Program-made: the position numbers and the translations under genes
Notes under the pieces: generated by a model
Seen by the model: the letters and a program-made list of their open reading frames with translations, nothing else
Told to the model about the DNA's origin: nothing
Databases searched by the model: none
Assembly: GCA_938010565.1 (NCBI GenBank)
Contig: CALLUQ010000188.1
Span: 1-33,596 of the forward strand
Source: an uncultured Flavobacteriales bacterium
GTDB taxonomy: Bacteria > Bacteroidota > Bacteroidia > Flavobacteriales_D > CALLUQ01
Length of the DNA stretch: 33,596 nucleotides
Reading direction: 5' to 3'
Part shown: positions 1 to 33,596 of the stretch, one piece after another
How positions within the stretch are numbered: position 1 is the stretch's first letter
Layout of the letters: each line of letters opens with the position of its first letter

Positions 1-219
1 GATCAAATGGGTATACACGTTACCAAATCTACCTAAATACGAATGCAATTGTGTCTTCTTTAAAGATCGCCGAGAAGATGGCAAATGCTTTGGGTATGTC
101 TTTGGGTGGGGTGGTCTGTGGACAGCAAAAATGAAAAGGCCCGCATCCGCATTGCAGATAATGAACTTCTTAGCCTTTTCAACAAACCCGAAACGATGAT
201 GCACAGCGATGGCAGATAG
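1..219 (+). pseudogene. Frameshifted C-terminal remnant of an XRE-family HTH regulator
   Basis: Reading from base 3 gives the end of a Cro/C1-type helix-turn-helix domain: a segment containing KIAEKMANALGMSL, which resembles the last helix of XRE regulators (usual form IA.ALGVSLDYLVG), then a stop at 132-134. A +1 shift near base 130 restores similarity to the acidic tail that follows such domains (NEKARIRIADNELLSLFNK) until a stop at 217-219. The 5' part lies outside the window. I infer a decayed regulator gene; a sequencing indel would look the same. The family call rests on motif resemblance only. Confidence 0.5.
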
Positions 220-628
220 AGATGAGCTTATAACACCTTGTTAATAAATGATTTAAATGCAAAAAAATATCCTGACCGATTTGAAACGCATTGAAAAACT
301 TGTACTGCCGGTCATGATTGCTTTTGTTCCGTGCTACAAGGTCGGGATATACCTGCATCAGCATCTCAGACCTATACAGATCAAAAAACACGGAAGCAGA
401 GCAAGGTCAATGGGCGCTTTACCACTACCGACTCCGGAATCGAACCGAACACTGGCGCCGACCTTTTCCTTAACACAAGACCCTGATAATAGGCTACCTG
501 AAAACATAAAAGTGCTTTTCGATAGGGCCTGAACAAGCTGTGGATCGTAAAAAAGCAGCGTTTACAGGCAAAACAGACCCGGAATAGCCTGTCCGTTAAG
601 AACAGCGTTTGACCATTCTTTACGGAGG
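220..628. other. Gene-free region upstream of acpP
   Basis: About 400 bases between the XRE remnant and the acpP promoter. Short open frames exist on both strands (257-532 plus, 179-391 minus) but neither encodes anything recognisable, and they overlap each other. The region probably holds more of the decayed accessory gene. I see no RNA gene or repeat in it. Confidence 0.4.
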
Positions 629-660
629 TTTGGTTTTTAAAAGAATTAACCTTTTATTTG
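629..660 (+). promoter_or_regulatory. Candidate Bacteroidota-type promoter of acpP-fabF-rnc
   Basis: TTTG at 629-632, a 20-base spacer, then TTTATTTG at 653-660. This matches the Bacteroidota pattern TTTG-N19/23-TAnnTTTG except for T in place of A at the second position. It lies 30 bases before the acpP ATG. Confidence 0.45.
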
Positions 661-689
661 CGGCTGGAATAAATCAATCTATTTAGATA

Positions 690-926
690 ATGTCTGACAT
701 TAAAGAAAGTGTTATTTCAATCATCGTCGATAAATTAGGCGTTGAAGAAAATGAGGTTACGGAAACAGCAAGTTTCACCAACGATTTGGGAGCTGACTCA
801 TTGGATACAGTAGAATTGATCATGGAGTTTGAAAAGGAATTCAACATTGCAATTCCGGACGATCAAGCCGAAAAGATCGGCACAGTTGGTGAAGCGATCA
901 GCTACATCACAGATAATAAAAAGTAA
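690..926 (+). CDS. acpP: Acyl carrier protein
   Basis: A 78-residue acidic protein that carries growing acyl chains as thioesters on a 4'-phosphopantetheine arm in type II fatty-acid synthesis in the cytoplasm. The prosthetic-group attachment site is Ser37 in the invariant DSL motif (residues 36-38, context [16 protein letters not shown]). Length and the four-helix pattern are typical. fabF starts 25 bases downstream, so ACP and its condensing enzyme are probably cotranscribed with rnc. The ATG follows a plausible promoter and gives the standard MSDI N-terminus. Confidence 0.98.
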
Positions 927-951
927 AACCATCTAATACTTTGTCTTAATT

Positions 952-2205
952 ATGGAGTTAAGACGAGTAGTCGTTACTGGGCTGGGAGCCCTTACGCCAA
1001 TTGGGAACAATGTTCAGTCTTACTGGACAGGCCTTATCAATGGTGTAAGCGGAGCCGTTCCGATTACGCAATTCGACGCTTCGAAATTCAAAACGCGGTT
1101 TGCATGCGAACTCAAGAATTTCAACCCTCTGGATTATTTTCAGCGCAAGGATGTACGCCGGTACGATAAGTTCTCGCAGTATGCCCTTGTCGTTGCTGAT
1201 GAGGCAGTGAAAGATGCCGGCATGGATCTGGAAAGCATTAACAAGGACCGGGTAGGTGTTATCTGGGGCTCCGGCATCGGAGGCATTGATAGCTTCCAAA
1301 AAGAATGCTTTGCTTATAAAGATGGCGATGGAACACCGCGTTTCAATGTTTTCTTTATTCCTAAAATGATCGTGGATATTGCTTCCGGGCTTATTTCGAT
1401 CAAGTACAGCTTCCGTGGCCCGAATTTTACTACGGTTTCCGCTTGTGCCTCTTCTACCAATGCAATGATCGATGCCTTTACCTATATCCGCCTTGGAAAA
1501 GCCGATATGATGGTAACAGGCGGGTCCGAAGCCACCATCGTTGATGTATGCCTGGGAGGGTTCAATGCTTTAAAAGCGTTGTCGACCAACAACAATTCGC
1601 CCGAAACAGCTTCCCGTCCTTTTGATAAAGACAGAGACGGATTTGTCTTGGGAGAAGGAGCAGGAGCGATCATACTGGAAGAATACGAACATGCTAAAGC
1701 AAGGGGAGCAAAGATCTACTGCGAAATTGTTGGAGGCGGCCTTTCGGCGGATGCTTATCACATGACTGCTCCGCACCCTGAAGGATTGGGAGCAAAAAAT
1801 GTGATGCGCTATGCCCTCGAAGATGCAGGAATGCAAAAAGAGGAGATCGACTACATCAATGTACACGGAACCTCTACCATGCTGGGCGATCTTTCGGAAG
1901 TAAAAGCGATTCTGGACGTATTTGGCAGTCATGCATACAAACTGAACATCAGTTCAACCAAATCCATGACCGGGCACCTCCTCGGTGCAGCCGGAGCCAT
2001 TGAAAGCATTGCATGCATCAAAGCCATTACCGAAGGCATTGTTCCTCCGACCATCAATCACTTTACAGACGACCCTGAGCTTGATCCGTATCTTAACTTT
2101 ACATTCAACAAAGCGCAGAAGAGAGAGGTAAATGTAGCCCTCAGCAATACCTTTGGTTTTGGAGGACATAACTGCTCCGTGATTTTCCGTAAACTCAATT
2201 CTTAA
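952..2205 (+). CDS. fabF: Beta-ketoacyl-ACP synthase II
   Basis: A 417-residue condensing enzyme of type II fatty-acid synthesis. It extends acyl chains with malonyl-ACP and is the form associated with elongation of long and unsaturated intermediates. The thiolase-fold catalytic triad is visible: Cys165 in VSACASSTNAM, His305 in NVHGTSTMLGD and His342 in KSMTGHLLGAAG. The glycine-rich end NTFGFGGHN is present at 399-407. Full length for the family. It sits between acpP (25-base gap) and rnc (2-base gap), the usual Bacteroidota arrangement. Confidence 0.97.
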   Translation: MELRRVVVTGLGALTPIGNNVQSYWTGLINGVSGAVPITQFDASKFKTRFACELKNFNPLDYFQRKDVRRYDKFSQYALVVADEAVKDAGMDLESINKDRVGVIWGSGIGGIDSFQKECFAYKDGDGTPRFNVFFIPKMIVDIASGLISIKYSFRGPNFTTVSACASSTNAMIDAFTYIRLGKADMMVTGGSEATIVDVCLGGFNALKALSTNNNSPETASRPFDKDRDGFVLGEGAGAIILEEYEHAKARGAKIYCEIVGGGLSADAYHMTAPHPEGLGAKNVMRYALEDAGMQKEEIDYINVHGTSTMLGDLSEVKAILDVFGSHAYKLNISSTKSMTGHLLGAAGAIESIACIKAITEGIVPPTINHFTDDPELDPYLNFTFNKAQKREVNVALSNTFGFGGHNCSVIFRKLNS

Positions 2206-2207
2206 TC

Positions 2208-2930
2208 GTGTTGGGTCTCTTCGGATCCAACCATTCGGAAGATGAGCGAGCGTTGCTCAGATTCATTCATACGCATTTCGGTTTTAAACCGAAAAAACTA
2301 CGGCTATTCCAACAATCGCTGCGGCACAAATCGGCGGCAACCGAAATTAAAGATGGAATAAAAGACAGCAATGAAAGGCTTGAGTTTTTGGGAGATTCCA
2401 TTCTTGATGCGGTGGTGGCAGATTACCTGTATAGCCGATACCCTTATAAAGACGAGGGCTTTTTAACCAAATTGAGGGCGCGGCTGGTGAGCCGAACACA
2501 CCTCAATTTGCTGGCGACCAAAATGGATTTGGATAGCCTGTTGGAAATGAACTTGCACGAGTCGGTAAAACACAAATCCCTCAACGGAAACGCTTTTGAA
2601 GCTTTGGTCGGAGCCATTTATCTGGAAAAAGGATATCGTTTTACCCGGAAAGCACTAGTGAAAGGAGTTCTGAATAAACTTGTTGACCTTCAATCGCTCG
2701 AAAAAACAGAAAGCAATTTCAAAAGCAAACTGCTCGAATGGGCTCAAAAAAACCGTAGCAAAGTCAGTTACGAGATTCTACAGGAAGAAGATTTTGGCTA
2801 CCAAAAGAACTATGTAGTACAAGTACGGATCGGTGGTAAGATAAAAGGCAAAGGCAAAGGAACTTCTAAAAAAGAAGCCGAACAAGCCGCTTCGGGTGAA
2901 GCATGGAAGATCATTCAAGAAGAGCCATAA
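2208..2930 (+). CDS. rnc: Ribonuclease III
   Basis: A 240-residue double-stranded-RNA endonuclease that processes rRNA precursors and structured mRNAs. The RNase III signature NERLEFLGDSILD lies at 55-67, with acidic residues Glu56, Glu59 and Asp63. The second metal-site motif reads NAFEAL at 128-133, so the position of E. coli Asp114 is Asn128 while Glu131 (E. coli Glu117) is kept. A C-terminal dsRNA-binding domain spans about 167-237 and ends with the KKEAEQAAS helix. The start is GTG, two bases after the fabF stop, which implies translational coupling. An ATG start is not available at that position. Confidence 0.95.
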   Translation: MLGLFGSNHSEDERALLRFIHTHFGFKPKKLRLFQQSLRHKSAATEIKDGIKDSNERLEFLGDSILDAVVADYLYSRYPYKDEGFLTKLRARLVSRTHLNLLATKMDLDSLLEMNLHESVKHKSLNGNAFEALVGAIYLEKGYRFTRKALVKGVLNKLVDLQSLEKTESNFKSKLLEWAQKNRSKVSYEILQEEDFGYQKNYVVQVRIGGKIKGKGKGTSKKEAEQAASGEAWKIIQEEP

Positions 2931-2967
2931 AACCACCGTAAATTACCCGCACACCAATCATCGTTAC

Positions 2968-2985
2968 TTTTTTAACGTTAAAAAA
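2968..2985. repeat. Perfect 18-bp palindrome between rnc and the IPExxxVDY gene
   Basis: TTTTTTAACGTTAAAAAA is perfectly self-complementary. It lies 37 bases after the rnc stop and 23 bases before a TAnnTTTG promoter box. As RNA it could form a weak A/U-rich terminator for the acpP-fabF-rnc unit. As DNA it could be an operator or an UP-like element. Function is not established. Confidence 0.6.
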
Positions 2986-3008
2986 ACACCACGGTCCCCT
3001 ACTTTCCT

Positions 3009-3016
3009 TACTTTTG
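3009..3016 (+). promoter_or_regulatory. Candidate -7 promoter box for the IPExxxVDY gene and pyk
   Basis: TACTTTTG matches TAnnTTTG exactly, 60 bases before the start codon at 3077. No clear -33 TTTG is seen at the usual distance. Confidence 0.45.
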
Positions 3017-3076
3017 CTTTTACAGATTACGCTACGGGCTTCCGTATTTTTATTTTTTACCAGAACCTGATCCGGA

Positions 3077-3496
3077 ATGACAAAATATCAGTTGCAGGTG
3101 GATTACGATTTTGATTTCCTGCTCATTGGTATTAGTTCTTACGCCAAAGATTATCGGGTTTGTTGGGCAATAAATCAAGCCCTTTGTTTTCAGTTGGCCA
3201 GAGAAGACAATGATATTGAGATCATACATCGGGCACAAGAAACAACCAGTTTACATTCGGTGTACCTTTACCTGAATGAAGAAACACATGTGGAATACGG
3301 TCTGATCCTAAATAAAGGAACTACAGGCTACCTTGTACCAGAGAAAAAACAAGCCGACTATTTTTTTATGATCCGCAATAATTTTGAAGACGATATCCAC
3401 CAGATAATCACAATAATCCGAGGACTTGATATAGTCCTGACCGCTTTTGAGGTTGACATTAATGAGTTGAAATCAAAAGAAAACCTGCTCTTCTGA
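3077..3496 (+). CDS. IPExxxVDY family protein
   Basis: A 139-residue small cytoplasmic-looking protein with no signal peptide or membrane segment. Residues LVPEKKQADYFFMI match the family-defining I-P-E-x-x-x-V-D-Y motif with V and A substitutions. This Bacteroidota family has no assigned biochemical role. Its usual position between rnc and pyk is kept here: pyk starts 6 bases after the stop, so the two are probably one transcript. Function unknown. The family call is from the motif and the neighbourhood. Confidence 0.85.
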   Translation: MTKYQLQVDYDFDFLLIGISSYAKDYRVCWAINQALCFQLAREDNDIEIIHRAQETTSLHSVYLYLNEETHVEYGLILNKGTTGYLVPEKKQADYFFMIRNNFEDDIHQIITIIRGLDIVLTAFEVDINELKSKENLLF

Positions 3497-3502
3497 AGAA
3501 AC

Positions 3503-4933
3503 ATGCCACAAAAAAAAACCAAAATAGTTGCTACCATAGGACCATCCTGCAGCAACAAAGAAACCCTTAAAACCATGCTGGAAAAAGGCGTGGATGTTTG
3601 CCGCCTTAATTTCTCCCATGGAACACACGCAGACCACAAACAGGTGATCGACAATATTCGTGAACTGAACCATGAAATGGGTACATTTACTTCTATTCTG
3701 GCCGATCTGCAGGGACCAAAACTCCGCATTGGTCAGATTGAAGGTGAAAGTGTAATGATTGAAACCGGAGACGAACTCATTTTTACTACTACCGAATGTG
3801 TAGGCAACAACAAGCGGGTTTACATCACCTATCAAAATTTTCCTGCCGATGTTAATCCGGGTGAAAAGATACTGATAGACGATGGGAAACTGTTGCTTGA
3901 AGTCGTTTCGACCAATGCAAAAGATGAGGTGGTTACTCAGGTCATTTTTGGTGGTAAGTTATCTTCCCGAAAAGGAGTAAACCTGCCCAATACCCGTATA
4001 TCTTTACCCAGCTTAACCGAAAAAGACCGGAAAGATCTTAATTTTGCTTTATTACATGAAGTGGACTGGATAGGCCTTTCATTTGTTCGTTCCGTACGTG
4101 ATATCATTGAATTAAAACACTTCATTCGCAACCATTCAAAGTCCAAATTCACAAAAGTGATTGCTAAAATCGAAAAACCGGAAGCGCTGGAAGAAATTGA
4201 TGAGATTATTCACGAATCGGACGGGATCATGGTAGCCCGGGGAGATCTCGGTGTTGAAATTCCAATGCAAAACGTGCCGCTGATCCAAAAAATGCTCACA
4301 AAAAAAGCCCTCAAAGCAGCCAAACCCACCATCATTGCCACCCAGATGATGGAAAGCATGATCAAAAACATTACCCCAACCCGAGCCGAGGTAAACGATG
4401 TCGCCAATGCGGTAACCGATGGTGCCGATGCCGTGATGTTGAGCGGCGAAACTTCTGTCGGAGATCACCCCGTAAAAGTAATCGAAGCCATGAGCAGCAT
4501 TGTAAAACAGGCTGAAACCTACGACGGTGTTTACGACCACGAAACCATTCCGGCGTACAATCAGGAGCGTTTCATTACCGATTCGATCTGCTACAATGCT
4601 TGCCGCTTGGCGAAAAGAGTAAACGCCCATTCCATCATTACGATGACGCATTCGGGGTACACCGCATTTAAGCTGTCCAGCCAACGCCCCAGAGCAGTGA
4701 TCATCATTTTTACCGGCAACCGAAAGGTGATGACCCAATTGAACTTATTGTGGGGAGTAAAATGCTTCTTTTACGATAAAATGGAAAGCACCGATCGTAC
4801 CATTGACGATATCCAATACATCCTCAAGAAAAACAACGAAGTAACGGCTGGAAATTTGATGATCAATATCGCCAGCATGCCCATTTCCGGGCAAGGAATG
4901 TCGAATATGTTAAAATTAAGTTACGTAAAATAA
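3503..4933 (+). CDS. pyk: Pyruvate kinase
   Basis: A 476-residue glycolytic enzyme that transfers phosphate from phosphoenolpyruvate to ADP, giving pyruvate and ATP. Visible family features are the N-terminal KIVATIGPSC strand, substrate-binding Arg34, Asn36 and Ser38 in CRLNFSHG, ADLQGPKLRIG at 67-77, catalytic Lys222 in AKIEKPEALEEI with metal ligands Glu224 and Asp248, and the MARGDLG-type segment at 244-250 followed by ATQMMESM. The C-terminal domain is complete. It is 6 bases downstream of the IPExxxVDY gene and 10 bases upstream of the M42 peptidase gene. Confidence 0.98.
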   Translation: MPQKKTKIVATIGPSCSNKETLKTMLEKGVDVCRLNFSHGTHADHKQVIDNIRELNHEMGTFTSILADLQGPKLRIGQIEGESVMIETGDELIFTTTECVGNNKRVYITYQNFPADVNPGEKILIDDGKLLLEVVSTNAKDEVVTQVIFGGKLSSRKGVNLPNTRISLPSLTEKDRKDLNFALLHEVDWIGLSFVRSVRDIIELKHFIRNHSKSKFTKVIAKIEKPEALEEIDEIIHESDGIMVARGDLGVEIPMQNVPLIQKMLTKKALKAAKPTIIATQMMESMIKNITPTRAEVNDVANAVTDGADAVMLSGETSVGDHPVKVIEAMSSIVKQAETYDGVYDHETIPAYNQERFITDSICYNACRLAKRVNAHSIITMTHSGYTAFKLSSQRPRAVIIIFTGNRKVMTQLNLLWGVKCFFYDKMESTDRTIDDIQYILKKNNEVTAGNLMINIASMPISGQGMSNMLKLSYVK

Positions 4934-4943
4934 TTCCGAAAGC

Positions 4944-5987
4944 GTGTCCATTAATATTGCGTTATTAAAAACGATTTGTGAAACCCCCGGAGCTCCCGGG
5001 TTTGAACAACGGATCAGAGAGGTTGTAATACGAGAAGTAACTCCTCTGGTAGATGAAGTACGGGTAGATAACCTGGGCAACGTAATTGCCATTAAAAAGG
5101 GGCGCGAACCTAAAAAAGTGATGATCGGTGCCCATATGGATGAAATCGGTTTTATCGTATCCCATATCGATGATGATGGCTTTGTTCGTTTCCACACTTT
5201 GGGAGGGTTTGATCCGAAAACCCATACCGCTCAACGGGTTATCATTCACGGTAAAGAAGATATCCCTGGCGTAATGGGGTCTAAGCCCATTCACATCATG
5301 ACCCCCGAAGAGCTGACGAAACCCTTGCTCAATAGCGATTACTTTATTGATTGCGGAATGAGCAAAACAGAACTGGAAAAGACCATAACCATAGGCGATT
5401 CCATTACACGCCAGCGCGAACTGATCGAAATGGGGTCCTGTGTCAATTGCAAATCCATCGATAACCGTGTTTCTGTTTTTATTCTGATCGAGGTTTTGCG
5501 CAAAATCCGGGAAGTACCTTATGATATTTACGGTGTATTTACGGTACAGGAAGAAGTAGGCGTGCGCGGTGCCCGGGTGGCAGCACTCGAAATCCAGCCC
5601 GACTTTGGTTTCGGTTTGGACACCACCATTGCCTTTGACGTACCAGGTGCACTTCCGCACGAAATGGTTACACGCCTTGGCCAGGGGACAGCCATCAAGA
5701 TCATGGATTCGAGTACGATATGCGATTACCGTATGGTAACCTATATGAAAACGGTAGCCGACCGGCACAACATCAAATGGCAACCGGAAATACTTCCGGT
5801 GGGAGGAACCGATACCGCCGGGATCCAACAAATGAACCCCGGTGGTGCCATCGCAGGTGCAGTTTCCATTCCAACACGCCACATTCATCAGGTAATTGAA
5901 ATGGCGGATAAGCAAGACATCAGAAACAGCATCGACTTGTTGGAAAAGTGCCTGGAAGAACTGGACCAAGGCAACTGGAACTTCTGA
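4944..5987 (+). CDS. M42 family metallopeptidase (glutamyl aminopeptidase/endoglucanase-like)
   Basis: A 347-residue zinc aminopeptidase of the M42 (FrvX/PepA/TET) family, cytoplasmic, expected to remove N-terminal residues from peptides. Candidate dinuclear-metal ligands are His64 and Asp66 (GAHMDEIGF), Asp173 (SIDNR), Glu203 and Glu204 (VQEEVG), Asp226 (GLDTT) and His315 (RHIHQ). The family motif GGTDT is at 288-292. The start is GTG, 10 bases after the pyk stop, and no better ATG is nearby. Substrate preference cannot be read from sequence. Confidence 0.93.
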   Translation: MSINIALLKTICETPGAPGFEQRIREVVIREVTPLVDEVRVDNLGNVIAIKKGREPKKVMIGAHMDEIGFIVSHIDDDGFVRFHTLGGFDPKTHTAQRVIIHGKEDIPGVMGSKPIHIMTPEELTKPLLNSDYFIDCGMSKTELEKTITIGDSITRQRELIEMGSCVNCKSIDNRVSVFILIEVLRKIREVPYDIYGVFTVQEEVGVRGARVAALEIQPDFGFGLDTTIAFDVPGALPHEMVTRLGQGTAIKIMDSSTICDYRMVTYMKTVADRHNIKWQPEILPVGGTDTAGIQQMNPGGAIAGAVSIPTRHIHQVIEMADKQDIRNSIDLLEKCLEELDQGNWNF

Positions 5988-6021
5988 GTTCCACGGCTTA
6001 ATTTAAGCCCATTCTTTCGGA

Positions 6022-6585
6022 TTATTCCGGAAGAACACCCGGTACCACCGTTTGTGCAGCAGCAGAATCCAGGCCGAAAGCGTTGTTGTTTTGTCTTAGT
6101 ATTTTACTGTTTTCCAAGGCAGGAACGATCTTTAGTGCCATAGTGGTCATGGGTACATAGAGCAGCGAGTTTTCCTTCATCTCTTTTGGGATGAAATGCA
6201 TTTTTTCATCGTAAGCATTTATAATAACCAACAAAACACTGATAATGAGTGAAAACTTGGCTGCACCAAAAACGCCTCCGGCTATTTTATTAAGGGTGCC
6301 CATGGCCATTAGGTCGACAAACCGTTCCACCAGTTTTCCAATGGCAAAAACAGCGATCAAAATAATCAGGAAAGTGATCCCAAAAGCCAGAACAGGCAGA
6401 AACTTTTCATTCAATGTAAAATGTTCGATCAAAAGAACGGCAATGTAGTCGGAGAAGCGGATCGCTCCCCAAACTCCAAGAACCAAAGCTGCCAATGAGG
6501 TGATCTCAATGACCAACCCCTTCCTAAAACCTTTCCAGGCTCCCAATAGCAAGGGTACAAAAAGTAGAATATCGATATAACTCAC
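6022..6585 (-). CDS. CvpA family membrane protein
   Basis: A 187-residue integral membrane protein starting YIDILLFVPLLLGAWKGFRKGL, the characteristic CvpA N-terminus with a G-x-x-x-G-x-x-x-G-like pattern. About four hydrophobic segments follow (roughly residues 5-20, 28-45, 62-82 and 105-125), with a soluble tail rich in Asn and Ala. E. coli CvpA is linked to colicin V production and envelope stress; the role in Bacteroidota is unknown. I chose the GTG at 6585 because a consensus -7 box (6601-6608) lies just upstream of it. An ATG at 6636 would place the promoter inside the gene. It converges on the M42 gene. Confidence 0.85.
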   Translation of the reverse strand: MSYIDILLFVPLLLGAWKGFRKGLVIEITSLAALVLGVWGAIRFSDYIAVLLIEHFTLNEKFLPVLAFGITFLIILIAVFAIGKLVERFVDLMAMGTLNKIAGGVFGAAKFSLIISVLLVIINAYDEKMHFIPKEMKENSLLYVPMTTMALKIVPALENSKILRQNNNAFGLDSAAAQTVVPGVLPE

Positions 6586-6600
6586 AACACAGGCTTTGTG

Positions 6601-6608
6601 CAAATTTA
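6601..6608 (-). promoter_or_regulatory. -7 promoter box of the cvpA-like gene
   Basis: On the minus strand TAAATTTG matches TAnnTTTG exactly and ends 16 bases before the GTG at 6585. This supports that start over the upstream ATG at 6636. A TTG lies about 25 bases further upstream, slightly beyond usual spacing. Confidence 0.5.
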
Positions 6609-6812
6609 AAATACAATACAACTGCTCCTTGCACAACAGCCAGAGCTTTCAGACAAATCCATGTGGAAAACTGTTTGTTGGCAAGGCCAGCTGCTATCCG
6701 GGCAATGGTTAAAAAGTACCCAATCAACCTTATACGTCTTCAACCGCTCATGTTGGCCACAACCGTTCCGGAAATTGTAAAGAAAAGCAGTGCATGAATA
6801 CCCGCGAATGGC

Positions 6813-6820
6813 TAATTTTG
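6813..6820 (+). promoter_or_regulatory. -7 promoter box that decides the start at 6827
   Basis: TAATTTTG matches TAnnTTTG exactly and ends 6 bases before the ATG at 6827, predicting a leaderless or nearly leaderless mRNA. The earlier in-frame ATG at 6794 would lie upstream of this promoter. Confidence 0.45.
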
Positions 6821-6826
6821 TGCTTC

Positions 6827-7180
6827 ATGGATTTTGAACTGGAAAAAAAATTTCGCGATGCGATCCGACCGCTTGCGGAGCAGATAGGTGAAGTGCCTGA
6901 CCTGGAGTCGGTTATTTTTCTCATTGGCGTACAAGAACTGGGACAGGGCGTACGCAATTTTAAAAAAGATGAAAAGCTACAGCTGATGCACATTGCCGTT
7001 TGCACCTTGTTGGAGCCCTATGGCTATTACCGTTATGAAAAAAATGACACCGACGGCTGGCCTCATTTCAAAAACATCAAACCTCTACCTCTTCTGAACG
7101 AAAAGGAGCAGAAAAAGCTCATGAAAGAAGCCGTGATTGATTATTTCGCAGCTTTAAAACACTCCGATCAGAAAATATAA
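6827..7180 (+). CDS. Conserved-type hypothetical protein
   Basis: A 117-residue soluble protein beginning MDFELEKKFRDAIRPLAEQ. It is acidic and helix-rich, with a segment ESVIFLIGVQELGQG and a conserved-looking core MHIAVCTLLEPYGYY followed by DGWPHF. There is no signal peptide, membrane span or known catalytic motif. I have the impression of a Bacteroidota-restricted family of about 115 residues but cannot name it. The start is set at 6827 because of the promoter box; the alternative 6794 would add 11 residues. It converges with the lipoprotein gene at 7201-7587. Function unknown. Confidence 0.75.
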   Translation: MDFELEKKFRDAIRPLAEQIGEVPDLESVIFLIGVQELGQGVRNFKKDEKLQLMHIAVCTLLEPYGYYRYEKNDTDGWPHFKNIKPLPLLNEKEQKKLMKEAVIDYFAALKHSDQKI

Positions 7181-7200
7181 TAAGGACGGAAAATGTACGT

Positions 7201-7587
7201 TTAGGGCACGTCGATCTCAAAAGTAGTTTCGGAAGACTCATCCTCTACCACTTTCACGACCCCAATAGCAGTATGCGCATCTTTGGTAATTTCCACCTGA
7301 AGTACAAATAAACCGGCCTGCCCCTTCCGGAAAAGGTGGGTGTAATTAAAAACGGCTTCGCCCAACTCGTTGGTAGTGGTTTCTTGTTCAATGTCATTGC
7401 GAATATCATGCGGATTTCCATTGCCTTCGGTATACAGATGAACATTAGCTCCTGCAACAGCAGTAATGCCATCAGCGGCTTTTACTACCTTTATGCGGGC
7501 AATGGTCTCTTTCTCCTTTCTACATCCGGTAAAAACCAGAGCCATTACCACTATTGATAAAAGACCGGAACGCAGAATGCTTTTCAT
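7201..7587 (-). CDS. Small lipoprotein with carboxypeptidase-regulatory-like fold
   Basis: A 128-residue predicted lipoprotein. The N-terminus has basic residues, a hydrophobic stretch and a lipobox VFTGC, with Cys22 as the lipidation site. The mature part (VAGANVHLY..., TTTNELGEAVFNY) resembles one repeat of a carboxypeptidase regulatory-like or Ig-like beta-sandwich, common in Bacteroidota surface proteins. The start at 7587 puts the signal peptide at the N-terminus; an upstream in-frame start at 7647 would bury it. Specific role unknown. The gene is transcribed alone, divergent from pheS. Confidence 0.75.
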   Translation of the reverse strand: MKSILRSGLLSIVVMALVFTGCRKEKETIARIKVVKAADGITAVAGANVHLYTEGNGNPHDIRNDIEQETTTNELGEAVFNYTHLFRKGQAGLFVLQVEITKDAHTAIGVVKVVEDESSETTFEIDVP

Positions 7588-7593
7588 ACTATG

Positions 7594-7621
7594 TTGAAAT
7601 TCGTTGGAATTCGTAATTTTG
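7594..7621 (+). promoter_or_regulatory. Candidate promoter of pheS
   Basis: TTG at 7594-7596, a 17-base spacer, then TAATTTTG at 7614-7621, an exact TAnnTTTG. It would produce a leader of about 100 bases before the pheS start at 7726. I did not find a convincing leader peptide or T-box in that leader. Confidence 0.4.
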
Positions 7622-7725
7622 TCGGCTCCTTCCCGAAGAAGCAACACTGCAATTTAAGGCTTTTTTATATAAAGATATATAATAAACCTTCCGGGATGGG
7701 GTTTCACAGGAGAAAATGAAGCGTT

Positions 7726-8748
7726 ATGTTGACCAAAATAGCCGTGTTAAAACAAGAAATAGAAGCCTTTTCGGCTTCCACCCGAGATGACGTAGAACAA
7801 TTTCGGGTCCGGTATCTTGGGCGAAAAGGGGTCCTCCCTGCTTTGTTTAAAGCCTTTCGCACGGTTCCGGTCCATGAGAAAAAGCAGTTTGGCCAGGAGT
7901 TGAATGCATTGAAAAACCTGTTGGAGGATAAGGTCAATAGGCTCAAAGAAGAACTGGCCGACTGTGGTGATTCTCCTGCCAAAGGCGTCGACATGACCCT
8001 CCCTCCCGAAATGCAGGCACTGGGATCACGTCATCCCATTTCCATTGTGCAAAACGAAATAACCGACATTTTTTGCAAAGCGGGTTTCAAAGTAGCGGAC
8101 GGACCGGAGATCGAAGACGATTGGCATCAGTTTTCAGCATTAAATTTTCCTCCGGAACACCCTGCCCGCGATATGCAGGATACCTTTTTTGTAGATAAAG
8201 GAGCACATGAAATGTTGCTTCGTGCACATACTTCAACGGTTCAGGTTCGGGTCATGGAAAGCCAATCTCCTCCCATTCGTTCGCTGATGCCTGGTCGGGT
8301 TTATCGGAACGAAACCGTATCGGCACGTGCCAATTGTTTCTTTCATCAGGTAGAAGGATTATACATTGATAAAGGCGTTTCTTTTGCCGATCTGAAACAA
8401 CTGCTCCTGTATTTTGCACGTGAAATGTTTGGCAAAAAAAGCGATATCCGCATGCGGCCGTCTTACTTCCCGTTTACGGAACCAAGTGCAGAGGTAGATG
8501 TGAGTTGCTACATTTGCAACCAAAAAGGATGCAATGTTTGTAAACACACCGGTTATCTCGAAATCATGGGTTGCGGCATGGTAGACCCCAATGTGCTGGA
8601 AAATTGTGGCATAGATCCGAAAGTGTATTCGGGATATGCCTTTGGAATGGGCGTAGACCGCATTGCGATGCTAAAGTATAATGTAAACGACCTTCGTGTG
8701 TTTTTCGACAACGATGTTCGTTTTCTGAAACAGTTTACATCGGCCTGA
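7726..8748 (+). CDS. pheS: Phenylalanine--tRNA ligase alpha subunit
   Basis: A 340-residue catalytic subunit of the heterotetrameric class II PheRS, which charges tRNA-Phe. An N-terminal coiled-coil domain (about 1-90) binds tRNA. The class II core follows: motif 2 region RSLMPGRVYRNETVSARA, then RMRPSYFPFTEPSAEVDV, and motif 3 GYAFGMGVDRIAML. A CYIC...CNVC cluster before motif 3 fits the zinc-like Cys4 insertion of many bacterial PheS proteins. pheT is not adjacent, so the beta subunit must be elsewhere. The stop is only 8 bases from the convergent pgk stop. Confidence 0.97.
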   Translation: MLTKIAVLKQEIEAFSASTRDDVEQFRVRYLGRKGVLPALFKAFRTVPVHEKKQFGQELNALKNLLEDKVNRLKEELADCGDSPAKGVDMTLPPEMQALGSRHPISIVQNEITDIFCKAGFKVADGPEIEDDWHQFSALNFPPEHPARDMQDTFFVDKGAHEMLLRAHTSTVQVRVMESQSPPIRSLMPGRVYRNETVSARANCFFHQVEGLYIDKGVSFADLKQLLLYFAREMFGKKSDIRMRPSYFPFTEPSAEVDVSCYICNQKGCNVCKHTGYLEIMGCGMVDPNVLENCGIDPKVYSGYAFGMGVDRIAMLKYNVNDLRVFFDNDVRFLKQFTSA

Positions 8749-8756
8749 TCTCAAGT

Positions 8757-9974
8757 TTAATTTTCTCCTGATATCGCTGCAATCCCGGGCAGTACTTTTC
8801 CTTCCAGATATTCCAACATGGCTCCGCCACCTGTGGATACATGGTTTACCTGTTCGGCCAGGTGGTATTTGTTTACCGCTGCGACCGAATCGCCTCCGCC
8901 TACAAGCGAGAAAGCTCCTTGTTCCGTCGCTTTTGCCACAGCATAAGCCGTTGCTTTGGTTCCGGATTGAAAAGCATCCATTTCGAATACGCCCATGGGG
9001 CCGTTCCACAACAGCGTACGGGAATTTTCGATGCATGCAACATACTCTCGGGTAGCTTCCGGCCCAATATCCAGCCCCATCCAACCATCCGGAATTTCAA
9101 GAGTGGAACAAGTTTGCCGGTTGGCCTCATCCGAAAAAGCATCGGCTACAACAGAGTCGGAGGGCAGCAGGATGCACACGCCTTTTTCTTCGGCCACTTG
9201 CAGGAGTTCATTTGCCGTATCAAGAAATTCCTCTTCCACCAGCGAACTGCCCACTTTTCCGCCTTGAGCTTTTGCAAATGTATAAGCCATGCCGCCGCCA
9301 ATTACAAGGTTGTCTATCTTATCCAACAACTGGCGTATGATGATAATTTTACTGGAAACTTTGGCGCCCCCAATGATGGCAGTAACGGGTTTTTTGCCCT
9401 TGCTTACCACTTGTGCAACACTTTCGATCTCTTTTTCGATGAGGTAACCAAAAAGTTTTTCGGTGGGAAAGCGAGCTGCTATCACTGCTGTGGATGCATG
9501 GGCACGATGAGCAGTACCAAATGCATCGTTCACATACACATCACCATGCCGGGCCAGTTTTTGAGCAAATGCTTCATCGCCTTTGGTTTCTTCCCGATGG
9601 AAGCGAAGGTTTTCCAGCAACAGCACTTCACCCGCTTTCAAACCGGCAGATTGCCGGAAAGCAGATTCGCCAATACAATCTTCTGCAAAAGCCACCGGAC
9701 AACCCAGGCATTTTGAAAGGTGTTTTACCAAATGTTGAAGTGAAAAACGGTTTACATCCAATGTTCCGTCAGGCAACAATTTTTTGAATGGCCGGCCCAA
9801 ATGCGACATGATAACTACCGACCCGCCGGCATCCAGAATTTTTCGAAGGGTAGGCAAAACTGCCCGGATGCGGGTATCGTCGGTTATTTCATTTTGGTTG
9901 TTCAACGGAACATTAAAATCAACGCGAATGAGAGCCCTTTTTCCTGAAAATTCATATTGGTCAATGTGATGCAT
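8757..9974 (-). CDS. pgk: Phosphoglycerate kinase
   Basis: A 405-residue glycolytic enzyme interconverting 1,3-bisphosphoglycerate plus ADP with 3-phosphoglycerate plus ATP. It shows the N-terminal substrate-binding signature RVDFNVPL, MSHLGRP, the basic-patch segment LRFHREE, and the C-terminal nucleotide domain with GGAKVSSK, NGPMGVFE, GGGDSVAAV and STGGGAMLEYLEGK. Full length. It is transcribed alone from a promoter at 10016-10046, divergent from holB and convergent with pheS. Confidence 0.98.
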   Translation of the reverse strand: MHHIDQYEFSGKRALIRVDFNVPLNNQNEITDDTRIRAVLPTLRKILDAGGSVVIMSHLGRPFKKLLPDGTLDVNRFSLQHLVKHLSKCLGCPVAFAEDCIGESAFRQSAGLKAGEVLLLENLRFHREETKGDEAFAQKLARHGDVYVNDAFGTAHRAHASTAVIAARFPTEKLFGYLIEKEIESVAQVVSKGKKPVTAIIGGAKVSSKIIIIRQLLDKIDNLVIGGGMAYTFAKAQGGKVGSSLVEEEFLDTANELLQVAEEKGVCILLPSDSVVADAFSDEANRQTCSTLEIPDGWMGLDIGPEATREYVACIENSRTLLWNGPMGVFEMDAFQSGTKATAYAVAKATEQGAFSLVGGGDSVAAVNKYHLAEQVNHVSTGGGAMLEYLEGKVLPGIAAISGEN

Positions 9975-10015
9975 ATTGCTGGATATCGATGAATAAAATG
10001 TAGTTTATCGTCCTG

Positions 10016-10046
10016 TAAAAATAACTTTTCGGAAAGCATTTGCAAA
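10016..10046 (-). promoter_or_regulatory. Promoter of pgk
   Basis: Minus-strand TTTG at 10046-10043, a 19-base spacer, then TATTTTTA at 10023-10016. This is the Bacteroidota pattern with one mismatch (A for the last G), about 42 bases before the pgk ATG. Confidence 0.5.
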
Positions 10047-10060
10047 ATGAAAGCCGATCC

Positions 10061-10089
10061 TTGCTTTTGAAGCAAAAAGTTTACCTTTG
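10061..10089 (+). promoter_or_regulatory. Promoter of holB
   Basis: TTG at 10061-10063, an 18-base spacer, then TACCTTTG at 10082-10089, an exact TAnnTTTG. The ATG at 10107 is 18 bases downstream. The pgk and holB promoters are back to back within about 75 bases. Confidence 0.5.
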
Positions 10090-10106
10090 ACACACGACAT
10101 TTGAAA

Positions 10107-11225
10107 ATGTTTTTCAACGATATTTATGGACAGGAGGCCGTGAAAGAACGGTTGATCCGAGGAGCAAAGGAGGGCCGTGTAAGCCATGCCTGGTTGTTTC
10201 TTGGGCCGGAAGGATGTGGGCACCACCCCATGGCCTTTGCTTATGCACGTTACTTGTTGTGTTCCGATCCCGGTGAAACGGATGCCTGCAAAACCTGCCC
10301 GTCTTGCCGGCAGGTGAACCAACTTGCTCATCCCGATCTGCACTTTATCTATCCCGTTATTCTTTCTCCTCAAAACCGTTCGGCCGGCGATGCAGTTGCC
10401 CTCTTTCGCAAAGCCATGCTCCAACAACCTTATATGAGCTTGGAAAGCTGGTACCAAACACTGGGAGAGGAAAAAAAGCAAGGGGTAATATCCGTTCGCG
10501 ACAGCGATGAAGTGGTAAAAAAGCTCCGTTTGAAATCCTTTGGCGGCGGTTATAAAGTTATGATCATCTGGCGCCCGGAAATGTTGAACCTTGCAGCCGG
10601 AAATAAGTTGCTGAAAATCATAGAAGAGCCGCCTTCGAAAACCGTTTTCATTTTGGTTGGGGAGCAACCGGAACACATTTTGGCCACCATTCGTTCCCGA
10701 ACACAAACCGTTCGCTTCCAAGCCTTGAGTGAAGAGGTAGTGGCACAAGCACTTGAAACAACAACTCAGGTAGGCTCTGAAGAAGCCAGAACCATTGCCC
10801 GTTGTTCGGAAGGGAACATGCACCTGGCCTTACAACGTGCCCGGCAAGGAAACAAGGAGCCGGAACATTTTTTGCGTTTCCGGGAATGGATGCGGATCTG
10901 TTTTAAAAAAGATGTCAAAGGAGCCATCCGCTGGGTAGATGAAATAGCAGGTATGGGCCGCGAGAAACAAAAATTACTTCTGGTTTACGGCATGCAAATT
11001 TTTCGGGAATGCATGATCGGCAATTATACAGGCGAAGCGCACATGCGTATTTCAGGCAGTGAACTGGATTTTTCAAAAGGTTTTGCCCGCTTCATCAGAA
11101 GTTCGAACCTCATTCCACTCACCGAAGCTTTCAACGATGCAGCCTACCACATCGAACGCAATGCCAATCCCCGCATTTTGTTTCTGGATCTAAGTTTTAA
11201 GGTGTTCCGCTTGTTGCACCAATGA
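10107..11225 (+). CDS. holB: DNA polymerase III delta' subunit (clamp loader)
   Basis: A 372-residue AAA+-type protein, starting MFFNDIYGQEAVKERLIRG, expected to be the delta' subunit of the clamp loader that places the beta clamp on primed DNA. The N-terminal domain has HAWLFLGPEGCGHHP where active subunits have the P-loop GPxGxGK, so the catalytic Lys is missing, as in non-ATPase delta'. A Cys4 zinc module (CSDPGETDACKTCPSC) follows. The sensor region ILATIRSRTQ has Thr where DnaX-type proteins have SRC. A TTG two codons upstream is possible, but the ATG suits the promoter. The neighbours ricT and gldH are usual for Bacteroidota. Confidence 0.9.
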   Translation: MFFNDIYGQEAVKERLIRGAKEGRVSHAWLFLGPEGCGHHPMAFAYARYLLCSDPGETDACKTCPSCRQVNQLAHPDLHFIYPVILSPQNRSAGDAVALFRKAMLQQPYMSLESWYQTLGEEKKQGVISVRDSDEVVKKLRLKSFGGGYKVMIIWRPEMLNLAAGNKLLKIIEEPPSKTVFILVGEQPEHILATIRSRTQTVRFQALSEEVVAQALETTTQVGSEEARTIARCSEGNMHLALQRARQGNKEPEHFLRFREWMRICFKKDVKGAIRWVDEIAGMGREKQKLLLVYGMQIFRECMIGNYTGEAHMRISGSELDFSKGFARFIRSSNLIPLTEAFNDAAYHIERNANPRILFLDLSFKVFRLLHQ

Positions 11226-11349
11226 TTGGGTGGAGCGAATCCGGCCCTATGAAATAGGAAACGTAAGATCAAAGTAACCAGCCGGGTTTCGTACGTATGC
11301 CGATCCGAAGGCCCACTTTTTCATTGGGAAAGACCCTGCCAAAGTCCAT

Positions 11350-11380
11350 TTTGTTGCTCCCTTGATTATGCGTAGTTTTA
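11350..11380 (+). promoter_or_regulatory. Candidate promoter of ricT-gldH
   Basis: TTTG at 11350-11353, a 19-base spacer, then TAGTTTTA at 11373-11380 (one mismatch to TAnnTTTG). It lies in the 276-base gap after holB and gives a leader of roughly 115 bases. The rest of the gap shows nothing recognisable. Confidence 0.4.
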
Positions 11381-11501
11381 CTTGCTCCGAATGGCAAGCC
11401 CCTTGCAGGGCAAAAACGATGATGTTTTCTGCATTTTTCGATGATATTTTAACAGGAAATTGAAGCCCTATCGGAAAAACACCTTAGTTGAAGACAAAAT
11501 T

Positions 11502-12902
11502 ATGGGATGTGATACTTGCTCAAACAGCAAAGGCGAAAGTACGCCCGGAGGCTGTCGTAATAATGGAATGTGTAATTCCGGAGGATGCAATAAGTTAGCC
11601 GTTTTTGACTGGTTGGCAAACATGGACATCCCTTCCGGGATCAAGCCTTTTGATGGTGTTGAAGTTCGCTTTAAGAACAGTCGGAAACATTTTTTTAAAA
11701 ATGTGAGTAACCTCGATCTCTCCGTGGGTCAGGTGGTGGCCGTAGAGAGTTCTCCGGGCACTGATATTGGCGTGATCAGTGCAGTGGGCGAGATAGCTCG
11801 TTTGCAAATGGACAAAAAGAATGTCAATTTTGACTCTCCCGATATCAAAAAAATTTACCGCCGGGCCACCGAAGAAGACATTAGCACATGGCACAATGCT
11901 CGCAAAAAGGAGACGGAAACCATGCATGCATCGCGCAAAATGGCACTTGATCTCAACCTTGAAATGAAGATCAGCGATGTGGAGTACCAAGGCGATGGCG
12001 GAAAAGCAACTTTTTATTACACCGCCGAAGAGCGGGTGGATTTTCGGCAGTTGATCAAAGTGATGGCCGAAACATTTCGGGTGCGGATCGAAATGCGTCA
12101 GATCGGAGCCCGTCAGGAAGCCAGCCGGTTGGGAGGGATTGGCAGCTGCGGCCGCGAATTGTGTTGTTCCACCTGGTTATCCGATTTTCGTTCCGTATCT
12201 ACCTCTTCGGCACGTTACCAACAGCTTTCGCTTAACCCGCAGAAATTGGCCGGCCAGTGTGGCAAACTCAAGTGTTGCCTCAACTACGAACTCGACATGT
12301 ACCTCGAAGCTTACAAATCATTCCCTGGCCCGAATACCCGGCTGCATACGGAACTGGGGCGTGCCGTTTGTATTAAAATGGACCTGTTCAAACGCATCAT
12401 GTGGTTCGTTTACGAAGAGCAGATGGTAAAAATCCCCATCCCGTTAGATGTAGACGATGTGCATGAGATTCTTGCGATGAACGAAAAAGGCAAAAAGCCT
12501 GCCGACCTCAAAGATTTTGTTGAAGTTTTTGCGAAAGAAGGACCCGACTACGATAATGTGGTGGGCCAGGACAGCCTGACCCGCTTTGATAACCTCACCA
12601 CCAGACGTAAGCATAGAAAAAAGCGTAAATCTGCTCATCGCCCCGACCAAGACCAACCCAATGAAAAAGAGCAGAGCGGAGGAAACAGCCGACGCAAAAG
12701 CCGCAAAAAAAACGACGATAAGAAAAAGCAACACCCACAAGCACAAAAGAGTGCCAAACCGGAAAATACTTCCCCAAGACGTAAAAACGACGAACCTAAA
12801 AAGAACAGCCAGAATAACCCGAATAGAAAGAAGAGCAACAAAACCACCCAAAGCCGCAGCAAAAGCAGTGGAGAAAAATCATTGGGTAATACCCCCGGAT
12901 AA
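11502..12902 (+). CDS. ricT: PSP1-domain regulatory iron-sulfur protein RicT
   Basis: A 466-residue PSP1-family protein. Its N-terminus MGCDTCSNSKG carries Cys3, 6, 18, 24 and 29, followed by NKLAVFDWLANM. The core PSP1 region contains the cysteine patches GSCGRELCC and GKLKCCLNYE. In B. subtilis, RicT (YaaT) with RicA and RicF forms an Fe-S complex that affects RNase Y processing and development; the Bacteroidota role is not established. The last 115 or so residues are a Lys/Arg/Asn/Ser-rich low-complexity tail, probably disordered and nucleic-acid binding. I start at the ATG 11502, which gives the MGC N-terminus, rather than an upstream TTG at 11460. Confidence 0.88.
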   Translation: MGCDTCSNSKGESTPGGCRNNGMCNSGGCNKLAVFDWLANMDIPSGIKPFDGVEVRFKNSRKHFFKNVSNLDLSVGQVVAVESSPGTDIGVISAVGEIARLQMDKKNVNFDSPDIKKIYRRATEEDISTWHNARKKETETMHASRKMALDLNLEMKISDVEYQGDGGKATFYYTAEERVDFRQLIKVMAETFRVRIEMRQIGARQEASRLGGIGSCGRELCCSTWLSDFRSVSTSSARYQQLSLNPQKLAGQCGKLKCCLNYELDMYLEAYKSFPGPNTRLHTELGRAVCIKMDLFKRIMWFVYEEQMVKIPIPLDVDDVHEILAMNEKGKKPADLKDFVEVFAKEGPDYDNVVGQDSLTRFDNLTTRRKHRKKRKSAHRPDQDQPNEKEQSGGNSRRKSRKKNDDKKKQHPQAQKSAKPENTSPRRKNDEPKKNSQNNPNRKKSNKTTQSRSKSSGEKSLGNTPG

Positions 12903-12938
12903 CGCGCAATCTTAATGCCACACTACAGGGTTCTAAAT

Positions 12939-13415
12939 ATGATGCGGTATTTTTTCATCGGAATACTGATCCCATTGTTGGTAGCTTGCGGATCGGAAAG
13001 ACCCTTTTTTGAAGGGAATCAGGCGATAGAGGATGGGGTATGGAAAACAGAAGACCAACCCCGTTTTGAACTCGACATTCAGGATACAATCTCGTTGTGC
13101 CATTTTTTTATCAATATCCGCCATGCCGGCAATTATCCGTACAACAATCTTTACCTTTTTCTGCACACCGGGTTCCCGAATGGCCGTTCATCCAAAGACA
13201 CCATAGAATTGCTGCTGGCACATCCCGATGGTCGGTGGAAAGGTAAAGGAACCGGCAATCTGCTGGAAAACCGTTACATGGTAAAATATGCACGCCGGTT
13301 CCCTATCAAAGGAGCGTACCAATTTAAAATTGAACATGCTATGCGCGAAGAAGAATTGCCCGGCATAGACAACATTGGCTTCCGGTTGGATTTTGCCAAC
13401 AAAGGCAAGAAATAA
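12939..13415 (+). CDS. gldH: Gliding motility lipoprotein GldH
   Basis: A 158-residue lipoprotein with a signal peptide MMRYFFIGILIPLLVAC, Cys17 being the lipidated residue. GldH-like features include the segment FFINIRHAGNYPYNNLYLFL, then FPNGRSSKDTIELLLAHPDGRWKGKGTG and a C-terminal AMREEELPGIDNIGFRLDF. In Flavobacterium, GldH is needed for gliding and works with the Gld/Spr machinery linked to type IX secretion. Many non-gliding Bacteroidota also keep it, so gliding is not proven. The start is 12939 or the adjacent ATG 12942; an upstream ATG at 12915 would add residues before the signal peptide. It follows ricT by 36 bases. Confidence 0.85.
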   Translation: MMRYFFIGILIPLLVACGSERPFFEGNQAIEDGVWKTEDQPRFELDIQDTISLCHFFINIRHAGNYPYNNLYLFLHTGFPNGRSSKDTIELLLAHPDGRWKGKGTGNLLENRYMVKYARRFPIKGAYQFKIEHAMREEELPGIDNIGFRLDFANKGKK

Positions 13416-13527
13416 TAGATCTACCTTCCTGGCTGCCCGACAGTGCATCTCATAATATTTCATACGTTTGGCGAAATACACCTTCATTTTGATCGTCAAT
13501 TTTTGATCCATCGACGAAAGTAGATCT

Positions 13528-13559
13528 TCACCCGTTGGGGACATATTCCCAATGGGTGA
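13528..13559. repeat. Strong intergenic hairpin between convergent gldH and phosphatase genes
   Basis: TCACCCGTTGGG (13528-13539) pairs with CCCAATGGGTGA (13548-13559) over 12 bp with one G-T wobble and an 8-base loop. An outer inverted repeat, AGATCTAC at 13417-13424 and GTAGATCT at 13520-13527, brackets the preceding 95 bases. There is no T-run on either side, so this is not a classic intrinsic terminator. It could protect mRNA 3' ends or be a repeated palindromic element. Confidence 0.6.
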
Positions 13560-13647
13560 GTTCCACATTATTATTCCTAAAGTTTGTGTATTCTTAATTT
13601 CGTGTTTTGGGGAGGTTCGGTGATTTTGAAGTCCAGCACGTAAAGTA

Positions 13648-14886
13648 CTATTGCCGAATGATGGCTACATCGCCGTTGCCATAGTTGCGAAACCGAATGT
13701 TGGCAGGAGGAGTAAACCGATTTTCATCGTATAACTGGCCCACTTCCTGTGCATTGTCGAACAAAATGGTGCGCACTTCAATTTGTTTCGGGGCTACTGT
13801 TACCCATTTTACACAGTTAAACGCACCACTGTCTCGGGTCCAGGTTTTGTTGTCGTCGTTTAGTTGTATCGGCGCACCCCAGCAGCCTTCGCCTATGTAA
13901 GTAATTCCCCGGGCATCGTTCCTTGTAAAACCCTCCTGGCCGTTTTTATCCCGAACGATGGGCCAGGTGATCTTGTGGGTATGGCTGTCGCATTCAATGA
14001 CCAGTTTTACATTGTGTCGTTCAAATTGAGGAACCCAGCACCGGTACTGGCCTTTTCCCTCCCTTTTCCGGGCAATGTGAGGCCGTACGGGTTTGTGGTA
14101 CTGCGCAATGTGCCAGGTGGCATCTTGTTTTGCTTTGAGTTCTTTTTTCAGCCACCAGGTTTGCGGGCCACACCGCATGATCTCGGTATTCAGCGTATAA
14201 AGTTGCAACAACCCTCCGGCAAAACGCAGCGAATAGTATACTTTTCGCCGAGGGGTATCAAAAAGTTGGTGTACTTCTTTGTTGGTTCTTTCATGGTTGC
14301 CCCGTGCCACTACCAGAGGATACATGCGGTGGTCCGGACTGATGGTACTTTGCCAGTCGTCCATCCAGTTTATCCACTCCTCGTCTGACCCCGTATCGAT
14401 CATGTCTCCCGCAAAAATAACGGCATCGGGGCGCATTTTGGCTACAATGAGGTTGCCATTTCTACGCGGTTCGCGGAAAGTACGGGAATCGCCTCCAACA
14501 ATGAAGGATAAACGGGAAGTCGGATCAGCAGGTGCCGTTTTGAAATGATAAATGGTATCCCGGCCACCGGCATCTTCTACACAAAAATAGTACCGCGTAG
14601 CCGGTTGCAGGTCTTTCAGCCGAACAAAGCAATTGTTCATTCCCTTGCACTGCTCTCTGCGGTCGACTTCATGCATGGATGCGGTTGCAACGGAAGGCGA
14701 CCGGAGTGCAACACCATTGGTGGATAACCAAAGCTTCGGATGCTGATCCGTTCCGGTTTGATCCCAACCGATGGTGATGGTGGTAGAAGGATCGTCGTTC
14801 CAAACGAGGCGATAGCGGGTAGCTTTGGCCATGGCTTCCATGCTGCCCACAAGCACTATAAAGAGAAAGAGGTTTTTTGCATTCAT
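13648..14886 (-). CDS. Secreted metallophosphatase (purple acid phosphatase-like)
   Basis: A 412-residue protein with an N-terminal signal peptide (NLFLFIVLVGSMEAMA), then a fibronectin-like domain (about 22-120, ending PATRYYFCVEDAGG) and a calcineurin-like phosphoesterase domain (about 125-340). Metal-binding motifs visible are GGDSR (131-135), FAGDMIDTG (158-166), RGNHE (195-199), YHKPV (263-267) and CDSHTH (299-304). This order is that of purple acid phosphatases and related phosphodiesterases. It is probably periplasmic or exported, releasing phosphate; the substrate is unknown. The start at 14886 puts the signal peptide first and lies 7 bases after a promoter box. Confidence 0.88.
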   Translation of the reverse strand: MNAKNLFLFIVLVGSMEAMAKATRYRLVWNDDPSTTITIGWDQTGTDQHPKLWLSTNGVALRSPSVATASMHEVDRREQCKGMNNCFVRLKDLQPATRYYFCVEDAGGRDTIYHFKTAPADPTSRLSFIVGGDSRTFREPRRNGNLIVAKMRPDAVIFAGDMIDTGSDEEWINWMDDWQSTISPDHRMYPLVVARGNHERTNKEVHQLFDTPRRKVYYSLRFAGGLLQLYTLNTEIMRCGPQTWWLKKELKAKQDATWHIAQYHKPVRPHIARKREGKGQYRCWVPQFERHNVKLVIECDSHTHKITWPIVRDKNGQEGFTRNDARGITYIGEGCWGAPIQLNDDNKTWTRDSGAFNCVKWVTVAPKQIEVRTILFDNAQEVGQLYDENRFTPPANIRFRNYGNGDVAIIRQ

Positions 14887-14892
14887 TGTGTA

Positions 14893-14900
14893 CAAAAGTA
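14893..14900 (-). promoter_or_regulatory. -7 promoter box of the metallophosphatase gene
   Basis: Minus-strand TACTTTTG, an exact TAnnTTTG, ends 6 bases before the ATG at 14886, so the mRNA would be nearly leaderless. A TTG at 14927-14925 is a possible -33 element at slightly long spacing (24). Confidence 0.45.
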
Positions 14901-15059
14901 GCAAAGATGGATGAATGGCTACCACAAGTCTTCCAACGCCCTGAAGTCAGAGATTCGGATAAATCCGGCGGAAACATAAAACCGGCTCTGCGTTCTGATG
15001 CCATACCCTGCATGCATCAGAGCGACCTCAACCCGGAACGGCCAGCCCGATAAAGAAGA

Positions 15060-16190
15060 TTACAAGGCATTGCGATCAGGCTTTGATGTCTCTTCTAAAG
15101 CGGTTGCGACCGTTGACTCAAGAGGCGGGCGACGCATGGCCCGCACCACCAGGTATACGCCGATCAAAATACACGGAATGCTCAGAACATGGCCCATATT
15201 CAGCCACCAGCCTGTTGTAATTCCGGTTTGTTTGGCTTTGATGAATTCAATGGAAAAACGAGCACCGAATATCAGGATCAGGAACATCCCGATCAGAAAT
15301 CCGGGCCGATTGCCAGCATTGCGTTTTAAGAAGAGGTAATAAAGCACCACAAAGATCAGCAAATAAGCCAACGCTTCCCAAAGTTGGGTGGGATGCCTCG
15401 GAATGCCCCATGTTTTGATCTTTACGGCATTGCCGGCCAGGTCGGGCTGCGGGCTCGGATCATCCGGGAACGACAAAAAGCGAGGACTGTCAGACCGGGT
15501 TTCATGGCCAAAAAACAAACCGGGCAAAACCGAACGGATGAAATGATCTTTGTCTTTTTCGGCCAAACCGGGAACCAGGTCTACGGTTACTTCGTAAGCC
15601 GGCACCTGAATGGCCAACAAAGAATCAAAACGGGTTTCGTTGAGGGCCGTAAAATGAACGTTTTTTACTTCCGGCCGGTCTGAAATGTATCCGTGCAGCG
15701 GATAGGCAAACACCACTCCGGTCGGAGCATCGGTTGGCAAACCTACAATTTCGTGGTTGGCCATGTTTCCCACCCGGATAAACACCCCGGTAAGAGCTAT
15801 AAAAATGGCCACACGATCAAACGTCCAGATGAGTTTGCGTTCCTTGTTTTTTCGGTAAAACAGCCACATGGCAATGCTTACTCCGATGGCACCTCCGTGG
15901 CTGGCCAAACCGCCACCCCGTAACATCAGGATCTCAAACAGGTGATCTTTGTAGTAATCCCACTCGTAAAAGAAAACATGTCCCAGCCGGGCACCCACCA
16001 CGGTTCCTACCATAATGTAGAGCAAAAGCCGGTCGAGCCAGCGGGAATCCATTCCTTCCTTTTTCACCACTTTGTTCATGAGGTAATAAGAAACCGCAAA
16101 CCCGGTGGCAAACAGTACGCCATACCAGCGGATCTCAAAAGGTTCGGTAAGAATGGGGGGATGAAAATCCCATAGCAAAGCTAAATTCAT
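15060..16190 (-). CDS. lgt: Prolipoprotein diacylglyceryl transferase
   Basis: A 376-residue multi-spanning inner-membrane enzyme that moves a diacylglyceryl group from phosphatidylglycerol to the lipobox cysteine, the first step of lipoprotein maturation. Visible motifs are RWYGVLFATGF, GARLGH at 66-71, GGGLASHGGAIG with His98, and RVGNMANHEIVG (139-150), which aligns with the E. coli R-x-GNFxNxExxG signature with Met for Phe. Residues about 165-263 form a large hydrophilic insertion before PRHPTQLWEAL that makes the protein about 100 residues longer than E. coli Lgt. It lies 20 bases downstream of yebC, probably cotranscribed. At least four lipoproteins in this window would be substrates. 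Confidence 0.95.
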   Translation of the reverse strand: MNLALLWDFHPPILTEPFEIRWYGVLFATGFAVSYYLMNKVVKKEGMDSRWLDRLLLYIMVGTVVGARLGHVFFYEWDYYKDHLFEILMLRGGGLASHGGAIGVSIAMWLFYRKNKERKLIWTFDRVAIFIALTGVFIRVGNMANHEIVGLPTDAPTGVVFAYPLHGYISDRPEVKNVHFTALNETRFDSLLAIQVPAYEVTVDLVPGLAEKDKDHFIRSVLPGLFFGHETRSDSPRFLSFPDDPSPQPDLAGNAVKIKTWGIPRHPTQLWEALAYLLIFVVLYYLFLKRNAGNRPGFLIGMFLILIFGARFSIEFIKAKQTGITTGWWLNMGHVLSIPCILIGVYLVVRAMRRPPLESTVATALEETSKPDRNAL

Positions 16191-16210
16191 CTGAAAGAGG
16201 GGATAAGGGA

Positions 16211-16972
16211 TTAGTCTTCGTTTTCCAATACGGCAGCCAACTCATCGGTCATTTCGAGGTTGTGAAAAACGTTTTGCACATCATCATCCTCTTCGAATTT
16301 ACCGATCAACCGAAGTACTTCTCTGGCTTCGTTTAACGGAATTGTTTTTGTGTTATTTGGAATGCGTTGCAATTCGGCATTTTTCACTTCGATCTTCATG
16401 GCTTCCAGCTTGGCCTGCATGCTGCCAAAGGCTTCAAATGCAGTGTAGATCAAGGTGGTTTCTTCGCCAAACTCAACTTCGTTGGCACCGCCATCAATCC
16501 ACTCCAGCTCAAGTGCTTCGGGATTATGGTCTTTGATGGCCTCCCGATCAATATTAAAAACGCCTTTGCGGTCAAAAATAAATTCCAGAGAGCCATTGGT
16601 GCCTAAACGACCTCCGTTTTTTGTGAAATAGGAACGAACTGCCGCAACGGTACGATTCAGGTTGTCGGTGGTGCATTCTACATAAATCGCAATGCCGTGC
16701 GGAGCATACCCTTCGTAAGTGGTTTCCTGCAATACCGCTCCATCTTCTCCGGAGGCTTTTTTAATGGCACGCTCAATGGTGTCTTTCGGAATGTTGGCCC
16801 CTTTGCCATTTTGCACCGCCAGCCGTAGTTTGGGGTTGCTTTCCACATCCGTACCGCCATCGCTTGCCGCAATGGTAATTTCCTTGACAATGCGCGTCCA
16901 TTGTTTTCCGCGTTTTTTATCCTGTGCGGCTTTTCGGTGTTTGATGTTCGCCCATTTGCTATGTCCGGCCAT
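16211..16972 (-). CDS. yebC: YebC/TACO1 family protein
   Basis: A 253-residue cytoplasmic protein with the canonical start MAGHSKWANIKHRKAAQDKKRGK, followed by LRLAVQNGKGANIPKDTIERAIKKASG and the middle segment YEGYAPHGIAIYVEC. The family was long annotated as DNA-binding transcriptional regulators. More recent work links YebC/TACO1 proteins to ribosome function and relief of stalling at proline-rich sequences. The sequence alone does not decide between these. It is first in a unit with lgt. Confidence 0.95.
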   Translation of the reverse strand: MAGHSKWANIKHRKAAQDKKRGKQWTRIVKEITIAASDGGTDVESNPKLRLAVQNGKGANIPKDTIERAIKKASGEDGAVLQETTYEGYAPHGIAIYVECTTDNLNRTVAAVRSYFTKNGGRLGTNGSLEFIFDRKGVFNIDREAIKDHNPEALELEWIDGGANEVEFGEETTLIYTAFEAFGSMQAKLEAMKIEVKNAELQRIPNNTKTIPLNEAREVLRLIGKFEEDDDVQNVFHNLEMTDELAAVLENED

Positions 16973-17500
16973 TGGTCGTCATTTTCGGTTATGCTCCTGT
17001 AAAACTAAGAAAATGCCGGTTAGAAAGCTTTCATAAAGCGCATCCCGGTATAAGAAAGGTGGCCTCAAAGTTTGTAGGATCGATGTATCGCACAAAGCCT
17101 GACTTCTTCACCCTATGTGGGTTTCAGCTTTTTCAAACGTTCCAAAAAACTCGATAAAGCAGGGCATAAAAATTGAGGCCGTACCCAAAATGCACGCGGG
17201 TTATCTCCGATGATGGGTTTTTAACTTCCGAACACTTAACCCGAACCAGCCGGAACCCAACCGGTTGATTTGTTTTTTTACAAGATGCTTGTTCAGGCAA
17301 GCATCATCTTGGCTGTTGTAGCAGTGGCAAAAAAGCAAACGCTTGCCCAAAATGGCACGAAGTGCACGGATAAGCGCCTACCAGCCGGCCGTTTTTTGCA
17401 TTGAGCCAAAACAACCTGACCGGAACGAAGATGCCACCCCGGCCACTGTTTCATAATCAGGAGCAAACGATACCATCGATCAAAATGCAATGAAAAAGTT
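16973..17500. other. Gene-free region with one hairpin, between yebC and the deaminase gene
   Basis: About 530 bases between divergent genes. It contains a perfect 8-bp stem, GATGCTTG (17284-17291) with CAAGCATC (17298-17305) and a 6-base loop, next to a T-run on its 5' side, so it is not a terminator in either direction. TAGTTTTA on the minus strand at 17007-17000 is a weak candidate -7 box for yebC. A minus-strand open frame at 17293-17490 has no recognisable content. Otherwise I see nothing in it. Confidence 0.5.
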
Positions 17501-17508
17501 TACCTTTG
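17501..17508 (+). promoter_or_regulatory. -7 promoter box of the deaminase-protease unit
   Basis: TACCTTTG, an exact TAnnTTTG, ends 21 bases before the ATG at 17530. It overlaps a TTG at 17506 that could otherwise be read as the start, so it supports 17530. Confidence 0.45.
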
Positions 17509-17529
17509 GAAGTCTTTAAGATTCCTTTG

Positions 17530-17988
17530 ATGAATACCATTGAACACCCTTCAACTCCCTGTACGGAATCGGAAAAACAGCACCGGTATGATTGTGCCTA
17601 TCTCAAAATGGCCCGGCAGTGGGCAGAACTTTCACATTGCAAAAGAAGGCAGGTAGGTGCTTTGATCGTGAAAGACGACATGATTATTTCCGATGGCTAC
17701 AACGGAACACCAAGCGGAGCAGAAAACGCTTGTGAAGATGAAAACGGAGATACCAAGTGGTACGTTTTACATGCAGAGGCAAATGCCATTACCAAAGTAG
17801 CCCGCTCTACCAACAATGCCGTTAACTCCACACTTTATCTTACCCTTTCTCCTTGCCGGGAATGTGCCAAACTCATTCATCAGGCCGGAATTAAAAGATT
17901 GGTTTACATTGACCGTTATAAAGATCCCACCGGAATCGATTTTCTTCACCGTTCCGGAATAGAAACGACACAAATTCTACAGCCGTAA
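17530..17988 (+). CDS. dCMP deaminase family protein (ComEB-like)
   Basis: A 152-residue zinc-dependent deoxycytidylate deaminase, expected to convert dCMP to dUMP for thymidylate synthesis. The zinc and catalytic motifs are complete: His81 and Glu83 in HAEANAI, and Cys109 and Cys112 in SPCRECAK. A region rich in acidic and Cys residues (ENACEDENGD) corresponds to the second metal or regulatory segment of ComEB-like enzymes. The start is the ATG after the promoter box. The S41 protease gene begins 7 bases after its stop, so the two are probably cotranscribed. Confidence 0.93.
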   Translation: MNTIEHPSTPCTESEKQHRYDCAYLKMARQWAELSHCKRRQVGALIVKDDMIISDGYNGTPSGAENACEDENGDTKWYVLHAEANAITKVARSTNNAVNSTLYLTLSPCRECAKLIHQAGIKRLVYIDRYKDPTGIDFLHRSGIETTQILQP

Positions 17989-17995
17989 CGGCCTT

Positions 17996-19654
17996 ATGAA
18001 CGACCAGAATCCCGAAAACGGGCCACTCCCTGCAACAGAAACACCAGGCAACCACAAGGCCTTTGTGTATTTCCCGTTTTTTCTTTCGGTTGCTGTGGCA
18101 CTCGGTATATGGATCGGTTATACTATGAACGGAAGTGCCTTATCCGAAAATAGCCACGCTGCATCAACGGGGAAATCGTTCAACAAGATCGGGCAAATTC
18201 TCCGCTATATTGAAAGTGAATATGTGGATACCGTAGACCATTCGGCAATGGTGGAAAAAATGGTACACCAGATGTTGCAATCTCTTGACCCGCATTCCTA
18301 TTATATTCCACCGGAAGATGTAGAAGTTTATACCGAGCCCATAGAAGGCAGTTTCAAAGGCATCGGCATCGAATTTTTAATCCAGAATGATACCGTAATG
18401 GTGGTCAATACCATTGCCGGCGGCCCTTCTCGCCGCCTGGGCATACAACCGGGCGACCGGATCGTGAAAGTGAACGACACGCTTGTAGCCGGCACAAACA
18501 TCACGAACCAACAAATTATGAAGCGCCTTAAAGGCATGGCCGGCACGGAGGTCAGCATAGACCTCCTCAGGCGGGGAGCGTCTGAATTACGCCATTACAA
18601 CATCAAGCGGGCCAATATTCCTATTCACAGCCTGGATGTTGTTTGGCAAGTGAACGATACGTTGGGGTACATCAAAGTGATCCGTTTCAGCAAAAACACA
18701 ACGGAAGAGTTTCGCAACGCTGCCATGGAATTCAAACACAAAAACATCGGGCACCTCATTCTCGATTTGCGTGGAAACGGCGGAGGTGTATTCAAAGCCG
18801 CTACGGATATGGCAGATGAATTCCTTGAAAAAGGGAAACTGATCGTTTTCAACAAAGGAAAGAACAGGCCCGAAGACAAAACTTTTGCCACCGGCAATGG
18901 CATGTTCAAAAATGTTAAACTGGCCGTTTTGATGGATCAAAACTCGGCATCGGCCAGCGAAATTGTTGCCGGTGCCATACAAGACAACGACCGGGGCATC
19001 ATCGTAGGGCGGCGTTCTTTTGGAAAGGGGTTGGTACAAACCCACAAAACACTTCCCGATGGTTCGGCCTTTCGCCTGTCTGTTTCCCGTTACCACACCC
19101 CCACCGGCCGCTGTATCCAGAAACCTTACGGCAATGGCATTGCATACAACGAAGATTATTACAGTCGTTTGGCTTCAGGCGAGCTGACTTCGCAGCACAG
19201 CATTCCTTTTCCTGACTCTCTGAGGTTCGTAACTCCAGGGGGAAACATTGTATATGGGGGTGGCGGGATCATCCCCGATGTTTTTGTGCCGGCCGATACT
19301 TCCGGGAGTAGTTTTTACCTCAGCAAACTGAACTCCGGGGGAATCCTTAACCAATTTGCTTTTTACCATACCGATAGAAACAGGGCATTTTTTAACGCTT
19401 ATGCGGGGCCCGATGTTTTCCGGAAAAATTATGAAATAAACGATGCCATGCTTGAGGAACTGGCAACATACGCCGCCGGCGAAGGCATCCCAAAAGATGC
19501 GTACGGTTTCCATCGTTCTTCGGCCTACATCCGAACCCGGCTCAAAGCCCTGATTGCACGAAACCTTTTTCAAAATACCGGCTATTTCCCGGTTTTGATG
19601 GAAAAAGATCCCGTATTTCTGAAAGCTATGGATGCCTTGTCCGGAAACCTGTAA
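17996..19654 (+). CDS. S41 family C-terminal processing protease
   Basis: A 552-residue tail-specific protease of the CtpA/Prc family. An N-terminal membrane anchor (about 24-43) puts the body in the periplasm. A PDZ domain (about 113-205, with FKGIGIEF and GGPSRRLGIQPGDRI) captures substrate C-termini. The peptidase core has LILDLRGNGGGV (254-265) and NSASASEIVAGA, with Ser319 as nucleophile and Lys344 in SFGKGLVQ 25 residues later, the spacing of the known Ser-Lys dyad. The roughly 150-residue C-terminal extension is common in Bacteroidota homologues. It follows the deaminase gene by 7 bases. Specific substrates are unknown. Confidence 0.93.
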   Translation: MNDQNPENGPLPATETPGNHKAFVYFPFFLSVAVALGIWIGYTMNGSALSENSHAASTGKSFNKIGQILRYIESEYVDTVDHSAMVEKMVHQMLQSLDPHSYYIPPEDVEVYTEPIEGSFKGIGIEFLIQNDTVMVVNTIAGGPSRRLGIQPGDRIVKVNDTLVAGTNITNQQIMKRLKGMAGTEVSIDLLRRGASELRHYNIKRANIPIHSLDVVWQVNDTLGYIKVIRFSKNTTEEFRNAAMEFKHKNIGHLILDLRGNGGGVFKAATDMADEFLEKGKLIVFNKGKNRPEDKTFATGNGMFKNVKLAVLMDQNSASASEIVAGAIQDNDRGIIVGRRSFGKGLVQTHKTLPDGSAFRLSVSRYHTPTGRCIQKPYGNGIAYNEDYYSRLASGELTSQHSIPFPDSLRFVTPGGNIVYGGGGIIPDVFVPADTSGSSFYLSKLNSGGILNQFAFYHTDRNRAFFNAYAGPDVFRKNYEINDAMLEELATYAAGEGIPKDAYGFHRSSAYIRTRLKALIARNLFQNTGYFPVLMEKDPVFLKAMDALSGNL

Positions 19655-19728
19655 AAGCCCATTGCTCATCACGATGAGCGATCGAAAAATTCCATCTGCT
19701 TCTTTCCCGGCCCGGCCCGCAATTTTGC

Positions 19729-19736
19729 TATCTTTA
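19729..19736 (+). promoter_or_regulatory. Weak -7 box upstream of the superoxide dismutase gene
   Basis: TATCTTTA matches TAnnTTTG except for the last base, 43 bases before the ATG at 19780. No good -33 element is seen. Confidence 0.3.
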
Positions 19737-19779
19737 TCCATCAAAAAAATATTGTTTCATCCTCTAAATACCAGTTAAT

Positions 19780-20388
19780 ATGGCTTTTAAATTACCTGCT
19801 CTCCCCTATGCAGAAGATGCATTGGAACCCCATATTGATGCACAAACCATGGGCATCCACCATGGTAAACATCACAACGGATATACCAACAATCTGAATG
19901 CGGCCATCGCAGGCACCGATCTCGACGGACAATCGATCGAAAACATTCTTCGTCACCTTGATATGAACAACGGAGCACTTCGCAACAACGGTGGAGGGTA
20001 TTACAACCACTGCCTTTTTTGGGAAGTGATGACTCCAGACGGTGGCGGAAAGCCAAATGGTGAGTTGGCAGATGCCATCGCTGCTGCCTACGGCTCTTTT
20101 GATGCTTTTAAAGATGCTTTTTCGAAAGCAGCAGCCACGCGTTTTGGTTCGGGCTGGGCATGGCTCTGCGTGAAAAAAGGCGGTGCGGTAGAGGTTTGTT
20201 CTTCTGCCAATCAGGACAACCCGCTAATGCCAGGCATCGGTTGCGAAGGCACCCCCGTTCTTGGGTTGGATGTTTGGGAGCATGCGTATTACCTGAAATA
20301 CCAAAACCGCCGGCCCGATTATATCGGCGCTTTTTTTGAGGTGATCAATTGGAGCGAGGTAGCCCGCCGGTATGCTGCCGCAAAGTAA
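19780..20388 (+). CDS. sod: Superoxide dismutase, Fe/Mn family
   Basis: A 202-residue cytoplasmic enzyme that dismutates superoxide to oxygen and hydrogen peroxide. The N-terminus [18 protein letters not shown] and the helix [16 protein letters not shown] contain the first metal ligand, His27. The second is the His of YNHCLFW, and the Asp and His of DVWEHAYY complete the site. GSGWAWL is the active-site neighbourhood. [10 protein letters not shown] leans toward the Mn-type subgroup, but Fe or cambialistic use cannot be excluded. It is probably monocistronic, with a terminator just downstream. Confidence 0.96.
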
Positions 20389-20405
20389 TTTTTCCCCGAT
20401 CCAAG

Positions 20406-20436
20406 AACCGTCTTGTGACCATCGAGGCGGTTTTTT
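20406..20436 (+). terminator. Candidate intrinsic terminator after the superoxide dismutase gene
   Basis: AACCG (20406-20410) can pair with CGGTT (20428-20432), followed by a T-run to 20436. The loop is long (17 bases), so the stem is modest. Position 18 bases after the stop supports the call. Confidence 0.5.
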
Positions 20437-20491
20437 GGGTGCCCCTTTTGAAGTTAAAAAATCCATGAGGATCCGTTGATCCAAAGCAGAG

Positions 20492-21229
20492 CTATATCTC
20501 CACCCGGGAACAGTAAGCCTTTTGACGGAGGAATTGGTAGGGGCCTTTTATACGAACCGTTTCCAGATCCGACAGTCCGTTTTTTCCTTTCCAGGCATTC
20601 CTATCCTGCAATAAAAAGTCTCTTTCGGGGTTTACGAGGCTGCTGATTTTTTTGGAGTGAATGTGTTTCATCTCTACATAACTGCCTGTCCGGGGTTTCA
20701 CAATCCGAAGCCCCCGTTCAACGGTTCGCAGGTAAAGCTCATCATCTTCCGCACCCCAACCCCAAAAGTTATTGGGAAAACCATTGACCTGAACAAAGTC
20801 ACGCATGTTAAAAGAACAGGCTCCTCCAAAAAAGCCTTCCAGATGACGGTATTTATTCCAATTGGCCGCCAGATGAATTGGCGTGTCCGGATACTGACCG
20901 TAAAATGCAAACAATTGTCGGTCAGGCAAAAGGTCTACATCATGAAAAATGCAATAATCGCATCCCATATCCAAGGCTTGCATGAAACCAACATTCAGCA
21001 GCTTTCCCCGATTGAATTTTCGCCCGTCATGGCTTTGTTCCACGACAAGTATCACAAAATCCCGGTGGTGCAATTCGGTTAAATAACGGTTCATGAAAGG
21101 GATGAAAACCGACAACTGTTTGCTCCGTTTCTGGTACGCGTTATCCCGAAAAGGAACGATGATCGCCAACTTAGCGAATATCTCCTCTTCTCTCTGATAC
21201 GGCAATCCGGTTTTAGCAGATAGGATCAT
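20492..21229 (-). CDS. GT7 (beta-1,4-galactosyltransferase-like) glycosyltransferase
   Basis: A 245-residue GT-A-type enzyme that closely resembles the catalytic part of animal beta-1,4-galactosyltransferases (GT7). It shows LAIIVPFRDN, FNRGKLLNVGF, the metal-binding motif HDVDLLP (96-102), GGACSF (135-140), VQVNGFPNNFWGWGAEDDE (147-164) and a MKHIH segment. It probably transfers galactose or a related sugar to a surface glycan or glycoprotein. There is no membrane segment, so it is cytoplasmic. The ATG at 21229 shares one base with the preceding stop (TGATG); the TTG one codon earlier is less likely. Last gene of a three-gene unit. Confidence 0.85.
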   Translation of the reverse strand: MILSAKTGLPYQREEEIFAKLAIIVPFRDNAYQKRSKQLSVFIPFMNRYLTELHHRDFVILVVEQSHDGRKFNRGKLLNVGFMQALDMGCDYCIFHDVDLLPDRQLFAFYGQYPDTPIHLAANWNKYRHLEGFFGGACSFNMRDFVQVNGFPNNFWGWGAEDDELYLRTVERGLRIVKPRTGSYVEMKHIHSKKISSLVNPERDFLLQDRNAWKGKNGLSDLETVRIKGPYQFLRQKAYCSRVEI

Positions 21230-22095
21230 CAATCGGGGGAGTTGGCCTCTCTTTTGGATTGAAAATAAAGCAATGCTCCCTTCAGTTCATTGATGACCCG
21301 AAAGTGTGGATGTTCTCCGTATTTGGGTCTGGAGTCAGCGGTCATTTGCAAGCCCTTCAGCCAGGCATCGATAAAGCCCTGTTCATACATGGATGCATAA
21401 TACGCCCCTCTTCCGATATCATTGTCTTCGCGCAGTTTCATCACCTCACCCCTGGCTTTCCTTTGATGGTGGTGGAATACCCTCAAACCGGGGAGAAATG
21501 CCCCGCTGAAACCTTGCAATGAGGCACGGCCAACCAACGCTATGTCTTCACAGCGCATATCGGTACCGGCTCCCATGGCGGTATCAAAACCGCCAATGGC
21601 ATCAAATACCGAACGATGAACAACCATATTGGCCCCTTGTATCAACCCTGCGGGGATAAAAGTGCGCGGAGGGATCAGCTGAAAATCCTCTTGGTAATTG
21701 ATGCTTTCCATGGCATCCTGCTGATCCCACAACAAAATTTGGCCGCCGCAAAATTGAAATCGATCCCTATTAAAATCGTGGAATAAGGCCTCAAAGTAAT
21801 CGCCCTTCAAATAACAGTCATCATCTGTAAATACGAGCAACTCTCCCGACGCCTTTTGTATGCCCCTATTGCGAGCGTGGCTCAGGCCTGTTTGTTGCTG
21901 GTTTTCAACCACTACCCTAAAAGCCACTTCCGCGGCAAAAGCCTGCATGATCTCTAAGGTGTTGTCCGTGGAGTGGTTGTCAATGAGCACGAGTTCAATA
22001 TCGTATTGCAGCATTGCTGCCAAAGGAAGTTGGTGTAGCGCACGGTAGAGTTGTGTTGCCCGGTTTCTGGAGCATAGGATCAAACTGGTTTTCAT
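21229..22095 (-). CDS. Family 2 glycosyltransferase
   Basis: A 288-residue GT-A enzyme of family GT2, cytoplasmic. The nucleotide-sugar fold begins TSLILCSRNRATQLYRAL, then LVLIDNHSTDNT (36-46), SHARNRGI, and the metal motif FTDDDC with Asp91-93. The acceptor region has GAGTDMRCEDIAL with Glu183-Asp184 as candidate catalytic base, and HHHQRKARG after it. The donor sugar cannot be deduced. It begins 5 bases after the upstream two-domain transferase and overlaps the GT7 gene by one base, so the three act as one translational unit. Confidence 0.9.
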   Translation of the reverse strand: MKTSLILCSRNRATQLYRALHQLPLAAMLQYDIELVLIDNHSTDNTLEIMQAFAAEVAFRVVVENQQQTGLSHARNRGIQKASGELLVFTDDDCYLKGDYFEALFHDFNRDRFQFCGGQILLWDQQDAMESINYQEDFQLIPPRTFIPAGLIQGANMVVHRSVFDAIGGFDTAMGAGTDMRCEDIALVGRASLQGFSGAFLPGLRVFHHHQRKARGEVMKLREDNDIGRGAYYASMYEQGFIDAWLKGLQMTADSRPKYGEHPHFRVINELKGALLYFQSKREANSPD

Positions 22096-22100
22096 ACCTG

Positions 22101-23615
22101 CTATCCTTTAAAAGGGTGGGCAATGGCAAACTTTTCTTCTATTCCTTCCGGTACCGGTGGCAACCATTGGGAGTAGATCTCGGGCCAGTCGATCATTCTG
22201 ATGCGGCACTCGCGGCAAGCCCAGCCAATAAGCCAATCAAAGCTGGTCAGGCCTTTGTAGAGCGGACGATTTAACAGCGTCTGGTTTATGCACCAGGGCG
22301 GGCGCTCCCGGGCAAAGTCCGGATGGAGAAAATACCGGGTTTCATATAAATGTTTCGCCACATCCCTTGTAAACCCAATACATCCTCCTTGAATGGAGAA
22401 CAGGGTCTCCTGATGCTGTACCGTACCAAAAATGGCAGAATAGTCGGGCAGTTTCTTAAACTTTTTAAAAACCCGGGTATCCGGATCGATCTTAAATAGG
22501 TACTTGCTGTTCGTCGCTTCTAAAAAGTGACGAAGCATTTCATGCACAATTTTACCTCCGTGCCGGATCGGCATTAGGTTTTCTCCGTAAAAAAAGATGC
22601 CATGGTACGCTTCGGTTATTTTTTTAAATGCAGGGTTGGGGTCGCCATCGGAACGTATGATCAATTGGGCGTAGGGGTATACTTTTCGCAATTGTGCCAG
22701 GCAAACTTCCAAAAGGGATAAGTCTTCAAATACATTGATATAAAAAGCCAAATCCGTTTCCAAAAGAGGCAAGGCATTGGGAGGTGACGGCCTGTCTGTG
22801 GGCCCATCAACGGGTGTTACCCATTCCCATTTTTGGGCGTCTTGCTTTTGCAGACCAGGTTCATTGGAATAACCTCCAACATAATAACGCAACGTGAAAG
22901 CCTCGCTTTGTACGAGCGTTGCTCCCGATCGTATAACGTTGTCTAAAAGCTTGTCATCCTCGGCCTTGTTTTCAACAAACTCCCGATAAGAGAAATCAGA
23001 GGGCATGGGGTTTTCTGCCATCAATCTACGTTTGAGCAGCCACGCTCCCGTGATCACGCGGTAGTGAAACCCCTCAATAGCGCATTCCTTTATCTCATTA
23101 GACCCTTTGCTAACTATGCCTTTTTGCAGCAGATCGGCGTATTTTTCTTTACCCAAGGCCTGGGTTCTACACCAAGGCCACTGCTCTTCCAAAAACGGAG
23201 AATCATTCCGATAAAATACTTTGATGTGGGAATAGGCTGCATCTGCTTGTTCTTTTTGGGCTGCTTCATAAAGCAACCTCAGGTGAGAAGGCTCATATTG
23301 ATCGTCATCATCCAGCAGGCTTACCCAGTCCGTCCAAGCCCATGCTGTCAAGCGATTTCGCCGGTCGGCCAATAGTTCCGGTCCGCTTCGCTCGTTTTCG
23401 CTTCTGGCTATTTCAAACCACGCAAAGTTTGGGGTAAATTGATAACGTTCTTGCAGGAATTGAATGGTAGCGGCACATTCATCGACCAGAATAAGGTGAA
23501 TCACCTTGCCCCGGTAATCTTGCCGCCTGACGGATTCGATGCATTTTTTCAACAAAAATGGTCGTCCTCTTGTAACGGTTAAGGCGGTAATTGGGGCATG
23601 TACTTCCTGACTCAT
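22101..23615 (-). CDS. Two-domain glycosyltransferase
   Basis: A 504-residue protein with two GT-A-like halves. Residues about 7-250 are a GT2 domain (ITALTVTRGRPFLLKKCIESV, metal motif SLLDDDDQYEPSH at 99-111, and an AEDDKLLDN segment at 218-226). Residues about 285-500 look like a second, different transferase domain with LIIRSDGDPN, the acidic motif FKIDPDTRVF (374-383, Asp377 and Asp379) and FSIQGGCIGF. Two transfer steps in one polypeptide, as in bifunctional polymerases, is an inference. It is the first gene of the unit, with the glmS terminator 76 bases upstream. No membrane segments. Confidence 0.8.
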   Translation of the reverse strand: MSQEVHAPITALTVTRGRPFLLKKCIESVRRQDYRGKVIHLILVDECAATIQFLQERYQFTPNFAWFEIARSENERSGPELLADRRNRLTAWAWTDWVSLLDDDDQYEPSHLRLLYEAAQKEQADAAYSHIKVFYRNDSPFLEEQWPWCRTQALGKEKYADLLQKGIVSKGSNEIKECAIEGFHYRVITGAWLLKRRLMAENPMPSDFSYREFVENKAEDDKLLDNVIRSGATLVQSEAFTLRYYVGGYSNEPGLQKQDAQKWEWVTPVDGPTDRPSPPNALPLLETDLAFYINVFEDLSLLEVCLAQLRKVYPYAQLIIRSDGDPNPAFKKITEAYHGIFFYGENLMPIRHGGKIVHEMLRHFLEATNSKYLFKIDPDTRVFKKFKKLPDYSAIFGTVQHQETLFSIQGGCIGFTRDVAKHLYETRYFLHPDFARERPPWCINQTLLNRPLYKGLTSFDWLIGWACRECRIRMIDWPEIYSQWLPPVPEGIEEKFAIAHPFKG

Positions 23616-23691
23616 AGAAAAATAGCATTAAAAAGCGTATCCCGATGAAGTTGACCACCCCTCTTGCTTTGTAATGAATGAGATGCATTAC

Positions 23692-23721
23692 AAAAAACCA
23701 CGCCTTCGGGCGTTGTTTTTT
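23692..23721 (-). terminator. Bidirectional intrinsic terminator after the glgA-like/DUF4270/glmS unit
   Basis: Stem ACGCC (23700-23704), TTCG loop (23705-23708) and GGCGT (23709-23713), extended by an A-run at 23692-23697 pairing with a T-run at 23716-23721, with one mismatch. Each strand reads stem then T-run, so it can end transcription both ways. It lies about 125 bases past the glmS stop and just upstream of the glycosyltransferase unit, separating the two. Confidence 0.8.
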
Positions 23722-23847
23722 CCCAAATAAACCCGTTGATGTGCCGTTGCATCGCATACAGCGAAAAACCCTGAAGCATCATTTGGATCGCAGGTGCAAT
23801 TTCCATTTACCGGAGAAGTGAAGTTCCTTTTTCCGGCAGGCTCTATT

Positions 23848-25695
23848 TTATTCTACGGTAACCGATTTGGCAAGATTTCTTGGCTGATCGACGTTACATC
23901 CCCTCATTACAGCTACGTAGTACGACAGAAGTTGTAAGGGCACCACCGATAGCAGCGGAACCAGGCAATCGTCTGTTTCCGGTATCTCAATGGTATGATC
24001 GGCCAGTTCCTTAACCACCGTATCTCCATAGTTGATGATGGCAATCACTTTGCCTTTCCGGGCCTTCACTTCCTGGATGTTGCTCACTACCTTTTCATAA
24101 GAAGCTCCTTTGGTAGCAATTACAAATACGGGCATTTCCTCATCGATCAGGGCAATGGGGCCATGTTTCATTTCGGCGGCAGGATAACCTTCGGCATGGA
24201 TGTAGGAAATTTCCTTGAGCTTTAACGCACCTTCCAGTGCTACGGGATAGGTAAACCCACGGCCAAGGTAAAGGGCATTGTCGGCATCCTTGTAAATGTT
24301 GGCAATGTCTCTGATCTGTGCATTGACTTCCAGTACCTGGTTGACTTTTTCAGGTATGGAGTCCAGTTCAACCAAACTGCGATGGAATTTGGAGTCGGAT
24401 ATACTCCCTTTTCGGTGTGCTATACCCAGGGCCATCAACGTAAGCACCGTAACCTGAGCCGTAAATGCTTTGGTAGAAGCCACCCCGATCTCAGGGCCGG
24501 CATGGGTATAAGAGCCTGCATCCGTAAGGCGGGCAATGGAAGACCCCACTACATTGCAAATGCCGATGATGGTAGCGCCTTTGGCTTTAGCCAGTTCGAT
24601 GGCAGCCAGGGTATCCGCTGTTTCTCCGGATTGCGAAATGGCGATCACAATATCGTTTTCCCCGATGATGGGGTTGCGGTAGCGAAACTCAGAAGCATAT
24701 TCCACTTCAACAGGAATACGGGCCAGATCCTCGAACAAGTATTCGCCTACCAAACCCGCATAATAAGAGGTGCCACAAGCCACAAAGATGATGCGTTTGG
24801 CATGGACCAACTTCTGTTCGTAATCTTTGATCCCACCAAGCGTTACACTGCCTTTTTGCAGTTGTAAACGACCACGCAGACAATCGCGTATAGAAGCAGG
24901 TTGCTCGTTGATCTCTTTTAGCATAAAGTGATCGTAACCGCCTTTTTCAAGCACTTCGAGCTGTATTTCCAACTCTTGGATATAGGGTGTTTTCTCCTGG
25001 TTCTTGATGTTGCGGATGGATAAACCCGTTTTGCGGTTTACCACGGCAATTTCTTCGTCTTCGAGGTAAACCACATTTTTCGTGTATTCCACGAGTGGAG
25101 TCGCATCGGATGCCAGGTAAAATTCGTTGTGTCCTTCGCCAATTCCAATTACGAGCGGGCTGCTTTTTTTCGCTGCGATCAGGGTATCGGGATGGTCCGC
25201 ATCGATGATTACGATCGCATATGCACCAATTACTCCGTTTAAGGCCATCCGTACTGCTTCGAGCAGATCAACCCTTTCCCGCATTTGAATGTCTTCGATC
25301 AGGTGAATGAGGATCTCGGTATCGGTATCGCTCTTCAACACATGGCCACGGTTGATCAATTCTTCTTTGAGTGTGGCATAGTTTTCAATAATGCCATTGT
25401 GGATGATGTGCAGTTTTCCCGAATCTGAAGCGTGGGGATGTGCATTGACATCGTTTGGGGGGCCGTGGGTAGCCCACCGGGTGTGCCCGATCCCGACAAA
25501 GCCACTTTGTAGTTTGCCATTCACATGGCGTTCCAGATCTGCCACTTTCCCTTTGCATTTATAAAGCTCCAGTTTTCCGTTCTCGATCACTGATATTCCA
25601 GCACTATCGTAACCACGATATTCTAAACGGGCAAGTCCTTTAATCAGAACAGGATAAACAGGGTTATCACCCAGGTAACCAACAATTCCACACAT
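23848..25695 (-). CDS. glmS: Glutamine--fructose-6-phosphate aminotransferase (isomerizing)
   Basis: A 615-residue enzyme making glucosamine-6-phosphate from fructose-6-phosphate and glutamine, the entry to UDP-GlcNAc, peptidoglycan and lipid A. Cys2 (MCGIVGYLGD) is the class II glutaminase nucleophile; RLEYRGYDSAG and HTRWATHGPPN complete that domain. Two SIS domains follow, with ACGTSYYAG, SQSGETADT and AEGYPAAEMKHGP. The C-terminal PRNLAKSVTVE is the standard ending. It lies 9 bases after the DUF4270 gene in a common unit. I see no glmS-type ribozyme leader. Confidence 0.98.
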   Translation of the reverse strand: MCGIVGYLGDNPVYPVLIKGLARLEYRGYDSAGISVIENGKLELYKCKGKVADLERHVNGKLQSGFVGIGHTRWATHGPPNDVNAHPHASDSGKLHIIHNGIIENYATLKEELINRGHVLKSDTDTEILIHLIEDIQMRERVDLLEAVRMALNGVIGAYAIVIIDADHPDTLIAAKKSSPLVIGIGEGHNEFYLASDATPLVEYTKNVVYLEDEEIAVVNRKTGLSIRNIKNQEKTPYIQELEIQLEVLEKGGYDHFMLKEINEQPASIRDCLRGRLQLQKGSVTLGGIKDYEQKLVHAKRIIFVACGTSYYAGLVGEYLFEDLARIPVEVEYASEFRYRNPIIGENDIVIAISQSGETADTLAAIELAKAKGATIIGICNVVGSSIARLTDAGSYTHAGPEIGVASTKAFTAQVTVLTLMALGIAHRKGSISDSKFHRSLVELDSIPEKVNQVLEVNAQIRDIANIYKDADNALYLGRGFTYPVALEGALKLKEISYIHAEGYPAAEMKHGPIALIDEEMPVFVIATKGASYEKVVSNIQEVKARKGKVIAIINYGDTVVKELADHTIEIPETDDCLVPLLSVVPLQLLSYYVAVMRGCNVDQPRNLAKSVTVE

Positions 25696-25704
25696 GAGAT
25701 TTGA

Positions 25705-27051
25705 TCAGTATTTGGTATAGAACAATTCTAATTTCATTTTTTTATTGCCATCATTATAGCCATGAAGCACCGTTCGGTTTGCACTTACAGCGGCACTGGT
25801 ACTCACAAGGTAGAGGCCGTTGTTCTTTATTTCTCCGGTAAGTACTTGTTGTACCCAACGGGTAATTTTAAAGCGATATTCCTTTGCCGGTTTATCCAAA
25901 TATCCACCAAAATGGGTGTCTCCTTCTAAAAAATCATCGAGAAAAACATCATCGGTGCCGTCTTCATTGACGGCAGTAATGAACAACCGATCGTGTGGCA
26001 GGTAAGCCGTAGTGAGGGAGTCATTTATAGAAATCACCAGCTCTGCTTTGTTAATGCCTACCATTCCGGAATCTGCATAATTCTGGAAGAAGGGCATCCG
26101 GAGGATGGCTTTTGTACCGCCCATCGATTGTATGTAAATGGTTTGTTGGCCGGCAGTGGTATCGTTCAACGCCGAGCCGACACGGAAGCCGGTAGGATCG
26201 GTTTCGAATTCGGAGGCCCATACCGCATCTTCATTCATGAGCAGATCCAGCGTGAGTGTGTCTTCCGACCCCGGGTCTGTTTTGCGATAGTAAACCCTGA
26301 CCTTTGATCCTTCATGCTTTAGATCAAGACCAAAGATGGCCCCGTGATCTACCGGAGGAACGTTATTATCGGGTACTATGTAAAGGCCTTTAAAATAGGT
26401 CAGGAAGCTTTCGTTGTTGCTCAGAACACTATTGTTGGCTTCCGATAAAATATTTACTCCTAACGATTCAACCAGCGGAAAACGCAGGCGTGGTGCAGGA
26501 GCATCCGTTGTGTCTTCCGTCTGTGGTGGTTCGGGGGTTTGCGTTTGATACCCCGCCTTGATCAGATCAATACCCTTATGTTGAGGGGTATAGTTGCTGT
26601 AATAGTTGGCGGTATCGGAGAGGTCTTCATCCAATTCATACACCCGGAAGTTTTGCGGATCAAGCGATCCGTAAGACGAACCGTCGTAAACCAGTTCAAG
26701 AATGACAGAATCGACCTCAATAAAGTTGATATCGAGGCTGTCGTTGTTGATAAAGGCACCCAACCGGATCTGCGTATAAAAGGAAGATTGAACAAAGCCA
26801 AACTCAGGATCGGTATAGGTACCCAAAAGGACCGCACTCAAGCCCTTGGTTGGCAATGAATCTTCGGCAAGCGTATGCGCAAAAATAGTAGTGGAATCAA
26901 CCTTTATCAGGTTCAGCAGATCTCCTGGTGGTTGCACCCCAAGCCCTACTTCGTTTTCAGGTTTGGTGCAACTTCCGAGCGCTGTAAAAAAGCACAATAA
27001 AAAGAAGGCGGTCCTGCCGGGCCGCTTTCGTAATACAGATATTTCAATCAT
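25705..27051 (-). CDS. DUF4270 family lipoprotein
   Basis: A 448-residue outer-membrane-type lipoprotein with a basic N-terminus, a hydrophobic stretch and lipobox LGSC (Cys28). The mature start TKPENEVGLGVQPPGD is typical of DUF4270, as is the mostly beta-rich body with segments such as LLGTYTDPEFGFVQSSFYTQI and the C-terminal YNDGNKKMKLELFYTKY. Function is not known; the family is confined to Bacteroidota. It lies 3 bases after the glycogen-synthase-like gene and 9 before glmS, a neighbourhood that recurs in the phylum. Confidence 0.85.
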   Translation of the reverse strand: MIEISVLRKRPGRTAFFLLCFFTALGSCTKPENEVGLGVQPPGDLLNLIKVDSTTIFAHTLAEDSLPTKGLSAVLLGTYTDPEFGFVQSSFYTQIRLGAFINNDSLDINFIEVDSVILELVYDGSSYGSLDPQNFRVYELDEDLSDTANYYSNYTPQHKGIDLIKAGYQTQTPEPPQTEDTTDAPAPRLRFPLVESLGVNILSEANNSVLSNNESFLTYFKGLYIVPDNNVPPVDHGAIFGLDLKHEGSKVRVYYRKTDPGSEDTLTLDLLMNEDAVWASEFETDPTGFRVGSALNDTTAGQQTIYIQSMGGTKAILRMPFFQNYADSGMVGINKAELVISINDSLTTAYLPHDRLFITAVNEDGTDDVFLDDFLEGDTHFGGYLDKPAKEYRFKITRWVQQVLTGEIKNNGLYLVSTSAAVSANRTVLHGYNDGNKKMKLELFYTKY

Positions 27052-27054
27052 AAG

Positions 27055-27879
27055 TTATTCTGCAAATATCGTGTCGTTTTCAGCAATTCTGTCGTAAAAC
27101 TCCGAATACTCTTTCACATACGTCTCTTCATCCTGATAGCTCAGTTTTGCTGCATCAAGGCTTTCGGCAAAGGCAACAAAATCCGGATCCAAGGTGGCGC
27201 TTCCATGAATTACACCATCGGAATAGGTTGCTGCCAACTTATTGATGTTCAGGAAGGAAGGTTCGCTAATGATTTCCAAGTCTTCGGCATTAAAGCCATC
27301 CTGAACCAGTTTGTTGCTCAGTTTGACATCCAGAGAACCATCAAAACCATTTTCATAAGCGGTATAAACCACCTTTGTATCGGCAAAATGAGGATCATTC
27401 ACATAGGCTTTTTTCACATAAAGCGGAAGCAAAGCACTCATCCAGCCGTGGCAATGAATGATGTCCGGAGTCCAACCCAATTTCTTAACGGTTTCGAGAA
27501 CGCCTTTGCAAAAAAACATGGACCGTTCATCGTTATCTTCGAAGAACTTGCCCTTATCGTCCGTAAGAACGGCTTTCCTTTGAAAATATTCTTCATTGTC
27601 GATGAAATATACCTGCATGCGTGCCGAAGGTATTGATGCAACCTTGATGATCAGCGGATGGTCCGAGTCATCAATGATAAGGTTCATCCCCGAAAGCCGG
27701 ATTACTTCGTGTAACTGATGCCGGCGCTCATTGATACAACCGTACTTCGGCATAAACACACGAATCTCCTTACCGGCCTCATGGATGCCTTGCGGAAGAT
27801 TACGGGTAATTTTAGAAATTTCTGTTTCCGATAGGAAAGGAACCGTTTCTTGCGAAACAAAAAGCACTTTTCTTTTCAT
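27055..27879 (-). CDS. Glycogen/starch synthase N-terminal-domain protein, probably not catalytic
   Basis: A 274-residue protein matching only the N-terminal Rossmann half of GT5 glycogen synthase (KVLFVSQETVPFLSETEISK..., RVFMPKYG, DIIHCHGWMSALLPLYVK). Where GlgA has the ADP-glucose-binding K-x-G-G-L motif this protein reads SETEISK, and the C-terminal GT-B domain with the E-x7-E region is absent. Ordinary glycogen synthesis is therefore unlikely, and a sugar-nucleotide-binding or regulatory role is inferred. Automated annotation often labels it glycogen synthase. It is the first gene of a unit with DUF4270 and glmS, divergent from panC. Confidence 0.8.
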   Translation of the reverse strand: MKRKVLFVSQETVPFLSETEISKITRNLPQGIHEAGKEIRVFMPKYGCINERRHQLHEVIRLSGMNLIIDDSDHPLIIKVASIPSARMQVYFIDNEEYFQRKAVLTDDKGKFFEDNDERSMFFCKGVLETVKKLGWTPDIIHCHGWMSALLPLYVKKAYVNDPHFADTKVVYTAYENGFDGSLDVKLSNKLVQDGFNAEDLEIISEPSFLNINKLAATYSDGVIHGSATLDPDFVAFAESLDAAKLSYQDEETYVKEYSEFYDRIAENDTIFAE

Positions 27880-27910
27880 ATAATTCGGATGCTTTTGGAA
27901 AAAGTGAGTA

Positions 27911-27941
27911 CAAAAATACGGAAAAATCCGCTTAAATTCAA
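27911..27941 (-). promoter_or_regulatory. Promoter of the glgA-like/DUF4270/glmS unit
   Basis: Minus-strand TTG at 27941-27939, a 20-base spacer, then TATTTTTG at 27918-27911, an exact TAnnTTTG, 32 bases before the ATG at 27879. One of the two best Bacteroidota promoter matches in the window. Confidence 0.6.
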
Positions 27942-27951
27942 GAATATCATT

Positions 27952-27959
27952 TAGCTTTG
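27952..27959 (+). promoter_or_regulatory. -7 promoter box of panC
   Basis: TAGCTTTG, an exact TAnnTTTG, ends 21 bases before the ATG at 27981. It overlaps a TTG at 27957 that is in frame with panC, which argues against that TTG as the start. Confidence 0.5.
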
Positions 27960-27980
27960 ACTTGTTTTTCGGGGCTTTTC

Positions 27981-28820
27981 ATGATGCTGACTCACCACTC
28001 CGTAGCCGCCATACAAGGCAGTTTAAAGGTACTGAGAAGTGCCGGGAAAAGCATTGGATTTGTACCTACAATGGGTGCTTTGCACCAAGGCCACCTCTCC
28101 CTTATTGCTGCCGCTCAAGAATCCTGCGACTCCGTAGTCGTAAGCGTTTTTGTAAATCCTACACAGTTCAATGATCCCCGCGATTTTAACCGCTACCCCC
28201 GATATTTGGACAACGACCTGAAAATGCTTGAAAGCGTGGGTTGCGACATGGCATTTGTTCCGGATCAGTTGGAAATGTACCCCGTTCCCGACACCCATCC
28301 ATACTGCTTCGGCACACTTGAAAAAGTGATGGAAGGGGCTCACCGGAAAGGCCACTTTAACGGAGTTGGAATGGTCGTCAGACGTTTTTTTGAGATCATT
28401 CGGCCTGATCAGGCATTTTTTGGCGAAAAGGACTACCAGCAGCTCCTGATCATTCGCATGCTCAACCGGCAGTTTAACCTAGGGGTAGAGGTCGTCGCAT
28501 GCCCCATCCTTCGGGAAAAGAACGGATTGGCCATGAGTTCCAGAAATGCTTTATTGCAAGCCGATGAGCGCGAAAAAGCCGGAATTATTCTGCAAGCTTT
28601 GAAACAGGCCAAAGCCTGTTTAAATAGCTTTTCCATTCGGAAGGCAAAACAACATGCGATACAAATGCTGGAAGCAACCCCGGGTTTAAAAGTGGAATAC
28701 TTTGAAATTGCCGATGCCGAAACTTTGGAGAGCGTCGAAGTGAAAAACGACCGTCCGATGCGTGGATTTGTAGCCGTTAACCTAGGCCATGTACGGTTGA
28801 TCGATAACCTGGCTTTATAA
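27981..28820 (+). CDS. panC: Pantoate--beta-alanine ligase
   Basis: A 279-residue enzyme that joins pantoate and beta-alanine with ATP to give pantothenate, the precursor of CoA and of the ACP arm. Motifs seen are FVPTMGALHQGHLSLI (ATP-binding HxGH-type), VSVFVNPTQFNDPRDFNRYPR in two adjoining parts, HRKGHFNGV, FFGEKDYQQLLII and AMSSRNALL. The start is ATG 27981 or the next codon 27984, chosen from the promoter box position. panD, often next to panC in Bacteroidota, is not present downstream. Confidence 0.96.
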   Translation: MMLTHHSVAAIQGSLKVLRSAGKSIGFVPTMGALHQGHLSLIAAAQESCDSVVVSVFVNPTQFNDPRDFNRYPRYLDNDLKMLESVGCDMAFVPDQLEMYPVPDTHPYCFGTLEKVMEGAHRKGHFNGVGMVVRRFFEIIRPDQAFFGEKDYQQLLIIRMLNRQFNLGVEVVACPILREKNGLAMSSRNALLQADEREKAGIILQALKQAKACLNSFSIRKAKQHAIQMLEATPGLKVEYFEIADAETLESVEVKNDRPMRGFVAVNLGHVRLIDNLAL

Positions 28821-29366
28821 CATTCGCCACTGTTTCACTCCGGGCAACATCCGCACAAGGATGCATGTAGAGTACGCATACGGAGAGCGTTCTTTTATTC
28901 CCCTCCGGCGTCAAGAGCAGTATACGGATGGGGAAACGAAACGTATACTACAACAGGTTCGGATATTATTCGCCGGAGAGTGGGACGTATATCTCACAAG
29001 TGTTAAGTCAGGTGTACTGTGTCGTATAAGTTGCCGATATTTTTGTTCCGGACCATGCGAAAAATAGGAGCCTAGTGTAGCTAAGGGATTATTTCTCAAA
29101 GAAGTCCGGGAAAAGAAGTCCGGGATAAAAAGATCAAAACTTGGTGCGGCTAAAGTAGGCTTGACTTAACACAAGGCCCCATACACGTAGAATATACATC
29201 GGTTTATAAGGAAGTGTTTACCCTCTGGGATTTAAATGCGAGCCCTGACAAGCCACCCTTTGATCCGGCCCGTTCTTCAAAACCAATACAACACTTCATT
29301 GCTTCGTTCCGGGCCATAAACCCTATCTTTTTTCGGCCTTTTTAGGAGTGCATGATGCCTTATAAC
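28821..29366. other. Gene-free region between panC and pdhA
   Basis: About 550 bases with no recognisable gene. A plus-strand open frame at 28861-29067 encodes a low-likelihood product. A 14-base unit AAAGAAGTCCGGGA is repeated directly in tandem at 29098-29111 and 29112-29125. No panD, tRNA or hairpin with a T-run was found. It may be the remains of a lost gene. Confidence 0.5.
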
Positions 29367-29374
29367 TATATTTG
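29367..29374 (+). promoter_or_regulatory. -7 promoter box of pdhA-pdhC
   Basis: TATATTTG, an exact TAnnTTTG, ends 27 bases before the ATG at 29402. It overlaps an in-frame upstream start near 29372, so the ATG at 29402 is preferred. Confidence 0.5.
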
Positions 29375-29401
29375 CGATTCAGGTTTCAGAAAACGCATCA
29401 A

Positions 29402-30463
29402 ATGGCGAATAAAACAAATGCGCAAAAAAAAGCCGTTGCTGGTAAAACAACCAGCCATGCCGGCGGAACAAAGAAAGAAAATTTCGGAAAGGCAATCTAT
29501 TTAAAATGGTATGAAGATATGTTGCTGATGCGTCGGTTTGAAGAGCGGTGCGGACAGTTATATATCCAACAAAAATTCGGAGGGTTTTGCCACCTGTATA
29601 TCGGGCAGGAAGCCGTTTTGGCCGGATGCTCTACTGCTTTGCGCCCTACGGATAATATGATCACGGCATACAGAGACCATGCCCACCCGTTGGTTTTAGG
29701 CAGCGATCCTAAAAGGGTGATGGCGGAGCTTTATGGCCGAACCACCGGCTTGAGCAAAGGCAAAGGCGGGTCGATGCACATGTTTGATAAAGAACGCAAT
29801 CTTTTTGGCGGACATGGCATTGTAGGCGGACAAATTCCTTTAGGGGCAGGCATTGCTTTTGCCGAAAAATACAAAGGAACCGATAACGTTACCCTTTGTT
29901 TCTTTGGCGATGGGGCTGCCCGCCAGGGAGCACTTTACGAAACCTTCAACATGGCCATGATGTGGCAGTTGCCCGTTATCTTCATTATCGAGAACAATAA
30001 GTACGCCATGGGCACTTCGGTGGAAAGAACTTCCAATGTAACCGAATTAACCACATTAGGGGCATCTTTCGAAATGCCGGCCGAATCGGTAGATGGAATG
30101 GCACCGGAGGCAGTGCATGAAGCCGTTGCCATGGCAGCCGAGCATGCCCGAAAAGGAGACGGGCCCACTTTGCTTGATATCAAAACCTACCGTTACAAGG
30201 GACACTCCATGTCCGACCCTCAAAAATACCGCGCCAAAGATGAGGTGAATGCGTACAAAGGCATGGATCCCGTTAAAATGGTTCTTGAGGCGATCAAAAA
30301 GAAACAATACGCTTCGGAAAAAGAGATCAAAGCAATACAAGATCGGGTAAAAGCCGTTGTGGAAGAATCGGTGGCGTTTGCAGAAAATTCGCCTTATCCC
30401 GAGGCCAAAGAGTTGTACGAAGACGTATACGTGCAGGAAGATTATCCTTTTGTGAAAATTTAA
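29402..30463 (+). CDS. pdhA: Pyruvate dehydrogenase E1 component, alpha subunit
   Basis: A 353-residue thiamine-diphosphate enzyme subunit that, with the beta subunit, decarboxylates pyruvate and loads the acetyl group on the E2 lipoyl arm. Seen are MLLMRRFEERCGQLYIQQK, IGQEAVLAG, AYRDHAHPL, SMHMFDKE, GGHGIVGGQIPLG, the ThDP/Mg motif GDGAARQGALYETFN ending in IIENNKYAMGTS, and the phosphorylation-loop-like YRYKGHSMSDPQKYR. The Lys/Ala-rich first 30 residues are a basic tail. pdhC follows after 32 bases; the beta subunit gene is not here, as is common in Bacteroidota. Confidence 0.96.
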   Translation: MANKTNAQKKAVAGKTTSHAGGTKKENFGKAIYLKWYEDMLLMRRFEERCGQLYIQQKFGGFCHLYIGQEAVLAGCSTALRPTDNMITAYRDHAHPLVLGSDPKRVMAELYGRTTGLSKGKGGSMHMFDKERNLFGGHGIVGGQIPLGAGIAFAEKYKGTDNVTLCFFGDGAARQGALYETFNMAMMWQLPVIFIIENNKYAMGTSVERTSNVTELTTLGASFEMPAESVDGMAPEAVHEAVAMAAEHARKGDGPTLLDIKTYRYKGHSMSDPQKYRAKDEVNAYKGMDPVKMVLEAIKKKQYASEKEIKAIQDRVKAVVEESVAFAENSPYPEAKELYEDVYVQEDYPFVKI

Positions 30464-30495
30464 TGTTTTTTTTCCAACCCCCAAAACTTTAGCGG

Positions 30496-31773
30496 ATGGC
30501 AGAGATTGTCAGAATGCCAAAATTGAGCGATACCATGACGGAAGGTGTGGTAGCAGAATGGCATAAAAATGTGGGCGACCATGTAGAAGCAGGAGATCTA
30601 CTTGCTGAAATCGAAACCGATAAAGCCACCATGGAATTTGAATCTTTCCAGGAAGGCACCTTGTTGCATATAGGCATTAAAAAAGGGGAGACTGCCTCGG
30701 TCGATGCCATTCTGGCCATTCTGGGAAACAAAGGCGAAGACGTTTCCGAGCTCCTGAAGGCAGAAGCCGCAGCCCCGGCACCGGCACCGGCTCCGGAAAC
30801 ACCCTCTGCCCACGAAAAAACGCCTGCACCCGGTCCTGCTCCGACTTCCGCATCGGTTGCAGCAGTAAAACCGGCCGAAAACCCGGTTCCGGTGCCCGTG
30901 ACTGATACCGATGACAGGGACTCCGGCAGCCGTTTAAAAGTTTCGCCGCTGGCCCGCCGGCTGGCTCAGGAAAAAGGCATTGCATTGGCAGCAGTTTCCG
31001 GAAGCGGAGATGGCGGGCGCATCGTAAAAAAAGACATTGAAAATTATGCCCCTGCTCCAACCGGTACGGCTTATGCCACCCCGGTCGGAACGGAAGCCTA
31101 TACCGAAGAGAACGTATCGCAAATGCGTAAAACCATTGCACGCCGCTTGTCCGAAAGCAAGTTCAGTGCGCCGCATTTCTATCTTACGATGGAAATCGAC
31201 ATGGACAACGCGATAACCGCCCGCAAAACCATCAATGCCCATGGCGAAGTAAAAGTTTCGTTCAACGATCTTGTGGTAAAAGCCACCGCAATGGCATTGC
31301 GACAGCATCCAAAAGTAAATTCTTCGTGGTTGGGCAATACCATTCGAAGGAACCAACACATCAACATCGGCATTGCCGTAGCAGTGGATGAAGGGCTTTT
31401 GGTTCCCGTCATTCCCTTTACCGACAACCTCACCATTTCGCAGATCAATGCACAGGTAAAAGAATTGGCCGGCAAAGCACGCAATAAAAAGTTGCAACCC
31501 TCGGAATGGGAAGGCAACACTTTTACCATTTCCAACTTGGGGATGTTTGGGATCGAAGAATTTACAGCCATTATTAACCCTCCGGATGCTTGTATTCTTG
31601 CCGTAGGCGGCATCAAGCAAACGCCGGTGGTAAAAAACGGGGAGGTGGTTCCGGGCAATGTAATGAAGGTAACCCTGTCCTGCGATCATCGCGTGGTGGA
31701 CGGAGCTACAGGGTCGGCCTTTCTGAAAACGTTAAAAGCCATGTTGGAAGATCCGGTCATGATGCTGGCCTGA
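30496..31773 (+). CDS. pdhC: Pyruvate dehydrogenase E2 (dihydrolipoamide acetyltransferase)
   Basis: A 425-residue core subunit that transfers acetyl groups to CoA. Domains in order: one lipoyl domain (about 2-76) with Lys43 in ETDKATMEF as the lipoylation site; a flexible Ala/Pro linker (about 90-140); a peripheral-subunit-binding domain (about 149-187, KVSPLARRLAQEKGI); and the catalytic domain (about 200-425) with His398 and Asp402 in SCDHRVVDGATG. A single lipoyl domain makes it shorter than E. coli AceF. It pairs with pdhA upstream and is followed by a strong terminator. Confidence 0.96.
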   Translation: MAEIVRMPKLSDTMTEGVVAEWHKNVGDHVEAGDLLAEIETDKATMEFESFQEGTLLHIGIKKGETASVDAILAILGNKGEDVSELLKAEAAAPAPAPAPETPSAHEKTPAPGPAPTSASVAAVKPAENPVPVPVTDTDDRDSGSRLKVSPLARRLAQEKGIALAAVSGSGDGGRIVKKDIENYAPAPTGTAYATPVGTEAYTEENVSQMRKTIARRLSESKFSAPHFYLTMEIDMDNAITARKTINAHGEVKVSFNDLVVKATAMALRQHPKVNSSWLGNTIRRNQHINIGIAVAVDEGLLVPVIPFTDNLTISQINAQVKELAGKARNKKLQPSEWEGNTFTISNLGMFGIEEFTAIINPPDACILAVGGIKQTPVVKNGEVVPGNVMKVTLSCDHRVVDGATGSAFLKTLKAMLEDPVMMLA

Positions 31774-31792
31774 TGCGAAAACTAAGGAGATT

Positions 31793-31828
31793 AAAAAAGG
31801 CCGGGCCGTAAAGGTTCGGCCTTTTTTT
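31793..31828 (+). terminator. Intrinsic terminator after pdhC
   Basis: AAAAAAGGCCG (31793-31803) pairs with CGGCC plus a T-run (31817-31828), a GC-rich stem 20 bases past the pdhC stop followed by seven T. This ends the pdhA-pdhC unit and separates it from the secretion cassette. Confidence 0.85.
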
Positions 31829-31923
31829 GGGTGTGTTGTATTATTTTGTACACTTGTTTTAAGGTGGGGATTAGGGAGGTGGTAAATAGTTCGGGAACCG
31901 GCACCGTTCCGGATCATGCACCA

Positions 31924-31931
31924 TAACTTTA
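31924..31931 (+). promoter_or_regulatory. Weak -7 box upstream of the TssD-toxin gene
   Basis: TAACTTTA matches TAnnTTTG except for the last base and lies 31 bases before the ATG at 31963. No -33 element is evident. A small hairpin GGAAC-N7-GTTCC lies shortly upstream. Confidence 0.3.
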
Positions 31932-31941
31932 AACAAAAAAC

Positions 31942-32143
31942 CTGAAACCCACCGGTAAACCCATGCTAAAAGCCAAATTATTTGCTTGTGGAACAGAACG
32001 GGAATTGCTACGAACGGACCTGGAATACCACAGGGTATTCCATCCTAAAACAGGCCGGCCCGGCCCCATTCCGATGGGAGGGCTGGTTACCCTTGCTTTT
32101 GTCTCCGGACATGGCGATGACCGGTTATTGCGTTGGATCACCC
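31942..32143 (+). repeat. Left copy of a duplicated TssD 5' segment
   Basis: These 202 bases recur at 33395-33596 with about ten mismatches. The repeat starts 21 bases before the start codon (CTGAAACCCACCGG) and runs into the TssD coding region; its true end lies beyond the window because the right copy is cut. Most mismatches are silent. Confidence 0.9.
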
Positions 32144-32835
32144 ACAGCCCGGAAGGCGAACTTTGTACGTTAACCGCAGCTAAGATCGTATTTTACGAAG
32201 GGAACCAGGATGGGATCGCTCTTTTTGAATACAAATTGAACGATGCCGCTTTGGTGTGTTGGAAAGAAACGTTTCATTCGGCAGGGGATGAACCCATGAC
32301 CGTAACCATGACGATTTCTGCCGCCATACAGGAGGTGAAAGAAATAACCTGGGTAAAGCCTTGGCGGGAAAGTGGGGTGCTTTCGGAGGAAAGGGCTGCC
32401 CATAAAGAAGGAGGAACGGGAGCGACTTTGGGTGATCGTGGGAAGAAAGAGGATGATGGGAGTGTGTTGGAAGGTGCTTTGGAGGATGGGGATAAGGTGA
32501 AAAGGCAAAATGTAGAAGACTTTATATCTCCGCATGCTTATAGTCGTCATAAGTTCGACCCTTCAAGCGTTTCGTCAAGAAGTAGAACTCAATATGGACA
32601 GAAAATGGATGTAGCAGATATACGAGATCAAACGATGAATAATGCGGATGACATTGTTAAGCATTTTGATGATAATGGAGTTCATTATGCAACTACTTAT
32701 AAAAAGACATTCAATCAAAATATAAGTACTAATGCAACTCCAACCAAAGAGTCGAGAGTAATTATAAATCATTTAAATGAGAGTAGATCATCTCAATTTC
32801 CGTACTACAAAAAAGGGGTAACCGATGAACTCTAA
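31963..32835 (+). CDS. tssD: TssD (Hcp) tube protein with C-terminal candidate toxin domain
   Basis: A 290-residue fusion. Residues 1-130 match Bacteroidota type VI TssD/Hcp proteins: beta-rich, with RPGPIPMGGLVTLAFVS, DDRLLRWIT, KIVFYEGN and the late motif LVCWKETFHSAGDEPMTVTMTIS. Residues 136-185 are a charged linker. Residues about 187-285 (HAYSRHKFDP, RTQYGQKMDVADIRDQTMNN, YATTYKKTFNQNIST, SRVIINH, SSQFPYYKK) are a separate AT-rich domain in the position of a toxin. Its His, Lys, Tyr and Arg content suggests an RNase-like polymorphic toxin, but I cannot assign a family. The Hcp part would carry the cargo inside or on the tube. The next gene overlaps the stop by 11 bases. Confidence 0.85.
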   Translation: MLKAKLFACGTERELLRTDLEYHRVFHPKTGRPGPIPMGGLVTLAFVSGHGDDRLLRWITHSPEGELCTLTAAKIVFYEGNQDGIALFEYKLNDAALVCWKETFHSAGDEPMTVTMTISAAIQEVKEITWVKPWRESGVLSEERAAHKEGGTGATLGDRGKKEDDGSVLEGALEDGDKVKRQNVEDFISPHAYSRHKFDPSSVSSRSRTQYGQKMDVADIRDQTMNNADDIVKHFDDNGVHYATTYKKTFNQNISTNATPTKESRVIINHLNESRSSQFPYYKKGVTDEL

Positions 32836-33259
32836 AAAAAAGATAAAATTTGAATTGAAGGAGGTGTCATGTAACGAGACAGTTGAAATAGATGGGGTCT
32901 CATTTTCCAATATGGCTTATCTTTTAGTTTTTGTTGATGGGGTCAATTTATTTACCCTCGATTTATTTCAGGAAAGCTTTTTGGTTTTTAAAGAACTAAA
33001 AAATAGTATTTCAAAATCGGGGAAGTACTTGTTGTTTACCGGTGTTTCCGGAATAGCAGATGATGCAGGCTGGGAGTATGTTGAAGTATTTCATGAAGAA
33101 AATTCGGTTACCTGGAAGGTTCGAAGAGATGATACTTTACGATCCTATATTTTTGATCGGATTGACTATTTAAAAGAAATTTCGATTGTCGAGAAAAAAA
33201 TTGAGCTCCTAAATAGTAGCATGAAATTAGAACCTTTGTATGTGGTTTATCCTGAGTGA
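32825..33259 (+). CDS. Candidate immunity protein for the TssD-fused toxin
   Basis: A 144-residue soluble protein without signal peptide or membrane span, clearly more AT-rich than the genes to its left. Its middle (SGKYLLFTGVSGIADDAGWEY, then VTWKVRR) vaguely recalls small alpha/beta immunity-type proteins whose relatives carry a Cys-rich TCSCG segment there; the cysteines are absent here. The role is inferred from context: the ATG lies inside the end of the toxin gene (11-base overlap), it is of immunity-gene size, and a second TssD gene follows. It should bind and block the toxin domain in the cytoplasm. No family name assigned. Confidence 0.65.
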   Translation: MNSKKKIKFELKEVSCNETVEIDGVSFSNMAYLLVFVDGVNLFTLDLFQESFLVFKELKNSISKSGKYLLFTGVSGIADDAGWEYVEVFHEENSVTWKVRRDDTLRSYIFDRIDYLKEISIVEKKIELLNSSMKLEPLYVVYPE

Positions 33260-33394
33260 AGTGGAGTTATTACATTTACCGATACACCAAATTAAGCTCC
33301 AAACCTACACTTTGAATCCCCTTCACAAAGTGAAACGGAAAAATTACAGCAAAGATTTCACGATCAGGTTCGTTGAATTAAGTAATGTTTGCAT

Positions 33395-33596
33395 CTGAAA
33401 CCCACCGGAAAACCCATGCTAAAAGCCAAATTATTTGCTTGCGGAACCGAACGGGAATTGCTACAAACGGATCTGGAATACCACAGGGTATTCCATCCTA
33501 AAACAGGCCGGCCCGGCCCCATTCCGATGGGTGGGCTGACTACCCTTTCTTTTGTCTCCGGACATGGCGATGATCGGTTATTGCGTTGGATCACCC
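33395..33596 (+). repeat. Right copy of the duplicated TssD 5' segment (cut by window end)
   Basis: About 95% identical to 31942-32143 at an offset of exactly 1453 bases, including the 21-base flank before the ATG. The copy continues past the right edge. Confidence 0.9.
33416..33596 (+). CDS. tssD: Second TssD (Hcp) gene, 5' part only
   Basis: Starts MLKAKLFACGTERELLQTDL and runs open to the right edge, 60 codons. It differs from the first copy at three residues (R17Q, V42T, A45S) and otherwise by silent changes, so it is under protein-level constraint and not a decayed fragment so far. By analogy its C-terminus may carry a different toxin with its own immunity gene, which lies outside the window. 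The 157 bases before it contain a 7-bp hairpin CACTTTG/CAAAGTG (33308-33314, 33326-33332) but no clear consensus promoter. Confidence 0.85.
   Translation, partial: MLKAKLFACGTERELLQTDLEYHRVFHPKTGRPGPIPMGGLTTLSFVSGHGDDRLLRWIT

Follow-up and report, generated by a model that had tools for sequence, protein, structure and literature searches.

Lactose and the linker of the sugars in cartilage are products of the animal GT7 family. We compared its members with a GT7 protein encoded by a three-gene cassette in the window, i.e. the whole stretch of DNA analysed (contig C188, 33,596 bases, from a 3.0-Mb genome in 211 contigs). The genes of the window (DUF4270, BamH-like, and the glgA-DUF4270-glmS block) point to a member of the Bacteroidota as its source. 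Like B4GALT7 (CAZy GT7; Drosophila 3lw6/4lw6, human 4irp/4irq), the window GT7 has both Pfam halves, the GT-A fold and the DVD, WGWG.EDDE and HxH motifs. The two are about 30% identical; unlike B4GALT7, the window protein has no membrane segment, is encoded in a bacterial operon and carries a 5-residue insert after PFRD. B4GALT1 (GT7), which gave best Foldseek matches, shares the fold and motifs at about 30% identity, but it has Met-x-x-His where the window GT7 has HxH, and its Tyr289 is Phe in the window protein. The E. coli K4 chondroitin polymerase (K4CP) shares the GT-A fold at a low level (10-12% identity) but is a two-domain polymerase. GT7 groups with GT2 chondroitin-polymerase domains (PMC7185993). 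A literature search found nothing on a bacterial GT7 cassette, and we saw no description of it in the "big bacteria" paper (PMC10580974).

Organization of the locus

The three genes lie on the minus strand and run from 23615 to 20492. The first (22101..23615) encodes a two-domain glycosyltransferase of 504 aa, with a GT2 N half containing an LDDDD motif and a GT-A-like C half. The second (21229..22095) encodes a GT2 glycosyltransferase of 288 aa (PF00535, 2.5e-22). The third (20492..21229) encodes the GT7 protein of the beta4-galactosyltransferase family, which matches PF13733 and PF02709 and resembles B4GALT1 and B4GALT7 in sequence and fold. This protein has 245 aa from the ATG at 21229 or 246 aa from a TTG at 21232; the TTG start is probably unused, the ATG lying one codon inward. 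The ATG overlaps the stop codon of the GT2 gene (TGATG), and the gap between the two-domain gene and the GT2 gene is 5 nt (TAGCAGGTATG). The translational coupling claimed in a preliminary description of this DNA was thus borne out, as was the compact coupled operon, its three genes sharing the minus strand and their content being kept in distant relatives.

The upstream neighbour is glmS and the downstream neighbour, convergent with the cassette, is the superoxide dismutase gene (sodA). As had been stated earlier, no transporter, polymerase or membrane gene adjoins the cassette in the window, and no membrane-spanning segment was found in any of the three proteins (highest 19-residue hydropathy 1.06 to 1.45). 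A terminator-like hairpin followed by T's (23700..23713, minus strand) separates glmS from the cassette, so the latter is probably a separate transcription unit; the hairpin call is a consensus match only, weak alone, and 9 terminator-like sites were found against 5 expected.

The order glgA-DUF4270-glmS is syntenic in 10/10 relatives examined, and the stretch after glmS differs among them, which fits a variable insertion site. In G013 and G010 sodA is also nearby, with other genes between. Within the conserved panC/glgA-DUF4270-glmS block, positions 27055-27879 (minus strand) encode only the N-terminal half of glycogen synthase (GlgA), as a separate protein of 274 aa; this short GlgA is a trait of the group, since its length is similar in relatives. 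Positions 31963-32835 (plus strand) encode a 290-aa protein with an N-terminal Hcp/TssD (type VI secretion) domain.

The GT7 protein and the two-domain transferase

The GT7 protein matched PF13733 (Glyco_transf_7N) at 2.3e-15 and 56.8 bits (curated cut-off 27) and PF02709 (Glyco_transf_7C) at 5.3e-22 and 77.7 bits (curated cut-off 23); at the level of sequence, a chance origin of the family match is excluded. Its strong sequence matches in the PDB were B4GALT1 and B4GALT7 only (E 1e-25 to 2e-28). An AlphaFold2 model built from an 18-row alignment had a pLDDT of 84.3 and a pTM of 0.85. When it was searched with Foldseek, B4GALT1 and B4GALT7 filled the first 30 places among the PDB matches, with E values as low as 4e-19 and a TM to query of 0.65-0.77, giving a GT-A fold of B4GALT topology. 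Chondroitin synthase and K4CP followed with much lower scores.

The protein contains the motifs HDVDLLP (residues 97-103), FFGGACSF and NGFPNNFWGWGAEDDE, and the residues R75 (FNR), D98, D100, W157, E162, D163, H190 and H192 are all present. Both Asp residues of the DVD metal motif (residues 98-100; 20933..20941, minus strand), as well as E162 and D163 of the acceptor-loop/catalytic-base motif WGWGAED (residues 157-163; 20744..20764, minus strand), are invariant in the 18-row alignment. HIH at residues 190-192 (20657..20665, minus strand) provides candidate metal ligands, as HIH/HLH does in B4GALT7. The HxH pair is common to the window GT7, B4GALT7, the Thiotrichaceae sequences and one viral row, and only its first His is kept in the remaining bacterial and viral members aligned. 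Nothing suggests that the predicted enzyme is dead. The preliminary description had recognised a GT7 homologue with the full motif set of vertebrate beta4GalT enzymes. Both Pfam halves and the B4GALT matches in sequence and fold confirm the homologue and its motifs, and the claim also stands after a check for missing metal-binding Asp residues, as D98 and D100 are in place. The label "vertebrate" was too narrow, H190-I-H192 being of the B4GALT7 kind.

Mutants of B4GALT1 show that its Tyr289 keeps out UDP-GalNAc. In the window GT7 the aromatic F135 stands at the place of this residue of the bovine enzyme, and R75 at the place of bovine Arg228. Because Phe135 replaces the tyrosine that excludes UDP-GalNAc, UDP-Gal would be the likeliest donor, and we infer only that F135 and R75 may favour it over UDP-GalNAc and UDP-Glc. 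The basis for the role of Arg228 in donor choice is the R228K mutant of B4GALT1 (PMC7185993).

In the two-domain protein, residues 16-145 form a GT2 domain (Pfam, 1.6e-14), which also occurs in Streptomyces plasmids (31%). The AlphaFold2 model of this N half was poor, with a pLDDT below 50. The C-terminal domain (residues 276-504; 22104..22790, minus strand) has DPDTR as a DxD-type motif, and its QGGC, PPW and DWPEI are conserved in every copy. It had no Pfam match (E 0.01 for the window protein, E 1 for a homologue) and no credible sequence match in the PDB. Its AlphaFold2 model (pLDDT mostly 60-90) was GT-A-like by Foldseek, the best matches including GT6-type GT-A enzymes at 10-14% identity. 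The likeness to GT6 (ABO transferases, Bacteroides BoGT6a) is one of fold only, with 10-13% identity and a TM-score to target of at most 0.51, and no sequence match to the GT6 family model was found. Only its fold says that the C-terminal domain is GT-A-like; it is a candidate for a new transferase family.

Distribution of GT7 and of the cassette

A pattern scan for GT7 in 84,980 species genomes, one per species, found at least 30 loci; it requires exact short motifs in the genome contigs, so the counts are lower bounds, and the carriers are mostly MAGs. Among them were those of Parabeggiatoa (54% identity to the window GT7), Achromatium palustre (52%) and a Simkania MAG (40%). Further loci belonged to a Chitinophagaceae MAG, a Taibaiella MAG, Azospirillum species, a Roseomonas record, SAR86, a Planctomycetaceae MAG and a gammaproteobacterial MAG. 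These numbers agree with the earlier statement that such enzymes are uncommon in bacteria, and a test for an ordinary widespread bacterial GT7 clade found none. Ordinary Bacteroidota enzymes were considered as relatives and rejected: 51/395 other genomes of the phylum matched the window GT7 (P0001), nearly all in the C-terminal part only, and two of these matches that were examined, with a 7C-like end only, are GT2 enzymes of the general K4CP type.

Viral contigs contained 197 GT7 relatives, the best 80 of the 197 reaching up to 46% identity, and the window GT7 had no match in 50,697 GenBank phage records. Because GT7 is abundant in viral contigs, the animal GT7 family lies within a broad diversity of prokaryotes and viruses. 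A viral origin of the cassette was rejected, as its other proteins are encoded in none of the viral loci fetched. In the IMG/VR contigs L062, L065, L083, L084 and L090, GT7-like proteins of some 480 aa occur in close groups of two or three; those of L062 adjoin a radical-SAM protein, and their extra region looks LamG-like by eye.

On plasmids, GT7 was seen only as a distant one on Azospirillum megaplasmids. It is present in many Azospirillum, where it is about 31-34% identical to the window GT7. On an Azospirillum brasilense megaplasmid (L028:664-5768) a TPR/GT41 (OGT-like) gene and a GT10 fucosyltransferase gene are followed by GT7, which suggests galactose on an O-GlcNAc-type protein glycan there. 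In the Planctomycetaceae MAG (L038:1367-2626) a single protein combines TPR repeats with a GT7 domain.

The motifs and fold of the window GT7 resemble those of B4GALT, as they would if the gene had recently been acquired from an animal or other eukaryotic host. However, its closest kin are from Thiotrichaceae (55-57% identity over the core), and the GT2 and two-domain proteins travel with it. A second tree placed the four cassette GT7s together with modest support (87/26). With four animal sequences in the GT7 tree, the AU test rejected a clade of the query and the animal enzymes (p-AU 0.013) but did not reject one of the cassette and B4GALT7 (p-AU 0.108). Such an acquisition is highly improbable, and a special tie to animals is not supported, the family extending across viral contigs and scattered bacteria.

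Among the genomes searched, the same gene set was found elsewhere only in uncultured giant sulfur bacteria, which belong to another phylum. All four cassette domains are present at 43-54% identity in Candidatus Parabeggiatoa (L033) and Candidatus Achromatium palustre (L034). In L033 the genes for GT7, the fused two-domain protein (6756-8339, 44% identity), a second copy of the C-terminal domain, GT2, a sulfotransferase and a DUF1796 protein lie in one direction, and an ABC exporter is 2.4 kb from the cassette. In Achromatium the cassette genes are within about 6 kb, split and partly inverted, with two sulfotransferase genes, and the two-domain protein is itself split. Parabeggiatoa sp. 1 has the cassette on two contigs (L032, L151), with a second C-terminal-domain copy in L151 as well, and its sulfotransferase is of another Pfam family. 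Sulfotransferases thus adjoin the cassette in 3/3 sulfur-bacterial genomes. Like the window locus, these sets have four catalytic domains, and in L033 the fused protein; they differ from it in the sulfotransferase and DUF1796 genes and in gene order. The three-gene order, singled out earlier for comparison in relatives, is therefore conserved in its content but not in its arrangement.

The GT2 proteins of the Parabeggiatoa and Achromatium cassettes are 49-51% identical to the window GT2 (49% in L033), and the C-terminal domain is 46-55% identical to the Thiotrichaceae copies. The insert after PFRD reads NAYQK in the window GT7 and NPFQN or NPLQD in the Thiotrichaceae cassettes, and this sequence is limited to cassette proteins. 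Within the Parabeggiatoa order the C-terminal domain is in 2/43 genomes (both Parabeggiatoa), and within the Achromatium class in 1/369 (Achromatium alone). It was found in 0/298 other genomes of the window's order and in no viral contig, phage or plasmid record. A GT7 profile search found no other member in the same 298 genomes, the whole two-domain protein had one other weak, N-terminal match among 297 genomes of the window's phylum, and the cassette was absent from the remaining sampled Bacteroidota and Gammaproteobacteria.

Since the cassette is absent from the 298 genomes of the order, and since the relatives keep the order glgA-DUF4270-glmS but vary in what comes after glmS, the cassette was presumably shared horizontally between the phyla. 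There was no compositional signal of transfer: the cassette does not differ from its neighbours and host in GC or codon usage, so any transfer would date far back or have come from a donor with a similar composition.

Possible products of the cassette

We give an even chance to the reading that the cassette helps to assemble a surface glycan with galactose in it, for which genes elsewhere would provide the export. For the donor and acceptor, the linkage, the order in which sugars are added, the export and the sulfation, we infer the following scheme. The three genes would form one horizontally shared glycosyltransferase cassette with four GT-A-type catalytic domains, whose enzymes would add sugars stepwise in the cytoplasm onto a lipid-linked or similar glycan precursor. 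GT7 would add a beta-1,4-linked galactose, or a close sugar, from UDP-Gal, with the metal held by DVD and HxH and with Asp163 as the putative catalytic base. The finished unit would then be exported by machinery encoded elsewhere to give the surface glycan, which in the sulfur bacteria is probably sulfated.

The genome itself has such machinery outside the window. Contig C57 (1520-11984; L189) encodes a sugar-phosphotransferase, a flippase and four sulfotransferases, together with two further proteins (567 and 458 aa) that match no Pfam family. Besides the initiating sugar-phosphotransferase, a WecG-type enzyme is the single glycosyltransferase recognised there. As regards a Wzx/Wzy-dependent capsule or EPS operon, the flippase and the initiating transferase are thus on C57 and not at the cassette. 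A remote partnership of the two loci is plausible because the export locus is short of transferases and the window transferases lack export; lipid-linked assembly and the link to C57 are suggested by the export genes missing beside the cassette rather than by a positive tie. The genome has about eight sulfotransferases, with further matches on C126, C25, C154 and C24, and the organism probably makes sulfated glycans. A Sulfotransfer_4 search of the genome was silent, as were its controls. Compared over five contig stretches, the organism's sulfotransferases showed no evident orthologues of those beside the Thiotrichaceae cassettes, the one weak match having 22% identity.

The preliminary description had named a protein or an existing glycan as what the pathway decorates. 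The enzymes might indeed build sugars stepwise in the cytoplasm straight onto a protein (O-linked on a surface or secreted one, for instance), and GT7 would attach galactose at a later step. No flippase, polymerase or ligase is beside the cassette in the window or was recognised adjoining the Thiotrichaceae cassettes, although the flippase locus on C57 makes this a local argument only. The OGT-like GT41 gene beside the Azospirillum GT7 and the Planctomycetaceae fusion also suggest protein acceptors in those bacteria. However, no GT41 or TPR gene was seen with the cassette, the Azospirillum GT7 is a distant relative, none of the carriers has an evident gene for an acceptor protein next to the cassette, and the exporter near the L033 cassette points the other way. 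We regard direct protein glycosylation as possible but doubtful. A role of the cassette in finishing or altering a lipooligosaccharide core or a glycolipid, instead of a repeat-unit polysaccharide, is quite unlikely. A few stepwise transferases without a polymerase would fit a fixed oligosaccharide, and the sulfotransferases of the sulfur bacteria would fit decoration of a short glycan, but there is no positive sign, and the genes recognised beside the cassette include no heptosyltransferase, waa-type or lipid-sugar gene.

Assembly of a surface glycan, the reading we prefer, could be taken further. The cassette might represent an undescribed pathway for a sulfated glycan that contains galactose and resembles animal glycosaminoglycans. 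Giant sulfur bacteria and a member of the Bacteroidota, which may live together, would have exchanged it, and the C-terminal half of the two-domain protein might found a new glycosyltransferase family; we consider this extended proposal unlikely. GT7 has been studied almost wholly as an animal family, and here a soluble bacterial member has an intact B4GALT7-like active site, with the other cassette members conserved across phyla. The cassette GT7 would be a soluble enzyme that is tractable in the laboratory, and it may lead to a beta-galactosylated and possibly sulfated glycan in bacteria; the C-terminal half of the two-domain protein is a candidate transferase domain without a Pfam model. 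The cassette as a whole offers a link, open to testing, between giant sulfur bacteria that are uncultured and a member of the Bacteroidota.

What the first reader, a model, noticed from the sequence alone, without database searches (positions are those of the whole stretch)
31942..33596. Tandem array of TssD (Hcp)-effector and immunity cassettes
A TssD tube protein with an extra C-terminal domain, an overlapping small AT-rich gene, and then a second near-identical TssD start form a repeating unit: tube carrier, variable toxin, immunity. In Hcp-fused type VI effectors, cargo is changed by swapping the 3' end behind a conserved Hcp module. The conserved 5' segment with a sharp drop in GC behind it is the signature of such swapping. 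No other type VI genes are in the window, so this would be an orphan effector island beside housekeeping pdh genes.
Basis: partly seen in the sequence, partly recalled or inferred. Interest (0 to 1): 0.85.

Follow-up and report, generated by a model that had tools for sequence, protein, structure and literature searches.

The report
Dispersed TssD-toxin and immunity gene units
This bacterium carries at least 17 scattered sites with copies of a needle-tube gene that is fused to a different likely poison nearly every time, usually followed by a likely antidote gene; the idea is known, but the number in one genome is unusual, and the injection machine that should fire them was not found in the incomplete genome.

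Summary
At 31963-32835 lies an intact gene for a TssD (Hcp) tube domain with a C-terminal extension. An AT-rich 144-aa gene overlaps its end by 11 bp. A second TssD start at 33416 (95% identical over 181 bp) runs off the contig end, so the array cannot be read further. Genome-wide the pattern is much stronger: about 21 TssD copies on 17 contigs, four contigs holding two or more. Twelve copies are about 75% identical over residues 1-140 and share a linker to about residue 178. Behind it the C-termini are unrelated and include Colicin D, Colicin E5, Tox-REase-3, Tox-REase-9 and Doc/Fic. Most units have a small gene next to them, some in known immunity families (Imm7, SUKH, Colicin_immun). The window's C-terminus is 45% identical to the end of a Priestia plasmid-encoded protein. 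These are 'evolved Hcp' polymorphic effectors of the Bacteroidota type VI (iii) kind. TssC, TssN, TssK and TssR were not detected in this 92%-complete draft, although six of seven TssD-bearing relatives have TssC. A T6SS-like VgrG-Rhs locus is present. Most likely the T6SS core is unassembled or unbinned; recent loss is possible. It is a known kind of effector in an unusually large, dispersed repertoire.

The parts
31893..31962 (+). Leader upstream of the TssD unit, alignable with the leaders of C59, C100, C189, C147 and C130 (GAAACCCACMGGTAAACCC-ATG)
   Evidence: Side-by-side leaders of 13 copies, judged by eye; ungapped match of the two window copies over about 20 bp
31963..32382 (+). TssD (Hcp) tube domain, residues 1-140
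   Evidence: PF17642 52.3 bits; profile of 13 paralogs matches solved Bacteroidales TssD 9qwl/7yw0 over the whole fold, E about 5e-6; 66-77% identity to 12 paralogs; dN/dS median 0.20 among 13 paralogs
32383..32499 (+). Semi-conserved charged linker (residues about 141-179) after which similarity between paralogs ends
   Evidence: Mean pairwise identity 0.73-0.84 over residues 1-140, 0.46-0.48 over alignment columns 141-180, about 0.15 beyond
32500..32832 (+). C-terminal domain (residues 180-290): putative toxin; no Pfam or NCBIfam family. Motifs shared with Bacillota proteins: H-A-Y-x-R-H, TQYG, NIST, R-V-I, S-QFP
   Evidence: 45% identity over 98 aa to the C-terminus of Priestia megaterium WP_098804299.1 and 37% to an Agathobacter rectalis plasmid protein; no library match
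32825..33259 (+). 144-aa AT-rich gene overlapping the toxin by 11 bp: predicted cognate immunity protein
   Evidence: Position and G+C 0.34; same layout at most other units, some with known immunity families; no homolog of its own found
33416..33596 (+). Start of a second TssD gene (60 residues, 95% identical), cut by the contig end

Best explanation
The gene is an 'evolved' TssD (Hcp) effector of the Bacteroidota type VI secretion kind (T6SSiii). Its N-terminal 140 residues would form, or co-assemble into, a hexameric ring of the tube. The linker would leave the C-terminal domain in or beside the tube lumen, and contraction of the sheath would carry it into a neighbouring bacterium, where it acts as a toxin. 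The overlapping gene encodes the immunity protein that protects the producer and its kin. The genome holds a large repertoire of such units made from one TssD module. The 3' end (toxin plus immunity gene) is exchanged behind the conserved module, and new units arise by tandem duplication and dispersal. Shown here: the module, the unrelated C-termini, known toxin and immunity families at several loci, tandem copies, remnants and purifying selection on the tube domain. Inferred: delivery, toxicity and immunity of the window pair, and exchange by recombination. The firing machine is most likely a T6SSiii cluster missing from the draft assembly.
For: 18 PF17642 matches on 17 contigs of the genome; the finer search gives about 21 copies including partial ones. 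Conserved head and unrelated tails. Recognised toxins behind the same head: Colicin D 1.4e-25 (C189), Tox-REase-3 2.2e-10 (C73), Fic 5.5e-5 / DOC 3e-9 (C125), Tox-REase-9 1.7e-29 (C104), Colicin E5 2.5e-7 (C201). Neighbouring small genes in known immunity families: SMI1/KNR4 SUKH-1 5.8e-14 (C201), Imm7 4.3e-19 (C73), Colicin_immun 1e-6 (C147); also DUF4304 2.1e-8 (C104). The window C-terminus recurs at the end of a Priestia protein followed by a small gene. dN/dS median 0.20, range 0.12-0.33, over 78 pairs of TssD domains. Profile match to solved Bacteroidales TssD. The nearest named TssDs (about 39-40% identity) are on Tenacibaculum finnmarkense plasmids, one beside tssN with tssO and tssR nearby, another a 569-aa TssD with a following small gene. 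VgrG (35% identical to a relative's T6SS VgrG over 326 aa) with Rhs on C137. Evolved Hcp with variable C-terminal toxins is described for Bacteroidales GA2 T6SS (PMC4714493).
Against: No TssC (PF17541, PF05943), TssN, TssK or TssR detected in the genome, and no plain structural TssD of the usual 130-175 aa frame was seen. The window toxin domain and its small gene match no known family, so their roles rest on position and analogy. The TssD is divergent (28% identical to a relative's canonical TssD). Several copies are broken or remnants (C126, C183, C196, C93, C201), so part of the repertoire is decaying. TssR was sought with a model that rang nowhere, so its absence has no positive control.
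Confidence: 0.78

Rival explanations
1. The T6SS was recently lost from this lineage. The units are relics, kept for a while mainly because their immunity genes still protect against related neighbours.
For: Four core components not detected in a 91.6% complete genome, while 6 of 7 other TssD-bearing genomes examined have TssC (the seventh is 71% complete and has TssN). Several units are frameshifted, truncated or reduced to remnants.
Against: Eleven full-length copies have intact reading frames, and the tube domain shows dN/dS of about 0.2 among paralogs, which argues for long-kept function, although it cannot exclude a recent loss. A VgrG-Rhs locus is still present. A single missing gene cluster is well within the missing 8%, and plasmid- or island-borne clusters are easily left out of a draft.
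Confidence: 0.15
2. The TssD-toxins are fired not by a T6SS but by the extracellular contractile injection system encoded on contig C165.
For: The genome encodes a contractile machine on C165: sheath-like protein, two tube-like proteins, LysM protein, spike (PF04717), PAAR-like protein, gp25-like protein, and no T6SS sheath was found.
Against: That cluster brings its own tube proteins. No TssD toxin lies on that contig. The nearest TssD relatives sit beside T6SSiii genes. eCIS gene names here come from reading the sequences, with only the spike matched to a family.
Confidence: 0.05
3. The C-terminal domain of the window copy is not a toxin, but the appended domain of a structural or regulatory tube variant.
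For: It has no Pfam or NCBIfam match and the single-sequence structure model is too poor to judge.
Against: It recurs at the C-terminus of an unrelated putative secreted Priestia protein followed by a small gene. Its sister units carry recognised nuclease and Doc toxins at the same position, and its G+C and overlap with the next gene match theirs.
Confidence: 0.07

Closest known systems
Evolved Hcp effectors of Bacteroidales GA2 T6SS (Coyne et al. 2016, PMC4714493)
   Same: Hcp/TssD head with variable C-terminal toxins (deaminase, RNase types) and nearby immunity genes; Bacteroidota subtype iii
   Different: Described as typically one larger evolved Hcp within a T6SS gene cluster; here about 21 copies dispersed on 17 contigs with no core cluster seen, and the TssD is divergent
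Specialised Hcp / Hcp-ET effectors of Enterobacteria (as discussed in PMC8262886)
   Same: Hcp domain fused to C-terminal toxin domains, including pyocin and colicin DNase types
   Different: Different Hcp family and phylum (subtype i)
T6SS orphan islands (PMC13098142)
   Same: Hcp genes with effector and immunity genes away from the main cluster, thought to widen the effector repertoire
   Different: Those are counted mostly in Pseudomonadota and often with vgrG or PAAR; here TssD-toxin units stand alone
TssD genes of Tenacibaculum finnmarkense plasmids CP116296 and CP116298
   Same: Nearest named TssD (about 39-40% identity over residues 1-148); one is a 569-aa TssD with a following small gene, the other lies beside tssN with tssO and tssR nearby
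   Different: Different C-terminal domain; one or two places per plasmid rather than an expanded set

Membership tests
TssD (Hcp) of Bacteroidota T6SSiii | Match to PF17642 over the whole domain above the curated cut-off | tested here: met
   52.3 bits against 25.8, profile 3-128 of 128
TssD (Hcp) of Bacteroidota T6SSiii | Sequence relationship to solved TssD structures | tested here: met
   Paralog profile matches 9qwl_A and 7yw0_A, E 4.5e-6 and 6.4e-6, positions 3-135
TssD (Hcp) of Bacteroidota T6SSiii | Hexameric ring and secretion by the T6SS | not testable with these tools
   Needs protein work
Evolved Hcp polymorphic effector | Hcp head with variable C-terminal toxin domains among paralogs | tested here: met
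   Unrelated tails, five recognised toxin families
Evolved Hcp polymorphic effector | Adjacent cognate immunity gene | tested here: met
   Small AT-rich gene next to most units; known immunity families at three loci and DUF4304 at a fourth. Not shown by family for the window gene itself
Evolved Hcp polymorphic effector | Toxicity and neutralisation | not testable with these tools
   Needs expression in a laboratory strain
Complete T6SSiii in this genome | Sheath, baseplate and membrane-complex genes (TssC, TssK, TssN, TssR) | tested here: inconclusive
   Not detected in G000; TssC and TssN models rang in relatives, TssK only in the genome its query came from; TssR model had no positive control; assembly 91.6% complete
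Complete T6SSiii in this genome | VgrG spike | tested here: met
   C137 VgrG, 35% identical to the T6SS VgrG of relative G014 over 326 aa, followed by a TPR-like gene and Rhs

The most novel reading that the evidence does not exclude
A bacterium without any T6SS core keeps a large, selected set of TssD-toxin fusions and delivers them by another contractile machine, such as the eCIS-like one encoded in the same genome. That would make the Hcp module an exchangeable cartridge between machines.
Probability: 0.06. Interest if true: 0.85.

Novelty: new member of a known kind. Interest (0 to 1): 0.5.

Why it matters
If the units work as proposed, one bacterium can load a single tube with about a dozen different fused toxins, and the set gives a clear natural experiment in how one delivery module is re-armed by 3'-end exchange. 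It also supplies candidate toxin-immunity pairs with no family yet, the window pair among them, whose toxin domain is shared with Gram-positive plasmid proteins.

Tried and rejected
Scan of 84,980 species genomes with the TssD alignment and with the window C-terminus: no relatives by these strict patterns. Viral contigs with either query: none; phage records with the C-terminus: none. A weak TssN hit next to the C126 TssD (E 0.013) looked like a hidden T6SS cluster but is an MFS-type transporter frame on reading the locus. The C165 spike gene first looked like T6SS but lies in an eCIS-like cluster. Structure prediction of the window C-terminus without an alignment gave pLDDT 57 and pTM 0.19 and was not used. 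My impression from the motifs that the window domain is an EndoU/BECR-like RNase was not supported by any library match. Prophage toxin Bxa (PMC11699363) was checked as a possible Hcp-type toxin outside T6SS, but Hcp appears there only as a test substrate.

Full report
Observation. The three features exist at the stated place. The gene at 31963-32835 has a TssD tube domain (PF17642, 52.3 bits) and a C-terminal extension of about 150 residues. The next gene, 32825-33259, overlaps it by 11 bp. A second TssD start at 33416 is 95.0% identical to the first over 181 bp (shuffled maximum 34%) and is cut by the contig end. G+C falls from 0.50-0.54 in the TssD and linker to 0.34 in the C-terminal domain and in the following gene. 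Upstream lie panC-, pdhA- and pdhC-type housekeeping genes.

Genome-wide pattern. The TssD model finds 18 matches on 17 contigs. A search with the window's own TssD domain in the fetched contigs, together with the reading of each locus, gives about 21 copies including partial ones. Nineteen belong to one close family on 15 contigs; C49 and C183 hold a second, more distant type. Two or more copies or remnants lie on C188 (window), C201, C125 and C93. Six contig ends fall inside a TssD gene (C188, C201, C125, C163, C104, C49), as expected if the assembler broke at the repeat. This means the array sizes are underestimates.

Head and tails. In 12 copies aligned over their length, mean pairwise identity is 0.73-0.84 over residues 1-140, 0.46-0.48 over alignment columns 141-180 and about 0.15 beyond. 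The tails that can be named are bacterial toxins: Colicin D (C189), Tox-REase-3 (C73), Fic/DOC (C125; Fic just above its cut-off, DOC just below), Tox-REase-9 (C104) and Colicin E5 (C201). The others, the window's included, have no family. Small AT-rich genes (about 31-39% G+C) follow most units at short distance. Three fall in known immunity families, SUKH-1 (C201), Imm7 (C73) and Colicin_immun (C147), and one in DUF4304 (C104). One exception: behind the Colicin E5 unit on C201 no clear forward small gene was seen, only an ORF on the other strand.

The window's own tail. Residues 183-280 are 45% identical to the C-terminus of a 229-aa Priestia megaterium plasmid protein, whose start looks like a signal peptide (my reading) and which is followed by an 81-aa gene. 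They are 37% identical to an Agathobacter rectalis plasmid protein. The downstream small genes of the three are not detectably related, so the immunity role of the window gene rests on position. No library names the domain.

Selection and decay. Among 13 TssD domains, dN/dS by a Nei-Gojobori count has a median of 0.196 (range 0.12-0.33, 78 pairs), so the tube domain has been kept under constraint while the copies diverged. Five loci show breakage: C126 and C183 are out of frame, C196 is truncated, and C93 and C201 hold remnants besides their intact copies (the C201 remnant is judged from the leader sequence).

The machine. In the genome, TssC (PF17541 and PF05943), TssR and TssK gave no match at E 0.001 (one stray TssC fragment at E 0.23), and TssN gave only sub-threshold hits; the one beside a TssD is not TssN on inspection. 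The same searches found TssC in 6 of 7 other TssD-bearing genomes, TssN in G014, G031 and G040, and TssK in G014 itself, from which the query came; TssR had no positive control. Two spike genes exist: one in an eCIS-like cluster on C165, the other a T6SS-like VgrG on C137 followed by a TPR-like gene and an Rhs gene. Because the assembly is 91.6% complete, one missing gene cluster is not surprising. I therefore treat 'orphan in the genome' as unproven.

How unusual. In 396 genomes of the class at least 90% complete, 29 have any TssD. Nearly all frames listed outside this genome are 101-187 aa; one in the list is 397 aa. In this genome most full copies have frames of 261-304 aa. The scan scored at most 10 candidates per genome, so counts for rich genomes are lower bounds. 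No other genome of the same family appeared among the relatives, so the locus could not be compared among close relatives.

Known kind. Evolved Hcp with variable toxin tails is described for Bacteroidales GA2 T6SS (PMC4714493) and for Enterobacteria (PMC8262886), short polymorphic toxins with Hcp1 heads are noted in PMC3482391, and hcp-effector-immunity orphan islands are a named category (PMC13098142). I did not find a report of a comparable dispersed TssD-toxin set in one Bacteroidota genome in seven paper searches, but many subscription papers are not held.

Verdict. The unit is a member of a known kind. What stands out is the size and dispersal of the repertoire and the unresolved whereabouts of its machine.

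Noticed in passing
G000 contig C165 (L029:1003-16611): eCIS-like contractile injection cluster: sheath-like protein, two small tube-like proteins, LysM protein, spike with PF04717, PAAR-like and gp25-like proteins and large baseplate-like proteins. Names other than the spike are from reading the sequences.
   Followed up: partly
G000 contig C137 (L030:1-4131): VgrG (cut at the contig start), a 435-aa TPR-like gene and an Rhs gene with DUF6531, cut at the contig end.
   Followed up: partly
L017 (C130) 8128-8313: 61-aa ORF behind the C130 unit containing GKGKAWHHIVEQ; looks like a displaced toxin tail left by an earlier exchange, but has no family match.
   Followed up: partly
L018:8203-8268, L019 and L022 (C43, C125, C201): A second type of leader (CGATATTC...CAATTGTCCATTATAT) precedes some TssD copies and a degraded one, differing from the GAAACCCACMGG leader of the window group.
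   Followed up: no
L024:5377-6785 (C183): A second, divergent TssD type with a frameshift between head and a peptidase-like tail; its relative on C49 runs off the contig and is 59% identical to a Tenacibaculum finnmarkense TssD.
   Followed up: partly
L065:2614-3578 (Priestia megaterium plasmid pC): Putative secreted protein ending in the window's toxin-like domain, followed by an 81-aa gene: a possible unrecognised Gram-positive toxin-immunity pair.
   Followed up: partly
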